64,000 nt of DNA, from contig NZ_QPIB01000008.1 of NCBI RefSeq assembly GCF_003671765.1, forward strand, positions 356,464 to 420,463, in the 5' to 3' direction. Below, piece by piece: positions 1-64,000 of this stretch. This DNA is from Xenophilus sp. E41. GTDB taxonomy: Bacteria; Pseudomonadota; Gammaproteobacteria; Burkholderiales; Burkholderiaceae_C. The notes under the pieces were generated by a model, which worked only from the letters and a program-made list of their open reading frames with translations, was not told the origin of the DNA and did not search any database. The position numbers and the translations under genes were made by a program. Within the stretch, counting starts at the first letter, position 1. Each line of letters opens with the position of its first letter.

Positions 1-96
1 GACCGCAAGGCCTTCGTGAACAGCACGATCCCCTCGCAATACACCCAGGGCAGCCTGGCCGTGCGTCGCGCCGCCACCCGCAGCGCCGCACTCTGA
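1..96 (+). CDS. 3' end of an unrecognised gene
   Basis: Reading frame 1 is open from the window edge and ends in TGA at 94-96, giving the last 31 residues of a protein whose start lies outside the window. The tail is rich in Ala, Arg and Ser and contains FVNSTIPSQY. I do not recognise the family. A good intrinsic terminator about 100 bases downstream supports a real gene end here. Confidence 0.6.
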   Translation, partial: DRKAFVNSTIPSQYTQGSLAVRRAATRSAAL

Positions 97-193
97 TCGT
101 CGACCGTGCCCCATGGGGCACGCACCGCGCACTCAGGCGGGCGCCGCCTGAAAGAGGTCCAGGAACGGGCCTGGGAGGCGCCTGAATGCAGGA

Positions 194-232
194 CCCGGCA
201 CGCATCACTGCGTGGCCGGGTTTCTTTTTTTT
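194..232 (+). terminator. Intrinsic terminator of the first gene
   Basis: CCCGGC-ACGCA pairs across a TCAC loop with TGCGT-GGCCGGG, with one bulged G, and is followed by TTTCTTTTTTTT. This is a classical rho-independent terminator on the plus strand, placed to end the gene that enters the window at base 1. Confidence 0.8.
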
Positions 233-290
233 GCGCGCGCGTTGTGAGCCGTCGGACGCTTCGAGGGCGCACAGCGGGGGCGCCTAGAAC

Positions 291-321
291 AAAGGCCGCT
301 GGCTCATCGCCAGCGGCCTTT
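291..321 (+). terminator. Perfect 12-bp hairpin, probable second terminator
   Basis: AAAGGCCGCTGG and CCAGCGGCCTTT form a perfect 12-bp stem around a 7-base loop, followed by GCTTTTC. The U tract is short. It may back up the terminator at 194-232. I see nothing coding between 97 and 416. Confidence 0.55.
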
Positions 322-416
322 GCTTTTCAACCCCGCCTTTCCCTGTGACGGCAAGGTAGCGCCCAGCCACATTCCTACACCGGGCGACGCGATGTTTTTT
401 CAGAATCCGCGTCGCC

Positions 417-608
417 ATGACACCCACCTCCATCGATCAACCGCAGGCCTCCAGCGACGACCGGTCACGTGAGCTCGATCCCGACAGCTGGCCCTGCCGC
501 ATGAAGAAGGCCGTTTATGCGAGCGTGTTCATTGCGGCCGTTGCATCGTGGCTCGCCGCGGCGGCGAGCGCGATGTATTTCGCCGTGGTCGATGTAGTGC
601 GCGGATAG
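417..608 (+). CDS. Small hypothetical single-span membrane protein
   Basis: A 63-residue reading frame. The N-terminal 28 residues are polar and acidic, followed by a KK pair and one hydrophobic segment (about residues 33-57, rich in Ala and Val), which suggests a small inner-membrane protein with a cytoplasmic N-terminus. There is no strong ribosome binding site in front of the ATG; a second ATG at 501 would leave mainly the membrane helix. I do not recognise the family, and it could be spurious. Confidence 0.4.
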   Translation: MTPTSIDQPQASSDDRSRELDPDSWPCRMKKAVYASVFIAAVASWLAAAASAMYFAVVDVVRG

Positions 609-798
609 CGCGGCGAGCGGTTCGGAAGTCGGGCTCTCCCGACAGCGTGTACTCGTCCGGACGCCGAAGCCCGACGCATGCCGGCGCGTCGCTGGATCCG
701 AGGACCGCAATGATGGATTGATGCCATCGTGGTCGCCCCCGTCCGACATTCACGCGGCGCGCTCGGCGGTATATCCGTGGCCTCGAAAGGAGTCAGGT

Positions 799-1098
799 GT
801 GAGACGGCTGTTTGTGGTCACCGCATTGGAACGATACGGCGATCGAATTTTGCGCGCCAAGATTCGGGAGGCCGATGGCATACGAGGGACGTGGATCGAC
901 GACGCGAAGATCGTCGACGCCGAGGAGCTCATGGCGCTCGTCGAACGAACCGACACCCGCGTGACCTCGATCACCCGAAGTGCGATGGCCGGGCCGGACC
1001 TGGCCATCGAAGAACGTCCGACGGGCCGGATGATCGTGCCGATTCTGGTGCCCGGCGTGCTGTACGGTCTCGACTCCGTGCAGACCGTCGTCGTCTAG
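799..1098 (+). CDS. Hypothetical protein, about 99 residues
   Basis: The frame is open from 718, but the best start is GTG at 799, preceded by AAAGGAG about six bases upstream. The product starts MRRLFVVTALERYGDRI and ends in a hydrophobic VPILVPGVLYG stretch. I see no catalytic motif, signal peptide or membrane helix, and I do not recognise the family. It is separated from neighbours on both sides and converges on the tRNA-Pro/merR end of the translation operon. Bases 609-798 hold nothing I can identify. Confidence 0.6.
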   Translation: MRRLFVVTALERYGDRILRAKIREADGIRGTWIDDAKIVDAEELMALVERTDTRVTSITRSAMAGPDLAIEERPTGRMIVPILVPGVLYGLDSVQTVVV

Positions 1099-1148
1099 GC
1101 GATCAGCCCCGCGTTTGTCAGGAACGGGCCGCCGTTGTCAAAGCCAAC

Positions 1149-1183
1149 GAAAAACGGGTTAGGCCTTGTGAGCCTAACCCGTT
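1149..1183 (-). terminator. Terminator downstream of tRNA-Pro
   Basis: A perfect 12-bp stem, AACGGGTTAGGC / GCCTAACCCGTT with a 7-base loop (1153-1183), is followed on the minus strand by TTT. On the plus strand it is followed by a T-rich stretch (1190-1200), so it may also stop transcripts of the 799-1098 gene. Confidence 0.75.
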
Positions 1184-1200
1184 GATCTACTTTTTATTTT

Positions 1201-1277
1201 TGGTCGGTGTGAAAGGATTCGAACCTTCGACCCCTTGCACCCCATGCAAGTGCGCTACCAGGCTGCGCCACACACCG
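1201..1277 (-). tRNA. tRNA-Pro (anticodon GGG)
   Basis: Read on the minus strand this is a complete 77-base cloverleaf: acceptor CGGTGTG, D arm with GCGCAGCCTGGTAGCGC, anticodon stem CTTGC/GCAAG with loop ATGGGGT (anticodon GGG, decoding CCC), T arm with GGTTCGAATCC, and an encoded CCA end at 1201-1203. It follows the merR-like gene by 45 bases in the same direction and is followed by a strong hairpin. Confidence 0.96.
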
Positions 1278-1322
1278 AAGCTCTCGATTATATGCCGGGA
1301 TTGGCGATTGCCCGGCAGTCGA

Positions 1323-1835
1323 TCAGTAAGTTGCTGCCAAAAGCTCGCGAATCTCGACGAGCTCGCTGCGCAGTTGCGCGAGCTGCGTGCGGTCGAGCAC
1401 GACGAAGGGCATGGACGTGGTCGCGTACCACGCGGCGCGCTCTTCATGTGCGCCCGCCTCGTCCTGCTCGATCGGTGCATCCACGGCCGCATCCGCATCG
1501 ACCACGAGGGCCTCGGCTTCGTCGCCGGCCTTGCGGCGGCCGCGCTCGATCTGCACGAGTTCCTGCAACTTGTTGCGCGCGCCGCTGATCGTGAAGCCCT
1601 GGTCGTAGAGCAGGTCGCGGATGCGGCGGATCATCAGCACTTCGTGGTGCTGGTAGTAGCGGCGGTTGCCACGGCGCTTCATCGGCCGCAGCTGGGTGAA
1701 CTCCTGCTCCCAGTAGCGCAGCACGTGCGGTTTGACGCCGCACAGCTCGCCGACCTCACCGATCGTGAAGTAGCGCTTGACGGGGATGGGTGGGAGCGAG
1801 CCCCCGGCATGAACGCCGGCCTGCTTCTCGGCCAT
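1323..1835 (-). CDS. MerR-family transcriptional regulator
   Basis: A 170-residue protein. An N-terminal winged-helix MerR domain (about residues 20-90) is recognisable from YFTIGEVGELCGVKPHVLRYWE and the RRGNRRYY wing. The C-terminal half is Asp/Glu/Ala-rich and lacks the metal-binding Cys pattern of MerR or CueR. The start is taken at 1835, which gives MAEKQAG; the frame also opens seven codons earlier. It is the last protein gene of the translation operon, 74 bases after ihfA. In Burkholderiales an uncharacterised MerR-like gene commonly sits directly behind ihfA; its targets are not evident here. Confidence 0.85.
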   Translation of the reverse strand: MAEKQAGVHAGGSLPPIPVKRYFTIGEVGELCGVKPHVLRYWEQEFTQLRPMKRRGNRRYYQHHEVLMIRRIRDLLYDQGFTISGARNKLQELVQIERGRRKAGDEAEALVVDADAAVDAPIEQDEAGAHEERAAWYATTSMPFVVLDRTQLAQLRSELVEIRELLAATY

Positions 1836-1909
1836 TTTCTCTATTGAAATCAACACGGTGCGGGGTAAACCTCAGAGGTTACTCCACGCACCTTGTCGGC
1901 GCCAAGCGC

Positions 1910-2272
1910 TTATTCGCCCTCGACGCTCCATTCGACGCTCGCGCCCCCCTCGTGGGTCGGCAAACCGTGAATCTGTTCCTTGAGTTTCGCGCTCGCATGG
2001 AAGGTCGCGACACGACGTGCGCCGATCGGAATGTGCTCGCCGGTGCGCGGATTGCGGCCCGGCCGCGGCGCCTTGGTGCGGATCTGGAAGTTGCCGAAGC
2101 CAGAGATCTTGACGTCATCGCCTTCGATCAGACGCGCCGCGATAAGGTCGAAAAATGCCTCGACCATGTCCTTCGCCTCGCGCTTGTTCAAGCCGATCTG
2201 CTCGAACAGCAGGTCGGCCAGCTGCGCCTTGGTGAGCGCCGGCGTCTCGAGGGCTTCGATGGTGAATTCCAT
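1910..2272 (-). CDS. ihfA: Integration host factor subunit alpha
   Basis: A 120-residue DNA-bending protein of the HU/IHF family that pairs with IHF-beta to fold nucleoid DNA and assist recombination and promoter architecture. [10 protein letters not shown], the SGFGNF turn and the DNA-intercalating arm [10 protein letters not shown] are all present. The start at 2272 is supported by CAGGAGACATCGGCC in front of the ATG; the frame is open further upstream inside pheT and should not be extended. The C-terminal tail is longer than that of E. coli IhfA (about 99 residues). It follows pheT by 16 bases, as in many proteobacteria. Confidence 0.95.
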
Positions 2273-2288
2273 GGCCGATGTCTCCTGC

Positions 2289-4715
2289 TCAGGCACGCAG
2301 GCGCGCGCCGACGGCCGCCGCGGCCTGTCCCAGCACGGCCTGCACGGCCGCGTCGACCTGTTCGTCGGTGAGCGAGCCGGCATCGCTCTGGAAGCTCAGG
2401 CGCACCGCGAGGCTCTTCTCGCCGTCGGCGAGGCCCCCTGTCGACGCAGCGCCCGGCTGCGGCCGGTAGATGTCGAACAGCATCGCGTCGCGCAGCAGAC
2501 CTTGCGTCGGCGCGGCACGCGCCGCGTCGAGCACGGCGCCTGCCGCAACCGACTCCGCCACCACGAGCGCGACGTCGCGCTCCACGGCCTGGTGCTTGGC
2601 CACCGGCTGCGCCACGGGCACGGTGCGCGCCGTGACCGCATCGAGGTCCAGCTCGAACAGCACCGGCGCCTGGGCGAAGTCCCATTGCTGCCGCCAGCGA
2701 GGATGCAGTTCGCCGACGACGCCGATCTCGCGGCCGTCGAGCAGAACACGCGCGGCACGGCCGGGATGCAGGGCGGGATGTTCGGTGCGCTCGAAGGTCG
2801 GCACGGCGGGGGCCAGCAAGGCCTCCACGTCACCCTTGGCGTCGTAGAAATCCGCGCGCTGCGGCTTGCCGTCCCAGCGCGCCGCCTGTGCATCGCCCCA
2901 GGCCAGTCCGGCCACACGCATCGGCTGGCGCACGCCCTTGACGGTGCTGTCGGTGGTGGCCACGCGCGCATCGCGCAGGAAGACGCGACCGAGCTCGAAC
3001 ACGCGCACCCGCGGCGCCTTGCGGTCCAGGTTGAACTTGAGCACCTGCAGCAGCGAGCCGATGAGCGACGAACGCATCACGCTCATCTGGCTGGCGATGG
3101 GGTTGAGCAGCTTCACCGGGTCGGCGTTGCCGGCCAAGTCGCGTTCCCATTCGGCTTCGACGAAGCTGAAGTTGATCGTCTCCTGGTAGCCCAGAGCCGC
3201 GATGCGATGGCGAACGGCAAAGCGGCTGCGCTGGCTCTCGGGCTTGACCCGCGCGGTGACAGGCGCGAGGGGCGGGGTGGTGGGCAGGTTGTTGTAGCCC
3301 ACCAGGCGCGCCACTTCCTCGATCAGGTCTTCCTCGATCGTGAGGTCGAAGCGGTGCGGCGGCGGCGTGACGGTGATGACGCCCTCGCCTTCGTGCAGCG
3401 CGAAGCCCAGGCGCTGGAGCGCGTCGGCGCATTGCGCCTGCGTGAGCGGCATGCCGATGACGCGCGCGGCACGCGCCACGCGCAGGGTGACGGGCTTGAG
3501 CTCCGGCAGCTTGAGCGTCTGGTCGTCGATCGGGCCGGGCTGGCCGCCACAGATCTGCTGGATCAGCTGCGTGATGCGCTCGATCACCTGCACCGTGCGG
3601 CTCGGGTCGACGCCGCGCTCGTAGCGGTGTCCTGCGTCGGTGGAGAAGTTGAAACGGCGCGAACGGCCCTGCACCGCTTCGGGCCACCAGAATGCCGCCT
3701 CGACATAGATGTTGCGCGTGTCGTCGGACACCGCCGTCGCGTCGCCGCCCATGATGCCGGCGAGCGATTCGACTTCCTGGTCGTCGGCGATCACGCCGAC
3801 CTTCTCATCGACGCTGATGGTGTTGCCGTTGAGCAGCTTGAGCTGCTCACCTGCCCGGCCCCAGCGCACCGTGAGGCCGCCGTGGATCTTGTCGAAGTCG
3901 AAGATGTGCGAAGGCTGGCCGTACTCGAACATCACGTAGTTCGAGATGTCGACCAGCGCGGTGACGCTGCGCTGCCCGCAGCGCGCGAGGCGGTCGACCA
4001 TCCACGCGGGCGTGGCCGCCTGGGTGTTGACGCCACGCACGATGCGGCCGGAGAAGCGGCCGCACAGGTCGGGCGCCTCGACCTTCACCGCCAGCTTGTC
4101 GTCGTGCTGCGGCACCACGGGCTCGATGGCCGGCGTGCGCAGCGGCGTGCCCGTGAGCGCGGCCAGCTCGCGCGCGATGCCGAAGACCGACAGGCCATGG
4201 GCGAGGTTGGGGGTGAGCTTCAGGGTAAGGAGCGTGTCGTCCAGGCGCAGCCACTCCCGGATGCCGGTGCCGATGGGCGCCTCGCCGGCCAGCTCGAGCA
4301 GGCCGCCGTGGTCTTCGCTGAGCTGCAGCTCGCGCGCCGAGCACAGCATGCCCTGGCTTTCGACGCCGCGCAGCTTGCCCAGCTTGATGTGGAAGGGCTT
4401 GCCGTCCTCGCCGGGCGGCAGTTCGGCGCCCACGAGCGCGGTGGGGACCTTGATGCCCACGCGCGCATTGGGCGCGCCGCAGACGATGTTGAGCAAGGCG
4501 CCCTGCCCCACGTCCACCTGGCACACGCGCAGGCGGTCGGCGTTGGGGTGCTGCACGGCCTCCTTGATCTCGCCGACCACGATCTTCGTGAACGGTGGCG
4601 CGGCGGGACGGCGCTCCTCGACCTCGAAGCCGCCCATGGTCAGCGTGTCGGCCAGTTCCTCGCTCGTGAGCGGCGGGTTGCAGAACTCGCGCAACCAGGA
4701 CTCGGGGAATTGCAT
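2289..4715 (-). CDS. pheT: Phenylalanyl-tRNA synthetase beta subunit
   Basis: An 808-residue subunit of the (alpha-beta)2 PheRS that charges tRNA-Phe. The domain order is the usual one: start [11 protein letters not shown], tRNA-binding EMAP-like domain (about 40-150), B3/B4 editing domain (about 215-370), B5 domain (about 400-470), a core resembling a class II synthetase, and the C-terminal anticodon-binding FDX-ACB domain (about 710-805). The length matches the family. It lies 43 bases behind pheS in the same transcript. A long open frame on the opposite strand is a GC-driven shadow. Confidence 0.97.
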
Positions 4716-4758
4716 TGCTTTCGGTCTCTTTGAATCTATGCGGGAGGTCGCGCGGGAA

Positions 4759-5829
4759 TCACTGGAACTGCGACAGGAAGCGCAGGTCGCCGTCGAAGAA
4801 CAGGCGCAGGTCGTTCACACCGTAGCGCAGCATCGTGAGGCGGTCCGGGCCCATGCCGAAGGCGAAGCCGATGTAGCGCTCGGGGTCCAGCCCCATGTTG
4901 CGCACGACGTTCGGGTGCACCTGGCCCGAGCCCGCCACTTCGAGCCAGCGCCCGGCCAGCGGGCCGCTCTGGAACTGGATGTCGATCTCGGCGCTGGGCT
5001 CGGTGAAGGGGAAGAAGCTCGGGCGAAAGCGCAGCACCAGGTCGTCGCTCTCGAAGAAGGTGCGGCAGAAGTCGGTGAAGACGACCTTCAGGTCCTTGAA
5101 GCTCACGTTCGCGCCCAGCCACAGGCCCTCGCACTGGTGGAACATGGGCGAGTGGGTGGCATCGCTGTCCACGCGGTAGGTGCGGCCCGGGGCGATCACG
5201 CGGATCTCGGGCGCGGTCACGCCCGGATCCTTGGCGGCCGCCTCGAACAGCGCGGCGTGCTTCTTCACCTGCTGATGGGCATAACGCACCTGCATCGGGC
5301 TCGTGTGAGGCCGCAGGTTGTACGGAATGCCGTCGTCGCCCTGGATGTCGACGTAGAAGGTGTCCTGCATCGAGCGTGCCGGGTGGTTCGGCGGGTTGTT
5401 CAGCGAGGTGAACGAATGCCAGTCGCTCTCGATCTCCGGCCCGTCGGCCACGTCGAAGCCCATGCTGCCGAAGATGGCCTCGATGCGCTCCAGCGTGCGG
5501 CTGACCGGGTGCAGACCTCCGCCGGCCCGGCGGCGGCCCGGCAGGGTCACGTCCAGGGCCTCCGCGCGCAGTTGCACAGCGAGTTCCTCGTCGGCGAGCT
5601 GCTGGCGGCGCTCGGTCAGCGCGGCCTCGATGGCCTGCTTGGCGACGTTGATGGCGGCGCCGCGCGACTTCTTCTCGTCGACGCTGAGCTGGGCCATGCC
5701 CTTCATCAGTTCGGTGACGCGGCCGGACTTGCCGAGGAACTGCGCCTTGGCGTTTTCGAGTTCCGCCGGCGCCTTGGCGTCGGCGAAGGCGGCACGGGCG
5801 TTGGCGACCAGGGTGTCCAGCTCGTTCAT
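4759..5829 (-). CDS. pheS: Phenylalanyl-tRNA synthetase alpha subunit
   Basis: A 356-residue catalytic subunit of PheRS. An N-terminal coiled-coil (residues about 1-90) precedes the class II catalytic core, with [11 protein letters not shown], the motif-2 region FHQCEGLW and the C-terminal [13 protein letters not shown] (motif 3). It is preceded by a hairpin with a U tract at 5851-5889, so transcription from rplT into pheS is probably reduced or conditional. No ATG-started leader peptide is present in the 109-base gap, unlike the pheM leader of enteric bacteria. Confidence 0.97.
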
Positions 5830-5850
5830 GGAATCGGGAATGCGAAAGGG

Positions 5851-5889
5851 AAATAAAAAAGGGCTGGTGCTTTTGAAGCGCCAGCCCTT
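5851..5889 (-). terminator. Terminator-like hairpin between rplT and pheS
   Basis: On the minus strand, AAGGGCTGG pairs with CCAGCCCTT across a 13-base loop and is followed by TTTTTTATTT. It lies 22 bases before the pheS start, so it could be a partial terminator that sets the ratio of ribosomal protein to synthetase expression. The hairpin is the distal half of an interspersed repeat copy. Confidence 0.7.
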
Positions 5890-5926
5890 GTACCGTGGGC
5901 GCGAGCAGCTATCGAAACGATAGCAA
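5863..5926 (-). repeat. Interspersed GCTAT..ATAGC repeat, copy B
   Basis: On the minus strand the copy begins with the palindrome GCTATCGTTTCGATAGC (5908-5924), continues TGCTCGCGCCC, then enters the GGGCTGGCGCTTCAA hairpin. It is alignable with copies at 22993, 55506 and 62079. In this copy the second hairpin has become the rplT-pheS terminator. Confidence 0.75.
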
Positions 5927-5938
5927 CCCGCAGCAGGA

Positions 5939-6298
5939 TCAAGCAGCCAGCTTGGCCTTGACCTGCTCCACGATGCCGGCGAATGCGGCCTTGTCGTGCA
6001 CGGCGATATCGGCCAGGACCTTGCGGTCGATCTCGATACCGGCCTTGCGGATGCCGTTGGCGAACTGGCTGTAGGTCAGGCCCAGTTCACGCGAGGCGGC
6101 GTTGATACGCGCGATCCACAGCTGGCGGAACACGCGCTTCTTGGTACGACGGTCACGGTAGGCGTACTGGCCTGCCTTCATCACCGCCTGCTTGGCGATG
6201 CGGAAGACATTGCCGCGACGGCCGCGGAAGCCCTTGGCGAGGGCGAGAACCTTCTTGTGGCGGGCGCGAGCGGTTACACCACGTTTGACGCGAGGCAT
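5939..6298 (-). CDS. rplT: 50S ribosomal protein L20
   Basis: A 119-residue, strongly basic protein that binds 23S rRNA early in large-subunit assembly. The start [18 protein letters not shown] and the motif [16 protein letters not shown] are diagnostic, and the length is as expected. It follows rpmI by 28 bases. In many bacteria L20 also represses its own operon by binding the leader RNA. Confidence 0.98.
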
Positions 6299-6326
6299 AT
6301 TGAATCCTTCCTAGTTCGTCGGTTGA

Positions 6327-6530
6327 TCAAATGCCTTGGCCGGGCAGCATGGCGGCCATCGAAACCATGTTGGTCTCGTGAACCGTCACCGCACCGCGCA
6401 GGTGGCGCTTGTTCTTGGTGGTCTTCTTGGTCAGGATGTGACGCTTGAAGGCTTGACCGCGCTTGACGGTGCCACCGGGACGAACGCGAAAACGCTTCTT
6501 CGCGCTGCTCTTGGTCTTCATTTTGGGCAT
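6327..6530 (-). CDS. rpmI: 50S ribosomal protein L35
   Basis: A 67-residue basic protein beginning [16 protein letters not shown], the family signature. The start at 6530 is set by AAAGGAG seven bases upstream; the frame is open further upstream but that extension has no family resemblance. It lies between infC and rplT, the conserved IF3-L35-L20 order. Confidence 0.97.
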
Positions 6531-6695
6531 GTGCATGCTCCTTTTCGTTGTGCTCGCAAGGCGCCGCGGATGCTCCACGGACTTGTTGGCCCTCGAGGCA
6601 CTTCTTCATCCCGCGACAGCCCGCCCGGAGGCTGGCTGCCGCGAAATCCCTTCTTCAATCCACGGCCCGCTACGGGAGACGGGCCTTGCCACGCA
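6531..6695 (-). other. infC-rpmI intergenic leader, possible L20 control region
   Basis: A 165-base gap between infC and rpmI with at least one good RNA hairpin near its 5' side: GGCCCG / GCGGGCC at 6664-6685, with no U tract. In other bacteria L20 represses rpmI-rplT by binding structured RNA in this interval. The sequence only shows the gap and the hairpin; the L20 role is inferred. Confidence 0.3.
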
Positions 6696-7286
6696 TCAGG
6701 CGGCCGCCGGTTCCGTCGCCGACTTGGCCGCCCCACCCGCCTTCTTGCGGCCTGGCGCGATCATCATGATCATCTGCCGGCCCTCGAGCTTGGGAAACTG
6801 CTCGACCACGATCGCGTCGCCCAGTTCGTCGCGGATGCGTTGCAGAAGCGCCAGACCCAGTTCCTGGTGCGTGATCTCACGCCCGCGAAAGCGCAGGGTG
6901 ATCTTGCACTTGTCGCCTTCGTCCAGGAAGCGCCGGATGTTGCGCATCTTGATGTTGTAGTCGCCGTCGTCGGTCCCGGGCCGGAACTTGATTTCCTTGA
7001 CCTCGATGACCTTCTGCTTCGACTTCGCTTCGGCGGCCTTCTTCTGCTCGAGAAACTTGAACTTGCCGTACTCGATCAGCCGGCAGACCGGCGGATTGGC
7101 CGCAGCCACCGTCTCGACCAGGTCCACGTCGTATTCCCCCGCAAGGCGCAAGGCCTCCTGCAGGCTGACAACGCCCAGCGCTTCGTTGTCGGGGCCGAAA
7201 AGGCGGACTTCCGGGGCCATGATTTCCCGGTTCAGGCGGTGTTGGCGTTCCTCGCGCTGGCGGCGGTCGCGAAATGCAGTAGCGAT
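6696..7286 (-). CDS. infC: Translation initiation factor IF-3, AUC start
   Basis: A 196-residue factor that binds the 30S subunit and rejects non-AUG starts. The first ATG (7220) would begin at MAPEVRLFG and cut off the conserved N-terminus. The same frame upstream encodes [18 protein letters not shown], the expected beginning of a Burkholderiales IF-3, and reaches ATC at 7284-7286, eight bases after AAAGGA. IF3 genes elsewhere (AUU in E. coli) use a rare start so that IF3 can repress its own translation. The C-terminal domain, with the [12 protein letters not shown] stretch, is intact. Confidence 0.93.
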
Positions 7287-7300
7287 GGCTTCGATCCTTT
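7284..7300 (-). promoter_or_regulatory. Ribosome binding site with AUC start of infC
   Basis: On the minus strand AAAGGA (7295-7300) is followed by TCGAAGCC and then ATC, the proposed initiation codon. There is no ATG, GTG or TTG in frame between this site and codon 23 that would retain the conserved N-terminus. Confidence 0.8.
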
Positions 7301-7394
7301 GGTCTGTTTGCTACAAAAAACGTAGCGGATGCCGCAGCAGGCACGCGCACAAACGGCGATTCGGAACCCAGGCCGAGGCCCGGGTCGTCTCCGG

Positions 7395-9302
7395 TCAACG
7401 CTTGTGAGAGATGTCGTCGGCGATCTTTTGGGAGAACGCCTCCACCGACATTGCACCGAGGTCGATATTGCCCCGGGCGCGCACTGCGACGGCGCCGGCT
7501 TCCTTTTCCTTGTCGCCCACGACAACGATGTAAGGGAGCTTTTGCAACGAATGCTTCCGTATTTTATACGTGATCTTCTCGTTGTGCAGGTCCAGCGCCA
7601 CCCTAAACCCTTGATTCCGCAGCGTTTTCGCAACTTCGCCGGCGTAGTCGGCCTGTCCTTCGCTGATGTTGAGCACCGCCACCTGCACCGGCGCCAGCCA
7701 GGCGGGCAAGGCGCCCGCATGGTGTTCGACCAGCATGCCGATGAAGCGCTCCAGGCTGCCGACGATGGCGCGGTGGAGCATCACCGGGTGCGCACGGCCG
7801 CTCGATTCCGTCACGTAGTCCGCGCCGAGGCGCTCCGCCGTGTTGAAGTCGACCTGCATGGTGCCGCACTGCCACTGGCGGCCGATCGCATCGCGCAGCG
7901 TGTACTCGATCTTGGGACCGTAGAAGGCGCCGTCGCCGGGCGCAATGACGAAGTCCACGCCCGAACGGCGCAGCGCTTCCATCACGGCATGCTCGGCCTT
8001 GTCCCACAACTCGTCGGAGCCCACGCGGTTGTCCGGCCGCGTCGCGACCTTGTAGAGGATGTCGGTGAAGCCGAAGTCCGCATACACCTTCTGCAGTTGC
8101 GCCGTGTACGCCACGCACTCGTCGAGGATCTGATCCTCCGTGCAGAAGATGTGGCCGTCGTCCTGCGTGAAGCCGCGCACGCGCATGATTCCGTGCAGCG
8201 CGCCGCTGGGCTCGTTGCGGTGGCACTGGCCGAATTCGCCATAGCGGATCGGCAGGTCGCGGTAGCTGCGCAGGTCGTTCTTGAAGATGATCACGTGGCC
8301 CGGGCAGTTCATCGGCTTCAGCGCGTAGTCGCGCTTCTCCGACTCCGTCGTGAACATGTTCTCGCGGTAGTTCTGCCAGTGGCCCGTCTTCTCCCACAGG
8401 CTCTTGTCCAGGATCTGCGGCCCCTTCACTTCCTGGTAGCCCGTGTCGCGGTACACCTGCCGCATGTACTGCTCCACCGCCTGCCACAGCGCCCAGCCCT
8501 TCGGATGCCAGAACACCAGGCCCGGCGCCACTTCGTCGATGTGGTACAGGTCCAGTTCCTTGCCCAGCTTGCGATGGTCGCGCTTCTCGGCCTCCTCGAT
8601 GCGCTGGATGTAGGCGTCGAGCTGCTTCTTGTCCGCCCAGGCCGTGCCGTAGATGCGTTGGAGCTGCTCGTTCTTGGCGTCGCCGCGCCAGTAGGCGCCG
8701 GCCAGCTTCGTCAGCTTGAAGACCTTCAGGAAACGCGTGTTCGGCACGTGCGGTCCACGGCACATGTCCACGTATTCCTGGTGGTAGTACAGGCCCATGG
8801 CCTGCTCGTCGGGCATGTCCTCGACCAGGCGCAGCTTGTAGTCCTCGCCACGTGCCTTGAAGACCTCGATCACCTCGGCGCGGGGCGTCATCTTCTTGAC
8901 GACGTCGTAGTCCTGGGCAATCAGCTCCTTCATGCGCTGCTCGATCGCGGCCATGTCCTCGGGCGTGAAGGGGCGCTCGTAGGCGATGTCGTAGTAGAAG
9001 CCCTCGTCGATCACCGGACCGATCACCATCTTCGCCGTCGGGTACAGCTGCTTGACGGCGTGGCCGACCAGGTGGGCCGTGGAGTGGCGGATGATCTCCA
9101 GCCCCTCGTCGTCCTTGGGCGTGATGATCTGGAGCCTCGCGTCGTGGTCGATGATGTCGCTGGCATCGACGAGCCGGCCGTCCACCTTGCCGGCGACCGT
9201 CATCTTGGCGAGCCCGGGGCCGATGGACTGGGCCACGTCGGCCACCGAGACGGGGCCGGGGAACTCGCGACGCGAGTTGTCGGGGAGCGTGATCTGGATC
9301 AT
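7395..9302 (-). CDS. thrS: Threonyl-tRNA synthetase
   Basis: A 635-residue class II synthetase that charges tRNA-Thr. It has an N-terminal TGS domain (about 1-60), the editing domain with [11 protein letters not shown] (HxxxH), the catalytic core with the zinc-ligand motifs [18 protein letters not shown] and [12 protein letters not shown], and a C-terminal anticodon-binding domain from about residue 535. The length is typical. It heads the thrS-infC-rpmI-rplT block. The ribosome binding site is weak (AGG, nine bases away). A leader region upstream suggests attenuation by threonine supply. Confidence 0.98.
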
Positions 9303-9317
9303 GTGAAAACCTGGTTC

Positions 9318-9351
9318 GGAAAAACAAAAAGCGCGGCCGGGAGCCGCGCTT
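9318..9351 (-). terminator. Attenuator terminator of the thrS leader
   Basis: On the minus strand AAGCGCGGC (9343-9351) and GCCGCGCTT (9329-9337) form a perfect 9-bp stem with a 5-base loop, followed by TTTGTTTTT. It ends only 16 bases before the thrS start. The aceA gene upstream has its own terminator, so this one is best explained as part of a conditional leader. Confidence 0.85.
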
Positions 9352-9441
9352 AGCTGTGGTTCATGGGCTGGTGCGTACCAGCGTGCGCGGGCTACCGGCC
9401 CATTCCCTTCGGAAAGAGGCCGCTCGATGCGGTGCCGGTAG
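9335..9441 (-). promoter_or_regulatory. Mutually exclusive RNA pairings of the thrS attenuator
   Basis: Region 1 (minus CTACCGGC, 9434-9441) lies inside the Thr codons of the leader peptide and pairs perfectly with GCCGGTAG in region 2 (9392-9399). Region 2 in full (9385-9401, GGGCCGGTAGCCCGCGC) also pairs with region 3 (9335-9349, GCGCGGCTCCCGGCC) over 14 bp with one mismatch and one bulge. Region 3 includes the left arm of the terminator. A ribosome stalled on the Thr codons would mask region 1 and let 2:3 form, so the terminator could not. A small hairpin, GCTGGTACGCACCAGC, lies between (9367-9382). Confidence 0.8.
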
Positions 9442-9454
9442 TTCGCGGTGTCAT
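9392..9454 (-). CDS. thrS leader peptide, 20 residues, Thr-rich
   Basis: A short frame with ATG at 9454 and TAG at 9392-9394, beginning MTPRTTGT and ending FPKGMGR. Four of its first eight codons are Thr (ACA, ACT, ACC, ACC). AAAGG lies ten bases upstream of the ATG. It sits between a candidate -10 box and the terminator in front of thrS, and its Thr codons overlap region 1 of the attenuator hairpins. This arrangement matches leader peptides of amino-acid-controlled attenuators. It is too short for most gene callers. Confidence 0.82.
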
Positions 9455-9508
9455 AACCAGAGTGCCTTTCTCGCCCTTGTTGGTGTGGAATGACGGTCGA
9501 AGCGCAGG

Positions 9509-9514
9509 ATTCTA
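9509..9514 (-). promoter_or_regulatory. Candidate -10 box of the thrS operon
   Basis: TAGAAT on the minus strand lies between the aceA terminator and the leader peptide and would place the transcript start near 9502, about 48 bases before the leader ATG. The same TAGAAT hexamer precedes the genes at 15813, 26584 and 51404. No good -35 box is visible. Confidence 0.5.
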
Positions 9515-9552
9515 GCTCGCCGCTCCATGGCCCGCCCGAGACGCTCCCGCAC

Positions 9553-9577
9553 GAAAAAGCCCGGCCAGGGCCGGGCT
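9553..9577 (-). terminator. Intrinsic terminator of aceA
   Basis: On the minus strand AGCCCGGCC and GGCCGGGCT form a tight stem followed by TTTTTCG, 35 bases after the aceA stop codon. It separates aceA from the thrS transcript. Confidence 0.8.
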
Positions 9578-9611
9578 CTCGGGTCGCAGGCCGGGCGGCC
9601 CGGCAGCAGAC

Positions 9612-10943
9612 TCAGTGGAACTGCTCTTCCTCGGTCGAGCCGGTCAGCGCCTTCACGCTCGACGAGCCGCCCTGGATCACGGTGGTCACATCGTCGAAGT
9701 AGCCGGCGCCGACTTCCTGCTGGTGCGACACGAAGGTGTAGCCCTGCTCGCGAGCCGCGAACTCGGGTTCCTGCACCATTTCGACGTAGTGCTTCATGCC
9801 TTCGCCGTTGGCATAGGCATGGGCGAACTTGAAGGTGTTGTACCAGTTGACGTGGATGCCGGCCAGCGTGATGAACTGGTACTTGTAGCCCAGCGCCGAG
9901 AGCTCTTCCTGGAAGCGGGCGATGGTCTTGTCGTCCAGGTTCTTCTTCCAGTTGAACGAAGGCGAGCAGTTGTACGACAGCAGCTTGCCGGGCGACGCGG
10001 CATGCACGGCCTGCGCGAACTCGCGGGCAAAGCCGAGGTCGGGCGTGCCGGTCTCGCACCACACCAGGTCGGCATACGGCGCATAGGCCACGCCGCGGCT
10101 GATGGCCTGCTCCAGGCCGTTCTTCACGCGGTAGAAGCCTTCCTGCGTGCGCTCGCCCGTCAGGAAGGGCTTGTCGTTCGCGTCGTGGTCGGAGGTGATC
10201 AGGTTGGCTGCTTCCGCGTCGGTGCGCGCCAGCACGATGGTCGAGACACCCATGACGTCGGCCGCGAAACGGGCGGAGATCAGCTTCTCGCAGGCTTCCT
10301 GCGTCGGCACCAGCACCTTGCCGCCCATGTGGCCGCACTTCTTCACGGCCGCGAGCTGGTCCTCGAAGTGCACGCCGGCAGCGCCCGCGGCAATCATGTT
10401 CTTCATGAGTTCGAAGGCGTTCAGCACGCCGCCGAAGCCGGCCTCGGCGTCCGCCACGATCGGCAGGAAGTAGTCGATGAACTCCTTGTCGCCAGGATTC
10501 ACGCCGCGCGACCACTGGATCTCGTCGGCACGCTTGAAGGTGTTGTTGATGCGGCGGACCATCGTCGGCACCGAGTCGTACGCGTACAGCGACTGGTCAG
10601 GGTACATGGTCTCGGAGGTGTTGCCATCGGCAGCCACCTGCCAGCCCGACAGGTACACGGCTTCCAGACCCGCCTTGGCCTGCTGCATGGCCTGGCCGGC
10701 GGTGATGGCGCCGAAGGCGTTGACGTAGCCCTTCTTGGCGCCGCCGTTGATCTTCTCCCACAGCTTCTCGGCGCCGCGCTTGGCCAGCGTGTGCTCGATC
10801 GGCAGCGAGCCACGCAGGCGCACCACGTCGGCGGCGCTGTAGCCGCGCTTGATGCCCTTCCAGCGGGGGTTGGTCGCCCAGTCCTTCTCGAGGGCGGCGA
10901 TCTGCTGTTCACGGCTGAGTTGTTCGGTGATGGTCTGAGGCAT
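9612..10943 (-). CDS. aceA: Isocitrate lyase
   Basis: A 443-residue enzyme that splits isocitrate to glyoxylate and succinate, the first step of the glyoxylate shunt used on acetate and fatty acids. The catalytic KKCGHMGGK loop is present (Cys near residue 200), as are [11 protein letters not shown] and the C-terminal [16 protein letters not shown]. The start is set at ATG 10943, five bases after GGAG; a GTG two codons earlier is less likely. It is monocistronic, with its own terminator and a long AT-rich upstream region containing two dyads. Confidence 0.97.
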
Positions 10944-11022
10944 GTTCACTCCAGGGGTGCAGTTATGAAAACGGGCACGGCGCGGAACCGTTGCATCAAC
11001 TGTAGCCGAGGCATCGACTCTT

Positions 11023-11040
11023 ATGTCTTATATAAGACAT
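11023..11040. promoter_or_regulatory. Perfect 18-bp palindrome upstream of aceA
   Basis: ATGTCTTATATAAGACAT is a perfect dyad 80 bases upstream of the aceA start, in an AT-rich island (11020-11120) that stands out from the GC-rich surroundings. The size and symmetry suit a dimeric repressor such as a GntR-type protein. The regulator is not in the window. Confidence 0.6.
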
Positions 11041-11077
11041 ATTTTTTGACGTTATAAATCAACCACTTAAAGCACAT

Positions 11078-11116
11078 TTTTCTCAATGCAAAATCGTATT
11101 TCTTGCATTGAGAAAA
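11078..11116. promoter_or_regulatory. 14-bp inverted repeat upstream of aceA
   Basis: TTTTCTCAATGCAA (11078-11091) is repeated inverted as TTGCATTGAGAAAA (11103-11116) around 11 bases. Neither strand carries a U tract after the stem, so a terminator is unlikely. It probably binds a regulator of aceA. The rest of the 252-base gap between aceA and the next gene holds nothing else I can identify. Confidence 0.55.
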
Positions 11117-11195
11117 TATGCGGCGGCGCAGCACGCCTGTTTCCCATAATAAGAAACGCATTTTCCGCGGATGAAAGCATGTCCGTCCTGGGCAG

Positions 11196-11609
11196 TCATC
11201 CGCGCAGCGGGAGGTGCTTCAGCCAGTCGCCCTCCGGAATCACGGGGGCGGTGCGCACCCTGTTGGGATGGATCTCGTAGACCAGGCAATCGACCTCGCC
11301 AATGCCAGGGACAGGCACGCGCACCATGCGGCGCCGGTACTCGCCGCTGTCGTCCTCACGCACTTCCTCCAGCCGGTCGAGGGCCGCCTCGACCTCGGCA
11401 CACACGCTGTAGATCTCGCCGAGCACGCGCCCTTCGCCGCCGAGAGTGATGCCCGGATAGGCGCCCAGGTCGTAGAGCGTGCCGGCGATGGCACCCTGCC
11501 CCACCCATCGCGGCAGCGGCCGGAAACGCCGGATGTCGTTGCTGCCGCCCGCACGCAGGGTGCCGTAGACGAAGACATGACGGGCAGACGAGTGTTCTGG
11601 GTCGGGCAT
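11196..11609 (-). CDS. Gamma-glutamylcyclotransferase-like (AIG2/YtfP) protein
   Basis: A 137-residue protein starting MPDPEHSSARHVFVYGTLRAGG. The YGTLRxG loop at about residues 14-20 and the later LGEIYSV, RLEEVRED and VYEI segments are typical of the GGCT/AIG2 fold, in which a conserved Glu acts on gamma-glutamyl amines. Exact substrates of the bacterial members are mostly unknown. The frame is open for 19 more codons upstream, but the ATG at 11609 fits the family length. It diverges from the DMT transporter gene, with 38 bases between the starts. Confidence 0.82.
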   Translation of the reverse strand: MPDPEHSSARHVFVYGTLRAGGSNDIRRFRPLPRWVGQGAIAGTLYDLGAYPGITLGGEGRVLGEIYSVCAEVEAALDRLEEVREDDSGEYRRRMVRVPVPGIGEVDCLVYEIHPNRVRTAPVIPEGDWLKHLPLRG

Positions 11610-11647
11610 GATCCGGCGCCTGTGTCGTTCCAAATGCCCGCAGTCTA

Positions 11648-12583
11648 TTGACCTCCGCCGCCCCACCCCGCCTCCTCGCCTACGGCTGCCTCGCGCTGAG
11701 CATGTCGCTCGTGGGCAGCTACGTCGCCCTCTCCAAGCCCCTCGCGGCGGCCTTCCCCGTGCTGCTGCTGGCCTGGCTGCGCTTCGGCATCGCCGCCCTG
11801 GCCATGCCGCACTGGCTGCGGCGCCCTGCCGACGAACCCCCGATGACCCGCAGGACCCGCGGCCTGGTGTTCCTCGAGTCCTTCCTCGGCAACTTCCTGT
11901 TCTCGATCTGCATGCTCTTCGGCGTGAGCCTGACGAGCGCGGTCTCGGCTGGGGTGATCATGGCGTCCATCCCCGCGGTGGTGGCCATCGCCAGCTGGCT
12001 TTTCCTGCGCGAGCGCATCACGCGACGCATTGCAGCGGCCATCGCCTGCGCGGCGGTCGGTATCGGCCTGCTGGCGCTCACGCCGCACCACGGCGGCAAC
12101 GGCACTGGCGCGGCAGGCACGTCGGCACCCTGGTTGGGCAACCTGCTGGTCTTCTGTGCCGTGCTGTGCGAAGCCGCGTATGCCGTCATCGGCAAGTCCT
12201 TGACCGGCCGGCTCGGCCCCAAGCGGATCTCCTCGCTCATCAACCTCTGGGGCTTCGCGCTGTCGACGCCCTTCGGCGTGTGGCTTGCCCTGCGTTTCGA
12301 CTTCGGTGCTGTCTCGACGGGCCTGTGGCTGCTGCTCGTGCTCTACGCGCTGGCGGCCAGCATCTGGACCGTGTGGCTGTGGATGACCGGCCTGCGCAGC
12401 GTGCCGGCCGCGCAGGCCGGCGTGTTCACCGTCATGCTGCCCGTGAGTGCCGCACTGGTCGGCGTCCTCGTCCTCGGCGAGCCCCTCTCCACCACGCAGA
12501 TCGTGGCCTTCGGGATCGCCCTGCTCGGCGTGGTGCTCGCCACGTGGCCATCGCGTCGCGCATCACCGCTGCCGCCGCCTTGA
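11648..12583 (+). CDS. EamA/DMT-family membrane exporter
   Basis: A 311-residue inner-membrane protein with about ten hydrophobic segments in two EamA halves, the typical layout of drug/metabolite transporters. The second half ends with PVSAALVGVLVLGEPLS, a family hallmark. The start is TTG at 11648, because the first ATG in frame (11702) would fall inside the first membrane helix. The cargo cannot be inferred. It is transcribed away from the cyclotransferase-like gene and looks monocistronic. Confidence 0.85.
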   Translation: MTSAAPPRLLAYGCLALSMSLVGSYVALSKPLAAAFPVLLLAWLRFGIAALAMPHWLRRPADEPPMTRRTRGLVFLESFLGNFLFSICMLFGVSLTSAVSAGVIMASIPAVVAIASWLFLRERITRRIAAAIACAAVGIGLLALTPHHGGNGTGAAGTSAPWLGNLLVFCAVLCEAAYAVIGKSLTGRLGPKRISSLINLWGFALSTPFGVWLALRFDFGAVSTGLWLLLVLYALAASIWTVWLWMTGLRSVPAAQAGVFTVMLPVSAALVGVLVLGEPLSTTQIVAFGIALLGVVLATWPSRRASPLPPP

Positions 12584-12767
12584 CGAAGACCCGCGCCAGA
12601 GGCCGTTTTCAGAGGGAAAACACCCCTCGAAAAAAACAACAACTCCCAATGAAAAATTCGCTTTCTCCCTTGGAAACGCGTTTTTTCTCCTTTAGCATCC
12701 GCAATGCCAGTGGAGACGCTGTTTTTCATTGGTAGAACGTTCTATCGAAATCACAAGGAAATCAACC

Positions 12768-13205
12768 ATGGCAACTGCAAAGAAAGCACCGGCGAAGAAA
12801 GCGCCGGCGAAGAAGGCGGCTCCGGCCAAGAAGGCTGCAGCACCGGCGAAGAAGGCCGCACCGGCCAAGAAGGCGGCCCCTGCGAAGAAGGCTGCACCGG
12901 CCAAGAAGGCAGCGCCCGCCAAGAAGGCCGCTGCGAAGAAGGCTCCCGCCAAGAAGCGCACCCCCAACGCCGCCTTCATGAAGGCCCTGACCCCCAGCCC
13001 CGCGCTGGCTGCCGTGGTGGGCTCGACCCCGCTGCCGCGCACCGCCATCGTGTCCAAGCTGTGGGACTACATCAAGAAGAACGGCCTGCAGGACAAGGCG
13101 AACAAGCGCAACATCAACGCCGATGCCAAGCTGAAGGAAATCTTCGGCAAGGCCCAGGTCTCGATGTTCGAGCTGGCCTCGCTGATCGGCAAGCACGTCA
13201 AGTAA
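12768..13205 (+). CDS. H1-like Lys/Ala/Pro tail fused to a SWIB domain
   Basis: A 145-residue basic protein. Residues 1-66 are near-perfect PAKKA/APAKKA repeats, like the C-terminal tails of eukaryotic H1 and bacterial H1-like proteins, and residues about 68-145 form a SWIB/MDM2 domain (TPSPALAAVVGS, KLWDYIKKNGLQD, KLKEIFGK). The start at 12768 follows AAGGAAATCAACC. It is probably a nucleoid-associated protein that binds DNA non-specifically through the tail; the SWIB role in bacteria is not settled. It is flanked by its own terminator, so monocistronic. The 184-base upstream gap is AT-rich and probably contains the promoter. Confidence 0.9.
   Translation: MATAKKAPAKKAPAKKAAPAKKAAAPAKKAAPAKKAAPAKKAAPAKKAAPAKKAAAKKAPAKKRTPNAAFMKALTPSPALAAVVGSTPLPRTAIVSKLWDYIKKNGLQDKANKRNINADAKLKEIFGKAQVSMFELASLIGKHVK
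12779..12957 (+). repeat. Short tandem coding repeats (PAKKA units)
   Basis: Imperfect 12-18-base units of the type GCACCGGCCAAGAAG recur about a dozen times inside the SWIB gene. Repeat number in such tracts tends to vary by slippage without breaking the frame when units are multiples of three, as here. Confidence 0.8.
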
Positions 13206-13222
13206 GACGGCGCAGCCCCATG

Positions 13223-13252
13223 AAAAAGCCGGCGCAAGCCGGCTTTTTCTTT
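13223..13252 (+). terminator. Bidirectional intrinsic terminator
   Basis: AAAAAGCCGGC / GCCGGCTTTTT with a GCAA tetraloop (13223-13248) follows the SWIB gene by 17 bases. The symmetric A and T tracts allow it also to end the minus-strand ThDP-enzyme gene that converges on it. Confidence 0.88.
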
Positions 13253-13282
13253 GCCCGTGCGGCGCTCGGCCGCATCGCGCGC

Positions 13283-14974
13283 TCAGCGCCTTTCCTGGGC
13301 GGCACTCCGGATGGCGCTCAAGGTGCCGCGCGTCGTGATGACCTCGGGGTCCAGCGGGATTTCGATCAGCGTACCGCCCTCGTGCGCCAGCGCTCGCAGC
13401 AGCGCAGCCTCGAAGCCGGGCGTCTCCGTCACTCGCTCGGCCGCATAGCCATACGCCCGAGCGAGCGCGCAGAAGTCGGGGTTGTGCAGCGCCGTCCCGC
13501 TGACCCGCACGGGGTACTCGCGCTCCTGGTGCATGCGGATCGTGCCGTACATGCCGTTGTTGAGCAGCACGATGATGCTCTTGCCGCCATGCTGCACGGC
13601 CGTGGCAAGCTCCTGCCCGTTCATCAGGAAGTCGCCATCGCCCGCGATGGTGAACGCCACGCGCCCGGTCGTGATGCTGGCGGCGATGCCCGCCGGCACG
13701 CCGTAGCCCATGGCGCCGCTGGTGGGTGCCAGCTGCGTCTTGAAGCCCTTGGCCAGCCCGTGGTGGCGATAGAAACGGTGCACCCAGCTCGCGAAATTGC
13801 CGGCGCCGTTGGTCAGCACCGCATCGGCCGGCAGGTGCTTCTGCAGGCACTGCACGATGGCCGGCATGTCGATGGGGCCGGGCAGCGGCTGCGGCACCAG
13901 GTTGGCCTCGTAATCCGCATGCACCGCCTGCGCCCAGTCGCTCCAGGGCAGCTCGGGCGGCGCCGTGAGCACCTCCAGGGCCCGCGCCGCGGCGTTCATC
14001 GTCGTGTTGAACACCAGATCGGCCTGGTACACGCGATGCAGTTCCTCGGCGCTGGCGTGGAAATGCACCAGCTTCTGCGCCGGACGCGGCGCTTCCAGCA
14101 GGGCGTAGCCGCCGGTGGTCATCTCGCCCAGGCGCGGTCCGATCGCGATCACCAGGTCGGCTTCGCGCACCCGCGCCGCGAGCTTCGGGTTGATGCCGAT
14201 GCCCACGTCGCCGGCGTACAGCGGATGGTGGTTGTCGAAGGTGTCCTGGAAACGGAAGGCATTGCCCACGGGCAGTTGCCAGTTCTCCGCGAAGCGCTGC
14301 AACGCCTGCGCCGCCTGCGGCGTCCAGCCGCCGCCGCCGGCGATCACGAAGGGCCGCCGTGCCGCCAGCAGGAGCTGGCGCAGTTCGCGCAGCCCGCCCG
14401 GGTCGGCCCACGCCAGCGCCGGTTCCACACGCGGCAGGGGCTTCGCTTGCACGGCGCTGCGCAGCATGTCCTCGGGCAGCACCAGCACCACGGGCCCGGG
14501 GCGCCCGTTCATCGCGGCGGCAAAGGCACGCGCCACGTACTCCGGCAGGCGGCTGGCCTCGTCGACGCGCTCCACCCGCTTGGCGAAGCCCTTGGTGCTG
14601 GGGCCGAAGAAGCTCTGGAAATCGACTTCCTGGAAGGCCTCGCGGTCGCGGAAGTCGCTGCCGACATCGCCCACGAGCAGCACCATCGGCGTCGAATCCT
14701 GGAACGCCGTGTGCACGCCGATGGAGGCATTCGTGGCACCCGGACCGCGGGTGACGAAGCACACGCCGGGCCGCCCGGTCAGCTTGCCGTGCGCCTCGGC
14801 CATGAAAGCCGCGCCGCCCTCCTGCCGGCAGATGACGAAGCGGATCTCGTCCGCATGGTCGTGGAAGCCGTCCAGCGCCGCCAGGTAACTCTCGCCCGGC
14901 ACGCCGAACACATGGGTCACGCCCTGGGCGATCAGGCATTCGACGAGAAGGTGTCCGGCGATCTGGGTGCTCAT
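13283..14974 (-). CDS. ThDP-dependent enzyme, acetolactate-synthase-like
   Basis: A 563-residue protein with the three domains of the pyruvate-oxidase/acetolactate-synthase family. The N-terminal PYR domain has the catalytic Glu52 in CRQEGGAAF, a central DHS-like domain (about 190-330) follows, and the C-terminal PP domain carries the ThDP motif GDGDFLMN through to LLNN. A small subunit gene is absent, so it is unlikely to be the biosynthetic IlvB; a catabolic 2-keto acid or benzaldehyde-lyase-type role is possible. It diverges from tetR, with a shared dyad between them at 15036-15053. Confidence 0.85.
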   Translation of the reverse strand: MSTQIAGHLLVECLIAQGVTHVFGVPGESYLAALDGFHDHADEIRFVICRQEGGAAFMAEAHGKLTGRPGVCFVTRGPGATNASIGVHTAFQDSTPMVLLVGDVGSDFRDREAFQEVDFQSFFGPSTKGFAKRVERVDEASRLPEYVARAFAAAMNGRPGPVVLVLPEDMLRSAVQAKPLPRVEPALAWADPGGLRELRQLLLAARRPFVIAGGGGWTPQAAQALQRFAENWQLPVGNAFRFQDTFDNHHPLYAGDVGIGINPKLAARVREADLVIAIGPRLGEMTTGGYALLEAPRPAQKLVHFHASAEELHRVYQADLVFNTTMNAAARALEVLTAPPELPWSDWAQAVHADYEANLVPQPLPGPIDMPAIVQCLQKHLPADAVLTNGAGNFASWVHRFYRHHGLAKGFKTQLAPTSGAMGYGVPAGIAASITTGRVAFTIAGDGDFLMNGQELATAVQHGGKSIIVLLNNGMYGTIRMHQEREYPVRVSGTALHNPDFCALARAYGYAAERVTETPGFEAALLRALAHEGGTLIEIPLDPEVITTRGTLSAIRSAAQERR

Positions 14975-15035
14975 TGGAGAAAGTGGTGCTGCAGAGTTCG
15001 GCGATTATCGGCAGTGCCGATTGCGGCCCGCGAGA

Positions 15036-15053
15036 ATTAACCATATAGTGAAT
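15036..15053. promoter_or_regulatory. Candidate TetR operator, site 1
   Basis: ATTAAC-N6-GTGAAT lies between the divergent ThDP-enzyme gene and tetR, 13 bases before the tetR start. It matches site 2 (15775-15792, ATTCAC-N6-GTGAAT) in both half-sites but for one base, with identical spacing. Confidence 0.6.
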
Positions 15054-15066
15054 TAGAGCCCAGACC

Positions 15067-15711
15067 ATGTCAGCCGCCGCCCCCGTCGTCGAAACCCGCC
15101 TGCGCGATGCCGACCGCTCGCAGGCGGCGATCCTGCTCGCCGCGCGCGACGAGTTCGCCAACCATGGCCTGGCCGGTGCGCGGGTCGACCGCATCGCCGA
15201 GCGCGCCGACGTCAACAAGCGCCTCATCTACTACTACTTCGGGAGCAAGGACGACCTCTTCCTGGCCGTGCTCGAGCGCACCTACGCCGACATCCGCGAG
15301 GCCGAACAACGCCTGCACCTGGACGAGGTGGAACCGGTCGAGGCCATCCGCCAGCTCATCTCCTTCACCTGGCACTACTACCTGGAGCATCCCGAGTTCA
15401 TCACGCTGCTCAACAGCGAGAACCTGCACAGGGCGGTGCACCTCAAGCGCTCCGAGCGCATCCAGGAGATGAACTCGCCGCTGGTGCAGCTGCTCGACGG
15501 CATCCTTGAGCGCGGCAGGCGCCAGCACCTGTTCCACGCCGGCATCGACCCGATCCAGCTCTACATCTCGATCGCGTCGCTGTGCTATTTCTACCTCTCG
15601 AACAACCCCACCCTGTCGGCCATCTTCGGCCGTGACCTGCGCGCCCCCAAGGCGATGGCGCAGCGCCTGTCGCACATGACCGAGCTGGTGCTCGGCTACG
15701 TGATGCGCTGA
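15067..15711 (+). CDS. TetR/AcrR-family transcriptional regulator
   Basis: A 214-residue repressor-type protein. The N-terminal helix-turn-helix (about residues 18-65) contains ARDEFANHGLAGARVDRIAERADVNKR and the family signature LIYYYFGSKDDLF; the C-terminal ligand domain is all-helical. It stands between the ThDP-enzyme gene (divergent) and the long Bug-to-isomerase run (same strand). Matching dyads on both sides suggest that it controls both and itself. The inducer is unknown but is probably the compound degraded by the downstream genes. Confidence 0.93.
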   Translation: MSAAAPVVETRLRDADRSQAAILLAARDEFANHGLAGARVDRIAERADVNKRLIYYYFGSKDDLFLAVLERTYADIREAEQRLHLDEVEPVEAIRQLISFTWHYYLEHPEFITLLNSENLHRAVHLKRSERIQEMNSPLVQLLDGILERGRRQHLFHAGIDPIQLYISIASLCYFYLSNNPTLSAIFGRDLRAPKAMAQRLSHMTELVLGYVMR

Positions 15712-15738
15712 CCCGGGTATCTACCAAGACACGCCGCG

Positions 15739-15768
15739 TTGACGGCGCGGCAGCGGTCTCCCTAGAAT
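15739..15768 (+). promoter_or_regulatory. Sigma-70 promoter of the Bug/PhyH/ABC run
   Basis: TTGACG (15739-15744), 18 bases, then TAGAAT (15763-15768) make a near-consensus promoter. The expected transcript start (about 15775) falls inside the candidate TetR operator. Confidence 0.72.
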
Positions 15769-15774
15769 TCCTTA

Positions 15775-15792
15775 ATTCACTTTCTGGTGAAT
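15775..15792. promoter_or_regulatory. Candidate TetR operator, site 2
   Basis: ATTCAC-TTTCTG-GTGAAT is a perfect 6-6-6 inverted repeat placed over the predicted transcript start of the gene at 15813, the position at which a bound repressor would block initiation. See site 1 at 15036-15053. Confidence 0.65.
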
Positions 15793-15812
15793 AAAGAACA
15801 GGAGACAAGAGC

Positions 15813-16784
15813 ATGCGCATCGCCGCACTGGCCGCCACCGCGGCCTTCGTGAGCCTGAGCACCCTGGGCGTCCAGGCTCAGAACGCCTACCCGAGCAAGC
15901 CGATCCGCGTGGTCGTGCCCTTCGCCGCAGGCAGCACCACCGACATCATTGCCCGCGCCATCACCGACAAGATGGGCCAGAGCATGGGGCAGACGCTGGT
16001 GGTCGACAACCGCGGCGGTGCCAGCGGCACGATCGGTCAGCAGGCCGTCGCCACCGCCGCACCCGACGGCTACACCATCCTCATCCACTCGTCCTCGCAC
16101 ACGGTCAGCCCCTCGACCTTCGCGAAGCTGCCCTTCGACACGGTGAACGACTTCGCCGGCGTCACCCCGATCTCCTCGCTGTCGAATGCGCTCGTCATCT
16201 CGCCCGCGAAGAACATCAAGTCGCTGCAGGAACTGCTCGCCACCGCACGTGCCAAGCCCGGCAGCCTGAACTTCGCCTCGGCCGGCCAGGGCAGTGCCAC
16301 GCACCTGAACGCCGAGAAGTTCAAGCTTGCCGCGAAGATCCAGGCCACCAACATCCCGTTCAAGGGCTCGGCCGAAGCGGTGACCGAGGTGCTGGCGGGC
16401 CGCGTCGACTACTACTTCTCGCCCATCGCGCCGGTCATCGGCCAGATCAAGGACGGGCAGCTGCTCGCGCTGGCCGTGGGCTCGCCCAAGCGCGCCAGCG
16501 CCCTGCCCGACGTGCCCACCACGGCCGAAGCCGGGGTGCCCGGCTCCGAGTTCAACTTCTGGATCGGGATGATGGCGCCCGCCAAGACGCCGCGCGAGAT
16601 CGTCGACCGGCTGCATGCCGAGGTCGAGAAGGCGCTCGCGTCGCCGGAGGTCAAGGAACGCTTCGCCAAGCTGGGCGCCGATCCCTGGACGCTCAAGCCG
16701 CGCCAGTTCGACGCCTACATCAAGGAAGAGATCGCCAGCAACGCCGACGTGGTGAAGGCCGCCGGCCTCGCCGCCCAGCAGTAG
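15813..16784 (+). CDS. Bug/TctC-family solute-binding protein
   Basis: A 323-residue periplasmic receptor. A Sec signal peptide (about residues 1-22, ending VQAQ) is followed by the Bug signature YPSKPIRVVVPFAAGSTTDIIAR. The family binds carboxylates, amides and similar small molecules for tripartite tricarboxylate transporters. No TctA/TctB membrane genes are present nearby, as is usual for orphan Bug proteins in Comamonadaceae and Bordetella. It leads the operon, 25 bases before the PhyH gene; GGAGACAAGAGC precedes the ATG. Confidence 0.93.
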   Translation: MRIAALAATAAFVSLSTLGVQAQNAYPSKPIRVVVPFAAGSTTDIIARAITDKMGQSMGQTLVVDNRGGASGTIGQQAVATAAPDGYTILIHSSSHTVSPSTFAKLPFDTVNDFAGVTPISSLSNALVISPAKNIKSLQELLATARAKPGSLNFASAGQGSATHLNAEKFKLAAKIQATNIPFKGSAEAVTEVLAGRVDYYFSPIAPVIGQIKDGQLLALAVGSPKRASALPDVPTTAEAGVPGSEFNFWIGMMAPAKTPREIVDRLHAEVEKALASPEVKERFAKLGADPWTLKPRQFDAYIKEEIASNADVVKAAGLAAQQ

Positions 16785-16809
16785 TGGCCCCTCCGAGGAG
16801 CACAGCGCC

Positions 16810-17547
16810 ATGGATGCCTACGACGTCGCCTACTACCGCCACCACGGCCACCTCACGGTGAACCACGTCTTCGAGCCCGGCGAGATGGACGCGGTGGTGC
16901 GCGACATCGAGCAATGGGGCGAGAGCTTCCTGGCGGCACTGCCCGAGGAACAGCGCGCCTGGTACATCGACGGCGGCGTGCAGGCGCGCACCGTGCTGCG
17001 CAAGCTCGACAACCCCCACTTCCACCGCAGCGCGGTGCAGGCGCTGGCGCGCGACCGGCGGCTCTTGGACCACGTCGAGACCCTGATCGGCCCGGGCGTG
17101 TCGGTGTACTTCAGCCAGATCTTCTTCAAGCCGCCCGAGGGCGGCGGTCCGAAGCCCGCGCACCAGGACAACTTCTACTTCGGCCCGGCCGACCCCGAAG
17201 GCATGGTGACCGCCTGGATCGCACTGGACGACGCCACGCTCGAGAACGGCTGCCTCTACTTCGGCGACGGCACCAACCTCGGCCCCGTCTACACCCACTT
17301 CGCGCCGGAGAACGAGCCGTACAACCTGCAGATCCCGCCGGAGATCCTCGACAAGCAGCCGATGACGCCGGCCCCGGTGCGCAAGGGTGGGGTGAGCTTC
17401 CACCACGGGAACACCTTCCACCACTCCGGCCCCAACCACAGCAGCCAATGGCGCCGCGCCTGCGCCCTGCACTTCGTGAGCAACGCCAACAGCTTCGACA
17501 ACCCCGCGCTGCCCTACGACCACTCGCTGAAGTTCCAGGTCTCCTGA
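16810..17547 (+). CDS. Phytanoyl-CoA dioxygenase (PhyH)-family oxygenase
   Basis: A 245-residue Fe(II)/2-oxoglutarate-dependent oxygenase. The iron ligands are visible as H118-Q-D120 and the distal His of FHHSGPN (about 204-205); the Arg pair at 215-216 (RRACAL) would hold the 2-oxoglutarate carboxylate. Such enzymes hydroxylate unactivated carbons of small molecules. In this operon it could perform the first oxidation of the imported compound. The ATG follows GAGGAGCACAGCGCC. Confidence 0.88.
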   Translation: MDAYDVAYYRHHGHLTVNHVFEPGEMDAVVRDIEQWGESFLAALPEEQRAWYIDGGVQARTVLRKLDNPHFHRSAVQALARDRRLLDHVETLIGPGVSVYFSQIFFKPPEGGGPKPAHQDNFYFGPADPEGMVTAWIALDDATLENGCLYFGDGTNLGPVYTHFAPENEPYNLQIPPEILDKQPMTPAPVRKGGVSFHHGNTFHHSGPNHSSQWRRACALHFVSNANSFDNPALPYDHSLKFQVS

Positions 17548-17555
17548 CATGAATC

Positions 17556-17632
17556 AGCCCCCACGCTCATCGCTTCGCGTATCGCTTGCTCCCAAGGGGG
17601 CACGTCAATGCCTTCGGGCGGCCGGGCGCCAT
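17556..17632 (+). repeat. Probable family-specific intergenic repeat
   Basis: The 89-base gap between the PhyH and permease genes contains CCCCCACGCTC, a palindromic CTTCG region, CCAAGGGGGC and CGGGCGGCC. This order (CCACGCTC, then a CCCCC/GGGGG hairpin, then GCCTTCGGGCGGCC) resembles an intergenic element that I associate with Variovorax and relatives. A 28-codon frame here looks non-coding. I see only this copy in the window, so the call rests on memory. Confidence 0.45.
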
Positions 17633-17636
17633 TGAC

Positions 17637-18419
17637 ATGACCCGCTGGATCACCCACCCCGCCGCGCGGCCCTTCTGGCTGCTGCTCGTCCTGCTGGTCC
17701 TGTGGGACCTGCTGGTGCGCCTGTTCAAGATCCCGGCTTATCTGATCCCGCCCCCGATGGCGGTGATCAAGCAACTGGGCGCCGACTGGTCCATGCTGCT
17801 ACAGCAGAGCCTGCCGACGCTGTACGCGACGCTCGGCGGCTTCGTCGCCTCGGCCCTCATCGGCGTGCCGATCGCGATGTGGATCGCCTATTCGCGCACG
17901 GTCGAGAGCTTCGTCTACCCCCTGCTCGTGTTCTCGCAGTCGATCCCCAAGGTCGCCGTGGCGCCGCTCTTCGTGGTGTGGTTCGGCTTCGGCATCGTGC
18001 CCAAGGTGATCGCCGCCTTCCTGCTGGGCTTCTTCCCGGTGGTGGTGTCGACGGTGCAGGGCTTCAAGTCGGTCGAGCCCGACGTGATCGACCTCGCGCG
18101 GTCCATGGGTGCCGGGCCGATGAAGATCTTCCTCAAGTTCCGGCTGCCGCAGGCCCTGCCGGCGATCTTCAGCGGGCTGAAGGTGTCTGTCACCCTGGCG
18201 GTGGTCGGCGCCGTGGTCGGCGAATTCGTGGGCTCCAACTCCGGCCTGGGCTTCGTGCTGCAGCGCGCCACCGGCACCTTCGACCTGCCGCTGATGTTCG
18301 CCGCGCTGGTCGTGCTGTCGATGATGGGCGTGATCCTCTTCCTGATCGTCGAACTGGTGGAACGCTGGCTCATGCCCTGGCACGCCTCGCAACGCCACGA
18401 CCTGCAGGCCACCGCCTGA
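17637..18419 (+). CDS. ABC transporter permease, NitT/TauT type
   Basis: A 260-residue membrane protein starting MTRWITHPAARPFW, with about six hydrophobic helices and the cytoplasmic EAA-like loop (SMGAGPMKIFLKFRLPQALP) that contacts the ATPase. It belongs to the SsuC/TauC/ThiX-like permeases that import sulfonates, nitrate-like ions or pyrimidine precursors. The frame is open to 17586, but the ATG at 17637 matches the family start. With the next two genes it forms a complete importer. Confidence 0.92.
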   Translation: MTRWITHPAARPFWLLLVLLVLWDLLVRLFKIPAYLIPPPMAVIKQLGADWSMLLQQSLPTLYATLGGFVASALIGVPIAMWIAYSRTVESFVYPLLVFSQSIPKVAVAPLFVVWFGFGIVPKVIAAFLLGFFPVVVSTVQGFKSVEPDVIDLARSMGAGPMKIFLKFRLPQALPAIFSGLKVSVTLAVVGAVVGEFVGSNSGLGFVLQRATGTFDLPLMFAALVVLSMMGVILFLIVELVERWLMPWHASQRHDLQATA

Positions 18420-18465
18420 CGCCGCTCTCATTTTTTTCCCGCACCACAACGACCTGGAGACACGC

Positions 18466-19464
18466 ATGCAACGACGCAAACTCATCGGCGCCACCTGCGC
18501 CGCCGCCCTCGCCCTGGGCATGGCCACCGGCGCCATGGCGCAGACGCGCGACAAGGTGACGCTGCTCCTGAACTGGTACGTGTACAGCGAACACGCGCCC
18601 TTCTTCATCGGCAAGGCCAAGGGCTTCTACGAGGCCGAGGGCATCGACCTCGACATCCAGGAAGGACGTGGCTCGGCCGTGTCGATCCAGGCCGTGGCGG
18701 CGAACTCCGCCACCTTCGGCTACGTCGACGTTCCCACCATGATCCGCGCCGCCACCAAGGGCGCGCCGGTCAAGGCGGTGGGCGTCGCGCTGCAGGTCAG
18801 CCCGATGTCGGTGATGGGTCTGGCCGAGAAGAACATCAAGACCCCCAAGGACATCGTCGGCAAGACGGTGGCCATGACGCCCGGCGACTCGATGAGCCAG
18901 ATCTGGCCCCTCTTTCTCAAGAAGACCGGCCTCAAGGAGGGCGACTACAAGGTCGTCTCCGGTGACGGGCAGACCAAGCTCAACGCCGTCATCAACGGCC
19001 AGGCCGACCTGTTGCTCGGCTACGTGATGGACCAGAACATCAAGATCCAGGACGCGACGAAGAAGCCGGTGCAGGTGATCCGCTTCGCCGACTACGGCAT
19101 CGAGATGGTCAGCTCGGGCATCGTCGCCAACAAGGACACGCTGGCCAACAAGGGCGACCTGGTGAAGCGCTTCATGCGCGCCACCACCAAGGCCTTCGAG
19201 GCGACCGAGAAGGACCCCGAAGGCGCGATCGACGCCATGCTCAAGGCCAACGCCAAGGCCGGCCAGCGCGACACGCTGATCATCGGCATCAAGCTGACCA
19301 CGCCGCTCTATCACACGGCCGAGACCAAGAACCTGCGGCCCCTGCGCGCCTCCATGAAGGACATCGACGCCTCGCTCGACCTGCTGGTGCAGTACGGCGG
19401 CCTCGACGCCTCGCTGCGCGGCAAGGCCGACGACTGGGTCACCAACGACTTCCTGCCGCAGTAA
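18466..19464 (+). CDS. ABC substrate-binding protein, SsuA/THI5-like
   Basis: A 332-residue periplasmic protein. A signal peptide (about 1-25, AMAQ) is followed by KVTLLLNWYVYSEHAPFFIGKAKGFYEAEGIDLD, the typical opening of NMT1/THI5- and SsuA-type receptors. These bind aromatic or heterocyclic sulfonates, nitriles or thiamin-pyrimidine precursors. No conserved motif pins down the ligand here. It stands between permease and ATPase genes. Confidence 0.92.
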   Translation: MQRRKLIGATCAAALALGMATGAMAQTRDKVTLLLNWYVYSEHAPFFIGKAKGFYEAEGIDLDIQEGRGSAVSIQAVAANSATFGYVDVPTMIRAATKGAPVKAVGVALQVSPMSVMGLAEKNIKTPKDIVGKTVAMTPGDSMSQIWPLFLKKTGLKEGDYKVVSGDGQTKLNAVINGQADLLLGYVMDQNIKIQDATKKPVQVIRFADYGIEMVSSGIVANKDTLANKGDLVKRFMRATTKAFEATEKDPEGAIDAMLKANAKAGQRDTLIIGIKLTTPLYHTAETKNLRPLRASMKDIDASLDLLVQYGGLDASLRGKADDWVTNDFLPQ

Positions 19465-19500
19465 GACGCCCTTCCCGCTCCTTTTGCCAAGCCCGACCCG

Positions 19501-20349
19501 ATGAGTGCCGTCCCCACGAACGTCGTTCCCTTCGATGCGCCCGGCGTCGCACGCGCTGCCGACCGGTCCCTGCGCGAGGTGCTCATCCAGGGCCGCGGCG
19601 TCAGCAAGACCTACCGCACCCGCGAGGGCGAGGTCGAGACCCTCAAGCCGCTGGACTTCGACATCCGCGCGGGCGAGTTCGTCTCGATCGTCGGCCCCTC
19701 CGGCTGCGGCAAGAGCACGCTGATGAAGATGGTGGCCGGGCTGCTGCCCATCACCGGCGGCGACCTGCGACTGTCGGGGCACACCGTCAAGGGGCCGCAG
19801 ACCGACGTCGGCATCGTGTTCCAGAACGCGCTGCTGCTGCCCTGGCGGCGGGTGATCGACAACATCCTGCTGCAGGCCGAGATCCGCCGCATGCCCATGG
19901 CCGCCGCCCGCCGGCGCGCCGAGGAGCTGATGGCCATGGCCGGCCTGCAGGGCTTCGAGCACAAGTACCCCTGGCAGCTCTCCGGCGGCATGCAGCAGCG
20001 CGTGGCCATCCTGCGTGCCCTGCTGCACGACCCGCCGGTGCTGCTGATGGACGAGCCCTTCGGCGCACTCGACGCCATGACGCGCGAGCGCATGAACCTC
20101 GAGCTGCAGCGCATCTGGATGAACGCCGGCAAGACCGTGCTGCTGATCACCCACAGCATCCCCGAAGCGGTGTTCCTGTCGGACCGCGTGCTGGTGATGA
20201 GCGAGCGCCCCGGCCAGATCGCCGCCACCTACGACATCGACCTGCCGCGCCCGCGCCCGCTCGACGTGATGGGCGACGAACGCTTCGCTGCCTACACCCG
20301 CACGCTGCGCGCCCACTTCTTCGCCCAGGGCAACCTCGACGCGCACTGA
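19501..20349 (+). CDS. ABC transporter ATPase, NitT/TauT type
   Basis: A 282-residue nucleotide-binding subunit. Walker A GPSGCGKST (about 62-70), Q-loop in VFQNALLLPW, signature LSGGMQQRV and Walker B LLMDEPFGALDAMT are all intact. It powers the permease at 17637. The start follows the substrate-binding gene by 36 bases. About 35 residues before the first beta strand are an N-terminal extension relative to the family core. Confidence 0.94.
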   Translation: MSAVPTNVVPFDAPGVARAADRSLREVLIQGRGVSKTYRTREGEVETLKPLDFDIRAGEFVSIVGPSGCGKSTLMKMVAGLLPITGGDLRLSGHTVKGPQTDVGIVFQNALLLPWRRVIDNILLQAEIRRMPMAAARRRAEELMAMAGLQGFEHKYPWQLSGGMQQRVAILRALLHDPPVLLMDEPFGALDAMTRERMNLELQRIWMNAGKTVLLITHSIPEAVFLSDRVLVMSERPGQIAATYDIDLPRPRPLDVMGDERFAAYTRTLRAHFFAQGNLDAH

Positions 20350-20377
20350 CGCGCCGCCCGGCTCCACTCTCCGCGTC

Positions 20378-21805
20378 ATGGCCACTGCCATCGTTGCCGA
20401 AGCGCCGTTGCTGCGCGTGCAGGCCGTCGAAGCCGGCGTGCGCGACATGCATCTGCGCCTGCCCTTCAAGTTCGGCGCCGTCGTGCTCACGCGCTGCCCG
20501 CAACTGTTCGTGCGCGCGACCGTCGAGGTGCCTGGCCTGGGCATGGCCACGGGCTTTTGCGCCGAGATGATGGTGCCGCGCTGGTTCGACAAGCGGCCCG
20601 CGCGCAGCCACGCCGACAACGTGCGCGACCTGCAGGCCAGCCTGCTGCGCGCCGCCGACGCCTACCGCCGCGACGCACCCGCCACCGCCTTCGGCCTGTT
20701 CGAGCGGCACTATGCAGCGCTGATGGCGGCCGGTGCGTCGGCCGGCGAGACCGCGCTGTCCGCTGCCTACGGGCAGGCCGTGCTCGACCGCGCCGTGCTC
20801 GACGCGCTGCTCCGCGCCTGCAAAGAAGGCTTCACGGCCGGCATGCGGCGCAACATCGTCGGCCTTGGCCCCTCGCCGCTCGCGCCCGAGCTCGCCGGCT
20901 TCGACTGGACGGCCTGGCTCGCTGGCCGTGCGCCGGCCACCGCCATCGAAGCGCGCCACACCATCGGCATGCTCGATGCGCTGGACGCCGATCCCGACGC
21001 CGACGACCACGCGCTACCCACACGGCTGCCCGACGTGATCGGCCGCTACGGCCACCGCAGCTTCAAGATCAAGCTCGGCGGCGACCCGGCCGCCGACCTC
21101 GACCGCCTCGACGCCGTGCTGGCCGTGCTCGACCGCCTGGCGCCGGGCCACCGCTTCAGCCTCGACGGGAACGAGCAGTACGCCGACCTCGACACCCTGT
21201 CCGCACTGTGCCGCGGCCTGCGCGCCCTGCCGCGGCTGGCTGCGCGGCCCGACGCCCTGCTCTACATCGAACAGCCGCTCGCACGCGACGCGGCGCTCGA
21301 CACCTCGCTCGCGGTGCTCCAGGCACCCGCGCCGCTGCTGCTCGACGAGGGGGATGGCACGCTCGACGCGTTCCCTCGCGCCGTCGCGCAGGGCTGGCAG
21401 GGTGTGTCGAGCAAGGGCTGCAAGGGGGTCTACAAGGCACTCGTCAACCGCGCCCGCTGCGAGCGCGCACAGGGCCTGTTCATGTCGGCCGAAGACCTCA
21501 CCTGCCAGGCCGGCCTCGCCGTGCAGCAGGACCTCGCGGTCGCTGCGCTGCTGGGCCTGAGCCACTGCGAGCGCAATGGCCACCACTATGTCGACGGCTT
21601 CGGTCCGGCACCGGACGCCGAGGCCGAGCGCTTCGCCGCCGCACACCCCGACCTGTACCGCCGCGAAGGCGGGCGCGTGCGCCTGGCCATCGACGATGGC
21701 CGGCTGCAGCTGGGCAGCCTGCTCGCCGCGACCGGCCTCGCGCATGCGGCCGATGCCGACTTCGATCACCTTCAACCGCTCGAGCGCGCCGCCGACCTGG
21801 TCTAG
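20378..21805 (+). CDS. Enolase-superfamily enzyme, substrate unknown
   Basis: A 475-residue protein with the barrel motifs of the mandelate racemase/muconate-lactonising branch: KIKLGG near residue 229 (catalytic Lys), LDGNEQY near 262 and IEQPLA near 300 (metal ligands), LLLDEG near 325 (third metal ligand), and a later SSKGCKGVYKAL stretch in place of the usual second Lys/His region. The superfamily abstracts a proton next to a carboxylate, so a sugar-acid or amino-acid dehydratase or racemase role is plausible. It is longer than the usual 360-400 residues because of an extended N-terminal capping domain. Confidence 0.82.
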   Translation: MATAIVAEAPLLRVQAVEAGVRDMHLRLPFKFGAVVLTRCPQLFVRATVEVPGLGMATGFCAEMMVPRWFDKRPARSHADNVRDLQASLLRAADAYRRDAPATAFGLFERHYAALMAAGASAGETALSAAYGQAVLDRAVLDALLRACKEGFTAGMRRNIVGLGPSPLAPELAGFDWTAWLAGRAPATAIEARHTIGMLDALDADPDADDHALPTRLPDVIGRYGHRSFKIKLGGDPAADLDRLDAVLAVLDRLAPGHRFSLDGNEQYADLDTLSALCRGLRALPRLAARPDALLYIEQPLARDAALDTSLAVLQAPAPLLLDEGDGTLDAFPRAVAQGWQGVSSKGCKGVYKALVNRARCERAQGLFMSAEDLTCQAGLAVQQDLAVAALLGLSHCERNGHHYVDGFGPAPDAEAERFAAAHPDLYRREGGRVRLAIDDGRLQLGSLLAATGLAHAADADFDHLQPLERAADLV

Positions 21806-21841
21806 CGCTCGGACCCCAACCGTCCTTTCGGAGGAACCCCC

Positions 21842-23005
21842 ATGGCACAACAACGGCTCGGAATCATCATGCACGGCGTCACCGGACGCATGGGCATGAA
21901 CCAGCATCTCATCCGCTCCATCTGCGCGATCCGCGCCGAGGGCGGCGTCACGCTGTCCAACGGCGACAAGGTCATGCCCGACCCCATCCTCATCGGCCGC
22001 AACGCCGAGAAGATGGAAGCCCTGGCCAGGAAGCACGGCATTGCGCGCTGGGGCACCGACCTCGACAAGGCCCTGGAGAACAAGGACGACACGATCTTCT
22101 TCGACGCCGGCACCACGCAGATGCGCCCCACCCTGCTGGCCAAGGCGATCCGCGCCGGCAAGCACGTCTATTGCGAAAAGCCCATCGCCACCAACCTCAA
22201 CGAGGCGGTGGAGATCGCGCGCCTCGCGCAGGGCTCGGGCCTGAAGCACGGCGCCGTGCAGGACAAGCTGTTCCTGCCCGGCCTGCGCAAGCTCGACATG
22301 CTGCGCCGCGCCGGCTTCTTCGGCCGCATGCTCAGCGTGCGCCTGGAGTTCGGCTACTGGGTGTTCGAAGGCGACCTGCAGCCCATCCAGCGCCCGAGCT
22401 GGAACTACCGCAAGGAAGACGGCGGCGGAATGATCCTGGACATGATGTGCCACTGGCGCTACGTGCTGGACAACCTCTTCGGGGAAGTGAAGTCCGTGAG
22501 CTGCCTGGGCACGACGCACATTCCCAAGCGCTGGGACGAGGCCGGCAAGCCCTACGAAGCGACGGCCGACGACGCCGCCTACGCCACCTGCGAGTTGGTC
22601 GGCCACAACGGCGAGCCGGTGATCGCGCAGATCAACATGAGCTGGGTCACGCGCGTGCGACGCGACGACCTGGTGACCTTCCACGTCGACGGCACCGACG
22701 GCTCGGCCGTGGCCGGCCTGTCGAGCTGCCGTGCCCAGTCGCGCGTGGCCACGCCGCGCCCGGTGTGGAACCCCGACGAAAAGCAGACGATGAACTTCTT
22801 CGACCAATGGCAGGAGATCCCGGACTCGCAGGTCTACGACAACGGCTTCAAGATCCAGTGGGAACACTTCATTCGCCACGTGGTGGAGAACGCACCCTAC
22901 AAGTGGACGCTGCCCGAGGGCGCCAAGGGCGTGCAGCTGGTCGAGGCCGCGCTCGAGTCGTGGAAGGACCGCCGCTGGATCGACGTTCCGGCGCTACAAG
23001 TTTGA
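21842..23005 (+). CDS. Gfo/Idh/MocA-family oxidoreductase
   Basis: A 387-residue NAD(P)-dependent dehydrogenase of the glucose-fructose oxidoreductase/inositol dehydrogenase family. It has an N-terminal Rossmann fold (MHGVTGRMG), the diagnostic catalytic loop CEKPIATN near residue 115, and a C-terminal alpha/beta domain with GGGMILDMMCHW, where the His could be the catalytic base. Members oxidise sugar or cyclitol hydroxyls. The last four codons and the stop lie within an interspersed repeat copy, so the C-terminus may be a recent replacement. Confidence 0.92.
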   Translation: MAQQRLGIIMHGVTGRMGMNQHLIRSICAIRAEGGVTLSNGDKVMPDPILIGRNAEKMEALARKHGIARWGTDLDKALENKDDTIFFDAGTTQMRPTLLAKAIRAGKHVYCEKPIATNLNEAVEIARLAQGSGLKHGAVQDKLFLPGLRKLDMLRRAGFFGRMLSVRLEFGYWVFEGDLQPIQRPSWNYRKEDGGGMILDMMCHWRYVLDNLFGEVKSVSCLGTTHIPKRWDEAGKPYEATADDAAYATCELVGHNGEPVIAQINMSWVTRVRRDDLVTFHVDGTDGSAVAGLSSCRAQSRVATPRPVWNPDEKQTMNFFDQWQEIPDSQVYDNGFKIQWEHFIRHVVENAPYKWTLPEGAKGVQLVEAALESWKDRRWIDVPALQV

Positions 23006-23050
23006 TAGCTGCTCGCGCCCGCTGGACGGGCGCTTCAGGCACTTTTCTTC
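22993..23050 (+). repeat. Interspersed GCTAT..ATAGC repeat, copy A
   Basis: On the plus strand the copy reads GCTACAAGTTTGATAGC (22993-23009), TGCTCGCGCCC, a GCGCCC/GGGCGC hairpin and CAGGCACTTTTC. It begins inside the Gfo/Idh gene and supplies its TGA stop (23003-23005). The same order is found in copies B, C and D. Confidence 0.8.
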
Positions 23051-23072
23051 TCAATTTCCGGTGGAGCGCCGC

Positions 23073-24257
23073 ATGGCCCTGACCCTCACCCTCCCGACCG
23101 CTGGCGGCTCGCTCGCCCCCTACACCCTGCGTGGCAGCGTGCCCGCGAAGCCGCCGGCCAACGTCCAATTCAACCGCATCGCCTACTCGGCCGCGCACGT
23201 GGTCGCCGACCCGCTCGCCGCGGTCGATCCCTGGTTGCAGGCGGCCGTCGACTGGGACACCACCATCGCCTACCGCCAGCACCTCTGGTCGCTCGGCCTC
23301 GGTGTGGCCGAAGCCATGGACACCGCGCAGCGCGGCATGGGCCTGGACTGGCCGACCTCGCTGGAACTCATCCGCCGCTCGCTCGACGCCGCCAAGGACG
23401 CGCCCGGCGCGCTGGTGGCCTCCGGCTGCGGCACCGACCACCTGAACCTGGACGAGGTGAAGAGCGTCGACGACGTGATCCGCGGCTACGAGGAGCAGAT
23501 GGCCGCCATCGAGAAGCTCGGCGGCAAGCTCATCGTGATGGCGAGCCGCGCGCTGGCCCGCGTCGCGAAGAGCCCGGCCGACTACGAGCGCGTGTACGAC
23601 CGCGTGCTGAGCCAGGCGAAGCAGCCGGTGGTGCTGCACTGGCTGGGCGACATGTTCGACCCCGCGCTCACAGGCTACTGGGGCACCGCCGACATCGACG
23701 CCGCAATGGACACGGCGCTTGGAATCATCGCCGCTCACCCCGAGAAGGTGGACGGCATCAAGATCTCGCTGCTCGACAAGGACAAGGAAATCGCCATGCG
23801 CCGCCGCCTGCCTTCGGGCGTGCGCATGTACACAGGCGATGACTTCAACTATGCCGAGCTGATCGCGGGCGACGGCCATGGCAGCGAGCCCACGCACGGC
23901 AAGAGCGACGCGCTGCTGGGCATCTTCGACGCCATCGCGCCGGCTGCGAGCTCGGCCCTGGGCGAGCTGGCGCAGGGCCATGTCGACAGCTTCCACGCCA
24001 TCCTCGGCCCGACGGTGCCGCTGTCGCGTCACATCTTCGCGGCGCCCACGCGCTTCTACAAGACCGGCGTCGTGTTCATGGCGTGGCTCAACGGTCACCA
24101 GTCGCACTTCAGCATGGTGGGCGGCCAGCAGAGCTCGCGCTCGCTGCAGCACTTCGCCGAGCTGTTCCGCCTGGCGGATGCGGCCAGCGTGCTGGAGAAG
24201 CCGGAGCTGGCCGTGCAGCGCATGAAGACGCTGCTGGCCATGCACGGCGTGGAATGA
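23073..24257 (+). CDS. DUF993-family protein, DapA-like TIM barrel
   Basis: A 394-residue protein that I assign to DUF993, related to the dihydrodipicolinate-synthase class of aldolases. Segments such as ALVASGCGTDHLN, VVLHWLGDMFDPALTGYWG and KVDGIKISLLDKDKE look like strands of a barrel, with the Lys of GIKIS a candidate Schiff-base residue. The start is ATG 23073 after GGTGGAG; a GTG four codons earlier is less likely. It is placed between a dehydrogenase and an isomerase, which fits a late carbon-carbon cleavage step; this is inference. Confidence 0.78.
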   Translation: MALTLTLPTAGGSLAPYTLRGSVPAKPPANVQFNRIAYSAAHVVADPLAAVDPWLQAAVDWDTTIAYRQHLWSLGLGVAEAMDTAQRGMGLDWPTSLELIRRSLDAAKDAPGALVASGCGTDHLNLDEVKSVDDVIRGYEEQMAAIEKLGGKLIVMASRALARVAKSPADYERVYDRVLSQAKQPVVLHWLGDMFDPALTGYWGTADIDAAMDTALGIIAAHPEKVDGIKISLLDKDKEIAMRRRLPSGVRMYTGDDFNYAELIAGDGHGSEPTHGKSDALLGIFDAIAPAASSALGELAQGHVDSFHAILGPTVPLSRHIFAAPTRFYKTGVVFMAWLNGHQSHFSMVGGQQSSRSLQHFAELFRLADAASVLEKPELAVQRMKTLLAMHGVE

Positions 24258-25138
24258 CGATGCGCGACTTCTCGCAGAACCACGACTGGCTGTCCATCAA
24301 CACCGCCACGGTGCGCAAGCAGCGCGGCACCGAAGTGCCGCTCGACCGCATCATCGACCAGTGCGCCGAGCGCGGCATCCGCGCCATCAGCCCCTGGCGC
24401 GACCAGGTGGCGGCGGTGGGCCTCGACAAGGTGGCTCGACAGCTGAAGGCGGACGGCATCGGCCTGTCGGGCTACTGCCGCGGCGGCTTCTTCCCCGCGC
24501 CCGACGCGGCAGGCCTGCGCGCCGCCCTGGACGACAACCGCCGCGCCATCGACGAGGCGAAGACGCTCGACGCACCCTGCCTCGTGCTGGTCGTCGGCGC
24601 CCTGCCCGGCGCGCTGGAGGGCAAGGCGGCCTACAAGGACATCGCCCGCGCGCGCGGCGAGGTGCGCGACGGCATCGCGGCCTCGCTCGAGTACGCGCGC
24701 GAGGTCGGGATGCCGCTGGCCATCGAACCGCTGCACCCCATGCAGGCGGCCGACCGCGCCTGCATCAACACCCTGGAGCACGCGCTGGACCTGTGCGACG
24801 AACTCGATGCGACGCGCAGCGGGATGCTGGGCGTGGCGCTCGACATCTATCACGTCTGGTGGGACCCGAAGCTGCAGCAGCAGATCGAACGCGCCGGCAG
24901 GGAGCGCCTGCTGGCCTACCACGTGTGCGACTGGCTCACGCCCACGCGCGACCTGCTGTCGGACCGCGGGATGATGGGCGACGGCGTGGTCGAGCTCAAG
25001 AAGATCCGCGGCTGGGTCGAGGCCGCCGGCTTCGCGGGCTTCAGCGAGGTCGAGATCTTCTCGCAGCTGGACTGGTGGCAGCGCGACGGCGGCGAAGTGC
25101 TCGACACCTGCATCGAACGCCACCGCAGTGCCGTCTGA
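24254..25138 (+). CDS. Sugar phosphate isomerase/epimerase-like TIM barrel
   Basis: A 294-residue AP-endonuclease-2-type barrel (xylose isomerase-like). It overlaps the DUF993 stop by ATGA, which indicates translational coupling. Conserved metal-site segments are seen as LAIEPLHPM (Glu), GVALDIYHVWWDP (Asp and His), CDWLTP and SEVEIFSQLDWW (last Glu). The family isomerises or epimerises sugars and cyclitol ketones, often next to Gfo/Idh dehydrogenases as here. It is the last gene of the plus-strand catabolic run; a transporter-like gene follows after 32 bases. Confidence 0.88.
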   Translation: MTMRDFSQNHDWLSINTATVRKQRGTEVPLDRIIDQCAERGIRAISPWRDQVAAVGLDKVARQLKADGIGLSGYCRGGFFPAPDAAGLRAALDDNRRAIDEAKTLDAPCLVLVVGALPGALEGKAAYKDIARARGEVRDGIAASLEYAREVGMPLAIEPLHPMQAADRACINTLEHALDLCDELDATRSGMLGVALDIYHVWWDPKLQQQIERAGRERLLAYHVCDWLTPTRDLLSDRGMMGDGVVELKKIRGWVEAAGFAGFSEVEIFSQLDWWQRDGGEVLDTCIERHRSAV

Positions 25139-25170
25139 GCCCCGGCGCATCGGGTACGCTCGCCGCGCCC

Positions 25171-26091
25171 ATGACCGCCTCTCTTCTTTCCGCGCCTGCC
25201 AGCGCCACCGCCCGGCGCAGCATCCTGCTCATGATCGGCGCATCGGGCTGCTTCGCGGCCAACGACGCCATCGTCAAGTTCGTCAGCCAGTCGCTGCCGG
25301 GGCCGCAGCTGATCTTTCTGCGCAGCCTGATCGCCGCCGGCTTCTTCCTGCTGATGATCCGGCACCAGGGCGTGATGCCCCGCCTTGCCGGCGCGCTGCA
25401 GCCGCGCGTGCTGGCGCGCAGCGCCTGCGACGCCTTCGGCACCGTGATGTACCTGCTCTCGCTCTTCCACCTGCCGCTGGCCAACGCGACGGCCATCAAT
25501 CTCGCGGCGCCTGTGTTCATGACGCTCTTCGCCGTGCTGTTCCTCGGCGAGCGCGCCTCGCCCGCGCGCTGGGTGGCGGTGGCGCTGGGCTTCGCCGGGG
25601 TGCTCGCAGTGGTGCAGCCCACGGGCGACGGCTTCAACGCCTGGGCGCTGCTGTGCGTCGGCGGCACGCTGCTGCAGGCGCTGCGCGACCTGCTCACGCG
25701 CGGCATCGATCCCACCCTGCCCTCGATGGTGATCGCGCTGTCGACCACCGCGTTCCTCGCGCTGGTGGCCGGCGCCATGACGCTCACGCAGGGCTGGGCG
25801 CCCGTGGCGCTGCGGCACCTGCTGCTGCTGGCGCTGGCGGCCGGCTTCCTGGCCACGGCCTACCTCTTTCTCATCGCCAGCCTGCGCACGGGCGACATCT
25901 CGCTCACCGCCCCCTTCCGCTACACGGCGCTGCTGTTCGCCGTGCTGCTGGGCTACGCCCTGTGGGGCCAGTGGCCCAACGCGTGGGCCTGGGCCGGCAT
26001 CGCGCTGCTGGTGGGCTCGGGCGTGTACGCCGCCCACCGCGAGCGCGCACGCCATGCCCCCACGCGCGCGCCGGGCTCGCCGCCTGCGTGA
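25171..26091 (+). CDS. EamA/DMT-family transporter
   Basis: A 306-residue inner-membrane protein with about ten helices in two EamA repeats; AVLFLGERASPARW ends the first half. It is near the RhaT/YdcZ type of drug/metabolite exporters, but no substrate can be assigned. The 32-base gap behind the isomerase and the shared strand make co-transcription possible. Its C-terminus is basic and cytoplasmic. Confidence 0.86.
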   Translation: MTASLLSAPASATARRSILLMIGASGCFAANDAIVKFVSQSLPGPQLIFLRSLIAAGFFLLMIRHQGVMPRLAGALQPRVLARSACDAFGTVMYLLSLFHLPLANATAINLAAPVFMTLFAVLFLGERASPARWVAVALGFAGVLAVVQPTGDGFNAWALLCVGGTLLQALRDLLTRGIDPTLPSMVIALSTTAFLALVAGAMTLTQGWAPVALRHLLLLALAAGFLATAYLFLIASLRTGDISLTAPFRYTALLFAVLLGYALWGQWPNAWAWAGIALLVGSGVYAAHRERARHAPTRAPGSPPA

Positions 26092-26114
26092 CAGCACGCC
26101 GCCACCACGCTGCC

Positions 26115-26120
26115 TAGAAT
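26115..26120 (+). promoter_or_regulatory. Candidate -10 box of the riboswitch transcript
   Basis: TAGAAT preceded by CC, 35 bases upstream of the FMN riboswitch. The same CCTAGAAT string occurs before the genes at 15813 and 51404. No convincing -35 is at the right distance. Confidence 0.45.
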
Positions 26121-26154
26121 CGCCGCGCGGCAGTGCCCTCGGGCCATGCCGCAA

Positions 26155-26482
26155 AGCGTTCTCAGGGCGGGGTGAAACTCCCCACCGGCGGTGATGGCGA
26201 TGCGTGGCGACACGCGGCGCACAAGCCCGCGAGCGCCTTCCGCCCGCAAGGGGCGGAAGGGTCAGCAGACCCGGTGCGATCCCGGGGCCGACGGTTCAGG
26301 GGCTGGTTCTCTGCTCCGGGTGCGCGCAGGCCGGTTGATTCGGGATGCAGTGCGAGGCGCCGGGCGCGCCGTGTGGCTGGGCCACACAAGCGACGGGCAA
26401 CGACGCAATGCGCCCGAATCGGCCGGCATGTGCGTATCCACAGCGGTGAACCAGCCCCCATAGTCCGGATGAAAGAGAGCGC
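26155..26482 (+). ncRNA. FMN riboswitch (RFN element) with enlarged variable arm
   Basis: The conserved blocks are present in order: TCTCAGGGCGGGGTGAAA, CCCCACCGGCGGTGAT, AGCCCGCGAGCG, GTCAGCAGACCCGGTGCGAT, GGGGCCGACGGT and finally TAGTCCGGATGAAAGAGAG (26461-26479). Between GACGGT and TAGTCCGGATG lie about 160 extra bases that fold back: GGGGCTGGTTC (26299-26309) pairs with GAACCAGCCCC (26448-26458), CCGGTTGATTCGGG (26331-26344) with CCCGAATCGGCCGG (26413-26426), and GTGTGGC with GCCACAC at the tip. FMN binding would lower expression of the lumazine synthase gene 100 bases downstream. Confidence 0.95.
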
Positions 26483-26583
26483 GATCGCCGGGGCCGGCGT
26501 GCGTCTTGCTGCAAGGCGCGCGCGGGCCATGCGCTCGTGCGCCCTGATTCATGTCCGTCCTTCTTCTCCTTTGAGGAATCACC

Positions 26584-27087
26584 ATGAGTCAGCTCAATGA
26601 CCTTCCTGTCTCTTCCCTCGGCGCCGCCGACGACCGGCGCATCGCGCTGGTCGAGGCGCAATGGCACGCCGACATCGTCCACCAGGCACGCGATGCCTTC
26701 CTCGCGGAGATGGAACGCCTCGGCGTGCCCGCCTCGCGCATCGACATCCTCGACGTGCCCGGCGCCTTCGAGATCCCGCTACACGCCAAGCGCCTGGCCC
26801 AGTCGGGCAAGTACGCGGCAGTGGTGTGCTGCGCGCTGGTGGTCGACGGCGGCATCTACCGCCACGAGTTCGTCGCCGACGCGGTCGTCAGCACGCTGAT
26901 GAGCCTGCAGCTGGAGACCGGTGTGCCGATGATCTCGGCGGTACTCACGCCGCACCACTTCCACGAGCACATCGAGCACCGCAAGTACTTCCAGCGCCAT
27001 TTCGCCGTCAAGGGCACGGAGGCGGCCGAAGCCTGCGTGAAGACGATCGAAGGGCTCAAGCGCGTCGACGCGCTGGTCGCCGCATAG
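26584..27087 (+). CDS. ribH: 6,7-Dimethyl-8-ribityllumazine synthase
   Basis: A 167-residue enzyme condensing 5-amino-6-ribitylaminouracil with 3,4-dihydroxy-2-butanone phosphate, the penultimate step of riboflavin synthesis. DVPGAFEIPLHAKRL, the GGIYRHEFVADAV loop and VLTPHHFHEH identify it; the last carries the catalytic His region. It resembles the second (RibH2) type of lumazine synthase more than E. coli RibE. It is alone behind an FMN riboswitch, so this copy probably responds to flavin shortage. GAGGAATCACC precedes the ATG. Confidence 0.94.
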   Translation: MSQLNDLPVSSLGAADDRRIALVEAQWHADIVHQARDAFLAEMERLGVPASRIDILDVPGAFEIPLHAKRLAQSGKYAAVVCCALVVDGGIYRHEFVADAVVSTLMSLQLETGVPMISAVLTPHHFHEHIEHRKYFQRHFAVKGTEAAEACVKTIEGLKRVDALVAA

Positions 27088-27159
27088 CGCCACTGCCAGG
27101 GCCGTGCACGCGCCGCAGTCCGACTTGCGGCGCGGCGCCGGTGCACCCACACTGGCTGC

Positions 27160-27843
27160 ATGAACGATGCAGCCCCCTATGTGCTCCATGGCGCGCCCGG
27201 CTCGGGCGCGGTGCCCGTCCATGCCGCGCTGACCCTCATCGGCGCACCGGTGCGGGTGATCGACGTCTCGCCCTGGGAAAGCGAGGACGAGCGCGAACGC
27301 CTGCGCGACGTGAACCCGATGCGCCAGGTGCCCGTGCTCCGTCTGCCCGATGGCCAGACGATGACGGAGAGCGCGGCCATGCTGATCTGGCTGGCCGACC
27401 GCCATCCGGAGGCCCACCTCGCGCCTGCCCCGGACGCGCCGCTGCGCGCGCAGTTCCTGCGCTGGATGTGCTTCATCCCGGCGTCGATCTATTCGATGTT
27501 CTGGGTGCGCGATGTGCCCACGCGCCTGGTGGCGGGCGATGCCGGCATCGCGCTGATGCGGGAGCGCACCGCCGAACGCATCGCCGAATGCTGGCGCACG
27601 ATGGACGCCCAGGTGCGCGAGCAGCTGCCGCGGGGCACACCCTACCTGCTGGGCGACGACCTCAGCGTCCTCGACCTGTACGTCACCGTCGCCTCGCGCT
27701 GGACGCCGCGCCGCCGTCGCTTCTACCGCGAGGCCCCGCGCATGGCCGAGGTGGTGCGCCGGGTCGACGCCGACCCGCGCCTGGCGGCCTTCTGGGCCGC
27801 GCGCTTTCCCTTCGAGGACGGCTGGGAAGACACCGGCGCCTGA
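27160..27843 (+). CDS. Glutathione S-transferase family protein
   Basis: A 227-residue protein with an N-terminal thioredoxin-like domain (about 1-80; VNPMRQVPVLRLPDG is the cis-Pro region and TESAAMLIWLAD the glutathione-binding helix) and an all-helical C-terminal domain (about 90-215; LSVLDLYVTVASRW). The residue at the usual catalytic position is in GAPGSGAVP (Ser). The substrate is unknown. It is single, convergent with the methyltransferase gene. Confidence 0.87.
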   Translation: MNDAAPYVLHGAPGSGAVPVHAALTLIGAPVRVIDVSPWESEDERERLRDVNPMRQVPVLRLPDGQTMTESAAMLIWLADRHPEAHLAPAPDAPLRAQFLRWMCFIPASIYSMFWVRDVPTRLVAGDAGIALMRERTAERIAECWRTMDAQVREQLPRGTPYLLGDDLSVLDLYVTVASRWTPRRRRFYREAPRMAEVVRRVDADPRLAAFWAARFPFEDGWEDTGA

Positions 27844-27850
27844 GCCCGCG

Positions 27851-28657
27851 TCAGCAACGCACGAAGCGCGTGCCGGCGGGCACGCCGGCGGCGCCGGCGG
27901 CAACTGCCAAGGCCTCGCCCTCCCATGTCAGGGCCGGGCGCACGGCCCCACCCACCGGTGCCGGCAGCGCCTTGCCGCGGATGCGGCCCGACCACGCATG
28001 GCGCACCGATCCGGTCGCCTCCAGGCGCGCCTCGAAGCGCTGGAAGGTCTGCGCGATCTGCAGCGTCGATGCGCCCGCGCACCATTGGCCATGGACCGGC
28101 GCCGGCACCTGCCACAGGTGCAGACGGCTGAGCTTCTCGCGGCCGACGGCCTTGTCCGGCACCTCGACGGTGACGGTGCGGTCCGGTGCCCAGTCGCCCA
28201 GGTCCCAGTCGTGCGACACGATGCGCGTGCCCGGCGCAAGCGCCAGCAGGCGCGGCCGCAGCTTCAGGTTCACGTCGGGCAGCAGGTACATCGTGACGAC
28301 GGTGGCCGGCGACAGGTCGGCTTCGAAGAGATCCTGCACGCGGAACTGCGCGCGCTCCGCCACGCCCGCCTGCCGTGCATGGCGCTCGCTCTTGGCGACC
28401 AGGTCGGGCACGATCTCCAGACCGAGGCCGCTGGCGCCGAAGCGCTTGGCGGCCGTGATGACGATGCGCCCGTCGCCCGAGCCGAGGTCGATCAGGTGGT
28501 CGTCCGCGCGCACCTGCGCCAGCTCGAGCATTGCCAGCGTCACATGGTCGGGCGTGGTGATGAAGGGGACTTCCTCGACCCAGGTGGGGTCGGACTGTGC
28601 GAGAGCGGTGGCGGAAGCGAACGCGACGGCCGCAAGGGCAAGGGATCGACGGGGCAT
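27851..28657 (-). CDS. Exported class I SAM-dependent methyltransferase-like protein
   Basis: A 268-residue protein with a clear signal peptide (MPRRSLALAAVAFASATALAQ) followed by a Rossmann-type methyltransferase fold: DHLIDLGSGDGRIVI is motif I, LGLEIVPDL motif II, and VVTMYLLPDVN the motif IV region. Secretion of a SAM-dependent enzyme is unexpected because SAM is cytoplasmic. Homologous proteins of this layout are common in proteobacteria and poorly characterised. It diverges from arsC with 45 bases between starts. Confidence 0.82.
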   Translation of the reverse strand: MPRRSLALAAVAFASATALAQSDPTWVEEVPFITTPDHVTLAMLELAQVRADDHLIDLGSGDGRIVITAAKRFGASGLGLEIVPDLVAKSERHARQAGVAERAQFRVQDLFEADLSPATVVTMYLLPDVNLKLRPRLLALAPGTRIVSHDWDLGDWAPDRTVTVEVPDKAVGREKLSRLHLWQVPAPVHGQWCAGASTLQIAQTFQRFEARLEATGSVRHAWSGRIRGKALPAPVGGAVRPALTWEGEALAVAAGAAGVPAGTRFVRC

Positions 28658-28702
28658 GGCCGGCAGTATGGCGACGCCCGCCCCGCGAGCCAATAATCCC
28701 CC

Positions 28703-29071
28703 ATGACTTCCGCCGACCCCTCCATCGTCCTGTACCACAACCCCGGCTGCAGCACCTCGCGCAACGTGCTCGCCATGGTGCGCGAGCGCGGCATCGAGCC
28801 CACCATCGTCGAGTACCTCAAGACCCCGCCCGGCAAGGCACGCCTGCGCGAGCTGGTCGATGCCATGGGCGGCTCGGTGCGCGCGCTGCTGCGCACCAAG
28901 GCCACGCCCTACGAGGAGCTGGGCCTGGCCGATCCGGCCTGGACCGACGAGCAGTTGCTGGACTTCATGGTCGAACACCCCGTGCTCATGGAGCGGCCGG
29001 TGCTGGTCACGCCGCTGGGCACGCGGCTCGGCCGGCCCAAGGAGAAGGTGCTGGAGGTGCTGCCCCGCTAA
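28703..29071 (+). CDS. arsC: ArsC-family arsenate reductase (glutaredoxin type)
   Basis: A 122-residue thioredoxin-fold protein. The catalytic loop NPGCSTSRN puts the nucleophilic Cys at residue 16, and the RPVLV region supplies the conserved Arg that binds the oxyanion. It reduces arsenate to arsenite with glutathione and glutaredoxin. No arsB/acr3 or arsR gene is adjacent, so a role in arsenic resistance is less certain and a general YffB/ArsC-like reductase is possible. The lysR gene follows after nine bases. Confidence 0.88.
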   Translation: MTSADPSIVLYHNPGCSTSRNVLAMVRERGIEPTIVEYLKTPPGKARLRELVDAMGGSVRALLRTKATPYEELGLADPAWTDEQLLDFMVEHPVLMERPVLVTPLGTRLGRPKEKVLEVLPR

Positions 29072-29080
29072 GATCCGCCG

Positions 29081-30004
29081 ATGGATCTGCGGCAGCTGCG
29101 CTACTTCGTCGCCCTCGCCACGCAGCAGCACTACGGCAAGGCGTCGGAGGTGCTGCATGTCACGCAGCCGGCGCTCAGCCGCCAGATCCGGCTGCTCGAG
29201 GAGGAGCTGGGCGTCAAGCTCTTCGAGCGCCATGCGCGAGGCGCAGCACCCACCGACGAGGCGCGTCTTCTGCTGGAGCGCGCGCTCTTCCTGCTGCGCT
29301 ATGCCGAGCAGACGAAGGCCGACCTGCTGGCCATGCAGCGCGAGCCACGCGGGCCCGTGGCCATCGGCATGTCGCCGGGCCTGGCGCAGCAGCTCACGGT
29401 GCTGCTCACCCAGGCCGTGCTCCGGCAACTGCCCGAAGTGCGACTGCGTTTCATCGAAGGCTTCGCGCCCTCGCTGCAGTCGATGCTGGCGCAGGGCGAA
29501 GTCGACATCGCCCTGCTCATCGAACCCTTCGAGCGCTCCAACCTGCAGGCCGTGCCGCTGCTCAAGGAACAGATCTGCCTGATCGGCCCACCCGGGGACC
29601 ACCGCTTGCGCGCGGCAGGGGTCGACATCCGCGACCTGGCGGGCGTACCGCTGGTCATGACCGGGCTGGTCAAGTCCGGCGTGCGCCTGGAGCTGGAAGC
29701 CGCCGCCGCCAGCGCTCGCATCGCGCTCAACCATGTGGTCGAGGTCGAGACTGCCGAAGTCGCACGCCGGCTCGTGCTCGAGGGCGTCGGGCTCACCGCG
29801 CATTTCGCCGCCGCGATCAAGGACGACGTCGATGCCGGCCGGCTGCGCGCCGTGCCCATCCAGGGCCTGTACCTGCACCGCGTGCTGGCGCGCGCCGCCG
29901 ACCGCCCCGTCTCGCGAGCCACCGAGGGCGTGATGGGGGTGCTGCGCACGGTGGTCGAACGCCATGTGCGCGACGGACACTGGCCCAACGCGCAGCTCGC
30001 GTGA
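29081..30004 (+). CDS. LysR-family transcriptional regulator
   Basis: A 307-residue regulator. The winged helix is residues 1-60 (MDLRQLRYFVALA, VTQPALSRQIRLLEEELGVKLFERH), followed by the two-lobed inducer domain. The N-terminal MDLRQLRYF and the position upstream of a Bug receptor and an aromatic monooxygenase suggest control of an aromatic or carboxylate catabolic operon. Unusually, it is in the same orientation as its likely targets. Confidence 0.92.
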   Translation: MDLRQLRYFVALATQQHYGKASEVLHVTQPALSRQIRLLEEELGVKLFERHARGAAPTDEARLLLERALFLLRYAEQTKADLLAMQREPRGPVAIGMSPGLAQQLTVLLTQAVLRQLPEVRLRFIEGFAPSLQSMLAQGEVDIALLIEPFERSNLQAVPLLKEQICLIGPPGDHRLRAAGVDIRDLAGVPLVMTGLVKSGVRLELEAAAASARIALNHVVEVETAEVARRLVLEGVGLTAHFAAAIKDDVDAGRLRAVPIQGLYLHRVLARAADRPVSRATEGVMGVLRTVVERHVRDGHWPNAQLA

Positions 30005-30193
30005 CGGCCCGGGCCGGCCGCCGATGACCTGCCGTTATCGGATCGGTCAGCAAATTCTCTTGGACCTGCCGGCGAGCGCTCCCTAATCTTGCGGACGTTC
30101 GCCCGGCACTGCACCCGCTGCAGCCGGACGACACCCTCAGGGCTGCCAGGACGCAAGGTGCGCCGGCACGCCTCCACGCAGGAGACAAGAAGC

Positions 30194-31150
30194 ATGTTGC
30201 ATCGAAGAAGCTTTCTCGGCGCCGCCGCGCTGGCCGCCGCCGGGCCGCTCACCGTCCGCGCGCAGGACCCGGTCCTGCGCATCGTCGTGCCCTTCAGTGC
30301 CGGCAGCGGCACCGACCTCGGGGGGCGTGTGCTCGGCCAGGCCATCCACAAGACCACCGGCCGCACGGTCATCGTCGACAACAAGCCCGGGGCCGGCAGC
30401 GTCATCGGCTCGCTCGAGGTGGTGCGCTCGCGGCCGGACGGCAGCACGCTGCTCTACACCACCGGCGGTCACACGACCAACGCCGCGTTGATGAAGAGCC
30501 TGCCCTACGACCCGGTCGCCGACTTCACGCCGATCACCATGGTGCTGCGCTCGTCGGGCTTCGCACTGCTGGTGAGCGAGAAGTCGCCGTACAAGTCGCT
30601 CGACCAGTTGATCGCCGCGGCCCGCAGGCAGCCCGGCAAGCTCAGCTTCGGCTCCTCCGGCGTGGGCAACACCACGCACGTGATGGGCGTCTTCTTCGCC
30701 AATGGCGTGGGCGTGGACCTGCTGCACGTGCCTTTCAAGGGCACGCCGACGACCGAGCTCATCGGCGGTACCGTCGACCTGGCCTTCCTGTCGCCCTCGG
30801 TGGCGGGACCCCAGATCCGCGCGGGCCAGCTCCGCGCCCTGGGCATCTCGGGCCCGACGCGTTCGCCGATGCTGCCCGACGTGCCCACCTTCGCCGAGCT
30901 GGGTCTGAAGGTGCAGGACATCCCCGCCTGGTCGGGCATCTTCGGGCCCGCACGGATGAGTCCCGAGGTGGTCCGTGGGCTGTACGACACCCTGGCACGC
31001 GCCGCGCAGACGCAGCCGGTGAAGGACTTCGTGCGCGAGAACGGCGGAGAAGTCGCGGTCACGCCGCCCGAACAGTTCGGCCCCTATGTCGTCGGCGAGA
31101 TCGAGCGCTATCGCAAGGTGCTGCCGCCGCTGGGCATCCAGATGAGCTGA
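30194..31150 (+). CDS. Bug/TctC-family solute-binding protein
   Basis: A 318-residue periplasmic receptor starting MLHRRSFLGAAALAAAGP; the twin-Arg hints at Tat export. The Bug motif RIVVPFSAGSGTDLGGRVLG follows. GGAGACAAGAAGC precedes the ATG; the frame also extends upstream without a signal. It probably delivers the substrate of the following hydrolase and monooxygenase, or senses it. The 189-base gap before it contains CCCTAATCT, a possible -10, and no gene. Confidence 0.92.
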   Translation: MLHRRSFLGAAALAAAGPLTVRAQDPVLRIVVPFSAGSGTDLGGRVLGQAIHKTTGRTVIVDNKPGAGSVIGSLEVVRSRPDGSTLLYTTGGHTTNAALMKSLPYDPVADFTPITMVLRSSGFALLVSEKSPYKSLDQLIAAARRQPGKLSFGSSGVGNTTHVMGVFFANGVGVDLLHVPFKGTPTTELIGGTVDLAFLSPSVAGPQIRAGQLRALGISGPTRSPMLPDVPTFAELGLKVQDIPAWSGIFGPARMSPEVVRGLYDTLARAAQTQPVKDFVRENGGEVAVTPPEQFGPYVVGEIERYRKVLPPLGIQMS

Positions 31151-31160
31151 GGGCCGCGCC

Positions 31161-31937
31161 ATGCCCGATTTCATCGACCTGCGCGGCATCCGCACGGCCT
31201 ACGAGGCCGCCGGGAATGGCCCGCCCCTGCTGATGCTGCACGGTGCCGAAGGCAGCCGGCGGCAGTTCGAGGCCGTGCGGCTACACCTGGCCGACCGCTA
31301 CACCGTCATCAGCTACGACCAGCGCGATTGCGGCGAGACCACCGGCGCAGTTCAGCCGGCCACGCTGACCGAACTCGCCGACGACGCCGCCGCCCTGCTC
31401 GAGGCGCTGGGCCATGGCTCGGCCTTCGTGTTCGGCACCTCGTTCGGCGGACGGGTGGCGCAGGCGCTGGCCGTGCGCCACCCGGCGCGCATCCGCCGGC
31501 TGGTGCTGGCCCACACCTGGCCGCTGGCGGTGTCGATCGGCGAGGCCAACCCCGAGGTGGCGGGTCAGATCGCACGCCTGCGCGCCGAGCTGCCCGCCAG
31601 CGCCGAGGCGCTGGCCGCGCTGTTCCATCCACCGGCCTTCCTGGAGTCACACCCTGCGGCACGTGCGCACTTCAAGGCCGCGCCGCCGCGTTCGGCTCGC
31701 TCCGAGCGGCGCGCCGCGGCCGTGGAGGACCGGCCCGCGCTCGACGTCCGGACGATCGCGCAGCCCACGCTGCTGATCGCCGGCGAGCTGGACCGCGTGG
31801 TGCCGATGGCGCTGACGCTCTCGCTGGCCGGACAGCTGCGCGACAGCCGCGCGGTGGTGCTGCCCGGCGTGGGACACCTGAGCCTGGCGCAGGTGCCCGA
31901 GGTGGTGGCCGCGCACGTGCGCACCTTCTGCGCCTGA
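31161..31937 (+). CDS. Alpha/beta hydrolase
   Basis: A 258-residue serine hydrolase of the MhpC/3-oxoadipate-lactonase type. LMLHGAEGS forms the oxyanion hole, GTSFGG carries the nucleophilic Ser (near 97), GELDRVVP the Asp and GVGHLS the His. No signal peptide is present. Its position between Bug and FAD-monooxygenase genes suggests cleavage of a ring-opening product, lactone or ester. Confidence 0.9.
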   Translation: MPDFIDLRGIRTAYEAAGNGPPLLMLHGAEGSRRQFEAVRLHLADRYTVISYDQRDCGETTGAVQPATLTELADDAAALLEALGHGSAFVFGTSFGGRVAQALAVRHPARIRRLVLAHTWPLAVSIGEANPEVAGQIARLRAELPASAEALAALFHPPAFLESHPAARAHFKAAPPRSARSERRAAAVEDRPALDVRTIAQPTLLIAGELDRVVPMALTLSLAGQLRDSRAVVLPGVGHLSLAQVPEVVAAHVRTFCA

Positions 31938-31997
31938 GCCGATGCCCCCGTTCCGTTCTTCCCGTGTGATGCGCCCGAAGGCGCCTGGAGTGTTCCG

Positions 31998-33623
31998 ATG
32001 ATCGATGTTCCCGTGCTGATCGTGGGCGGTGGCCCGGTCGGCCTCACTGCTTCCATCTTCCTGTCCCGGTTCGGCGTCGAGTCGCTGCTGGTCGAACGCC
32101 ACCCCGGCACCGCCATCCTGCCCAAGGCACGGGCGCTCAACGCGCGCACCATGGAGATGTACCGGCAGATCGGCCTGGAGGACGAGATCCGCGCGGTCGC
32201 GATGCCGGCCCGATTCGGCGAGATGATCCTGTGGTCCGAAAGCCTGGCCGGCGCCGAGATCAAGCGGCTCCATCCGGGCCGTGGCACCGGCGCGAACCTG
32301 GGTCTCTCGGTCGCCGGCAACTGCGGCTGCTCGCAGGACCTGCTGGAGCCCGTGCTGCGCAGGGGTGCGGAAGCAGCCGGTGCCGGTCGGGTTGGCTTCC
32401 ACACCGAGCTGGTCGAACTGGCCTGCACCTCCGAGGGCGTTCACGCGACGATCCAGGATGCCGAGGGCCGGCGCGAAGAGGTGCGAGCGCGCTACCTCAT
32501 CGCCGCCGACGGCTCGCAAAGCCGCATCCGCACGCAGCTGGGCATCGGCCGGCGCGGCGAGCGCGACGTGTACGACAGCGTCAACATCCACTTCAACGCC
32601 GACCTCACGCCCTGGGTGCAGGAGCGGCCGGCGGCGCTCTACCTGATCGAGCAGCCCGAGCTGCGCGGCACCTTCCTCACCATCAACGGCACCGACCGCT
32701 GGGGCTTCCTGGTCACCTCGCTGTCGCACTACGGCTTCACCCCCGAGCAGTTCACGCCGGAGTTCTGCACCGAGGTCATCCGCCGCGCGGTGGGAGCGAC
32801 CGATCTGCAGGTGAAGGTGCTCGGCGTGGGCGCGTGGAAAGCCTCGGCCCTGGTCGCAGACACCTACCGCAGCGGCGCCGTGTTCCTCGCCGGAGATGCC
32901 GCGCACGAGATGCCGCCCACCGGCGGCTTCGGTCTGAACACCGGCGTGCAGGACGCGCAGAACCTCGCCTGGAAGCTGGCCGCCGTGCTGCATGGCGAGG
33001 CCGGCGACGAACTGCTCGACACCTACGACGCCGAGCGCCGCCCGGTGGGGCAGGCCGTGACCCACAGCAGCCTGCTCAACGCCCTGTCGATGGGCCGGAC
33101 CGCACGGCAGGACGAACCCGTGCTTCCGCGCAAGGAGTTCCTCAACGAGATCGGCCTGGTCTTCGGCGCCACCTACCGTTCGGCCGCCGTTGTGCCCGAG
33201 GACGGCCAGTCGGCGCCACCGGCCGACGCGGTGCAGGACTATGTCCCGAGTGCTCAGCCGGGCTGCCGCGCGCCGCACGCATGGCTCCAGGACGGCGATC
33301 GTCGCGTCTCCACGCTCGACCTCTTCGGCCGCGGCTTCGTGCTGTTCACCGGCGCGCGCGGCCAGGCCTGGCACAACGCTGCGCGCCGCGTCTCGGCCCC
33401 GGAGGTCGCCGTCACCTCGGTGGGCGATGGCGGCATCGCGCCCGCCGACGATGCCTGGCAGCGCCTCTACGGACTCGAGGATGAAGGGGCGGTGCTCGTG
33501 CGCCCCGATGGCCATGTCGCCTGGCGCTCGCGCACCGGCGTCGCCGACGCGGAGAAGGCGCTGCGCGACGCCCTCGCGCTCGTGCTGTGCCGCGGCGCTG
33601 CGCGCGCCGGGAGCCGGGCATGA
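31998..33623 (+). CDS. FAD-dependent aromatic monooxygenase
   Basis: A 541-residue flavoprotein hydroxylase of the PHBH-like family (PheA/TfdB/MhpA type). It shows the dinucleotide fold GGGPVG (about 9-14), the DG motif AADGSQSRIR near 170, the FAD motif GDAAHEMPPTGGFGLNTGVQDA near 299 and a C-terminal thioredoxin-like domain (about 420-530). It would hydroxylate a phenolic ring with NAD(P)H and O2. It overlaps the VOC gene by ATGA. Confidence 0.93.
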   Translation: MIDVPVLIVGGGPVGLTASIFLSRFGVESLLVERHPGTAILPKARALNARTMEMYRQIGLEDEIRAVAMPARFGEMILWSESLAGAEIKRLHPGRGTGANLGLSVAGNCGCSQDLLEPVLRRGAEAAGAGRVGFHTELVELACTSEGVHATIQDAEGRREEVRARYLIAADGSQSRIRTQLGIGRRGERDVYDSVNIHFNADLTPWVQERPAALYLIEQPELRGTFLTINGTDRWGFLVTSLSHYGFTPEQFTPEFCTEVIRRAVGATDLQVKVLGVGAWKASALVADTYRSGAVFLAGDAAHEMPPTGGFGLNTGVQDAQNLAWKLAAVLHGEAGDELLDTYDAERRPVGQAVTHSSLLNALSMGRTARQDEPVLPRKEFLNEIGLVFGATYRSAAVVPEDGQSAPPADAVQDYVPSAQPGCRAPHAWLQDGDRRVSTLDLFGRGFVLFTGARGQAWHNAARRVSAPEVAVTSVGDGGIAPADDAWQRLYGLEDEGAVLVRPDGHVAWRSRTGVADAEKALRDALALVLCRGAARAGSRA

Positions 33624-34033
33624 GCATCGATGTCTCCGCCCTGCACCACATCACCATCGGCTGCGCGCAAGACGACCTGCCCGTGCTGCTGGCCTTCTAC
33701 GCGGGCACGCTGGGCCTGCAGGACGGCTACCGGCCCGCGCTGCGCTATCCCGGTCACTGGCTGTACGCGGGCGGACATGCGGTGCTGCACCTGAACGCAC
33801 TGCTGCCCCAATCGCCCGCGCCCCAGGGCGGCGCGGTCGACCACATCGCGCTCAAGGCGCACGGCCTGGCTGCGACGCGGCAGGCGCTGGCCGACGCCGA
33901 GGTGCCCTTCAGCGAGACGCCGCTCAAGGGCACGCGGCTGCACCAGCTCTTCCTGCAGGACCCGCTGGGCCTCAAGGTCGAACTCAACTTCGACATGGAC
34001 GCGGAGCGCGTGCCCGGCGCGCTCGCCGCGTGA
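33620..34033 (+). CDS. VOC/glyoxalase-superfamily protein
   Basis: A 137-residue protein with paired beta-alpha-beta-beta-beta modules. Candidate metal ligands are the His of LHHITIG (about 9-10), the His of VDHIALKA and the Glu of KVELNF. It is too short for a two-domain catechol dioxygenase, so a one-domain extradiol dioxygenase, isomerase or fosfomycin-like role is possible. The ATG overlaps the monooxygenase stop, so the two products are probably made together for the same aromatic substrate. Confidence 0.85.
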   Translation: MSIDVSALHHITIGCAQDDLPVLLAFYAGTLGLQDGYRPALRYPGHWLYAGGHAVLHLNALLPQSPAPQGGAVDHIALKAHGLAATRQALADAEVPFSETPLKGTRLHQLFLQDPLGLKVELNFDMDAERVPGALAA

Positions 34034-34047
34034 GCGCGGTCGCAAGC

Positions 34048-34449
34048 TCAGGCACGCCCCGGCCGCACGGCCACGGCCTCGATCTCCACCTTCACGGGTG
34101 CGATCAAGCCGGCGATCACGGTCGAGCGCGCCGGCGCGGCGTCGGCGCCGAAGCGTTCCGCGTAGGCCGCATTGAAGGCCGGGTACTCGGCCGCATCGGT
34201 GAGCCACACCGTGGTCTTCACCACGTCGGCCAGCGTGCACCCCGCCTCTGCCAGGGTGGCGGCGATGCCGTCCAGCACGGCATGCGTCTGGCCGGCGATG
34301 TCGGGTGCGCTCGGCGCGCCGGCGCGCATGGGCACCTGGCCGGAGACGAACACCAGCCGCTCCCACGCCACCGCGGCCGAGATGGGCTGGCGCTGCCCCG
34401 CCCGAACCACCGGGCCGATCCGCTCCAGGTCCGTTCGATGCTGCGCCAT
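34048..34449 (-). CDS. RidA-family imine/enamine deaminase
   Basis: A 133-residue YjgF/YER057c/UK114-family protein. LVFVSGQVP, the active-site Arg in PARSTVIAG and KVEIEAVAV are conserved. RidA proteins hydrolyse reactive imines released by flavoenzymes acting on amino acids. It overlaps the Bug stop (TGATG) and belongs to the operon that begins with a D-amino-acid dehydrogenase, the kind of enzyme that makes such imines. Confidence 0.92.
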   Translation of the reverse strand: MAQHRTDLERIGPVVRAGQRQPISAAVAWERLVFVSGQVPMRAGAPSAPDIAGQTHAVLDGIAATLAEAGCTLADVVKTTVWLTDAAEYPAFNAAYAERFGADAAPARSTVIAGLIAPVKVEIEAVAVRPGRA

Positions 34450-35450
34450 CAGTCCGCCTTGGCGCCGGACACCTTGACGATGGCCGACCACTTCTTCACC
34501 TCGGCCTCGAGGAAGGTCCTGAACGCCGCCGGGGTCGTGCCTTCGACCAGGAAGCCGCGCGCGGCGAAATAGTCGCGCACGTCGGGCGTCCGCACCGCCT
34601 TGTTCACATCGGCGCTCAGGCGTTCGACCAGCTCCGGCGGCGTGCCGGCCGGCGCGAACACGCCTTGCCACGACAGCGCCTCGAAGCCTGGGTAGCCGCT
34701 CTCCGCCACCGTGGGCACGTTGGGCAACTGCGGATGGCGCTGCTTCGACGTGACGGCCAGCGGGCGCAGCTTGCCGGCCTCCAGCTGCGGCATCACGACC
34801 AGCAGGTCGCCGAAGGTGGCGTCGATCTGTCCGCCCATCAGGTCGGTCAGCATGCCGGCGCTGCCGCGGTAGGGGATGTGCACCATCGAGGTCTTGGTGG
34901 CCTGCTTGAACATCTCGCCGGTCAGGTGCATCGAGGTCCCGTTGCCGGCCGACCCATAGCTGATCGATCCGGGCCTGGCCTTGGCAAGCGCGACGAACTC
35001 GGCCAGCGTGTTGGCCTTGACGGCCGGGTTGACCGTCACCACCAGCGGCGAGCTCACGACCATGGACACCGGCGCGAAGTCCTTCAGCACGTCGTAGGGC
35101 AGGCGCGGATACAGCGCCTGGGCGATCGCATTGCTGCCGGTCACGCCCATCAGCAAGGTGGTGCCGTCGGGTGCCGACTTGGCCACGTAGTCGGCACCCA
35201 CCGTGCCGCCGGCGCCGGCCCGGTTCTCGACGATCACCGTCTGGCCCCACGCGGCCGACAGCTTCTCGCCGACCCGGCGCGCCAGCAGGTCGGTGCTGCC
35301 GCCCGGGGGAAACGGAACCACGATGCGAACGGTCTTCGCTGCGCCCTGGGCATGGGCCGCCAGGGGCGCGAGCCACGACGCGGCCAGCAGGGACGAGGCG
35401 CCGATCGCCACGCGGCGGATCGATTGACGACGGGACAGGGAAGTTTTCAT
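34449..35450 (-). CDS. Bug/TctC-family solute-binding protein
   Basis: A 333-residue receptor with a long signal peptide (MKTSLSRRQSIRRVAIGASS, cleavage near AAHAQ) and the Bug motif RIVVPFPPGGSTDLLARRVG. It is encoded between the HyuA-HyuB-like gene and ridA in the same direction, suggesting that it binds the cyclic or amino-acid substrate of this operon. No membrane subunits are nearby. Confidence 0.93.
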   Translation of the reverse strand: MKTSLSRRQSIRRVAIGASSLLAASWLAPLAAHAQGAAKTVRIVVPFPPGGSTDLLARRVGEKLSAAWGQTVIVENRAGAGGTVGADYVAKSAPDGTTLLMGVTGSNAIAQALYPRLPYDVLKDFAPVSMVVSSPLVVTVNPAVKANTLAEFVALAKARPGSISYGSAGNGTSMHLTGEMFKQATKTSMVHIPYRGSAGMLTDLMGGQIDATFGDLLVVMPQLEAGKLRPLAVTSKQRHPQLPNVPTVAESGYPGFEALSWQGVFAPAGTPPELVERLSADVNKAVRTPDVRDYFAARGFLVEGTTPAAFRTFLEAEVKKWSAIVKVSGAKAD

Positions 35451-35538
35451 GGGGCGGTCGCGAATGGAGGGAGGTGGGAAACGGAGCCGACGCGCACGAG
35501 GCGTGCCTGTCGGGGCGTGGTGCGTGCGCTGCGCGGCG

Positions 35539-37551
35539 TCATGCGGCTGTCTCCAGGTCGGCGGGCTGTCCCCAGCCGCCGCCCCCCGCGGTTTCGATGA
35601 TGAGTCGGTCGCCGGCCTGCCATTGCGCGCGGGCCTTGGCCGGCAGGATGTCGACGCGGCCGTCGGCGCGCTCGATGCGCGCGGCGGCACATGCGCCCGG
35701 GCTTCCGCCGGCGGCGCCCTGCGGTGCCGTCTCGTGGCGCTCGCCCCGATAGGAAATGGTGCCGCTGCCGTGCAGCAGCCGGTAGACGCGCACCAAGCCG
35801 TCGCCGCCGCGGTGGCGGCCCGCGCCACCCGAGCCCGTGCGCAGGGCCACGCGCTCCACGCGCAGCGGCGCCTGGGCTTCGATCGCCTCCGCCGGCGTGC
35901 TGCGTGCGTTGCCCACGTCGGTGGACACGCCGGAGCCGCCCGGCGCCCACGGCGCGCCGCCGGCGGCCGACGCAATGATCTCGGTCAGCAGCCAGGGCGT
36001 GCCGTCGGCGCGCGCGCCGCCCAAAGAGAGCACCACCACTTCACCCGCATTCGGCGCCGGCATCTGCCCCGGCAGAGCGCGCGACCATGCGCCCAGCAGC
36101 GCATTGGCCAGCAGCTTCACGAGGTTGGTGCGGGCATTGACCGCCGCCGGGAACGCCGGGTCCACGATGCTGCCGGGCCGCGTGACCACCGTCAGAGGCG
36201 CCAGGCTGCCGTCGTTGCAGGCCGCCTGCGGTGCCAGCATGCGGGCGAAGTACGCCACCGCCGCCTGCACCGCGCCGCGCGACGCGTTGACGGGGCCGGT
36301 GGTCTGGTCGGCGCAAGCCCTCAGGTCGAGCTCGGCGCCGCTGCCGCGTTTGCGGATGCAGACCGACACCCGTACCGGGTCCGGATGAATGCCGTCGCCG
36401 TTCAGTGCATCGTCGAAGACGTAGTCGCCATCGGGGGCGGCCGCCAGGGCGGCGCGAGCCGCCGTTTCGGAGGCGGCCAGCGCAGCGGCGCAGCGCTCGG
36501 CCATGCCCGGTGTGGCCCGCCACACCCCGGCCAGTTCGGAGGCACCCTGCGCCAGGCACTGCCATTGCGCGCCCAGGTCGCCTTGCAGGTTGTCGGGCAT
36601 GCGGCTGTTGGCGCGCAGCAGGCGCAACAGCGCCGCGTCGACCTGGTCGGCGTGGTACAGCTGCGTCGGCGGCAGGCGCAGGCCTTCCTGCTGGATGGAG
36701 GTGGCGTGCGTGGGCACCGACCCCGGCGCGATGCCGCCGACGTCCTGGTGGTGCAGCACGCAGGCCACCAGCGCGACCACCTGGGCGTCCACGCACACCG
36801 GGCGCAGCACCGTGATGTCGGGCAGGTGCGTGCCGCCGTGCCAGGGGTCGTTGAGCACGTACCCGTCGCCCTCCTTCATCGCGGCCGCCGGATACAGCGC
36901 CAGCACCCCGGCCACGGCCGGCGACAGGCTGCCCAGCAGCAGCGGCAGCGTGCGCGCCTGGGCCACCAAGCGTCCGTCGGGAAGGAAGACCGCGGCCGCG
37001 CAGTCCATGGCTTCGCGCACCACGCTGGAGACGGCCTCGGCCACCAGGCGCTGCTGCATCCGGTCGCACAGCCGCTCCAGTTCGTACGGCAGCGGGTCGG
37101 CGTCGTTTGCTTCGCGCGTCGCCTCGTCCACCGGCGGGGCCCGCAGTCCGAGCGCCTGCACCGTGGCCAGCGTGCGCTCGTACTCGCCGTCCTGCGGCAG
37201 CACCTCGTGCGAGCAAAGCACACGCAGGTCCGGCCAGCGCTGGCGGATGGCCTGGGCCAGCGCGCGCTCGTGCGCCGGGTTGCGCTGCGCGAACAGGAGC
37301 GCGATGGCGACGCCCTGCGGCAGCCGCGGCAGGGCCGCCAGTGCCCGCAGCACCTCCGGGGCGTCGACCGGCTCGACTTCCACGCCCGCGGCGTCGATGC
37401 GTCCGCCGGTCTCGATGCGCCACTGCGCCGGCAGCAACGCCAGCCAGGGCGAGGCCGGCACGTGCAGCGCGTAGGGGTCGGCACGGTTCTGCCGCGCCAG
37501 CGTCAGCACATCCGCGAAGCCGCGGGTGCAGATCAGCGCGATGTCGCTCAT
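35539..37551 (-). CDS. Hydantoinase B with a truncated HyuA fragment at its N-terminus
   Basis: A 670-residue protein. Residues about 150-660 are a HyuB/oxoprolinase-B domain (LVAQARTLPLLLGSLSPAV, NDPWHGGTHLPDI, GRHRGGDGLVR). Residues 1-140 match only a middle slice of HyuA (TRGFADVL, LCSHEVLPQDGEYERT); the HyuA ATP-binding start (DxGGTFTD-like) and its whole C-terminal half are absent. It may derive from a fused HyuA-HyuB by internal loss. No separate hyuA is nearby, so ATP-dependent ring opening would need a partner elsewhere. It lies 58 bases behind the dehydrogenase gene. Confidence 0.85.
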   Translation of the reverse strand: MSDIALICTRGFADVLTLARQNRADPYALHVPASPWLALLPAQWRIETGGRIDAAGVEVEPVDAPEVLRALAALPRLPQGVAIALLFAQRNPAHERALAQAIRQRWPDLRVLCSHEVLPQDGEYERTLATVQALGLRAPPVDEATREANDADPLPYELERLCDRMQQRLVAEAVSSVVREAMDCAAAVFLPDGRLVAQARTLPLLLGSLSPAVAGVLALYPAAAMKEGDGYVLNDPWHGGTHLPDITVLRPVCVDAQVVALVACVLHHQDVGGIAPGSVPTHATSIQQEGLRLPPTQLYHADQVDAALLRLLRANSRMPDNLQGDLGAQWQCLAQGASELAGVWRATPGMAERCAAALAASETAARAALAAAPDGDYVFDDALNGDGIHPDPVRVSVCIRKRGSGAELDLRACADQTTGPVNASRGAVQAAVAYFARMLAPQAACNDGSLAPLTVVTRPGSIVDPAFPAAVNARTNLVKLLANALLGAWSRALPGQMPAPNAGEVVVLSLGGARADGTPWLLTEIIASAAGGAPWAPGGSGVSTDVGNARSTPAEAIEAQAPLRVERVALRTGSGGAGRHRGGDGLVRVYRLLHGSGTISYRGERHETAPQGAAGGSPGACAAARIERADGRVDILPAKARAQWQAGDRLIIETAGGGGWGQPADLETAA

Positions 37552-37609
37552 GGGCACCGGCCCGCTGGCGCGGGCCGCATCTCGGTGACGGGGATGATCA
37601 GACAGCGCA

Positions 37610-38854
37610 TCAGAAGCGCGCCGGACTGAAGGGCCCGAGGTCGACCTGCGTGGTGCGCCCGGCCACCAGGTGCGCCACTTCGCGCCCCGTGCTCGCGCCC
37701 ATGCACATGCCCATGTGCCCGTGCCCGAAGGCGAGCCAGGCGTTGTCGGTAGCGCCCGCACGGCCGATGACCGGCAGGCTGTCGGGCAGGCAGGGCCGGT
37801 GGCCCATCCACTGCGTCGTGTCGCTCGTGTCCAGGTGCGGGAAGAGCTGCTGGCCCAGGCGCAGCAGGGCCTGCGCGCGTTCGTAGCGCGGCGGCGCCTT
37901 CAGCCCGGCGAACTCCACCGTCCCGGCCAGCCGCAGGCCCATCGCCATGGGGTTGACCATCAGGTTGTTCTCCACCGCCATCACCGTGTGGCGCAGCTTG
38001 AGGTTGGAGCTGCGCACCGTGACGTGGTAGCCGCGCTGCGTTTCCAGCGGCACGCGCGAACCCAGTTGCGCCGCGAGCCTGGCAGACCACGCCCCGGCCG
38101 CGACCACCACACCGTCCACCGGCGTGCGCTGCCCGTCGGCCGTGCGCACGGCCGTGACCTGCCGCGCGCCGCGGCCTTCGCGCTCGAAGCCGGTGACGGC
38201 CTGCCGCACGGAGGCTGCGCCTTGCGCCACGCAATGCGCATGGAGCACCTTGACCAGCGCCGACGGGTCGAGCGTGGAGCCGTTCTCGGGCGCGCGGATG
38301 CCGAAGCGAAAGCGTCCCTTCAGGTCGGGCTCCAGCGCCTCGAGTTCGTCCTGGCCCACGTCCACCATCTCGACGCCCAGCGACCGGCGCAGGTTCATGC
38401 CCCAGCTCCATTGGGCCGCTTTCTCGCGGGAGGAATACACGTACAGGCAACCCGAGCGGCGCACCAGGTGCTGCGCCCCCGCCTGCTCGAGCAAGGGCTC
38501 GTAGCACTCGAAGATGGGTTCCAGCAGGCTGCGCAGCGCCGTCGCGATGCGGGTGACCTCCTCGCGCGTGGAGTGGCGCAGCATGCGCACCAGCCACGGC
38601 AGCACGGCGGGCGCATAGCGCCAGCGCACCGTGAGCGGTCCCAGCGGGTCGAGCAGCCACTGCGGCACCCGCTTGACCATGCCCGGCATGCCCACCGGCA
38701 GGCAGGCGCTGGGCGACAGGGACCCCGCATTGCCGAACGAACAGGCCTCGCCCGGCGGCAGTGGATCGAAGAAGCTGACCTGCTGACCGTCGCGCTGCAA
38801 CCATGCTGCGGTGCAGGTGCCGACGATGCCGGTCCCGATGACGGCGACATGCAT
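37610..38854 (-). CDS. FAD-dependent D-amino-acid dehydrogenase (DadA-like)
   Basis: A 414-residue DAO-family flavoenzyme. An N-terminal GTGIVG (7-12) binds FAD; GEACSFGNAGSLSPSACLPVG near residue 35 is the DadA-type substrate-side segment, and GHGHMGMCMGASTG near the end completes the FAD site. It would oxidise a D-amino acid to an imine/keto acid, passing electrons to the membrane. It is the first gene of the minus-strand operon ending in ridA, divergent from a LysR gene across a dyad. Confidence 0.92.
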   Translation of the reverse strand: MHVAVIGTGIVGTCTAAWLQRDGQQVSFFDPLPPGEACSFGNAGSLSPSACLPVGMPGMVKRVPQWLLDPLGPLTVRWRYAPAVLPWLVRMLRHSTREEVTRIATALRSLLEPIFECYEPLLEQAGAQHLVRRSGCLYVYSSREKAAQWSWGMNLRRSLGVEMVDVGQDELEALEPDLKGRFRFGIRAPENGSTLDPSALVKVLHAHCVAQGAASVRQAVTGFEREGRGARQVTAVRTADGQRTPVDGVVVAAGAWSARLAAQLGSRVPLETQRGYHVTVRSSNLKLRHTVMAVENNLMVNPMAMGLRLAGTVEFAGLKAPPRYERAQALLRLGQQLFPHLDTSDTTQWMGHRPCLPDSLPVIGRAGATDNAWLAFGHGHMGMCMGASTGREVAHLVAGRTTQVDLGPFSPARF

Positions 38855-38882
38855 AGGAAGCGCATTGTGGGCACGCCATGTC

Positions 38883-38912
38883 CATCAATCCAACGAATTC
38901 ATTTGATTGATG
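38883..38912. promoter_or_regulatory. Candidate LysR operator between dadA-like and lysR genes
   Basis: CATCAATC (38883-38890) and GATTGATG (38905-38912) form a perfect 8-bp inverted repeat around 14 bases in the 108-base divergent promoter region. LysR proteins typically bind dyads of this type with a T-N11-A core. Confidence 0.55.
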
Positions 38913-38962
38913 CATGAGGATTTTTGATTTTTGCTGCCGGCCGGCGCCACAATGGTGCAGAC

Positions 38963-39856
38963 ATGAACCTCACCCTCCGCCAGATGCGTGCGTTCTCCGT
39001 GGTGGCACGCACCGCGAGCTTCACGCTGGCCGCCAGGCAGCTGAACCTCACCCAGTCGGCCGTCAGCATGCTGGTGCAGCAACTGGAAGAGGAGCTCGGC
39101 CTGAAGCTGTTCGACCGCTCGCGCCATGCCGTCACCCTCACCGAAGGCGGGCAGCAGCTGCTGCCGCTGGCGCGCCGCATGCTGGACGACCTGCGCCAGA
39201 TCGAGGAAGGCGCCACCGACCTTCGCCTGCTCAGGAGCGGCGTGCTGCGCGTGGTGGCGCCGCAGTTGATGGCCTGCACCTGGGTGGCCGGCGTGCTGGC
39301 GCGCTTCGAGCAGGCCCACCCCACCGTGGGCCTGCGGATCGTCGACGGCTCGGCCGACGACATCGTGGGCGCCGTGCGCCGCGGCGACGCCGAGCTGGGC
39401 ATCGGCCCCGAGCGGGTGACGGGCGAGGACGTGACGCGCAGCTTCCTCATGCACGTGCCCATGCGCCTGGTGTGCGCCGCCAGCCACCCGCTCGCGGGGC
39501 GGCAGACCGTCTCATGGCGCGATCTGCGCGACCAGCGCTGGGTGGTGTATTCGGGCGACTTCAGCCGCTACGTCGAGCAGCGGCTGCACGAGCACGACGC
39601 ATCGCTGTCGATGCAGACGGCGACCGAGGTGCGCTACCTGACCACCGCGCTGGCCCTGGTCGGCGCCGGGCTGGGCGTGGCGATGGTGCCGGACTACGCG
39701 CGATCCTTCGCAGGCAATTTCGGCATCCGCTTCCTCGCGCTGCGGTCGCCCGCGCTGAACCGGGAGTTCTTCGTGTACCAGCGCCGCAGCCTGGCGCTGT
39801 CGCCGGCCGCGCAGGCCTTCGCGGCCCTGCTGCAGGCGCAGTCGCACCGGCACTGA
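38963..39856 (+). CDS. LysR-family transcriptional regulator
   Basis: A 297-residue regulator with the winged helix at 1-60 (MNLTLRQMRAFSVVART, LTQSAVSMLVQQLEEELGLKLFDR) and an inducer domain after residue 90. The start is ATG 38963; 13 further codons are open upstream. It is divergent from the D-amino-acid dehydrogenase operon, the usual LysR arrangement. Its 3' end faces the tautomerase gene across a 21-base gap. Confidence 0.93.
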   Translation: MNLTLRQMRAFSVVARTASFTLAARQLNLTQSAVSMLVQQLEEELGLKLFDRSRHAVTLTEGGQQLLPLARRMLDDLRQIEEGATDLRLLRSGVLRVVAPQLMACTWVAGVLARFEQAHPTVGLRIVDGSADDIVGAVRRGDAELGIGPERVTGEDVTRSFLMHVPMRLVCAASHPLAGRQTVSWRDLRDQRWVVYSGDFSRYVEQRLHEHDASLSMQTATEVRYLTTALALVGAGLGVAMVPDYARSFAGNFGIRFLALRSPALNREFFVYQRRSLALSPAAQAFAALLQAQSHRH

Positions 39857-39877
39857 GCGGGCCTGGCGAGGAGCGCC

Positions 39878-40243
39878 TCAGGCCAGGCGTGTCTTGCGGT
39901 AGCTGCCCGGGTCCATGTCGACGACCTCGACGCTCAGGTGGGCCTGCAGGCCCGGAGGCAGACTCGGCAGGTGCTCGAGCATGCCCTCGGTGACCCGATC
40001 GCTGAAATCCTTCTTGGCCTGCTCATCGCGGCCGGCCAGGATGCGCACGGTGACGTGGATGAATGCCCGCGCGGACTCGGCCAGCCCGACGCGAAAGGCC
40101 TCGACGCAGATCACCCGTGCCTTCAGGTCCGCCTCGTCGGCGACCTCCTCGCTGTCGGCCAGCCGCCGCGTCACGGCCGCCAGCATCGCGTCCAGTGGCA
40201 GGCCTTTTAGGTTGGGGGTGTATTCGATGACGATATGGGGCAT
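39878..40243 (-). CDS. 5-Carboxymethyl-2-hydroxymuconate isomerase-like tautomerase
   Basis: A 121-residue tautomerase-superfamily protein. It starts MPHIVIEYTPNL, and Pro2 (Pro1 of the mature protein) is the catalytic base of the family. Two half-domains are visible (IEYTP.. and FIHVTVRIL..). In homoprotocatechuate degradation such enzymes ketonise a dienol; here there are no neighbouring meta-cleavage genes, so the substrate is unknown. It is the last gene of the Rieske/GS/Liv operon, 51 bases after the amidohydrolase. Confidence 0.87.
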   Translation of the reverse strand: MPHIVIEYTPNLKGLPLDAMLAAVTRRLADSEEVADEADLKARVICVEAFRVGLAESARAFIHVTVRILAGRDEQAKKDFSDRVTEGMLEHLPSLPPGLQAHLSVEVVDMDPGSYRKTRLA

Positions 40244-40294
40244 GCGTTGACCGAAGGTGGGTCCAGGGGATCGCCGTAGCCAGCGGGATGGCGC

Positions 40295-42046
40295 TCAGGG
40301 CGCTGCGCGGTACACCGAGCGGCCGCCGACGATCGTTTCCAGCGCCACGATGTCCTTGATCTTCTCTTCGGGCACGCCCAGATAGTCCGCCGACAGCACC
40401 ACCATGTCGGCCAGCTTCCCGGCCTCGATGGAGCCCTTGCGCTTTTCCTCGAAGGTCAGGTAGGGGCCCGCGTTCGTGTACAGCCGGAGTGCCTCTTCGC
40501 GGGAGATCTTCTGGTCCGCGCCGTACACGACGCCGCGCGGGTCCTTGCGCGTCACCATGAGGTACATGCCGATGAAAGGGTTGAGCAGGTTGACTTCGTT
40601 GTCGGTGCCGGCGGACGTGCGCTCCATGCCCAGCACGTCGATCAGGCGCCGCGTGGGAACCGCCCGGTTGGCGAGCAGCGGCCCCATGTAGCGCTCGACG
40701 GTTGCCGCCTTGTCCCACAGGAAGGCGTTCTGGGCGTCGATGCGCACGTCGAGGCCGCGTGCGGTCTCGATCTGGTCGGCCGCGACCAGGCTGCCGTGCA
40801 CGACGCTGAAGCGCCGGCCCGCGATGGAGCTGTCCGCATTGGCGGCGGCGTAGGCCTTCAGCGTGAGGTCCACGGCCGCGTCGCCCACCGCGTGCGTGTG
40901 GACCCGCCATCCGTTGCGGTTGGCCACCCGAACCATGCGCACGTAGGACTCCGGATCGACGGCGACCATCCCGTGGTTGTTGGGTTCGTTGGCATAGTTG
41001 CCGCGGATGTACGCGGACTTGAGGGTCATGCCGCCATCGGAGACCAGCTTGATGCCGGCCACCCGCGCCCAGTCGTTGCCCTGGCCGTCCTTGAACGGCG
41101 CGGCCTTGAGCCTGGCCTCGAAGTCGGGCGCCGCCGCCGCGGGGAAGAGCCAGAACATGCCGGCCCGCACCGTCGACTGCCCGCGCTCGGCCGCGGCGTA
41201 GTACGCCTTGATCTGCTCCTCGTTGAGGCCGGCGACCACCGTGCTGGTGATGCCCGAGCGGTTGTACACGCGCTGGCCCGCGATGTTCTGCGCCACGCGC
41301 TGCTCGAAGCTGGGTGGCGGAATGATCTTCTCGACCAGCTGCAGCGCGCTCGATTCGACGACGCCGGTCGGCTCGCCGTTCGCGTCGCGATGGATCTTCC
41401 CGCCCACCGGGTCGGGCGTGTCGCGCGTGATGCCCGCGGCGGCGAGGGCCTTGCTGTTGGCCATCGCGAAGTGGCCGACGGTCTGCACGTAGACCGGGTG
41501 GTTCGGCGCCACGGCATCGAGTTCCTGGCGCGTCAGGTAGCGCTGCTCCTTCAACTGCGACGGCGGGTGCCAGCGGCTCGTCTGCACCCACTGGCCCGCG
41601 GGGATGGACTTGGTGCGAATGAAGTCGCCGATGATGGCTTGCGCCTCGGCCACGGTCCGTGCCTTGATCACCTGGGCCGTGGTCTCGACGGTCCCGGCAC
41701 CGTCCATGTGCGTGTGCGCATCCATCAGGCCGGGGACGACCGTGCGTCCCTGCAGATCGACGACCCGGGTCTGGGGGGCGATCAGTTCACGGATGCGCTC
41801 GTCGGTGCCGACCGCCACGAAGGCGCCGTCCTTGATCGCGACGGCCTGTGCGATCGAGAAACTCTTGTCGGCGGTGATGATCCGGCCGTTGACGTAGGCC
41901 ACGTCGGGCTGAGCGGCGGGGCGATGCGCACAGCCCGCCGCCAGCACGGCGGCGGCGATCGCCAGGGAGCTGATTGCAAGCTGGCGAGCACGGGTGCTCG
42001 CGGTGCGGGCCGTGCGATCGGGTGGGGAGGATGCGTGGGTCTTCAT
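40295..42046 (-). CDS. Amidohydrolase-3 family lipoprotein (YtcJ-like)
   Basis: A 583-residue metal-dependent hydrolase. After an unusually long N-region the signal peptide ends in the lipobox LAAGC (Cys39), so it is predicted to be anchored to a membrane as a lipoprotein. The amidohydrolase core shows GLMDAHTHMDG (metal HxH), a second His site in HTHAVGDAAVD, and TSAGTDNEVN (metal Asp). It hydrolyses an amide or cyclic amide. An export-linked amidase in the same operon as a Liv-type importer suggests that the substrate is cleaved before uptake. Confidence 0.88.
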   Translation of the reverse strand: MKTHASSPPDRTARTASTRARQLAISSLAIAAAVLAAGCAHRPAAQPDVAYVNGRIITADKSFSIAQAVAIKDGAFVAVGTDERIRELIAPQTRVVDLQGRTVVPGLMDAHTHMDGAGTVETTAQVIKARTVAEAQAIIGDFIRTKSIPAGQWVQTSRWHPPSQLKEQRYLTRQELDAVAPNHPVYVQTVGHFAMANSKALAAAGITRDTPDPVGGKIHRDANGEPTGVVESSALQLVEKIIPPPSFEQRVAQNIAGQRVYNRSGITSTVVAGLNEEQIKAYYAAAERGQSTVRAGMFWLFPAAAAPDFEARLKAAPFKDGQGNDWARVAGIKLVSDGGMTLKSAYIRGNYANEPNNHGMVAVDPESYVRMVRVANRNGWRVHTHAVGDAAVDLTLKAYAAANADSSIAGRRFSVVHGSLVAADQIETARGLDVRIDAQNAFLWDKAATVERYMGPLLANRAVPTRRLIDVLGMERTSAGTDNEVNLLNPFIGMYLMVTRKDPRGVVYGADQKISREEALRLYTNAGPYLTFEEKRKGSIEAGKLADMVVLSADYLGVPEEKIKDIVALETIVGGRSVYRAAP

Positions 42047-42138
42047 GTCGACTGTCTCCTTGTCGTTTCAGGTAGGGGCTGCCTGAGGAGGTCCGGCGAA
42101 CCGGGACTCTCATGGCGAATGGGGACGCGCGGTGCTGC

Positions 42139-42849
42139 TCAGGCAGGCATGCCCACGCCGAGCAGCCGGTCCAGGCGCTCCGGATCCGCAGCCAGCGCCG
42201 CGCTGGGCCCGGCATGCACCACCGTGCCGCGCTCCAGCACGATCGCCTGATGCGTCATCTCCAGTGCCAGCACCGGGTGCTGCTCGACCACGATGGAGGC
42301 CAGCCCCTCGCTCTCGCAGAGGTGGCGGATGGCCCGGGCAAGCTCCTCCACGATGATGGGCGCCAGGCCCTCCATGGGTTCGTCGAGCAGCAGCAGCGTG
42401 GGGTTGGTCATCAGCGCGCGGCCGATGGCCAGCATCTGCTGTTCACCGCCCGAGAGCTGGTTGCCGTAGTTGGCGCGGCGCTCGCGCAGTCGGGGGAACA
42501 GGCCGTAGACACGGTCGAGGTTCCAGGCCCCCGGCCGGGCGACCACGCCCAGGTTCTCCTCCACGGTCAGCGACGGAAAGACCTCGCGCTCCTGCGGCAC
42601 CCAGCCCAGGCCGGCGCGCACGCGTTGGTGCGCCGGGAGGCGGGTAATGTCCTGCCCACGCCAGCGGATCTCGCCGCCCGTGATGCGGGTGTTGCCCATC
42701 AGCGTCTCGAGCGTGGTGGTCTTGCCCACCCCGTTTCGCCCCAGGACGGCCAGGCTCTGGCCGGCCTGCAGCGCGAAGCCGAGGCGGTGGAGCACGACCG
42801 CATTGCCGTACCCGGCAGTGACGGCGTCGAAGGCCAGCAGTTCAGGCAT
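42139..42849 (-). CDS. livF: Liv-type ABC transporter ATPase (LivF-like)
   Basis: A 236-residue ATPase of the branched-chain/amide importer class. Walker A GRNGVGKTTT, signature LSGGEQQML and Walker B LLLLDEPMEGLAP are intact. It overlaps the livG stop by eight bases. The symbol reflects family; the cargo need not be a branched-chain amino acid, since this group also carries urea, amides and aromatic acids. Confidence 0.92.
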   Translation of the reverse strand: MPELLAFDAVTAGYGNAVVLHRLGFALQAGQSLAVLGRNGVGKTTTLETLMGNTRITGGEIRWRGQDITRLPAHQRVRAGLGWVPQEREVFPSLTVEENLGVVARPGAWNLDRVYGLFPRLRERRANYGNQLSGGEQQMLAIGRALMTNPTLLLLDEPMEGLAPIIVEELARAIRHLCESEGLASIVVEQHPVLALEMTHQAIVLERGTVVHAGPSAALAADPERLDRLLGVGMPA

Positions 42850-43615
42850 CGGTCGCCTCCTTGCGGATGTTGACGTGGGTCTTGCCCAGGTAGACCTCGC
42901 GCACGCGCGGATCGCGGCCGATCTCGGCCGGCGTCCCCTCGGTCAGGATGCGTCCGCCCACCAGCACGGAGATGCGACGCGCGAAGCGGAACACCAGGTT
43001 CATGTCGTGCTCGATGAAGAGGACGCTGATGTCCTCGGGCAGTTCGGCGATCGCCTCGAAGAGCTCGCCGCTCTCGTCCACCGGCACGCCGGCGGCCGGC
43101 TCGTCCAGCAGCAGGATGCGCGGCCGCGCGGCCAGCGCCAGGGCGATCTCGAGCAGCCGCTGCTTGCCGTAGGCCAGCTCGGCCACCGGCACGTCGGCCA
43201 GGGCTCCCAGCCGCAGGCGATCCAGCAGCGCATGGGCCTCGTCGAAGGCCGCTTTGCTGCGCCCGAAGGGGCGCCACCAGGTCGCGCCCTGCCCTTCGCG
43301 CTCGTGGATGGCCAGCACGACGGAGAGCAGCGGCGTGAGGCTCGGGAACAGCGTGTTGATCTGGAAGGTCCGCGCCAGACCGCCGCGGGCGCGCCGGTCC
43401 GCCGCCCAGCCCGTGATGTCCTCGCCGTTCATGCGGATGCTGCCGGCGCTGGGGCGGTAGATGCCGGTCAGCAGGTTGATCAGCGTGGTCTTGCCCGCGC
43501 CGTTGGGGCCGATCAGCGCCTGGCGTGCGCCGGGCTCCAGCGACAGCCCGACCTCGGCCACCGCCTGGAACGCGCCGAAGCTGATGCCCAGGCCCTGTGT
43601 CTGCAGTGCGGTCAT
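42842..43615 (-). CDS. livG: Liv-type ABC transporter ATPase (LivG-like)
   Basis: A 257-residue ATPase. Walker A GPNGAGKTTLIN, the LivG-type signature LAYGKQRLLEIALAL and Walker B ILLLDEPAAGVP are present. The start is ATG 43615 behind GGGGAG; the open frame extends to 43681, into livM, without family similarity. It pairs with LivF on the LivH-LivM channel. Confidence 0.92.
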   Translation of the reverse strand: MTALQTQGLGISFGAFQAVAEVGLSLEPGARQALIGPNGAGKTTLINLLTGIYRPSAGSIRMNGEDITGWAADRRARGGLARTFQINTLFPSLTPLLSVVLAIHEREGQGATWWRPFGRSKAAFDEAHALLDRLRLGALADVPVAELAYGKQRLLEIALALAARPRILLLDEPAAGVPVDESGELFEAIAELPEDISVLFIEHDMNLVFRFARRISVLVGGRILTEGTPAEIGRDPRVREVYLGKTHVNIRKEATDA

Positions 43616-43670
43616 GCCCCACTCCCCGTCTTGCGCCGTGCGCCGCGGGCACCGCGATGCGAGAGCGCGC

Positions 43671-44636
43671 TCATCGTGCATGCTCCTTGATGCGGATGCG
43701 GCGCGACAGCGCGCCCATGATGCCGCCGCGGCCCAGCATCACGGCCGCGATCAGGAAGATGCCGAGCCAGAACATCCAGTACTCCGGGTTCATGTCGGCG
43801 AACCAGTCGTGCACCAGCATGTAGACGATCGCGCCGACCAGGCCGCCGTACAGCCGCCCCGTGCCGCCCAGCACCAGGATGATCAGTATCTCGGCCGAGC
43901 GGTTGAAGCCGATGGACTCGATGCCCACGAACTGCGTGGTCTGCGCCAGCAGCGCGCCCGCCACGCCGGCCACTGCGGCCGAGAAGGCGTAGGCCATGCG
44001 CAGCCGGGCCTCCACCGGCGAACCGATGGCCAGCATGCGCTTGCGGTTGTCGTGGATGCCACGCAGCGCCAGGCCGAAGGGCGAGCGCAGCACCAGCCGC
44101 ACGAGCAGGAACATGGCCAGCACGACGGCGAAGGCATAGACGAAGGCGGTCTTGCCGAACAGGTCGAACTCGAACAGGCCCAGGACCGGCTTCACGACCA
44201 TGCCCTGCAGGCCATCGGTGCCACCGGTGATGCCCGACAGCCGGTTGGCCAGCTCGGCCAGCAGCACGCACACGCCGATGGTGATCATCAGCCGCGTGAG
44301 GTCGGCGCCGCGCACGATGAGGTAGCTGAGCAGGTAGCCCAGTACGCCGGCCACGACCAGCGCGGCCAGCAGGCCGCTGAAGGGCTCGCCCCAGCCGTGC
44401 TTGGCCAGCAGGCCGGCGGTGTACGCACCCGCACCGAAGAAGGCCGCATGGCCCACGGTGAGGATGCCGGCATAGCCCAGCGCCATGTCCAGCGCCACGG
44501 CGAAAAGGCCGAAGATCAGGATCTGGCTCAGCAGCGTGAGATGGTTGGGCGCGATGAAGTAGCTGCAGGCCAGCAGCAGCCAGAACGCGATTTCGGCCGC
44601 GCGCGACTGGCCCGGCGACAGGGTGATGGCTTTCAT
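43671..44636 (-). CDS. livM: Liv-type ABC transporter permease (LivM-like)
   Basis: A 321-residue inner-membrane protein with about nine helices; ALGYAGILTVGHAAFFGAGAY is the conserved LivM segment and NRKRMLAIGSPVEARLRMAY the ATPase-contact loop. Its ATG overlaps the livH stop (ATGA), so the two channel halves are translationally coupled. Confidence 0.92.
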   Translation of the reverse strand: MKAITLSPGQSRAAEIAFWLLLACSYFIAPNHLTLLSQILIFGLFAVALDMALGYAGILTVGHAAFFGAGAYTAGLLAKHGWGEPFSGLLAALVVAGVLGYLLSYLIVRGADLTRLMITIGVCVLLAELANRLSGITGGTDGLQGMVVKPVLGLFEFDLFGKTAFVYAFAVVLAMFLLVRLVLRSPFGLALRGIHDNRKRMLAIGSPVEARLRMAYAFSAAVAGVAGALLAQTTQFVGIESIGFNRSAEILIILVLGGTGRLYGGLVGAIVYMLVHDWFADMNPEYWMFWLGIFLIAAVMLGRGGIMGALSRRIRIKEHAR

Positions 44637-45493
44637 GCGAGCCCCTTCTTGGGAACGATGCCGTTCGGGCGCAGCAGCAGCATCCCGATCATGAAGACGT
44701 AGATCAGGAACACGCCGGCCTCGGGCAGGTAGTACTTGCCGGCCACGTCGACCACGCCGACCAGCAGCGCGGCGATGAAGGGCCCGGTGACGGTGCCCGC
44801 CCCGCCCACGCAGACCACGATCAGGAAGTACACCAGGTACTTCAGCGGAAACGAGGGCTCCAGGCCGAGCATGCCCAGGCTCAGCGCGCCGCCCAGCCCC
44901 GCCAGCCCGCAGCCCAGCGAGAAGGTCAGGAAGAACAGCCGCTGCACATGGATGCCCGTGCCGCCGGCCACGCGCTGGTTGTCGACGGCCGCGCGCACCA
45001 TCGCGCCGTAGCGCGTGCGGTTCATGAGCTGCAGCAGCAACACCAGGGTCGCCACGCCGCAGACGATGAGGAACAGCCTGTAGCGTCCCAATCCGACGCC
45101 GGCGAAGGAGAACTGCCCCTGCAGCGCCGGCGGCAGGTTGAAAGGCAGCATGGTCGGCCCGAAGAAGTAGGTCAGCACGGCGATCGAGACGAACACCACG
45201 CCGATCGACAGCAGCACCTGGTCCAGCGGATGCGCGCGATACAGGCGGCGGTAGAACACGAACTCGAGCACGGCACCGAGCAGCGCCGCGGCCACGAAGG
45301 CCGCCACCAGCGCCAGCCCGTACGGCAGGCCCAGCCGGTTCATGAGCACCGCGGCCGCGTACCCGCCCACGACCGCGAAGCTGCCGTGCGCGAGGTTGAC
45401 GAAGTTCATCAAGCCCATGGTGATGGACAGGCCCACCGCCATGAGGAAGAGGAGCATGCCGTAGGCCACCCCGTCGAAAAGGACGATTCCCAT
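44633..45493 (-). CDS. livH: Liv-type ABC transporter permease (LivH-like)
   Basis: A 286-residue inner-membrane protein with about eight helices; LGLMNFVNLAHGSFAVVGGY-type residues near the N-terminus mark LivH. The start is ATG 45493 (MGIVLFDGVAYG); the frame is open for 24 more codons without signal. It lies 75 bases after the binding-protein gene. Confidence 0.92.
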   Translation of the reverse strand: MGIVLFDGVAYGMLLFLMAVGLSITMGLMNFVNLAHGSFAVVGGYAAAVLMNRLGLPYGLALVAAFVAAALLGAVLEFVFYRRLYRAHPLDQVLLSIGVVFVSIAVLTYFFGPTMLPFNLPPALQGQFSFAGVGLGRYRLFLIVCGVATLVLLLQLMNRTRYGAMVRAAVDNQRVAGGTGIHVQRLFFLTFSLGCGLAGLGGALSLGMLGLEPSFPLKYLVYFLIVVCVGGAGTVTGPFIAALLVGVVDVAGKYYLPEAGVFLIYVFMIGMLLLRPNGIVPKKGLA

Positions 45494-45568
45494 TGGATTC
45501 CCGATGCGAGGCGCGGGGCGCCCTGGCGTGCGCCCCGTGCCGGAGTCAGCGCCCGGTGGGCGCAAGCG

Positions 45569-46747
45569 TCACTTGGCTTCCTTGGCCGGGTCCTTCACGC
45601 GGTCGAACTTGTCGAACTCCACGTTGACCAGCTTGCCGTTGACCTTCTCGGTCTTGCGGATGTAGACCGTCTGCACGATGTCGCGCGTGGCGGCATCGAT
45701 CTCGATCGGGCCGCGCGGGCTCTCGAAGGCCAGGCCCTTGAGGGCGTCCATCACCTTGTCGCCATCGGCATTGCCGCCGGTCTTCTTCAGGGCCAGGTCG
45801 ATGGCGGCCATGGCGTCGTAGGCCGTCACGGCGAAGTAGCTCGGACGCAGGCCGGTGCCGAACTGCGCCTCGAAGTCCTTCACGAACTTCTGGTTCTTGG
45901 CCGAGGGATGGGCGTAGGAATAGTGGTGGCTGGTCACCAGGCCCAGGGCCACGTCGCCGGTGGCGTCGAGGTAGCTGTCGTCGGTCGCCTCGCCGGTGGC
46001 GTAGAGCTTGATGCCGGCCTCGTCCATGCCGCGCTCCTTCCACACCTTGAGGAAGGCGGGCGGCATCACGCCGGAGGGGAAGAAGAAGAACACCGACTGC
46101 GGCTTGGCATCCTTGATGCGCTGCACGTAGGCGGAGAAGTCGGGGTTGTTCATCGGCGTGCGCAGTTCCCCGACCACCTTGCCGCCGCCACCCTCGAAGG
46201 CCTTCTTGAAGGCCGTCAGCGAGTCCGTGCCCGAGGCGTAGTCGGCGACCACCACATAGGCTTCCTTGGTGCCGTTGCGCAGCATCCAGCGGGCCATCGG
46301 GTCGGACACCTGCTGCACCGTGAACGACAGGCGCGCGACGTAGGGCGAGCTGGTCGTGATCGCCGAGGACGAGGCGTTCATCACCACCGTGGGAATCTTG
46401 GCCTGGGTCGCCACGGCCGCGACGGCATACGCGTTGGGGCTGAAGTCCAGGCCCGTCAGGATCTGCACCTTGTCGCGCACCACCAGTTCCTGCGCGATGC
46501 GCTTGGAGGCATCGGGCGCAGGGCCGGCCGTGTCCTTCTTGATGATCTCGACCGGGCGGCCGGCGATCTTGTTGCCGTGCTCCTTGAGGTACAGCGCGAC
46601 GCCCGCGTCGAACTGGCGACCGTAATCGGCATAGGGGCCGGAATAGGTGCCGATCAGGCCGATCTTCAGCGCGTCCTGGGCTTGCACCGCGCCGGCCACG
46701 CAGGCCAGTGCCGCGGCGGCGAGCAGGGTACGTTTGGTCATCTTCAT
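45569..46747 (-). CDS. Liv-type periplasmic substrate-binding protein
   Basis: A 392-residue receptor. A signal peptide (MKMTKRTLLAAAALACVAG, cleaved near VQAQ) is followed by a Leu/Ile/Val-binding-protein fold (LKIGLIGTYSGPYADYGRQF, VFFFFPSGVMPPAFLKVW). GGAGTTCCACG precedes the ATG at 46747. Receptors of this group in aromatic and amide operons bind non-amino-acid ligands. It lies 22 bases behind the reductase gene, placing uptake and oxidation in one transcript. Confidence 0.93.
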   Translation of the reverse strand: MKMTKRTLLAAAALACVAGAVQAQDALKIGLIGTYSGPYADYGRQFDAGVALYLKEHGNKIAGRPVEIIKKDTAGPAPDASKRIAQELVVRDKVQILTGLDFSPNAYAVAAVATQAKIPTVVMNASSSAITTSSPYVARLSFTVQQVSDPMARWMLRNGTKEAYVVVADYASGTDSLTAFKKAFEGGGGKVVGELRTPMNNPDFSAYVQRIKDAKPQSVFFFFPSGVMPPAFLKVWKERGMDEAGIKLYATGEATDDSYLDATGDVALGLVTSHHYSYAHPSAKNQKFVKDFEAQFGTGLRPSYFAVTAYDAMAAIDLALKKTGGNADGDKVMDALKGLAFESPRGPIEIDAATRDIVQTVYIRKTEKVNGKLVNVEFDKFDRVKDPAKEAK

Positions 46748-46769
46748 CGTGGAACTCCGTGGGAAGAAC

Positions 46770-48020
46770 TCAGCCCGCAGGCCGGGGGATGGAAAAAGGC
46801 TTGAGGTCGCTGGCCGGGTCGGCGAGCAGCTCGACGGGGATGTCGGCGCCATGGGCGATCAGCTTGCGGGCGAGCATGTGCTCGGCCGGACGATTCACCG
46901 AGTGTGCCGCGGCGACGCGCCCCTCGCGCAGGTAGAAGAGCGTGAAGCGGTGGTCGGCGAGCTCGCCGCGCAGCACCGTGCGGTCGCCCGGCGCTGGCAG
47001 CCCGGCCATCTGGAATTTCAGGTCGTGCTGATCGCTCCAGAACCAGGGCACGGCCGTGAGCGGCTGGGGCCGGCCGACCAGCACCGATGCCGCGGCGCGC
47101 GCGCCGTCGTTGGCGGCCTGGATGGATTCGAGCCGCATGCGCACCGTGCCCGGCGCTGCGGCGGACGGCAACGCCATGTTGGCGACGTCGCCTGCTGCCA
47201 GCACCCGGGGGGCGCTGGTGCGACCCAGCGTGTCGACGAGGATGCCGCCTTCGCATGCGATGCCCGCAGCTTCGGCCAGCTCCACGTTCGGCAGCACGCC
47301 GATGCCGAGGACCACCAGGTCGCATTCGAGCTGGCGGCCGTCGTCCAGGAGCACCGCCGCCACATGGCCCTGCGCGTCGCCCACGAGTGCCGCGACGCCC
47401 CGGCCCAGTTCCAGCGCGACACCGCGTGCGCGATGCGCATCCGCGACGTAGTCGGACATCAGGGCGGGAAAGCTGCGTGCGAGCAGGCGCGGCTGGCCCT
47501 CGACCACGGTGACGCTCGCGCCTGCCGCCGTCAGCGCCGCTGCGACCTCCAGCCCGATGAAGCCGCCGCCGATCACGCAGGCCCGCCGGCTGCGGCCCAG
47601 CGCCGCGTGCACGGCGATGGCATCGTCCAGGGTGCGCAGCTGGTGCACGCCCTGCAGATCGGCGCCGGGCACTTGCAGCGGCCTGCAGCGCGCGCCGGTG
47701 GCGAAGGCGAGCCAGCCGTAGTCCAGCTGGCCGCCGTCGGCCAGCTCCACGCGCTGCGTCGAGAGATCCACCTTTGTGACACGCGTGCCCAGCCGCAACT
47801 CGATCTGCTGCTGGGCGTAGAAGTCCGGGCCGCGCAGCGCGAGCTGGTCGGCGGCGGTCTTGCCGGCGAGCAGCCCCTTGGACAGCGGCGGGCGCTGGTA
47901 CGGCGCGTGACGCTCGTCCCCGAGCAGCACGATCGGCGCATCGAAGCCGAGCTCCCGAGCCGAAGCAGCGAGTTGCACCCCGGCGTAGGAGGCGCCGACG
48001 ATGACCAGCGCGTCGGCCAT
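46770..48020 (-). CDS. NAD(P)H-ferredoxin reductase of the oxygenase system
   Basis: A 416-residue FAD protein of the putidaredoxin-reductase type. It has FAD fold GASYAG (9-14), PYQRPPLSK, NAD fold CVIGGGFIGLE, the second FAD motif VLAAGDVANM, and a C-terminal reductase domain (VPWFWSDQHDLKFQMAG). It passes electrons to the 2Fe-2S ferredoxin encoded directly upstream, with which it overlaps (TGATG). Confidence 0.94.
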   Translation of the reverse strand: MADALVIVGASYAGVQLAASARELGFDAPIVLLGDERHAPYQRPPLSKGLLAGKTAADQLALRGPDFYAQQQIELRLGTRVTKVDLSTQRVELADGGQLDYGWLAFATGARCRPLQVPGADLQGVHQLRTLDDAIAVHAALGRSRRACVIGGGFIGLEVAAALTAAGASVTVVEGQPRLLARSFPALMSDYVADAHRARGVALELGRGVAALVGDAQGHVAAVLLDDGRQLECDLVVLGIGVLPNVELAEAAGIACEGGILVDTLGRTSAPRVLAAGDVANMALPSAAAPGTVRMRLESIQAANDGARAAASVLVGRPQPLTAVPWFWSDQHDLKFQMAGLPAPGDRTVLRGELADHRFTLFYLREGRVAAAHSVNRPAEHMLARKLIAHGADIPVELLADPASDLKPFSIPRPAG

Positions 48021-48343
48021 CAGACCTGCGTCTCCGGCACGCGCACCGTGAGGCCGTCGAGTTCGGCCGTCACCGGGATCTGGCAGCTGAGGCGGCTGTT
48101 GGGCGCGCGCTCGCTGGCGGTGCCGTCCAGCAGTTCGTCCTCCATCTCGTCCGGCGGCGTGAGCCGGTCGACGAAGGCCTCGTCGACATAGACGTGGCAG
48201 GTCGCGCAGGAGCAGCTGCCGCCGCACTCGGCGTCGATGCCGCGAATGTTGTGCTGGATGGCGGTCTCCATCACGCTGGCGCCGAGCTTGGCGTCGACGC
48301 TGCGCGTGCTGCCATCCTTGAGGATGTAGTGGATCGTGGGCAT
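48020..48343 (-). CDS. 2Fe-2S ferredoxin, adrenodoxin type
   Basis: A 107-residue ferredoxin. The cluster ligands are Cys40, Cys46, Cys49 and Cys87 (C-x5-C-x2-C..C); Cys44 is an extra cysteine inside the loop (ECGGSCSCATC). It would shuttle electrons from the reductase to the Rieske oxygenase. It lies 25 bases behind the glutamine-synthetase-like gene. Confidence 0.94.
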   Translation of the reverse strand: MPTIHYILKDGSTRSVDAKLGASVMETAIQHNIRGIDAECGGSCSCATCHVYVDEAFVDRLTPPDEMEDELLDGTASERAPNSRLSCQIPVTAELDGLTVRVPETQV

Positions 48344-48368
48344 TTGAGTTTCGGGATGTCGTCGGCGG

Positions 48369-49817
48369 TCAGAACATGTCGAAGTACTCGCGGTGCTCCC
48401 ACTCGGTCACCTCGAGGTTGAAGCGCGCGATCTCGGCCTGCTTGATGTGGCAGTAGTAGTCGACGAAGTCCTTCCCGAGCCCGTCGACGAGCGCGGCGTC
48501 CGCCTGCAGGGCGGCCAGTGCGGCCTCCAGGGTGCGGGGCAGTTCCTCGGCAGGCGTCTCGTAGGGTGCGTCGGCGGACGGCCCCGGATCCAGCCCGCGC
48601 TCGACGCCGTCCAGGCCCGAGACGATCTGCGACGCGAGGTAGAGGTAGGGGTTGGCCGTGGGCTCGCCGATGCGGTTCTCGATGCGCGAGGCGTTGTCGC
48701 CCGGCGCGCCGAGCACGCGCAGCATGGCGCCGCGGTTGTCCTGCGCCCAGATGGCGCGATCGGGCGCGAGCGAGAACGGCCGGTAGCGGCGATAGCCGTT
48801 GAGCGTCGGACTCGCCAGCGCCGCGGCACCGCGGGCATGGGTCTTCAGGCCGGCCAGGTACTGCATGCCGAGCGGGCTCAGCGGCATTGCGTCATCGCCG
48901 CCAGCGTCGGGCATGAAGGCGTTGTCGCCCCCCTTCGCGTGCCGCAGCGACTGGTGCAGGTGCCAGCCGCTGGACATGACGCTGGGAATGCGCGGCCGGC
49001 ACATGAAGGTGGCGTGGTAGCCGTGGCGCTGGCAGATCTGCTTGATCGCGCTGCGCAGCAGCACCATGGTGTCGGCGGGCGCCATTCCCACCGTGGGACC
49101 GAACACCAGCTCGAACTGGCTGGGGCCGAACTCGATCTCCAGCGAGTGCAGCGGCAGGCCCAGAGCCTGCAGCTGGGTGCGCAGCAGCTCCATGAGCGCA
49201 TCCACGCGGTCGTAGCGCAGCTCGGTCAGGTACTGGTGGCCGTGCGTGAGCAGCGACACGGCCGGCGGCGTGCCCGGCTGGCCCGCATCGGCGAGGCGCA
49301 TCTGCGCGTCGTCGAGCTTGAAGACGTGGAATTCGACCTCCAGACCCGCCACGAAGTCCAGACCGCGCGAATCCAGCCGGCCGACCGCGCGCTGCAGGAT
49401 CTGCCGCGTGTCGAAGGGGCAGCGCCGGCCGTCCTTCATGAACGCATCGCACAGCACCCAGCCCGTGCGCGGCGCCCAGGGCAGCATGCGGAAGGTGGAC
49501 GGGTCGGCCAGGATCGTGAAGTCGGCACCGCCTTGCAGCCCTTCGAGCGCGAAGCCCCCGCCGGCCGAGAACACGGGGAACACCGAGCGGTGCGAGGTGT
49601 CCTTGGCGAGCAGCGTGGTGGTGAGGTTCACGCCCCGCGCCAGCGCGCCCCGGGCAGCTTCGGCGACCAGGGTCTTGCCGCGCAGCACACCGTGCTGGTC
49701 GGCCCACGCGAAGCGCAGCACGTCGAGCTCGCCGGCGTCGATGCGCCCGACGATCTCGCTGGCCTGGGCCTGTTGTTCGTCGCTCCAGAGACCGAAGCGT
49801 TCGGCGAAGGTGCTCAT
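48369..49817 (-). CDS. Glutamine-synthetase-like gamma-glutamyl-amine ligase
   Basis: A 482-residue protein with an intact GS catalytic domain: GLEVEFHVF and EIEFGPSQFELVF (metal Glu), SSGWHLHQSL (His/ATP side), NGYRRYRPFSLAP, and RIENRIGEPTANPYL (Arg and Glu of the active site). The organisation is that of the GS-like ligases used in amine catabolism, such as those for aniline, isopropylamine or polyamines, which make gamma-glutamylamides. It is directly coupled to a Rieske oxygenase gene, with one base between them, so it more likely activates an amine substrate than assimilates ammonia. Confidence 0.87.
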   Translation of the reverse strand: MSTFAERFGLWSDEQQAQASEIVGRIDAGELDVLRFAWADQHGVLRGKTLVAEAARGALARGVNLTTTLLAKDTSHRSVFPVFSAGGGFALEGLQGGADFTILADPSTFRMLPWAPRTGWVLCDAFMKDGRRCPFDTRQILQRAVGRLDSRGLDFVAGLEVEFHVFKLDDAQMRLADAGQPGTPPAVSLLTHGHQYLTELRYDRVDALMELLRTQLQALGLPLHSLEIEFGPSQFELVFGPTVGMAPADTMVLLRSAIKQICQRHGYHATFMCRPRIPSVMSSGWHLHQSLRHAKGGDNAFMPDAGGDDAMPLSPLGMQYLAGLKTHARGAAALASPTLNGYRRYRPFSLAPDRAIWAQDNRGAMLRVLGAPGDNASRIENRIGEPTANPYLYLASQIVSGLDGVERGLDPGPSADAPYETPAEELPRTLEAALAALQADAALVDGLGKDFVDYYCHIKQAEIARFNLEVTEWEHREYFDMF

Positions 49818-49818
49818 C

Positions 49819-51141
49819 TCAGGCCGCCAGGCGGGCCGAGGCCCAGTCCGAAACCTGCCGGCGGGCCAGGTCGGCCTCTTCGCAGTAGCTGGCGGCCTTG
49901 TCGGCGGCCGCGACGCCGTCGATCGACGGCGGCCCCGTCAGCGTGCCGGCTTCCTGCGCCGTGGGCCGCATGGGCAGTGCCTCGCCCGCCTGCGCGGCCT
50001 CGATGGCCTTCACCAGCATCCGGCGGTAGAGCATGATGCCCTTGTCGGTCGTGCCGAGGTGCTCGCGCGTGCGGTCCTGGATCGGGCCCATGGATTCGCA
50101 GGCCCATTGGTCGTGCACGTTGATGTCCTCGCCCATGCCGGTGTAGGTCTGCGTCAGCTGTTCCTCGACGCTGTAGCCGTACTCGTTGCGCTTGTTCTTG
50201 CGCGAGGTGTACAGCGGCAGCTCGATGGTCTTGAGGCGCTGCTCGCGCATCTGCGCCTTGTCCACCGGACCGGTGAAGCTGGTGAAGATCGCGTACCAGT
50301 AGCAGTGCGTGTCGTCCACCGGCACATGCCACTGCGAGATCGTCATCTCCGAACTCATCGGGATCACGAAGGCCTGCGGAAAGACGACGTTGGTCACCCG
50401 CACGTGCGTCTGCTCTTCGGAGAGCTTGCGCAGCGTGGTCAGCTTCATGCCGTAGGGTGCGGGCTCGGCCGCGATGTCGGGCCGGTCGTACTCGCGCAGC
50501 ACCTGGGTGATGGCCAGGTCGGAGTCGGCCGACGCGCCGCGGAACTGCTTGCCGTAGCTCTCGGCGGTGTCCTCGTCCTCGTAGAAGCGATGCAGGAAGG
50601 ACGCGTGCGCCGGGTCCATGCCCACCTCGAGCGCCTGCAGCCAATTGCACTCCCACAGGCCCTTGAACGCGAAGGTGTGGCTGTCGGGCGCGACGAAGCA
50701 GTCGAACTCGGGGAATGCCGGCGGCTCGCCCTCGCCGATGTACGCGAAGACGATGCCGCTCTTTTCCACCACCGGGTAGGCGCCCTGGCGGATGCGCGTG
50801 CACAGCTTGCTGCCCGCCGGCTCGGCCGGGGTCTCCAGGCACTGGCCGTTGGCGTCGAACAGCCAGCCGTGGAAGGCGCAACGCAGGCCACCGTTCTCGA
50901 GACGGCCGTAGGCCAGGTCGGCCCCGCGGTGCGGGCAGTCGCGGTCGAGCAGGCCCAGACGGCCCGACTCGTCGCGGAACAGCACGAAGTGCTGGCCCAT
51001 GAGCTGCACCGGCCGCAGCGGGCGCGGACCGCGCAACTCCTCCGACAGGGCCACCGGCTGCCAGTAACGGCGCAGCAGCGTGCCTGCGGGCGTGCCGCGT
51101 CCCACGCGGGTGATGAGGTCGTTTTGTTCGGCGCTGATCAT
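49819..51141 (-). CDS. Rieske oxygenase large subunit
   Basis: A 440-residue non-heme iron oxygenase. Rieske ligands are C69-x-H71 and C88-x2-H91; the mononuclear iron site is D176-P-A-H179 with H184. The length and lack of a partner small subunit suggest a homotrimeric mono-oxygenase/demethylase-like type rather than a ring dioxygenase with beta subunit. It is the first gene of the eleven-gene operon and starts 262 bases from the divergent GntR gene. The substrate is likely a nitrogenous aromatic or N-alkyl compound; this is inferred from context. Confidence 0.93.
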   Translation of the reverse strand: MISAEQNDLITRVGRGTPAGTLLRRYWQPVALSEELRGPRPLRPVQLMGQHFVLFRDESGRLGLLDRDCPHRGADLAYGRLENGGLRCAFHGWLFDANGQCLETPAEPAGSKLCTRIRQGAYPVVEKSGIVFAYIGEGEPPAFPEFDCFVAPDSHTFAFKGLWECNWLQALEVGMDPAHASFLHRFYEDEDTAESYGKQFRGASADSDLAITQVLREYDRPDIAAEPAPYGMKLTTLRKLSEEQTHVRVTNVVFPQAFVIPMSSEMTISQWHVPVDDTHCYWYAIFTSFTGPVDKAQMREQRLKTIELPLYTSRKNKRNEYGYSVEEQLTQTYTGMGEDINVHDQWACESMGPIQDRTREHLGTTDKGIMLYRRMLVKAIEAAQAGEALPMRPTAQEAGTLTGPPSIDGVAAADKAASYCEEADLARRQVSDWASARLAA

Positions 51142-51164
51142 CGTGAAGCTCCAAGCCTTTCAGT

Positions 51165-51198
51165 CAATGCATTCAGTTGTATGCAATGGGATGCATTG
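51165..51198. promoter_or_regulatory. Nested GntR operator candidates before the Rieske gene
   Basis: CAATGCAT (51165-51172) and ATGCATTG (51191-51198) are inverted repeats that flank TTGTATGCAA (51177-51186). TTGTATGCA recurs inverted just in front of gntR at 51387-51395. The position, 24-57 bases upstream of the oxygenase start, suits repression. Confidence 0.6.
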
Positions 51199-51367
51199 TC
51201 GTGAAATGCTCGGCCGGGTTAACTATTTTTTGCGTGAAATCAATGCACCGGTTCGGAGAATGGCGCACTTAATAAGGTAAAAAATGCGCCGTGCCGTGGT
51301 TTTCACCTATTGATGCATGCATGATCCGGGCCAACACACGCCCAATGCGTACATCGAACCGCGCGCC

Positions 51368-51373
51368 TAGAAT
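51368..51373 (+). promoter_or_regulatory. Candidate -10 box of gntR
   Basis: TAGAAT preceded by GCC, 30 bases before the gntR start, as at other promoters in the window. No clear -35 is seen. Confidence 0.45.
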
Positions 51374-51386
51374 TTGCTCCGGCTAC

Positions 51387-51395
51387 TGCATACAA
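51387..51395. promoter_or_regulatory. GntR half-site overlapping the gntR leader
   Basis: TGCATACAA, the inverse of the TTGTATGCA upstream of the Rieske gene, directly abuts the GGAG ribosome binding site of gntR and lies downstream of its -10 box. It suggests autoregulation. Confidence 0.5.
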
Positions 51396-51403
51396 GGAGA
51401 GCC

Positions 51404-52135
51404 ATGGATTCCCAACAGTCACGTGTCCTGGTTCAACTGCGCGACCTGATCCTCAAGGGCGAGTTCGGCCCCGGCGAGCGGCTGGCCGAGATCCCCCTGG
51501 CCGAGAAGCTGGGGGCCTCGCGCACGCCCGTGCGCCTCGCGCTCGCAAGCCTCGAGCACGAAGGCCTCATCGAGCCCTCCCCCGCCGGTGGCTACCAGAT
51601 GCGGCGCTTCACCTCGCAGGAGATCGCGGATGCGATCCGCGTGCGGGGCGTCATCGAGGGCTTCGCAGCCCGCCTGCTCGCCGAGGACGGCGCGCCCCGG
51701 CAGCTGCTGCGCGAACTGCACGACTGCCTCGACGAGGGCGACAAGGTCGTGAACAAGCCGACCATGGAACTGGACGACTACGCCGGCTACGTGGAAATGA
51801 ACGACCGCTTCCACGCCCTCATCATCCAGGGCTGCGGCAACGCATCGGTCCGGCGCATCATGGAGATGCTCGACAGCCAGCCCTTCGCGGCGCCCAGCGC
51901 CATGCTGCCGATGCAGTCGTCGATGCGCGAGGGCCAGCAGTGGATGCAGCAGGCCCACCGCACCCACCACGCGCTGGTGCAGGCGATCGAACGCGGCCAG
52001 GGTTCGCGCGCACAGGCCCTGGGCGAGGAACATGTCGAGATCGCCCGCATGAACCTCGACTACGCGCTCGAACGGCCCGAGCTGGCCGCGGAACTGATGC
52101 CCGGCATGAAGCTGGTGGCGGGCCGCGGACGCTGA
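51404..52135 (+). CDS. GntR-family transcriptional regulator (FadR/VanR type)
   Basis: A 243-residue regulator with winged helix at about 8-72 (LILKGEFGPGERLAEIPLAEKLGASRTPVRLALASLEHEGLI) and an FCD ligand domain (RGVIEGFAARLLAEDGA, DRFHALIIQGCGN, HHALVQAIERG). The ATG follows AAGGAGAGCC. It is divergent from the Rieske/GS/Liv operon and almost certainly controls it, with a metabolite of the pathway as effector. Confidence 0.93.
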   Translation: MDSQQSRVLVQLRDLILKGEFGPGERLAEIPLAEKLGASRTPVRLALASLEHEGLIEPSPAGGYQMRRFTSQEIADAIRVRGVIEGFAARLLAEDGAPRQLLRELHDCLDEGDKVVNKPTMELDDYAGYVEMNDRFHALIIQGCGNASVRRIMEMLDSQPFAAPSAMLPMQSSMREGQQWMQQAHRTHHALVQAIERGQGSRAQALGEEHVEIARMNLDYALERPELAAELMPGMKLVAGRGR

Positions 52136-52149
52136 CGCCCCCGCATCGC

Positions 52150-52177
52150 GCCCAGGCGCTTCAGCGAAGCGCCGCGA

Positions 52178-52178
<1 letters not shown>
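52150..52178. terminator. Hairpin between convergent genes
   Basis: GGCGCTTC-AGC-GAAGCGCC (52155-52173), possibly extended by outer ATCGC/GCGAT pairs, lies between the converging gntR and EVE genes. A U tract is lacking on both strands, so its terminator function is uncertain. Confidence 0.4.
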
Positions 52179-52645
<467 letters not shown>

Positions 52646-52721
52646 GCGCGGATTGTGCGGCCCGGCCGCCTCGACCGCGCTGCCGCGGCACCGCCCGCGG
52701 CGGCGTCGGCGCCGTCGCGCG

Positions 52722-53972
52722 TCAAGCCGGCACCGCCGGCAAGGCCTCGCGCCGGGCGCGGCGCACGTTGAAGGCGCTGGCGATCAGCACGCCCTGCACC
52801 AGCGCCAGGCCGACGATCACGCTGGTGTACTGGCCAGCGTCCATCAGGCGGCCGAAGATCAGCGGCGCCACCGCCTGGCCGATGTCCAGCCCGGCATAGA
52901 CCACGCCGTACACACGCCCGCTGGCATTGGCCGGCGTGGAGCGCTTGACCAGCAGGTCGCGCGAGGGCCCCGCGATCCCCGAGGCGAAGCCCATGGCACC
53001 GAAGAGCACCGGCACCACGACCGGCGGGAAGTCGGCCAGCGCCATCACCAGCGCGAAAAGCGCCGCGATGCCGAAGCCGATGCCCACGATGCGCTCGCAG
53101 CGCGAGGGGTCGGACGCCAGGAAGCCGCCCACCACCATGCCCGCCGAACTCGCCACCATGTAGACCGTGAGGCAGATCGCCACCAGCGCCACCGGCACCG
53201 CATGCAGCTTGCCGGCCGCGACCGGCGCGAAGGTCTGCACGATGCTGATGACCATCGCGTAGAAGAAGAAGAAACCGAAGCACATCCACACCGCCGGGAT
53301 GCGCAGGAAGTCGAACTCGCCGCCCGCCGGCGCCGCGGCGCCCTGCCCCGTGGCCTTCTGCACCGCCTTCACGTCCAGGGCCAGCGCGCCGCGGTTGAAC
53401 CACAGCACCACCAGCACCGCCAGCGCCAGCACACCGGCCGAGGCCAGCGCCACGCGCCAGCCGTAGGCGATGGCGATCGGCACCACGAAGGCCGGCGCCA
53501 GCGCCCAGCCCAGGCTGCCGGTGATGCCGTGCACGCTGTAGGCATGGCCCAGCCGCGTGGGCGCCACCTTGCGGTTGAAGAGCGTGTAGTCGACGGGGTG
53601 GAAGACCCCGTTGCCGACGCCCGCCAGCACGGCACACGGCAGCAACGCCCAGTAGTTGGGCGCCATTGCATAGCCGAAGGCGGCCAGCCCCAGGCAGCCC
53701 AGCCCGACAAAGAGCACCGGGCGCGGACCCATCTTGTCGACGATGAAGCCCGAGGCCGCCTGCACCGCGCACGAGACGACGAAGAACACGGTGAGCACCG
53801 CACCGAGCTCGGTGTAGCTGACGTCGAAGGCGTCCTTCAGCCACGGGAAGAGCGGCGCCAGGATCAGCTGGCTGAAATGGCTGATGCCGTGCGCCAGCCC
53901 GACCAGCCCGATGAGCGAGGCGTCGGAGCGGAACGTGGAGGTGGAGGCGGAAGTGTCGGAAGAAGCAGACAT
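52722..53972 (-). CDS. Major facilitator superfamily transporter
   Basis: A 416-residue, twelve-helix inner-membrane protein. The start is ATG 53972, giving a Ser/Thr-rich N-terminal tail of about 18 residues before LIGLVGLAHGISHF. VHGITGSLGWALAP and SRDLLVKRSTP are its most distinctive loops; AHGISHF is a segment I associate with fosmidomycin-resistance-like MFS proteins. The cargo is unknown. It is divergent from an AraC gene that may control it. Confidence 0.86.
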   Translation of the reverse strand: MSASSDTSASTSTFRSDASLIGLVGLAHGISHFSQLILAPLFPWLKDAFDVSYTELGAVLTVFFVVSCAVQAASGFIVDKMGPRPVLFVGLGCLGLAAFGYAMAPNYWALLPCAVLAGVGNGVFHPVDYTLFNRKVAPTRLGHAYSVHGITGSLGWALAPAFVVPIAIAYGWRVALASAGVLALAVLVVLWFNRGALALDVKAVQKATGQGAAAPAGGEFDFLRIPAVWMCFGFFFFYAMVISIVQTFAPVAAGKLHAVPVALVAICLTVYMVASSAGMVVGGFLASDPSRCERIVGIGFGIAALFALVMALADFPPVVVPVLFGAMGFASGIAGPSRDLLVKRSTPANASGRVYGVVYAGLDIGQAVAPLIFGRLMDAGQYTSVIVGLALVQGVLIASAFNVRRARREALPAVPA

Positions 53973-54037
53973 CGGGGTGGCCGGGAGACTGGACTGCCCG
54001 ATCCTAGGCGCGTCGTCCGCGGCAGAATAGCGACACC

Positions 54038-54946
54038 TTGCCAACATTTGCCGAAAACCAGCCACCCCCCTCACAGGCGACCGCTGCGAAGGTCCCGCCG
54101 ACCCTACAGCGCCGCCCCGGCGCGCCCGGCCGGCTGCAGGCGCCGACCACCAGCGTCGGCCCGCTGACGCCGCACCTGTACGCGCCCGACGCCATGCGGC
54201 CGCTGCGCGCCAAGGAGCATTTCCTCACGGCCGACACCTTCGTCGAACTGCACCAGCACCCGTGGCCGCAGCTCACCTTCTCGACGCGCGGCGTGATCCG
54301 CCTGAGCACCGCCGACGGCAGCTACATCGTGCCGCCCTCGCGCGCGCTGTGGGTGCCGGCAGACGTGCCGCACAGCATCACGCTGATCGAGGACGCGGAG
54401 TTGCGCACCGTCTACCTGCACAGCTGGCTGGGGCCGGCCTGGGAGCGCTGCGAGGTGCTGGAGATCAGCCCCCTGCTGCGTGCGCTGATGCTGGCGCTGG
54501 ACACCACGCCCGACGGCCTGCCGCCGGCCGACCCCCATGCGGCGCAGCGCGAGCGGTGGATCGCGCCGCTGCTGGTCGACGAACTGGAGCGCGCCACGCA
54601 GATTCGCATCGACGTGCCGCTGCCCGCCGACAAGCGCCTGCGTCAGCTGTGCGAGGCGCTGCTGCGCAACCCGGCCGACCGCGCCACCCTGGCCGAGCGC
54701 GCGGCCACCATCGGCGCCAGCGAGCGCACGGTGGCGCGCCTGTTCCGCGACCAGCTCGGCATGAGCTGGCAGCAATGGCGCCAGCAGGCCGTGCTGGCCC
54801 ACGCGCTGCCGCTGCTCGCGCGCGGCATGGCCGTGAGCCAGGTGGCGGCCGCCAGCGGCTATGCGACCGACAGCGCCTTCTGCGCGATGTTCAAGGCCGC
54901 GACCGGGCAATCCCCCACGGCGTTCCAGCACAAGAAGCGCCCCTAG
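54038..54946 (+). CDS. AraC-family regulator with cupin-type sensor
   Basis: A 302-residue regulator. The N-terminal AraC-type beta-barrel (HQHPWPQLTFSTRGVI, VPPSRALWVPADVPHSI) resembles NimR-type sensors, and the C-terminal double HTH (about 210-295; LAERAATIGASERTVARLF, YATDSAFCAMFKAATGQSP) binds DNA. The frame begins at TTG 54038; the true start could also lie at the ATG at 54194. It is divergent from the MFS gene with 65 bases between starts, the usual layout of regulator and exporter. Confidence 0.86.
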   Translation: MPTFAENQPPPSQATAAKVPPTLQRRPGAPGRLQAPTTSVGPLTPHLYAPDAMRPLRAKEHFLTADTFVELHQHPWPQLTFSTRGVIRLSTADGSYIVPPSRALWVPADVPHSITLIEDAELRTVYLHSWLGPAWERCEVLEISPLLRALMLALDTTPDGLPPADPHAAQRERWIAPLLVDELERATQIRIDVPLPADKRLRQLCEALLRNPADRATLAERAATIGASERTVARLFRDQLGMSWQQWRQQAVLAHALPLLARGMAVSQVAAASGYATDSAFCAMFKAATGQSPTAFQHKKRP

Positions 54947-54967
54947 CGGCGCAACCGCCGGCGCCTG

Positions 54968-55369
54968 TCAGCCCGGCGTCTTCGGCCGGTGCAGCGCGCA
55001 CAGCTTGTTGCCGTCCGGGTCGCGCACGTAGGACAGGTACATGGCGCCGAGCTTGCCCTCGCGCAGGCCCGGCGGCTCCTCGATGGACGTGCCGCCGTGT
55101 GCGACCGCCACGTCGTGGAACTCGGTGACCTGCTCGGGCGAACTGCACTTGAAGCCGATGGTGCCGCCGTTGGCACCGCAGGCCGACTCGCCGTTGATCG
55201 GCTCGCTGATGCAGAAGCTCGCGCCCTCGTGGCGGTAGAAAAGGCGCGTCTGGCCGGTGAGGTTCTGGTTGCGCACGGGTGCCCCCACCCCGAGCACGGC
55301 GAGCACCGCGTCGTAGAAGCGCTTGGAGCGCTCGATGTCGTTGGACCCCAGCATCACGTGGCTGAACAT
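54968..55369 (-). CDS. VOC/glyoxalase-superfamily protein
   Basis: A 133-residue VOC protein: MFSHVMLGSNDIERSKRFYDAVL opens the first module and VRDPDGNKLCALHRP ends the second. The candidate metal ligands are the first-strand His and the C-terminal position occupied here by Cys/His (LCALH) instead of the common Glu. Many short VOC proteins of this subtype lack known function. GGAGACAAAAGAACC precedes the ATG. Confidence 0.85.
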   Translation of the reverse strand: MFSHVMLGSNDIERSKRFYDAVLAVLGVGAPVRNQNLTGQTRLFYRHEGASFCISEPINGESACGANGGTIGFKCSSPEQVTEFHDVAVAHGGTSIEEPPGLREGKLGAMYLSYVRDPDGNKLCALHRPKTPG

Positions 55370-55505
55370 GGTTCTTTTGTCTCCGGTTGTGAATGGGCGA
55401 TGGTAAGTGCCGACCGCCTGCCCTCCCTCGCCGGACCGGGCCCATCCCGCACAATCGGCGACATCGCGCGGCCGGATCGCCCACGCGCCGCCACATCTTC
55501 GCCTT

Positions 55506-55566
55506 GAGCAAAAAATGCCTGCAGCGCCCGCCCACCGGGCGCAGACAGCTATGAATTCGATAGCAA
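55506..55566 (-). repeat. Interspersed GCTAT..ATAGC repeat, copy C
   Basis: On the minus strand the copy reads GCTATCGAATTCATAGC (55548-55564), TGTCTGCGCCC, GGTGGGCGGGCGCTG, CAGGCATTTTTTG. Its palindrome contains the ATG (55551) that is the best start of the SulP gene, so the repeat encodes the first residues MNSIA. Confidence 0.8.
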
Positions 55567-57242
55567 CGACCGCCGCCCGCCGCGAGCGCCTCGCGCGCTG
55601 GCTCCCCTTTCTCGGCTGGCCCCGCCCCGACCGCGCACTGCTCCTCAACGAGGCCTCGGCCGGCATCACCGTGGCGCTGATGGTGATCCCGCAGGGCGTG
55701 GCCTATGCGGCGCTGGCGGGCATGCCGCTGATCACCGGCATCTATGCGGCGCTGTTCCCGGCCTTGATCGCCGTGCTGTTCAGCTCCTCGGCGCGGCTGT
55801 CGGTCGGCCCCACCGCGCTCACCAGCCTGCTGGTCGGCGCGTCGCTGGCGCCGCTGGCGGTGCCGGGCAGCCGCGAGTGGGTGTCGCTGGCGGTGTGGCT
55901 CACGCTGCTGTCGGGCGCCATGCAGGTGCTGCTGGGCGCGGCGCGTTTCGGCTGGCTGCTGCGGCTGGTCAACTCGCCGGTGCTGATGGGCTTCACGCAG
56001 GGCGCGGCGGTGCTGATCACGCTGTCGCAGCTGCCGGCCCTGCTGGGCTTCACCGGACGCAGCTTCGCGCAGGCGCTGCACGGCCCGCCGCCGGACTTCA
56101 TCGCCATCGCCTTCGGCCTGGGCAGCATGGCGATGCTGTGGGCGGGCAAGCGCTTCACGCCTCGCTTTCCGACCACCATGGCGCTGGTGGCGCTGAGCGC
56201 CGCGCTGAGCTTTGCCGTGAGCTATGCGCTGCGCGGCGGTGCCGTGATCGGCGCCCTGCCCTCGGGCCTGCCCTCTTTCTACCTGCCGATGGGCCTGTCG
56301 TGGAACGAACTGGGCGCGCTGCTGCTGCCGGCCTTCCTGGTCACCCTGGTGAGCTTTCTGGAGACCGCGTCGAGCGCCAAGGTGGACAACGCGCGCGCCG
56401 GCAAGCTGTGGAACGAGAACCAGGACCTGATCGGCCAGGGCCTGGGCAAGATCGCCTCGGGCCTGAGCGGCTCCTTTCCCACCAGCTCGTCCTTCTCGCG
56501 CTCGGCCATCACGCTGTATGCGGGTGCCAAGTCGCAATGGTCGACGCTGTTCAGCGTGGCGGTGGTCGCCGCCGCGCTGCTGTGGGCCATGCCGCTGCTC
56601 TACCACGTGCCGCAGGCGGTGCTGGCAGCCATCGTGGCCACGGCCACGCTCGGCCTGCTCAAGCCCTCGGCCTTCGTGGCGCTGTGGCGCATCTCGCGCA
56701 TCGAGGCGGCCATCGCCTTCGGCACCTTCGTGCTCACGATCGCCACCGCACCCTCGATCTACTGGGGCGTGCTGGGTGGGCTGCTGGCGGCGCTGGCGCA
56801 CTACATGTACCGGCACCTGCACCCGCGCATCGTCGAGGTCGGTCTGCACCCGGACGGCAGCCTGCGCGACCGGCACCTGCTGAACCTGCCGGCGCTGGCG
56901 CCCAATCTGTACGCGCTGCGCATGGACGCCGAACTGGACTTCGCGTCGGCCAGCACGTTGGAGCGCGCGATCACCACGGCCATCGCCGAGCGGCCGGGCC
57001 TCACCGACGTGTGCCTCTTCGCCCATCCGATCAACCGCGTGGACCTGACCGGCGCCGAGGTGTTCGGCAGCATCCGCCGCGCGCTCGAAGGCCAGAGCAT
57101 CCGGCTGCACGTGTCGGGCCTGAAGCTGCCCGCGATGCAGGTGCTGGAGCGCGCCGGGCTGCTGCAGCCCGGGCCGCTGCTGTTCACCTACCGCACCGAC
57201 TCGGAAGCGCTGGCCGCCCTGCGCCGCCAAGCCGCGGACTGA
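55551..57242 (+). CDS. SulP-family anion permease with STAS domain
   Basis: A 563-residue membrane protein. The transmembrane SulP core (about 30-420) shows MVIPQGVAYAALAGMPLITG, SARLSVGPTALTSLL and SGSFPTSSSFSRSA; the C-terminal STAS domain (about 440-555) ends with the fold around VDLTGAEVFGSI. It probably moves sulfate, bicarbonate or a dicarboxylate. The start at 55551 lies in a repeat copy; upstream frame to 55407 lacks family similarity. The next gene follows after six bases. Confidence 0.9.
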   Translation: MNSIATTAARRERLARWLPFLGWPRPDRALLLNEASAGITVALMVIPQGVAYAALAGMPLITGIYAALFPALIAVLFSSSARLSVGPTALTSLLVGASLAPLAVPGSREWVSLAVWLTLLSGAMQVLLGAARFGWLLRLVNSPVLMGFTQGAAVLITLSQLPALLGFTGRSFAQALHGPPPDFIAIAFGLGSMAMLWAGKRFTPRFPTTMALVALSAALSFAVSYALRGGAVIGALPSGLPSFYLPMGLSWNELGALLLPAFLVTLVSFLETASSAKVDNARAGKLWNENQDLIGQGLGKIASGLSGSFPTSSSFSRSAITLYAGAKSQWSTLFSVAVVAAALLWAMPLLYHVPQAVLAAIVATATLGLLKPSAFVALWRISRIEAAIAFGTFVLTIATAPSIYWGVLGGLLAALAHYMYRHLHPRIVEVGLHPDGSLRDRHLLNLPALAPNLYALRMDAELDFASASTLERAITTAIAERPGLTDVCLFAHPINRVDLTGAEVFGSIRRALEGQSIRLHVSGLKLPAMQVLERAGLLQPGPLLFTYRTDSEALAALRRQAAD

Positions 57243-57248
57243 ACGACG

Positions 57249-57926
57249 ATGGGCAGTGCCGACTTCCTGCTGTCCCTCGAGGTCCAGGAACTTCTCAAGA
57301 CCGCCTACGCCCGGCCCGCCGAGCCCTTCGCGGCGAGCGAGGTGTCGAAGGCTGGCCGCGTCGATCCGGCCGCCTTCGAACTGGCCCTGGAGCACCTGCT
57401 CGCGCAGCGGGTCCTGCTGACGGGCCCGGCACCGAAGGACGGCGACGAGGGTGACACCCGGCCGGCCACGTACCAGGCCAACACCGACTTCATCTTCTAC
57501 CCCGAGCTGCGCCGCATGGCGCTGAAGTCCTTCGCGGCCGCGGAGCCGCTGCGCCAGATGCTGCGCACGAAATTCCGCCGCGCGGTGCGGCAGGCCTGGA
57601 TCCTGGGCGAGAACGTCGCCGCCGGCACGGTTTCGGTGCTGGTCGTGCACGGCGAGCAGATGCCCGAGCCGGACGAGCTGGACGCTGCCCTGCGCAAGCT
57701 GCTCAAGTCGGGCCGCATGCGCATGCACCTGGAGGTGCAGGTGCTGTCGGAGGCCGCCTTCCGCAGGCAGCGCCAGGTCGAGCCGCTCAGGAGCCAGCTG
57801 TCGGGCGAGGGCTGCATCGAGCTGGTCGCGCCGGACAAGGCCCAGGCCGATGCGGGCACGGCGCCACGCGGACTGCTGGCGCGCGCGCGGCACCGCCTCG
57901 CGGCGCTCTCGGGTCGGCCACGCTGA
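57249..57926 (+). CDS. Unknown protein, winged-helix plus degenerate nucleotidyltransferase-like fold
   Basis: A 225-residue protein. The N-terminus (about 1-75) looks like a winged helix (LLSLEVQELLKTAY, VDPAAFELALEHLLAQRVL). YQANTDFIFYPELRRMALKSF to VSVLVVHGE resembles ArsR-like regulators with a C-terminal nucleotidyltransferase-type domain, but the GS..DxD active-site residues are not visible, so the enzyme part is probably dead. It is coupled to the SulP gene and may regulate it or sense its substrate; this is inference. I do not recognise the family with certainty. Confidence 0.7.
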   Translation: MGSADFLLSLEVQELLKTAYARPAEPFAASEVSKAGRVDPAAFELALEHLLAQRVLLTGPAPKDGDEGDTRPATYQANTDFIFYPELRRMALKSFAAAEPLRQMLRTKFRRAVRQAWILGENVAAGTVSVLVVHGEQMPEPDELDAALRKLLKSGRMRMHLEVQVLSEAAFRRQRQVEPLRSQLSGEGCIELVAPDKAQADAGTAPRGLLARARHRLAALSGRPR

Positions 57927-57941
57927 GCCGCCGCACGGCGT

Positions 57942-58904
57942 TCAGGCGGCCGGTTGCTGCCGCGTGCGGTAGCGCCCCGGGCTGTCGCCGGTCGATCGCT
58001 TGAAGGCCGCACTGAACGCCGTCTCCGACTGGTAGCCCACGCGCTCGGCGATGCGGGCGATGTTCTCGTCGCCGCGCCGCAGCGCATCGCGGGCGACCGC
58101 CATCCGCCAGTGCGTGAGGTAGTCGAGGGCCGTCATGCCGACCAGCGCCTTGAAGCGCACGGCAAAGGCCGTTCGGGACATGTGGGCCTGCCCGGCCAGT
58201 TCGTCGAGCGTCCAGGGGCGGGCGATGTCGGCATGCGCGGCTGCGAGCGCGGCGCTGATGCGCGGGTCGGCCAGGGCATGAAGCCAGCCTCGGGGCCTGT
58301 CGGCCTCCGCCAGGTGGGCGCGCAGCATCTGGATGAGCAGCAGCCCGCCCAGGTGCGTGCGCGCCAGCGCCCCACCGGCATGCGGCGCCTCGAGCTCGAG
58401 GCGCAGCAGCTGCAACAGGCCGGCCAATGGGCGCACGGCCGCGGCGTCGGCGCGCAGATGGAGCATCGGCGGCAGGTGGCGAAGCAGCAGCTCCGTCGCC
58501 TCGCCCTCGAAGACGAAACGCGCGCTGGCCAGGGCGACATGGGGCACGGCGCCCGCACGGCTCGCCGGGCCATCGCGCCCGGTGAAGCGCACGACGCCGT
58601 CGCTGCCGCGGTGCGAGCGGTAGATCTCCGAGCCGCTGTGGCGTGGGCCGCGCAGGTCGGCTGCGGTGGCAAAGGTGGTGAAGGGCGCTCCGTTGAGCAG
58701 CAGGTAGAAATCGCCCGCTTCGAGCCGCACGGCCTCGGCGGCGCCGTCCATCTGCAGCAGGAAGCTGCCCGACAGCACGCACCCGAACTTGACGTGCGAT
58801 TCGTAGGGCCGGAACGACATCGCCCAGCGTCCGCGCCCTTCGAAGCGGGTGGTGGCGGTGCTGCGCACGCGCAGCATCGACAGGACGTCTGACAGCGGGT
58901 CCAA
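57942..58904 (-). CDS. AraC-family regulator
   Basis: A 320-residue regulator. The N-terminal AraC-binding-like domain (RPYESHVKFGCVLSGSFLLQMDG) precedes a double HTH (about 225-315; LDELAGQAHMSRTAFAVRFKALVG, IAERVGYQSETAFSAAFKRSTGDSPG). It starts with TTG at 58904, the usual length for this subfamily. It is divergent from the Bcr/CflA-type exporter (63 bases between starts) and probably controls it. Confidence 0.9.
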   Translation of the reverse strand: MDPLSDVLSMLRVRSTATTRFEGRGRWAMSFRPYESHVKFGCVLSGSFLLQMDGAAEAVRLEAGDFYLLLNGAPFTTFATAADLRGPRHSGSEIYRSHRGSDGVVRFTGRDGPASRAGAVPHVALASARFVFEGEATELLLRHLPPMLHLRADAAAVRPLAGLLQLLRLELEAPHAGGALARTHLGGLLLIQMLRAHLAEADRPRGWLHALADPRISAALAAAHADIARPWTLDELAGQAHMSRTAFAVRFKALVGMTALDYLTHWRMAVARDALRRGDENIARIAERVGYQSETAFSAAFKRSTGDSPGRYRTRQQPAA

Positions 58905-58967
58905 CTGTACGAATGAATAGGAAATGCGGCCTCCTGATTATTCAGTAATGCAGAAGGCGCGCGCAAG

Positions 58968-60218
58968 ATGCCGCCCATGTCTTCAGCCTCCACCTCGCCA
59001 CCGTCGCCCCCTCTCTCCACGCCGCGTCCGTCCCCAGGCACCGCACGCCACGCGATGGTGCTGGGGCTGCTCACCGCCATCGGCCCGTTCGCGATCGACA
59101 TGTACCTGCCGGCGCTGCCCGCGTTGACGCGCGCGCTGCATGCCGACGCGCATGGCGCCCAGGCCAGCCTCATGAGCTTCTTCTTCGCGCTGGGCGCGGG
59201 CCAGCTGATCGCCGGGCCGCTGTCCGACCGCTTCGGGCGCAAGCGGCCGCTGTACCTGGGGCTGCTGGTCTTCGGGCTGGCGAGCATCGGCTGCGCGCTG
59301 GCGCCGAGCCTTCAGGTGCTGGTCGTGCTGCGCTTCATCCAGGGGCTGGGAGCGTGCACGGCCATGGTCACCCCTCGTGCCGTCGTGCGCGACCTCTATA
59401 CCGGGCCGGACGCGGCGCGCCTGATGGCCAGCCTGCTCACCGTGTACAGCGTGTCGCCGATCCTGGCGCCGCTGGCCGGCAGCGCGGTGGCATCGGCCTT
59501 CGGCTGGCGCGGCGTCTTCGCCGTGCTGTGCGCCCTGGCGGTCGCGGCGCTGGCAATGGTCGCGTGGCTGCTCGAGGAGACCCGCCCCGCCTCTGTGCGG
59601 CGCCTGGGTGGCTGGCGCGCCGCGGTGGACGGCTACCGCACGCCGCTGGCCGACCGGCAGTTCCTCGCGCTGGCGCTGATCGCGTCCTGCGCGGTGGGAT
59701 GCTTCTTCGTCTACGTCGCCAACTCCGCCTTCGTGATGACGGCCCACTACGGCGTCTCGCCGCGCAGCTATGCGCTGCTCTTCGCCCTGAACGCGCTGGC
59801 GGTGATCGGCATGTCGCGATTCAACGGGCGGCTGGTCGCCCGCTTCGGCCTGCGGCGCCTGCTGCGGGGTGCCGTGGCGGCGCAGGCGGCTCTGATGCTG
59901 GCGCTGTTGCTGATGCAGCTTGCCGGCGGCGACGCGCTGGGGTGGCTCGTGCTGCTGTTGATGGCGGGGTTCGGGCTCAATGCGCTGATTCTTCCCTCCG
60001 CCTTCGTGCTCGCGATGGAACGCCATGCCGGGCTGGCGGGTGCCGCATCGGCGCTGATCGGCACCGCGAACTTCGCCGGCGGCGCGATCGTCATGGCGGC
60101 CGTGTCGCCCTTCGCCGACGGCACGCCGCTGCCGATGGTCGCCGGCATCGCGGCCTGTTCGGCCGTGGCGCTGGCGATCGCGCTGGGCCGGCTGGGCGTG
60201 CCTCGGGCAGCGCCTTAG
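58968..60218 (+). CDS. Bcr/CflA-family multidrug MFS exporter
   Basis: A 416-residue, twelve-helix transporter. IGPFAIDMYLPALPAL at the first helix, the MFS motif GPLSDRFGRKRPLYLG and RFIQGLGACTAMVTPRAVVRD are characteristic of the Bcr/CflA drug-resistance group. A proline- and serine-rich N-tail of about 25 residues precedes the first helix; ATG 58977 is an alternative start. The divergent AraC gene is the likely regulator. Confidence 0.9.
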   Translation: MPPMSSASTSPPSPPLSTPRPSPGTARHAMVLGLLTAIGPFAIDMYLPALPALTRALHADAHGAQASLMSFFFALGAGQLIAGPLSDRFGRKRPLYLGLLVFGLASIGCALAPSLQVLVVLRFIQGLGACTAMVTPRAVVRDLYTGPDAARLMASLLTVYSVSPILAPLAGSAVASAFGWRGVFAVLCALAVAALAMVAWLLEETRPASVRRLGGWRAAVDGYRTPLADRQFLALALIASCAVGCFFVYVANSAFVMTAHYGVSPRSYALLFALNALAVIGMSRFNGRLVARFGLRRLLRGAVAAQAALMLALLLMQLAGGDALGWLVLLLMAGFGLNALILPSAFVLAMERHAGLAGAASALIGTANFAGGAIVMAAVSPFADGTPLPMVAGIAACSAVALAIALGRLGVPRAAP

Positions 60219-60222
60219 CCGC

Positions 60223-60624
60223 TCAATCCTGCACGCGCCCGCGCAGCTTCTTGACTTCGGCGCGCTGCGTCTTGCCTTCGAGCCGCCGCCGCACCGACCC
60301 GAGCGTGGGCTTCGTGGCGCGTCGCACGCGCGGCGGCACGGCCACGCTGTCGACCAGCGCCTGCAGCCGCGCCAGGGCATCGGCGCGGTTGAGTTCCTGC
60401 GTGCGGTGGCGCTGCGCCTTGATGACGATCACGCCCTCCTGCGTCAGCCGCGCGTCGCTCAGCGCCAGCAGCCGCGCCTTCACGGCTTCCGGCAGCGAAC
60501 TGGCGGCCACGTCGAAGCGCAGGTGCATGGCGCTCGACACCTTGTTCACGTTCTGCCCGCCCGCGCCCTGGGCACGGATGGCGGTGAACTCGACGTCGCG
60601 CTCGTCGACGAGGGTGGAGGTCAT
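60223..60624 (-). CDS. arfB: Peptidyl-tRNA hydrolase ArfB (YaeJ)
   Basis: A 133-residue ribosome-rescue factor. The catalytic GGQ (residues 22-24, in AQGAGGQNVNK) hydrolyses peptidyl-tRNA on stalled ribosomes, and the basic C-terminal tail (RVRRATKPTLGSVRRRLEGK) enters the empty mRNA channel. The start is ATG 60624; the longer frame runs into a repeat. It is convergent with the exporter gene. Confidence 0.94.
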   Translation of the reverse strand: MTSTLVDERDVEFTAIRAQGAGGQNVNKVSSAMHLRFDVAASSLPEAVKARLLALSDARLTQEGVIVIKAQRHRTQELNRADALARLQALVDSVAVPPRVRRATKPTLGSVRRRLEGKTQRAEVKKLRGRVQD

Positions 60625-60639
60625 GGAATACGGACTACC

Positions 60640-60755
60640 GGACGCAGAGGAAAAACCAAAGTCACGCAGAGGACGCAGAAGGCTCCAAGAAACTTTTTTG
60701 GATGTCTCTTTTGCGACCTTCGCGAAACCTTCGCGCCCTTCGCGTACGGATGTCC
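60640..60755. repeat. Dispersed CGCAGAGG/CTTCGCG-type repeat
   Basis: Between arfB and the thiolase gene (139 bases) lie ACGCAGAGG, ACGCAGAGGACGCAGAAGG, then an AT-richer core and CCTTCGCG x3. Short direct units of this kind, built from GCAGAGG and TTCGCG, occur between genes in many proteobacteria. I see one copy. No gene is here. Confidence 0.5.
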
Positions 60756-60763
60756 GCTCCCTT

Positions 60764-61951
60764 TCAGACCCGCTCGAAGATCGCCGCGATCCCCTGCCCG
60801 CCGCCGATGCACATCGTGACCAGCGCATAGCGGCCCTGCACGCGGTGCAGTTCGGCGATCGCCTTGACGGTGATGATCGCGCCGGTGGCGCCCACCGGAT
60901 GGCCCAGCGAGATGCCGGAGCCGTTGACGTTGACTTTGGCCGGGTCGAAATCCAGTTCCTTCATCACGGCGCAGGCCTGGGCCGCGAAGGCCTCGTTCGA
61001 CTCGATCACGTCCAGGTCGCTCACCTTCAGGCCCGTGCGCTCCAGCACCTTGCGCGTGGCGGGCACCGGGCCGATGCCCATGTAGGCCGGCTCGACGCCG
61101 GCGTGCGCATATCCCACCAGGCGCGCCAGCGGCTTCAGGCCCAGTGCCTTCGCGCGTGCCCCCTCGGCCAGCACCACGGCGCCGGCGCCGTCGTTGATGC
61201 CAGAGGCATTGCCGGCGGTGACGGTGCCGTTCTCCTTCTTGAAGGCGGGCTTCATGCCGGCCAGCACCTCGACAGTGGTCGCGGCCTTCACATGCTCGTC
61301 GGTGTCGAAGACGACCACGCCCTTGCGCGTCTTGATCTCGATCGGAACGATCTGCTCCTTGAAGCGGCCCTCGGCAATCGCGGCTGCGGCACGTCGATGG
61401 CTTTCGGCGGCCAGCGCGTCCTGCTGTTCGCGCGTGATGCCGTGGCGCGCGGCCACGTTCTCGGCCGTGATGCCCATGTGGATCTTCTGCCAGGGGTCGT
61501 GCAGGATGCCCAGCATGTAGTCCACCAGCTGCACGTCGCCCATGCGCGCGCCATAGCGTGCGGCGGTGTCGAAGTACGGGCCGCGGCTCATCGACTCGGA
61601 GCCGGCGCCGATGGCCACCTCGCAGTCGCCCAGCGCGATGGCCTGCGCGGCCGACACCACGGCCTGCAGGCCCGAGCCGCACAGGCGGTTGACGTTGAAG
61701 GCCGGCGTCTCGATCGGGCAGCCGGCGTCGATGGCCGCCACGCGGCTGAGGTAGGCGTCCTTGGTGTCGGTGGGAATGACGTTGCCCATCACCACATGGC
61801 CGACTTCGGCCGGCGCCACGCCGGCGCGTTCGATGGCCGCCTTGACGGCGGTGGTGGCGAGCTGGGTGTTGGGCACGTCCTTGAGCGAGCCGCCGAAGGT
61901 GCCGATGGCGGTGCGGGCGGTGCCGACCACGAAGATGTCGCGAGAGGTCAT
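60764..61951 (-). CDS. Acetyl-CoA acetyltransferase (thiolase)
   Basis: A 395-residue thiolase. The nucleophilic Cys91 lies in NRLCGSG, the active-site His in GHPVGATG and the second Cys in CIGGGQG; NEAFA is also conserved. It interconverts two acetyl-CoA and acetoacetyl-CoA or cleaves 3-ketoacyl-CoA. ATG 61951 follows AGGAG by seven bases. Neither a 3-hydroxyacyl-CoA dehydrogenase nor phaB is adjacent, so its pathway is open. Confidence 0.93.
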
Positions 61952-62078
61952 GAGCAAACTCCTGGGATGGAAAGAACAGCGAGGTCAGCGCCGACTATGC
62001 CGCGAAATCCGCGAGGCGACTGCCGCCGACCGGACGCGTTGCGCCGCATCAACCGGCCGGCCCGGCGAGTGCACGGCG

Positions 62079-62145
62079 TTTTTGGCACCGAATCGGCCAG
62101 CAGCGCCCGCCCAGCCTGCGCGGCCCGCTATGAAATCAGGAGCAA
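62079..62145 (-). repeat. Interspersed GCTAT..ATAGC repeat, copy D
   Basis: On the minus strand the copy reads GCTCCTGATTTCATAGC, GGGCCGCGC, AGGCTGGGCGGGCGCTG, CTGGCCGATTC. It is the most diverged copy. It lies in the 260-base gap between the thiolase and the next minus-strand gene; I see nothing else there. Confidence 0.72.
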
Positions 62146-62211
62146 GTAGAACGACGCCGCTGCAGGCAGGGCCGGCAGCGGCGCAGGAAGTCCCTCGATG
62201 CAGAACGCGGG

Positions 62212-62565
62212 TCAGTCCCGGCCCGTGACCGGGCGGGCGCGCACGTCGGTCACCTCGTCGCTTCCGCGGCCGATGTTCGCCACCGGGCTCTTCACGGACT
62301 CGCCGCGCGCACGCGCGCCGGCCACGTCGGCGGCCGTCGGTCCGCTCTGGCGGGCGGCCGCAGCACGGAAGCGCTCGAAGCCGGCCCGCGGGTCGAAGCG
62401 GTTGCCGAACATCACGGTCCACGGCGTCAACGGCTTGCCGGTGAGCCGGGCCCAGCCGGCGCGGGCCATCCACACCGCGACCAGCAGCAGGGCGGCCACC
62501 GCCAAGCTGGCCGCGACCAGCAGGCCCATGAAGAACAGGATGACGCGGAGCAAAAAGCTGAACAT
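62212..62565 (-). CDS. Small membrane protein, unknown function
   Basis: A 117-residue protein with an N-terminal hydrophobic region (about residues 3-35, one long or two short helices; MFSFLLRVILFFMGLLVAA) and an Arg/Ala-rich soluble tail. No family is recognised. It follows the clpB stop by six bases on the same strand and is probably expressed with it, at least in part. Confidence 0.75.
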   Translation of the reverse strand: MFSFLLRVILFFMGLLVAASLAVAALLLVAVWMARAGWARLTGKPLTPWTVMFGNRFDPRAGFERFRAAAARQSGPTAADVAGARARGESVKSPVANIGRGSDEVTDVRARPVTGRD

Positions 62566-62571
62566 GCCCGA

Positions 62572-64000
62572 TTAGGCCAGCACCGCGGCGTCAGGTTCCG
62601 TCGATTTTTCGAAACCGAAGGTACCGGGCGAGCGGATCGGGTCGCTGGTCACCTTGACGGTGTCCTTCGGCCCGAAGGCGCCTTCCAGCAGCAGCTTCGA
62701 CAGCGGGTTCTCGATGCGCTGCTGGATCGCCCGCTTGAGCGGCCGCGCACCGAAGACCGGGTCGAAGCCGACCTTGGCGATCTCGGCCAGCGCACCGGGC
62801 GCCACCTCGAAGCCGATGTCCATCTTGGCCAGGCGCTTCTCCAGCACCTTGAGCTGGATCTTCGCGATCTGCGCGATGTTCTCGGCATCGAGCCCGTGGA
62901 ACACCACCGTCTCGTCGATGCGGTTCAGGAACTCGGGGCGGAAGTGGTTCTTCAGCTCGTCCCACACCGCGTCCCGGATCTCCTGCTGGTCCCGTCCGGC
63001 CATGGCCTGGATGATGGGCGAGCCGCTGTTGCTCGTCATCACGATCACCGTGTTCTTGAAGTCCACGGTGCGGCCCTGGCCATCGGTCAGTCGGCCATCG
63101 TCCAGCACCTGCAGCAGGATGTTGAAGACATCGGGGTGCGCCTTCTCTACCTCGTCGAGCAGCACCACGCTGTAGGGCTTGCGGCGCACGGCCTCGGTGA
63201 GGTAGCCGCCCTCCTCGTAGCCCACGTAGCCGGGCGGCGCGCCGATGAGGCGCGCGACCGAGTGCTTCTCCATGAACTCGCTCATGTCGATGCGGATGAG
63301 GTGGTCCTCGCTGTCGAAGAGGAAGCCCGCCAGTGCCTTGCACAGCTCGGTCTTCCCCACGCCCGTGGGGCCGAGGAACAGGAAGGAACCGGTCGGCCGG
63401 TTCGGGTCGGACAGGCCCGAGCGCGAGCGGCGAATGGCGTTGGACACGGCCGCGATGGCCTCGTCCTGCCCCACGACGCGCTCGTGCAGCTTGTCTTCCA
63501 TCTGCAGCAGCTTTTCCTTCTCGCCCTGCATCATCTTGGCGACCGGGATGCCGGTGGCACGGCTCACCACCTCGGCGATCTCCTCCGCGCCCACCTGGGT
63601 GCGCAGCAGTTGGTTGCCGCCCTTCTTCTCGAGGCCTTCTTCCTTGGCCAGCGTTTCCTTCAGGCGCTTCTCCAGCTCGGGCAGCTTGCCGTACTGCAGC
63701 TCGGCGACCTTGTTGAAGTCGCCGCTGCGCGTGGCCTGCTGGATCTCGGTCTTCATCTGGTCGATGTCCTTGCGGATCTGCTCGGTGCCCTGGGCACCGG
63801 CCTTCTCGGCCTTCCAGATCTCCTCCAGGTCGGCGTACTCGCGCTCGACCTTGGAGAGTTCTTCCTCGATCAGGGCCAGGCGACGCTGCGAGGCTTCGTC
63901 CTTCTCCTTCTTCACCGCCTCGCGCTCGATCTTCAGCTGGATCACGCGGCGGTCGAGCCGGTCCATGACCTCGGGCTTGGAGTCGATCTCGATCTTGATC
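62572..64000 (-). CDS. clpB: ATP-dependent disaggregase ClpB, C-terminal part
   Basis: 476 residues of the C-terminal part of ClpB; the start lies beyond the right edge. The window contains the middle coiled-coil domain ([24 protein letters not shown]-like stretches) and the second AAA+ domain (Walker [10 protein letters not shown], Walker [16 protein letters not shown], sensor [26 protein letters not shown]). With DnaK it dissolves protein aggregates after heat stress. The final residues [11 protein letters not shown] are poorly conserved. An ATG at 63966 is internal, not the start. Confidence 0.97.

Follow-up and report, generated by a model that had tools for sequence, protein, structure and literature searches.

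Leader-peptide transcription attenuation has long been known from the pheST attenuator of Escherichia coli, with its pheM leader. In that system, as in the one proposed below for the threonyl-tRNA synthetase gene thrS, a proteobacterial aminoacyl-tRNA synthetase gene is placed under leader-peptide attenuation with control codons for the cognate amino acid, but the amino acid is phenylalanine, the bacteria are gammaproteobacteria, and the leader and its arms are different. The leader of the E. coli thr operon, thrL (Rfam RF00506), likewise uses threonine control codons and a choice between terminator and antiterminator, but it controls biosynthesis genes, it carries isoleucine codons besides those for threonine, and no Rfam match to it was obtained at the present locus. 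In E. coli, thrS itself is under translational control, as threonyl-tRNA synthetase (ThrRS) binds its own mRNA; the target gene is the same, but control is exerted through mRNA binding and translation, with neither leader peptide nor terminator. T-box leaders, too, make the transcription of synthetase genes depend on tRNA charging, but they bind the tRNA directly and are found mostly in Gram-positive bacteria; no T-box matched at Rfam gathering scores in the window (the whole stretch of 64,000 nucleotides that was analysed), nor up to E 5 in positions 9280-9560. Attenuation of synthetase operons has reportedly been surveyed by Lopatovskaya, Seliverstov and Lyubetsky in 2010 (Mol Biol 44:128), which would be a possible prior report of a leader such as the one described here.

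Attenuation of pheST is also named in the accessible part of PMC1262725. For thrS, a leader peptide with Thr codons upstream of the gene, thrL, has been reported in Streptomyces lividans TK24, according to the accessible part of PMC8079986, so the idea of a leader peptide for thrS is not new. That leader is actinobacterial, has the sequence MKRVRPFLETTPGFVPAR with two Thr residues and a leaderless start, and its termination is described by its authors as not clear (PMC8079986, same part); by eye, it has no likeness to the leaders starting with MTPRT that are discussed below. In Burkholderia cenocepacia, 82 short 5' UTRs have been described, of which two lie at genes for tRNA synthetases (BCAL3373 and BCAL3436), and the word thrS is absent from the main text as far as this source was accessible (PMC5688073); these 5' UTRs may represent a prior report of such a leader. 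The initial annotation of the locus had regarded this type of control as undescribed in this group, which agrees with a literature search in which the relevant surveys were partly out of reach: the mechanism is already known, from pheST and from the Streptomyces thrS leader, and no report of a thrS attenuator was found for this group.

Gene context

The genes thrS, infC, rpmI, rplT, pheS and pheT (NCBIfam naming) follow one another in this order on one strand, the minus strand of the window, with an isocitrate lyase gene (9612-10949) upstream of thrS. The controlled gene, thrS, lies at 7395-9302 (TIGR00418, 720.9 bits, cut-off 383.65), infC (IF-3) at 6696-7286 (TIGR00168 on 7220-6699), rpmI (L35) at 6327-6527 (TIGR00001) and rplT (L20) at 5939-6298 (TIGR01032). 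The best named matches of thrS come from Xenophilus and Variovorax, at 92-93% identity. The sequences point to a Comamonadaceae-like family for the window, and the named relatives would place the surveyed genomes in the order Burkholderiales (former Betaproteobacteria).

The apparent start codon of infC is ATC (7284-7286), 22 codons 5' of the first ATG of the frame; infC has unusual start codons elsewhere. A palindromic repeat between thrS and infC, suspected in relatives, was discarded, as nothing in the window matches its pattern.

The leader frame and its signals

Between the isocitrate lyase gene and thrS, the minus strand carries an ATG frame of 20 codons (9454-9392), in which Thr codons stand at positions 2 (ACA), 5 (ACT), 6 (ACC) and 8 (ACC). 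A Shine-Dalgarno-like sequence, GAGAAAGG (9465-9472), is located 10 nt 5' of the leader ATG, and almost all of 62 relatives carry this motif or one close to it. A short frame with a ribosome binding site 5' of the gene is therefore present at the sequence level, its translation being predicted. Further upstream, the -10 like hexamer TAGAAT (9509-9514) matches a conserved TANAAT of the relatives, which is found 44-72 nt 5' of the leader ATG in 49 of 62 cases, with 2.3 expected in shuffles (75 nt examined). A promoter scan gave no consensus promoter. The hexamer would place the transcript start near 9502, which is 5' of the leader frame.

About 40 nt around the leader start (9440-9480 and the family relatives) are near-invariant, and this includes the wobble bases of ACA, CCG and CGA. 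Within it, the block from ACAAG to the fifth codon, which reads ACAAGRGCGAGAAAGGCANNNTGGTTATGACACCGCGAACT in the window's family, is near-invariant as well. Judged from the alignment, the constancy of this block and of the first five codons exceeds what arm 1, the stems or codon sensing would need. It is possible, though rather unlikely, that the ACAAGRGCGAGAAAGGCANNNTGGTTATGACACCGCGAACT block has a regulatory role of its own, be it as a binding site for a protein or an RNA or as an invariable initiation signal by which ribosome loading is set.

Pairing arms and the terminator

Four arms can be recognized. Arm 1, CCGCGAACTACCGGC (9434-9448), lies over codons 3-7. Arm 2, GGGCCGGTAGCCCGCGC (9385-9401), overlaps the leader stop codon and has either arm 1 or arm 3 as its partner. 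Arm 3 (9335-9351) contains the left arm of the terminator, AAGCGCGGC (9351-9343), as well as the antiterminator partner of arm 2, GCGCGGCTCCCGGCC (9349-9335). Arm 4, GCCGCGCTT (9329-9337), is the right arm of the terminator according to a terminator scan and the alignment of relatives. The stem at 9351-9329 has 10 pairs and is followed by the U-tract TTTGTTTTT (9320-9328), seen in the sequence and by the terminator scan. The fold prediction extends the 1:2 stem beyond what was first stated, with the pairing of CTACCGGC (9441-9434) and GCCGGTAG (9399-9392, inside arm 2) joined by CGCG/CGCG beyond a 2x2 internal loop. The RNA from 9470 to 9318 folds at -68.1 kcal/mol, compared with -51.9 (sd 4.0) for shuffles (z -4.0). 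In 9290-9620, two terminator-like sites are found where 0.3 are expected, namely the leader's own and a second one (9572-9558) that follows the upstream isocitrate lyase gene.

Most of what the initial annotation had read at this locus stands. The 20-codon frame, its ribosome binding site and Thr codons 2, 5, 6 and 8 are all read on the minus strand, and the first arm, given there as CTACCGGC, does lie inside the Thr codons. Pairing of the second arm with either the first arm or the left arm of the terminator, over 14 bp with one mismatch and one bulge, agrees with a hand count of the 2:3 pairing. The U-tailed terminator is present at 9351-9320, but the distance of its T-run from the thrS ATG (9302) is 17 bases and not 16. 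A transcript start downstream of 9392, which had been named as evidence against the reading, is not indicated, as the conservation of TANAAT would place the start at about 9502.

Conservation of the leader

A family search covered 60 genomes, of which 36 belong to the window's family and 14 to its genus, its own genome included. A full thrS is present in 35 of the 36 family genomes, the exception (G021) being 65% complete. The core of the leader, ATGACACCGCG..AC, precedes thrS in 34 of these 35 loci, with L029 as the only one without it, so the leader is not a product of chance. Across 110 thrS loci, many of these from Pseudomonas or Xanthomonadaceae, the strict core is found in 47, among which L031 and L034 repeat L007 and L009; L016, L024 and L038 have close variants of it. 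In the window's own genome, the core occurs once at up to 3 mismatches. A 19-mer was matched at up to 2 mismatches in 55 of 399 genomes of the order, and a reversed-pattern control gave 15 matches, so weak single matches of the 19-mer may be due to chance.

After merging of the loci, 95 regex matches that are distinct over 150 nt were retained. A script identified an intrinsic terminator between leader and gene for 93 of these (in the window, the one at 9351-9320), and the two without a terminator, an unrelated match in L129 and the core-bearing L142, were set aside, leaving 93 core leaders. All 93 precede thrS, as established for 86 by a motif of the thrS N-terminus, for six by pieces fetched up to the thrS start and for L061 by its being a known thrS locus. 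The constancy of the first codons in this set is partly by construction, since the pattern and the regex required them. No NCBIfam model matches three of the leader peptides, which is a weak test for such short queries. Likewise, no Rfam family reaches its gathering score in the window.

Threonine codons behind the core

The 93 core leaders and 19 divergent ones (112 in total) were clustered to 72 non-redundant tails. Behind the Arg-Thr pair, Thr accounts for 130 of 645 residues (20.2%) in these tails, compared with 3.4% and 4.3% in the other two frames, and nucleotide shuffles of the tails gave a mean of 48.7 Thr and a maximum of 79. When the first position behind Arg-Thr is left out, 92 of 573 residues are Thr. 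No other residue is as frequent as Thr behind the core, and this holds in the leader frame alone; 14 of the 72 tails have no Thr behind Arg-Thr. The enrichment thus shows control codons cognate to the synthetase encoded downstream, as expected of an attenuator.

Alternative pairing and its covariation

The pairing of the arms was examined by an arm-swap test, in which arms are exchanged between loci and the duplex energies compared (n=49, all families, 5000 permutations). Matched arms are favoured for 1:2 (z -3.1, 6/5000), for 2:3 (z -2.1, 95/5000) and for 3:4 (z -13.1, 0/5000), and the test is not supportive for the combinations 1:3 (3034/5000), 1:4 (1000/5000) and 2:4 (623/5000) at the same n=49. 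The median of their own swaps is beaten by 26 of 49 loci for 1:2, by 26 of 49 for 2:3 and by 41 of 49 for 3:4, which indicates that the 1:2 and 2:3 effects are carried by part of the loci. Within the window's family, at two redundancy cuts (n=36 and 49), the 2:3 pairing is significant (198 and 37 of 5000) and so is 3:4, whereas 1:2 is not (540 and 744 of 5000). In the other families (n=24), the values are 184/5000 for 1:2 and 468/5000 for 2:3. Duplex energies of single sequences are at or below 5 of 100 shuffles in 17 of 93 leaders for 2:3 and in 6 of 93 for 1:2, a weak result that is, in our opinion, caused by the high GC content. Arm 2 starts at or behind the leader stop codon in 78 of 93 leaders.

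Mutually exclusive 1:2, 2:3 and 3:4 stems that covary are therefore found across families, and within the window's family this holds for 2:3 and 3:4. An alignment of relatives had been proposed in the initial annotation as a check, with Thr-rich frames and covarying stems expected; the frames, 2:3 and 3:4 came out as anticipated, and 1:2 did so across families but not inside the window's family. A lack of conserved Thr codons or of alternative pairing in relatives, which had been named as a reason to abandon the reading, was not encountered, since both are conserved.

A switch between the alternative structures was computed for 55 representatives with RNA made up to arm 3. In this part-length RNA, arm 3 is blocked to 0.49 when the RNA is naked, to 0.74 with a ribosome on Thr codon 5 and to 0.54 with a ribosome at the stop codon, and shuffled controls gave 0.65, 0.67 and 0.59, respectively (the set means of the naked and stalled controls have an sd of 0.02). 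The leader of the window shows 0.47, 0.94 and 0.64 for the same three states, a switch that none of 60 shuffles equals; 7 of the 55 representatives go the wrong way. The behaviour expected of an attenuator, in which a stall frees arm 2 and a ribosome at the stop codon masks it, is thus seen in the part-length computation, while full-length folds are mostly without a switch. At full-length equilibrium, the terminator prevails in most of the 55 leaders, whatever the state. With a stalled ribosome, its median is 0.94 (n=55; 0.82 for the window), and it falls below 0.5 in 9 of 55 leaders compared with 3.4 expected; 38 of 55 leaders are below the median of their own shuffles in this state. Because the full-length RNA of most leaders keeps its terminator even when the ribosome is stalled, a switch, if there is one, must be kinetic, and the equilibrium result would fit a capture of arm 3 by arm 2 before arm 4 exists.

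Leaders beyond the core

Another 97 thrS upstream regions were surveyed, 29 from two earlier locus sets and 68 from an additional genome sample. An in-frame Arg-Thr leader is present in 29 of the 97, where 0.70 are expected from dinucleotide shuffles, and these leaders occur in 18 of 50 families. The additional sample comprised 72 places, of which the paralogues L249 and L250, a partial match (G095) and a second match (G154) were not counted; it is biased against core leaders, as genomes with a core match were left out. For three families (f10, f35 and f47), the pattern search is the sole source of leaders. Examples of divergent leaders are MFKRTTTTRISR, MSFRTTTTGTLNQG, MAVRTTTTHP, MFRTSTTTQS and MQLNRTTTTS. 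The remaining 68 of the 97 regions have no Arg-Thr motif, and several of these run directly from tRNA-Val to the terminator. Upstream of thrS in L245, a frame reading MTTETDTFTGMSLRAHRLVVWQAP and closed by a stop codon is Thr-rich by eye and has no Arg-Thr motif, which suggests that some leaders escaped the survey.

In many families, a tRNA-Val gene lies directly 5' of thrS, often with only a terminator or a leader in between (L146, L149, L151-L158 and many of L181-L248), and the order tRNA-Val, leader, terminator, thrS is found in many families. A short likeness (CTGGTTA) had raised the idea that the leader descends from the tRNA-Val gene, but several loci have the tRNA and the leader next to each other, and the idea was therefore abandoned.

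Two further types of upstream region were observed. In L249 and L250, from two genomes of one genus, a second, divergent thrS has an upstream frame ending in ..VTTTTTTSTAT or ..FTTTTTTSTAT before a TAG codon; by eye, one difference within this run is synonymous in the Thr frame and non-synonymous in an overlapping His-rich frame. At least six loci among those listed have no leader frame (L060, L065, L067, L079, L106 and L108, from Limnohabitans, Polaromonas, Rhodoferax, Serpentinimonas and a Burkholderiales) and carry a GC-rich hairpin with a T-run just 5' of thrS, some tens of bases 3' of a -10 like hexamer.

Proposed mechanism and alternatives

The best explanation of the locus is ribosome-mediated transcription attenuation of thrS by the supply of threonyl-tRNA, to which a probability of about 0.84 is given. 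It draws on the parts seen in the sequence, their conservation, the Thr-codon enrichment, the covariation across families and the switch computed in part-length RNA. The view that the locus holds the full set of parts for such attenuation is strengthened by the conserved Thr codons and alternative pairing. RNA polymerase would start near 9502, and a ribosome would load on the 20-codon frame and translate it. When threonyl-tRNA is plentiful, the ribosome would reach the stop codon inside arm 2 and cover this arm, so that the 3:4 terminator forms and transcription actually ends before thrS. When threonyl-tRNA is short, through a lack of either threonine or ThrRS, the ribosome would wait on codon 2, 5, 6 or 8 and cover arm 1; arm 2 would then stay free and capture arm 3 kinetically, before arm 4 is made, and transcription would continue into thrS and possibly into infC and beyond. 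If no ribosome is present, 1:2 would form and termination would result. By this reading of the sequence, thrS would respond to threonine, and a shortage of charged threonine tRNA probably turns the gene on.

A leader peptide could also act by another route, such as a general sensing of translation, the action of Rho, or an arrest that is specific to the peptide and occurs at MTPRT instead of at Thr codons. MTPRT is indeed more constant than the Thr run, and the 14 of 72 leaders without further Thr would be accommodated, but this route is improbable given that the predominance of Thr behind the core is confined to the leader frame, that divergent leaders keep Arg-Thr or Thr runs and not MTP, and that an intrinsic terminator was found for 93 of 95 regex matches, one of the two misses being the unrelated match in L129. 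Binding of ThrRS to its own leader RNA, through a translational operator with an anticodon-like loop as in E. coli, would be natural for thrS, the classical case of such control there. It is the least probable of the alternatives, as a terminator stands between leader and gene and, by eye in five loci of the genus (L001-L005), the loops of the hairpin between arm 2 and the terminator vary (ACGC, ATGC, TGGC, ACGT and ACGC), with no constant anticodon-like loop among them.

Hardly more probable is a small RNA gene or a trans-acting RNA derived from the 5' UTR, with the conserved block as its seed and the frame as incidental. The near-invariance of some 40 nt around the leader start, wobble bases included, would suit a seed, and the best of the weaker Rfam matches examined to E 5 in 9280-9560 is ncS025 (Burkholderia sRNA 25), which matches 9322-9420 with 28 bits and E 0.003. 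This score is below the gathering score of 46, however, and it is the terminator and a single hairpin that support the alignment, instead of the conserved block; in addition, NcS25 sits between BCAL3007 and BCAL3008 and not at thrS, according to the accessible part of PMC10117139. For these reasons ncS025 was rejected as a homologue, and sRNA S17 of Bordetella pertussis was rejected as well, its locus being a different one in the part of PMC11722255 that was accessible. Moreover, when up to 3 mismatches are allowed, neither strand of the window's own genome has a second site for a 21-mer, a search that short seeds could escape, and the Thr enrichment is specific to the frame.

Implications

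If attenuation by threonyl-tRNA supply is true, an essential synthetase gene is under leader-peptide attenuation in many families of the order, unlike in E. coli, and the cluster infC-rpmI-rplT-pheST behind thrS may feel the threonine supply. The 93 core and 19 divergent leaders would form a data set on the joint evolution of control codons and stems. If the ACAAGRGCGAGAAAGGCANNNTGGTTATGACACCGCGAACT block is in fact a second regulatory part, the thrS leader would unite codon sensing and a further input, and would have been conserved from a common ancestor of many of the order's families onwards.
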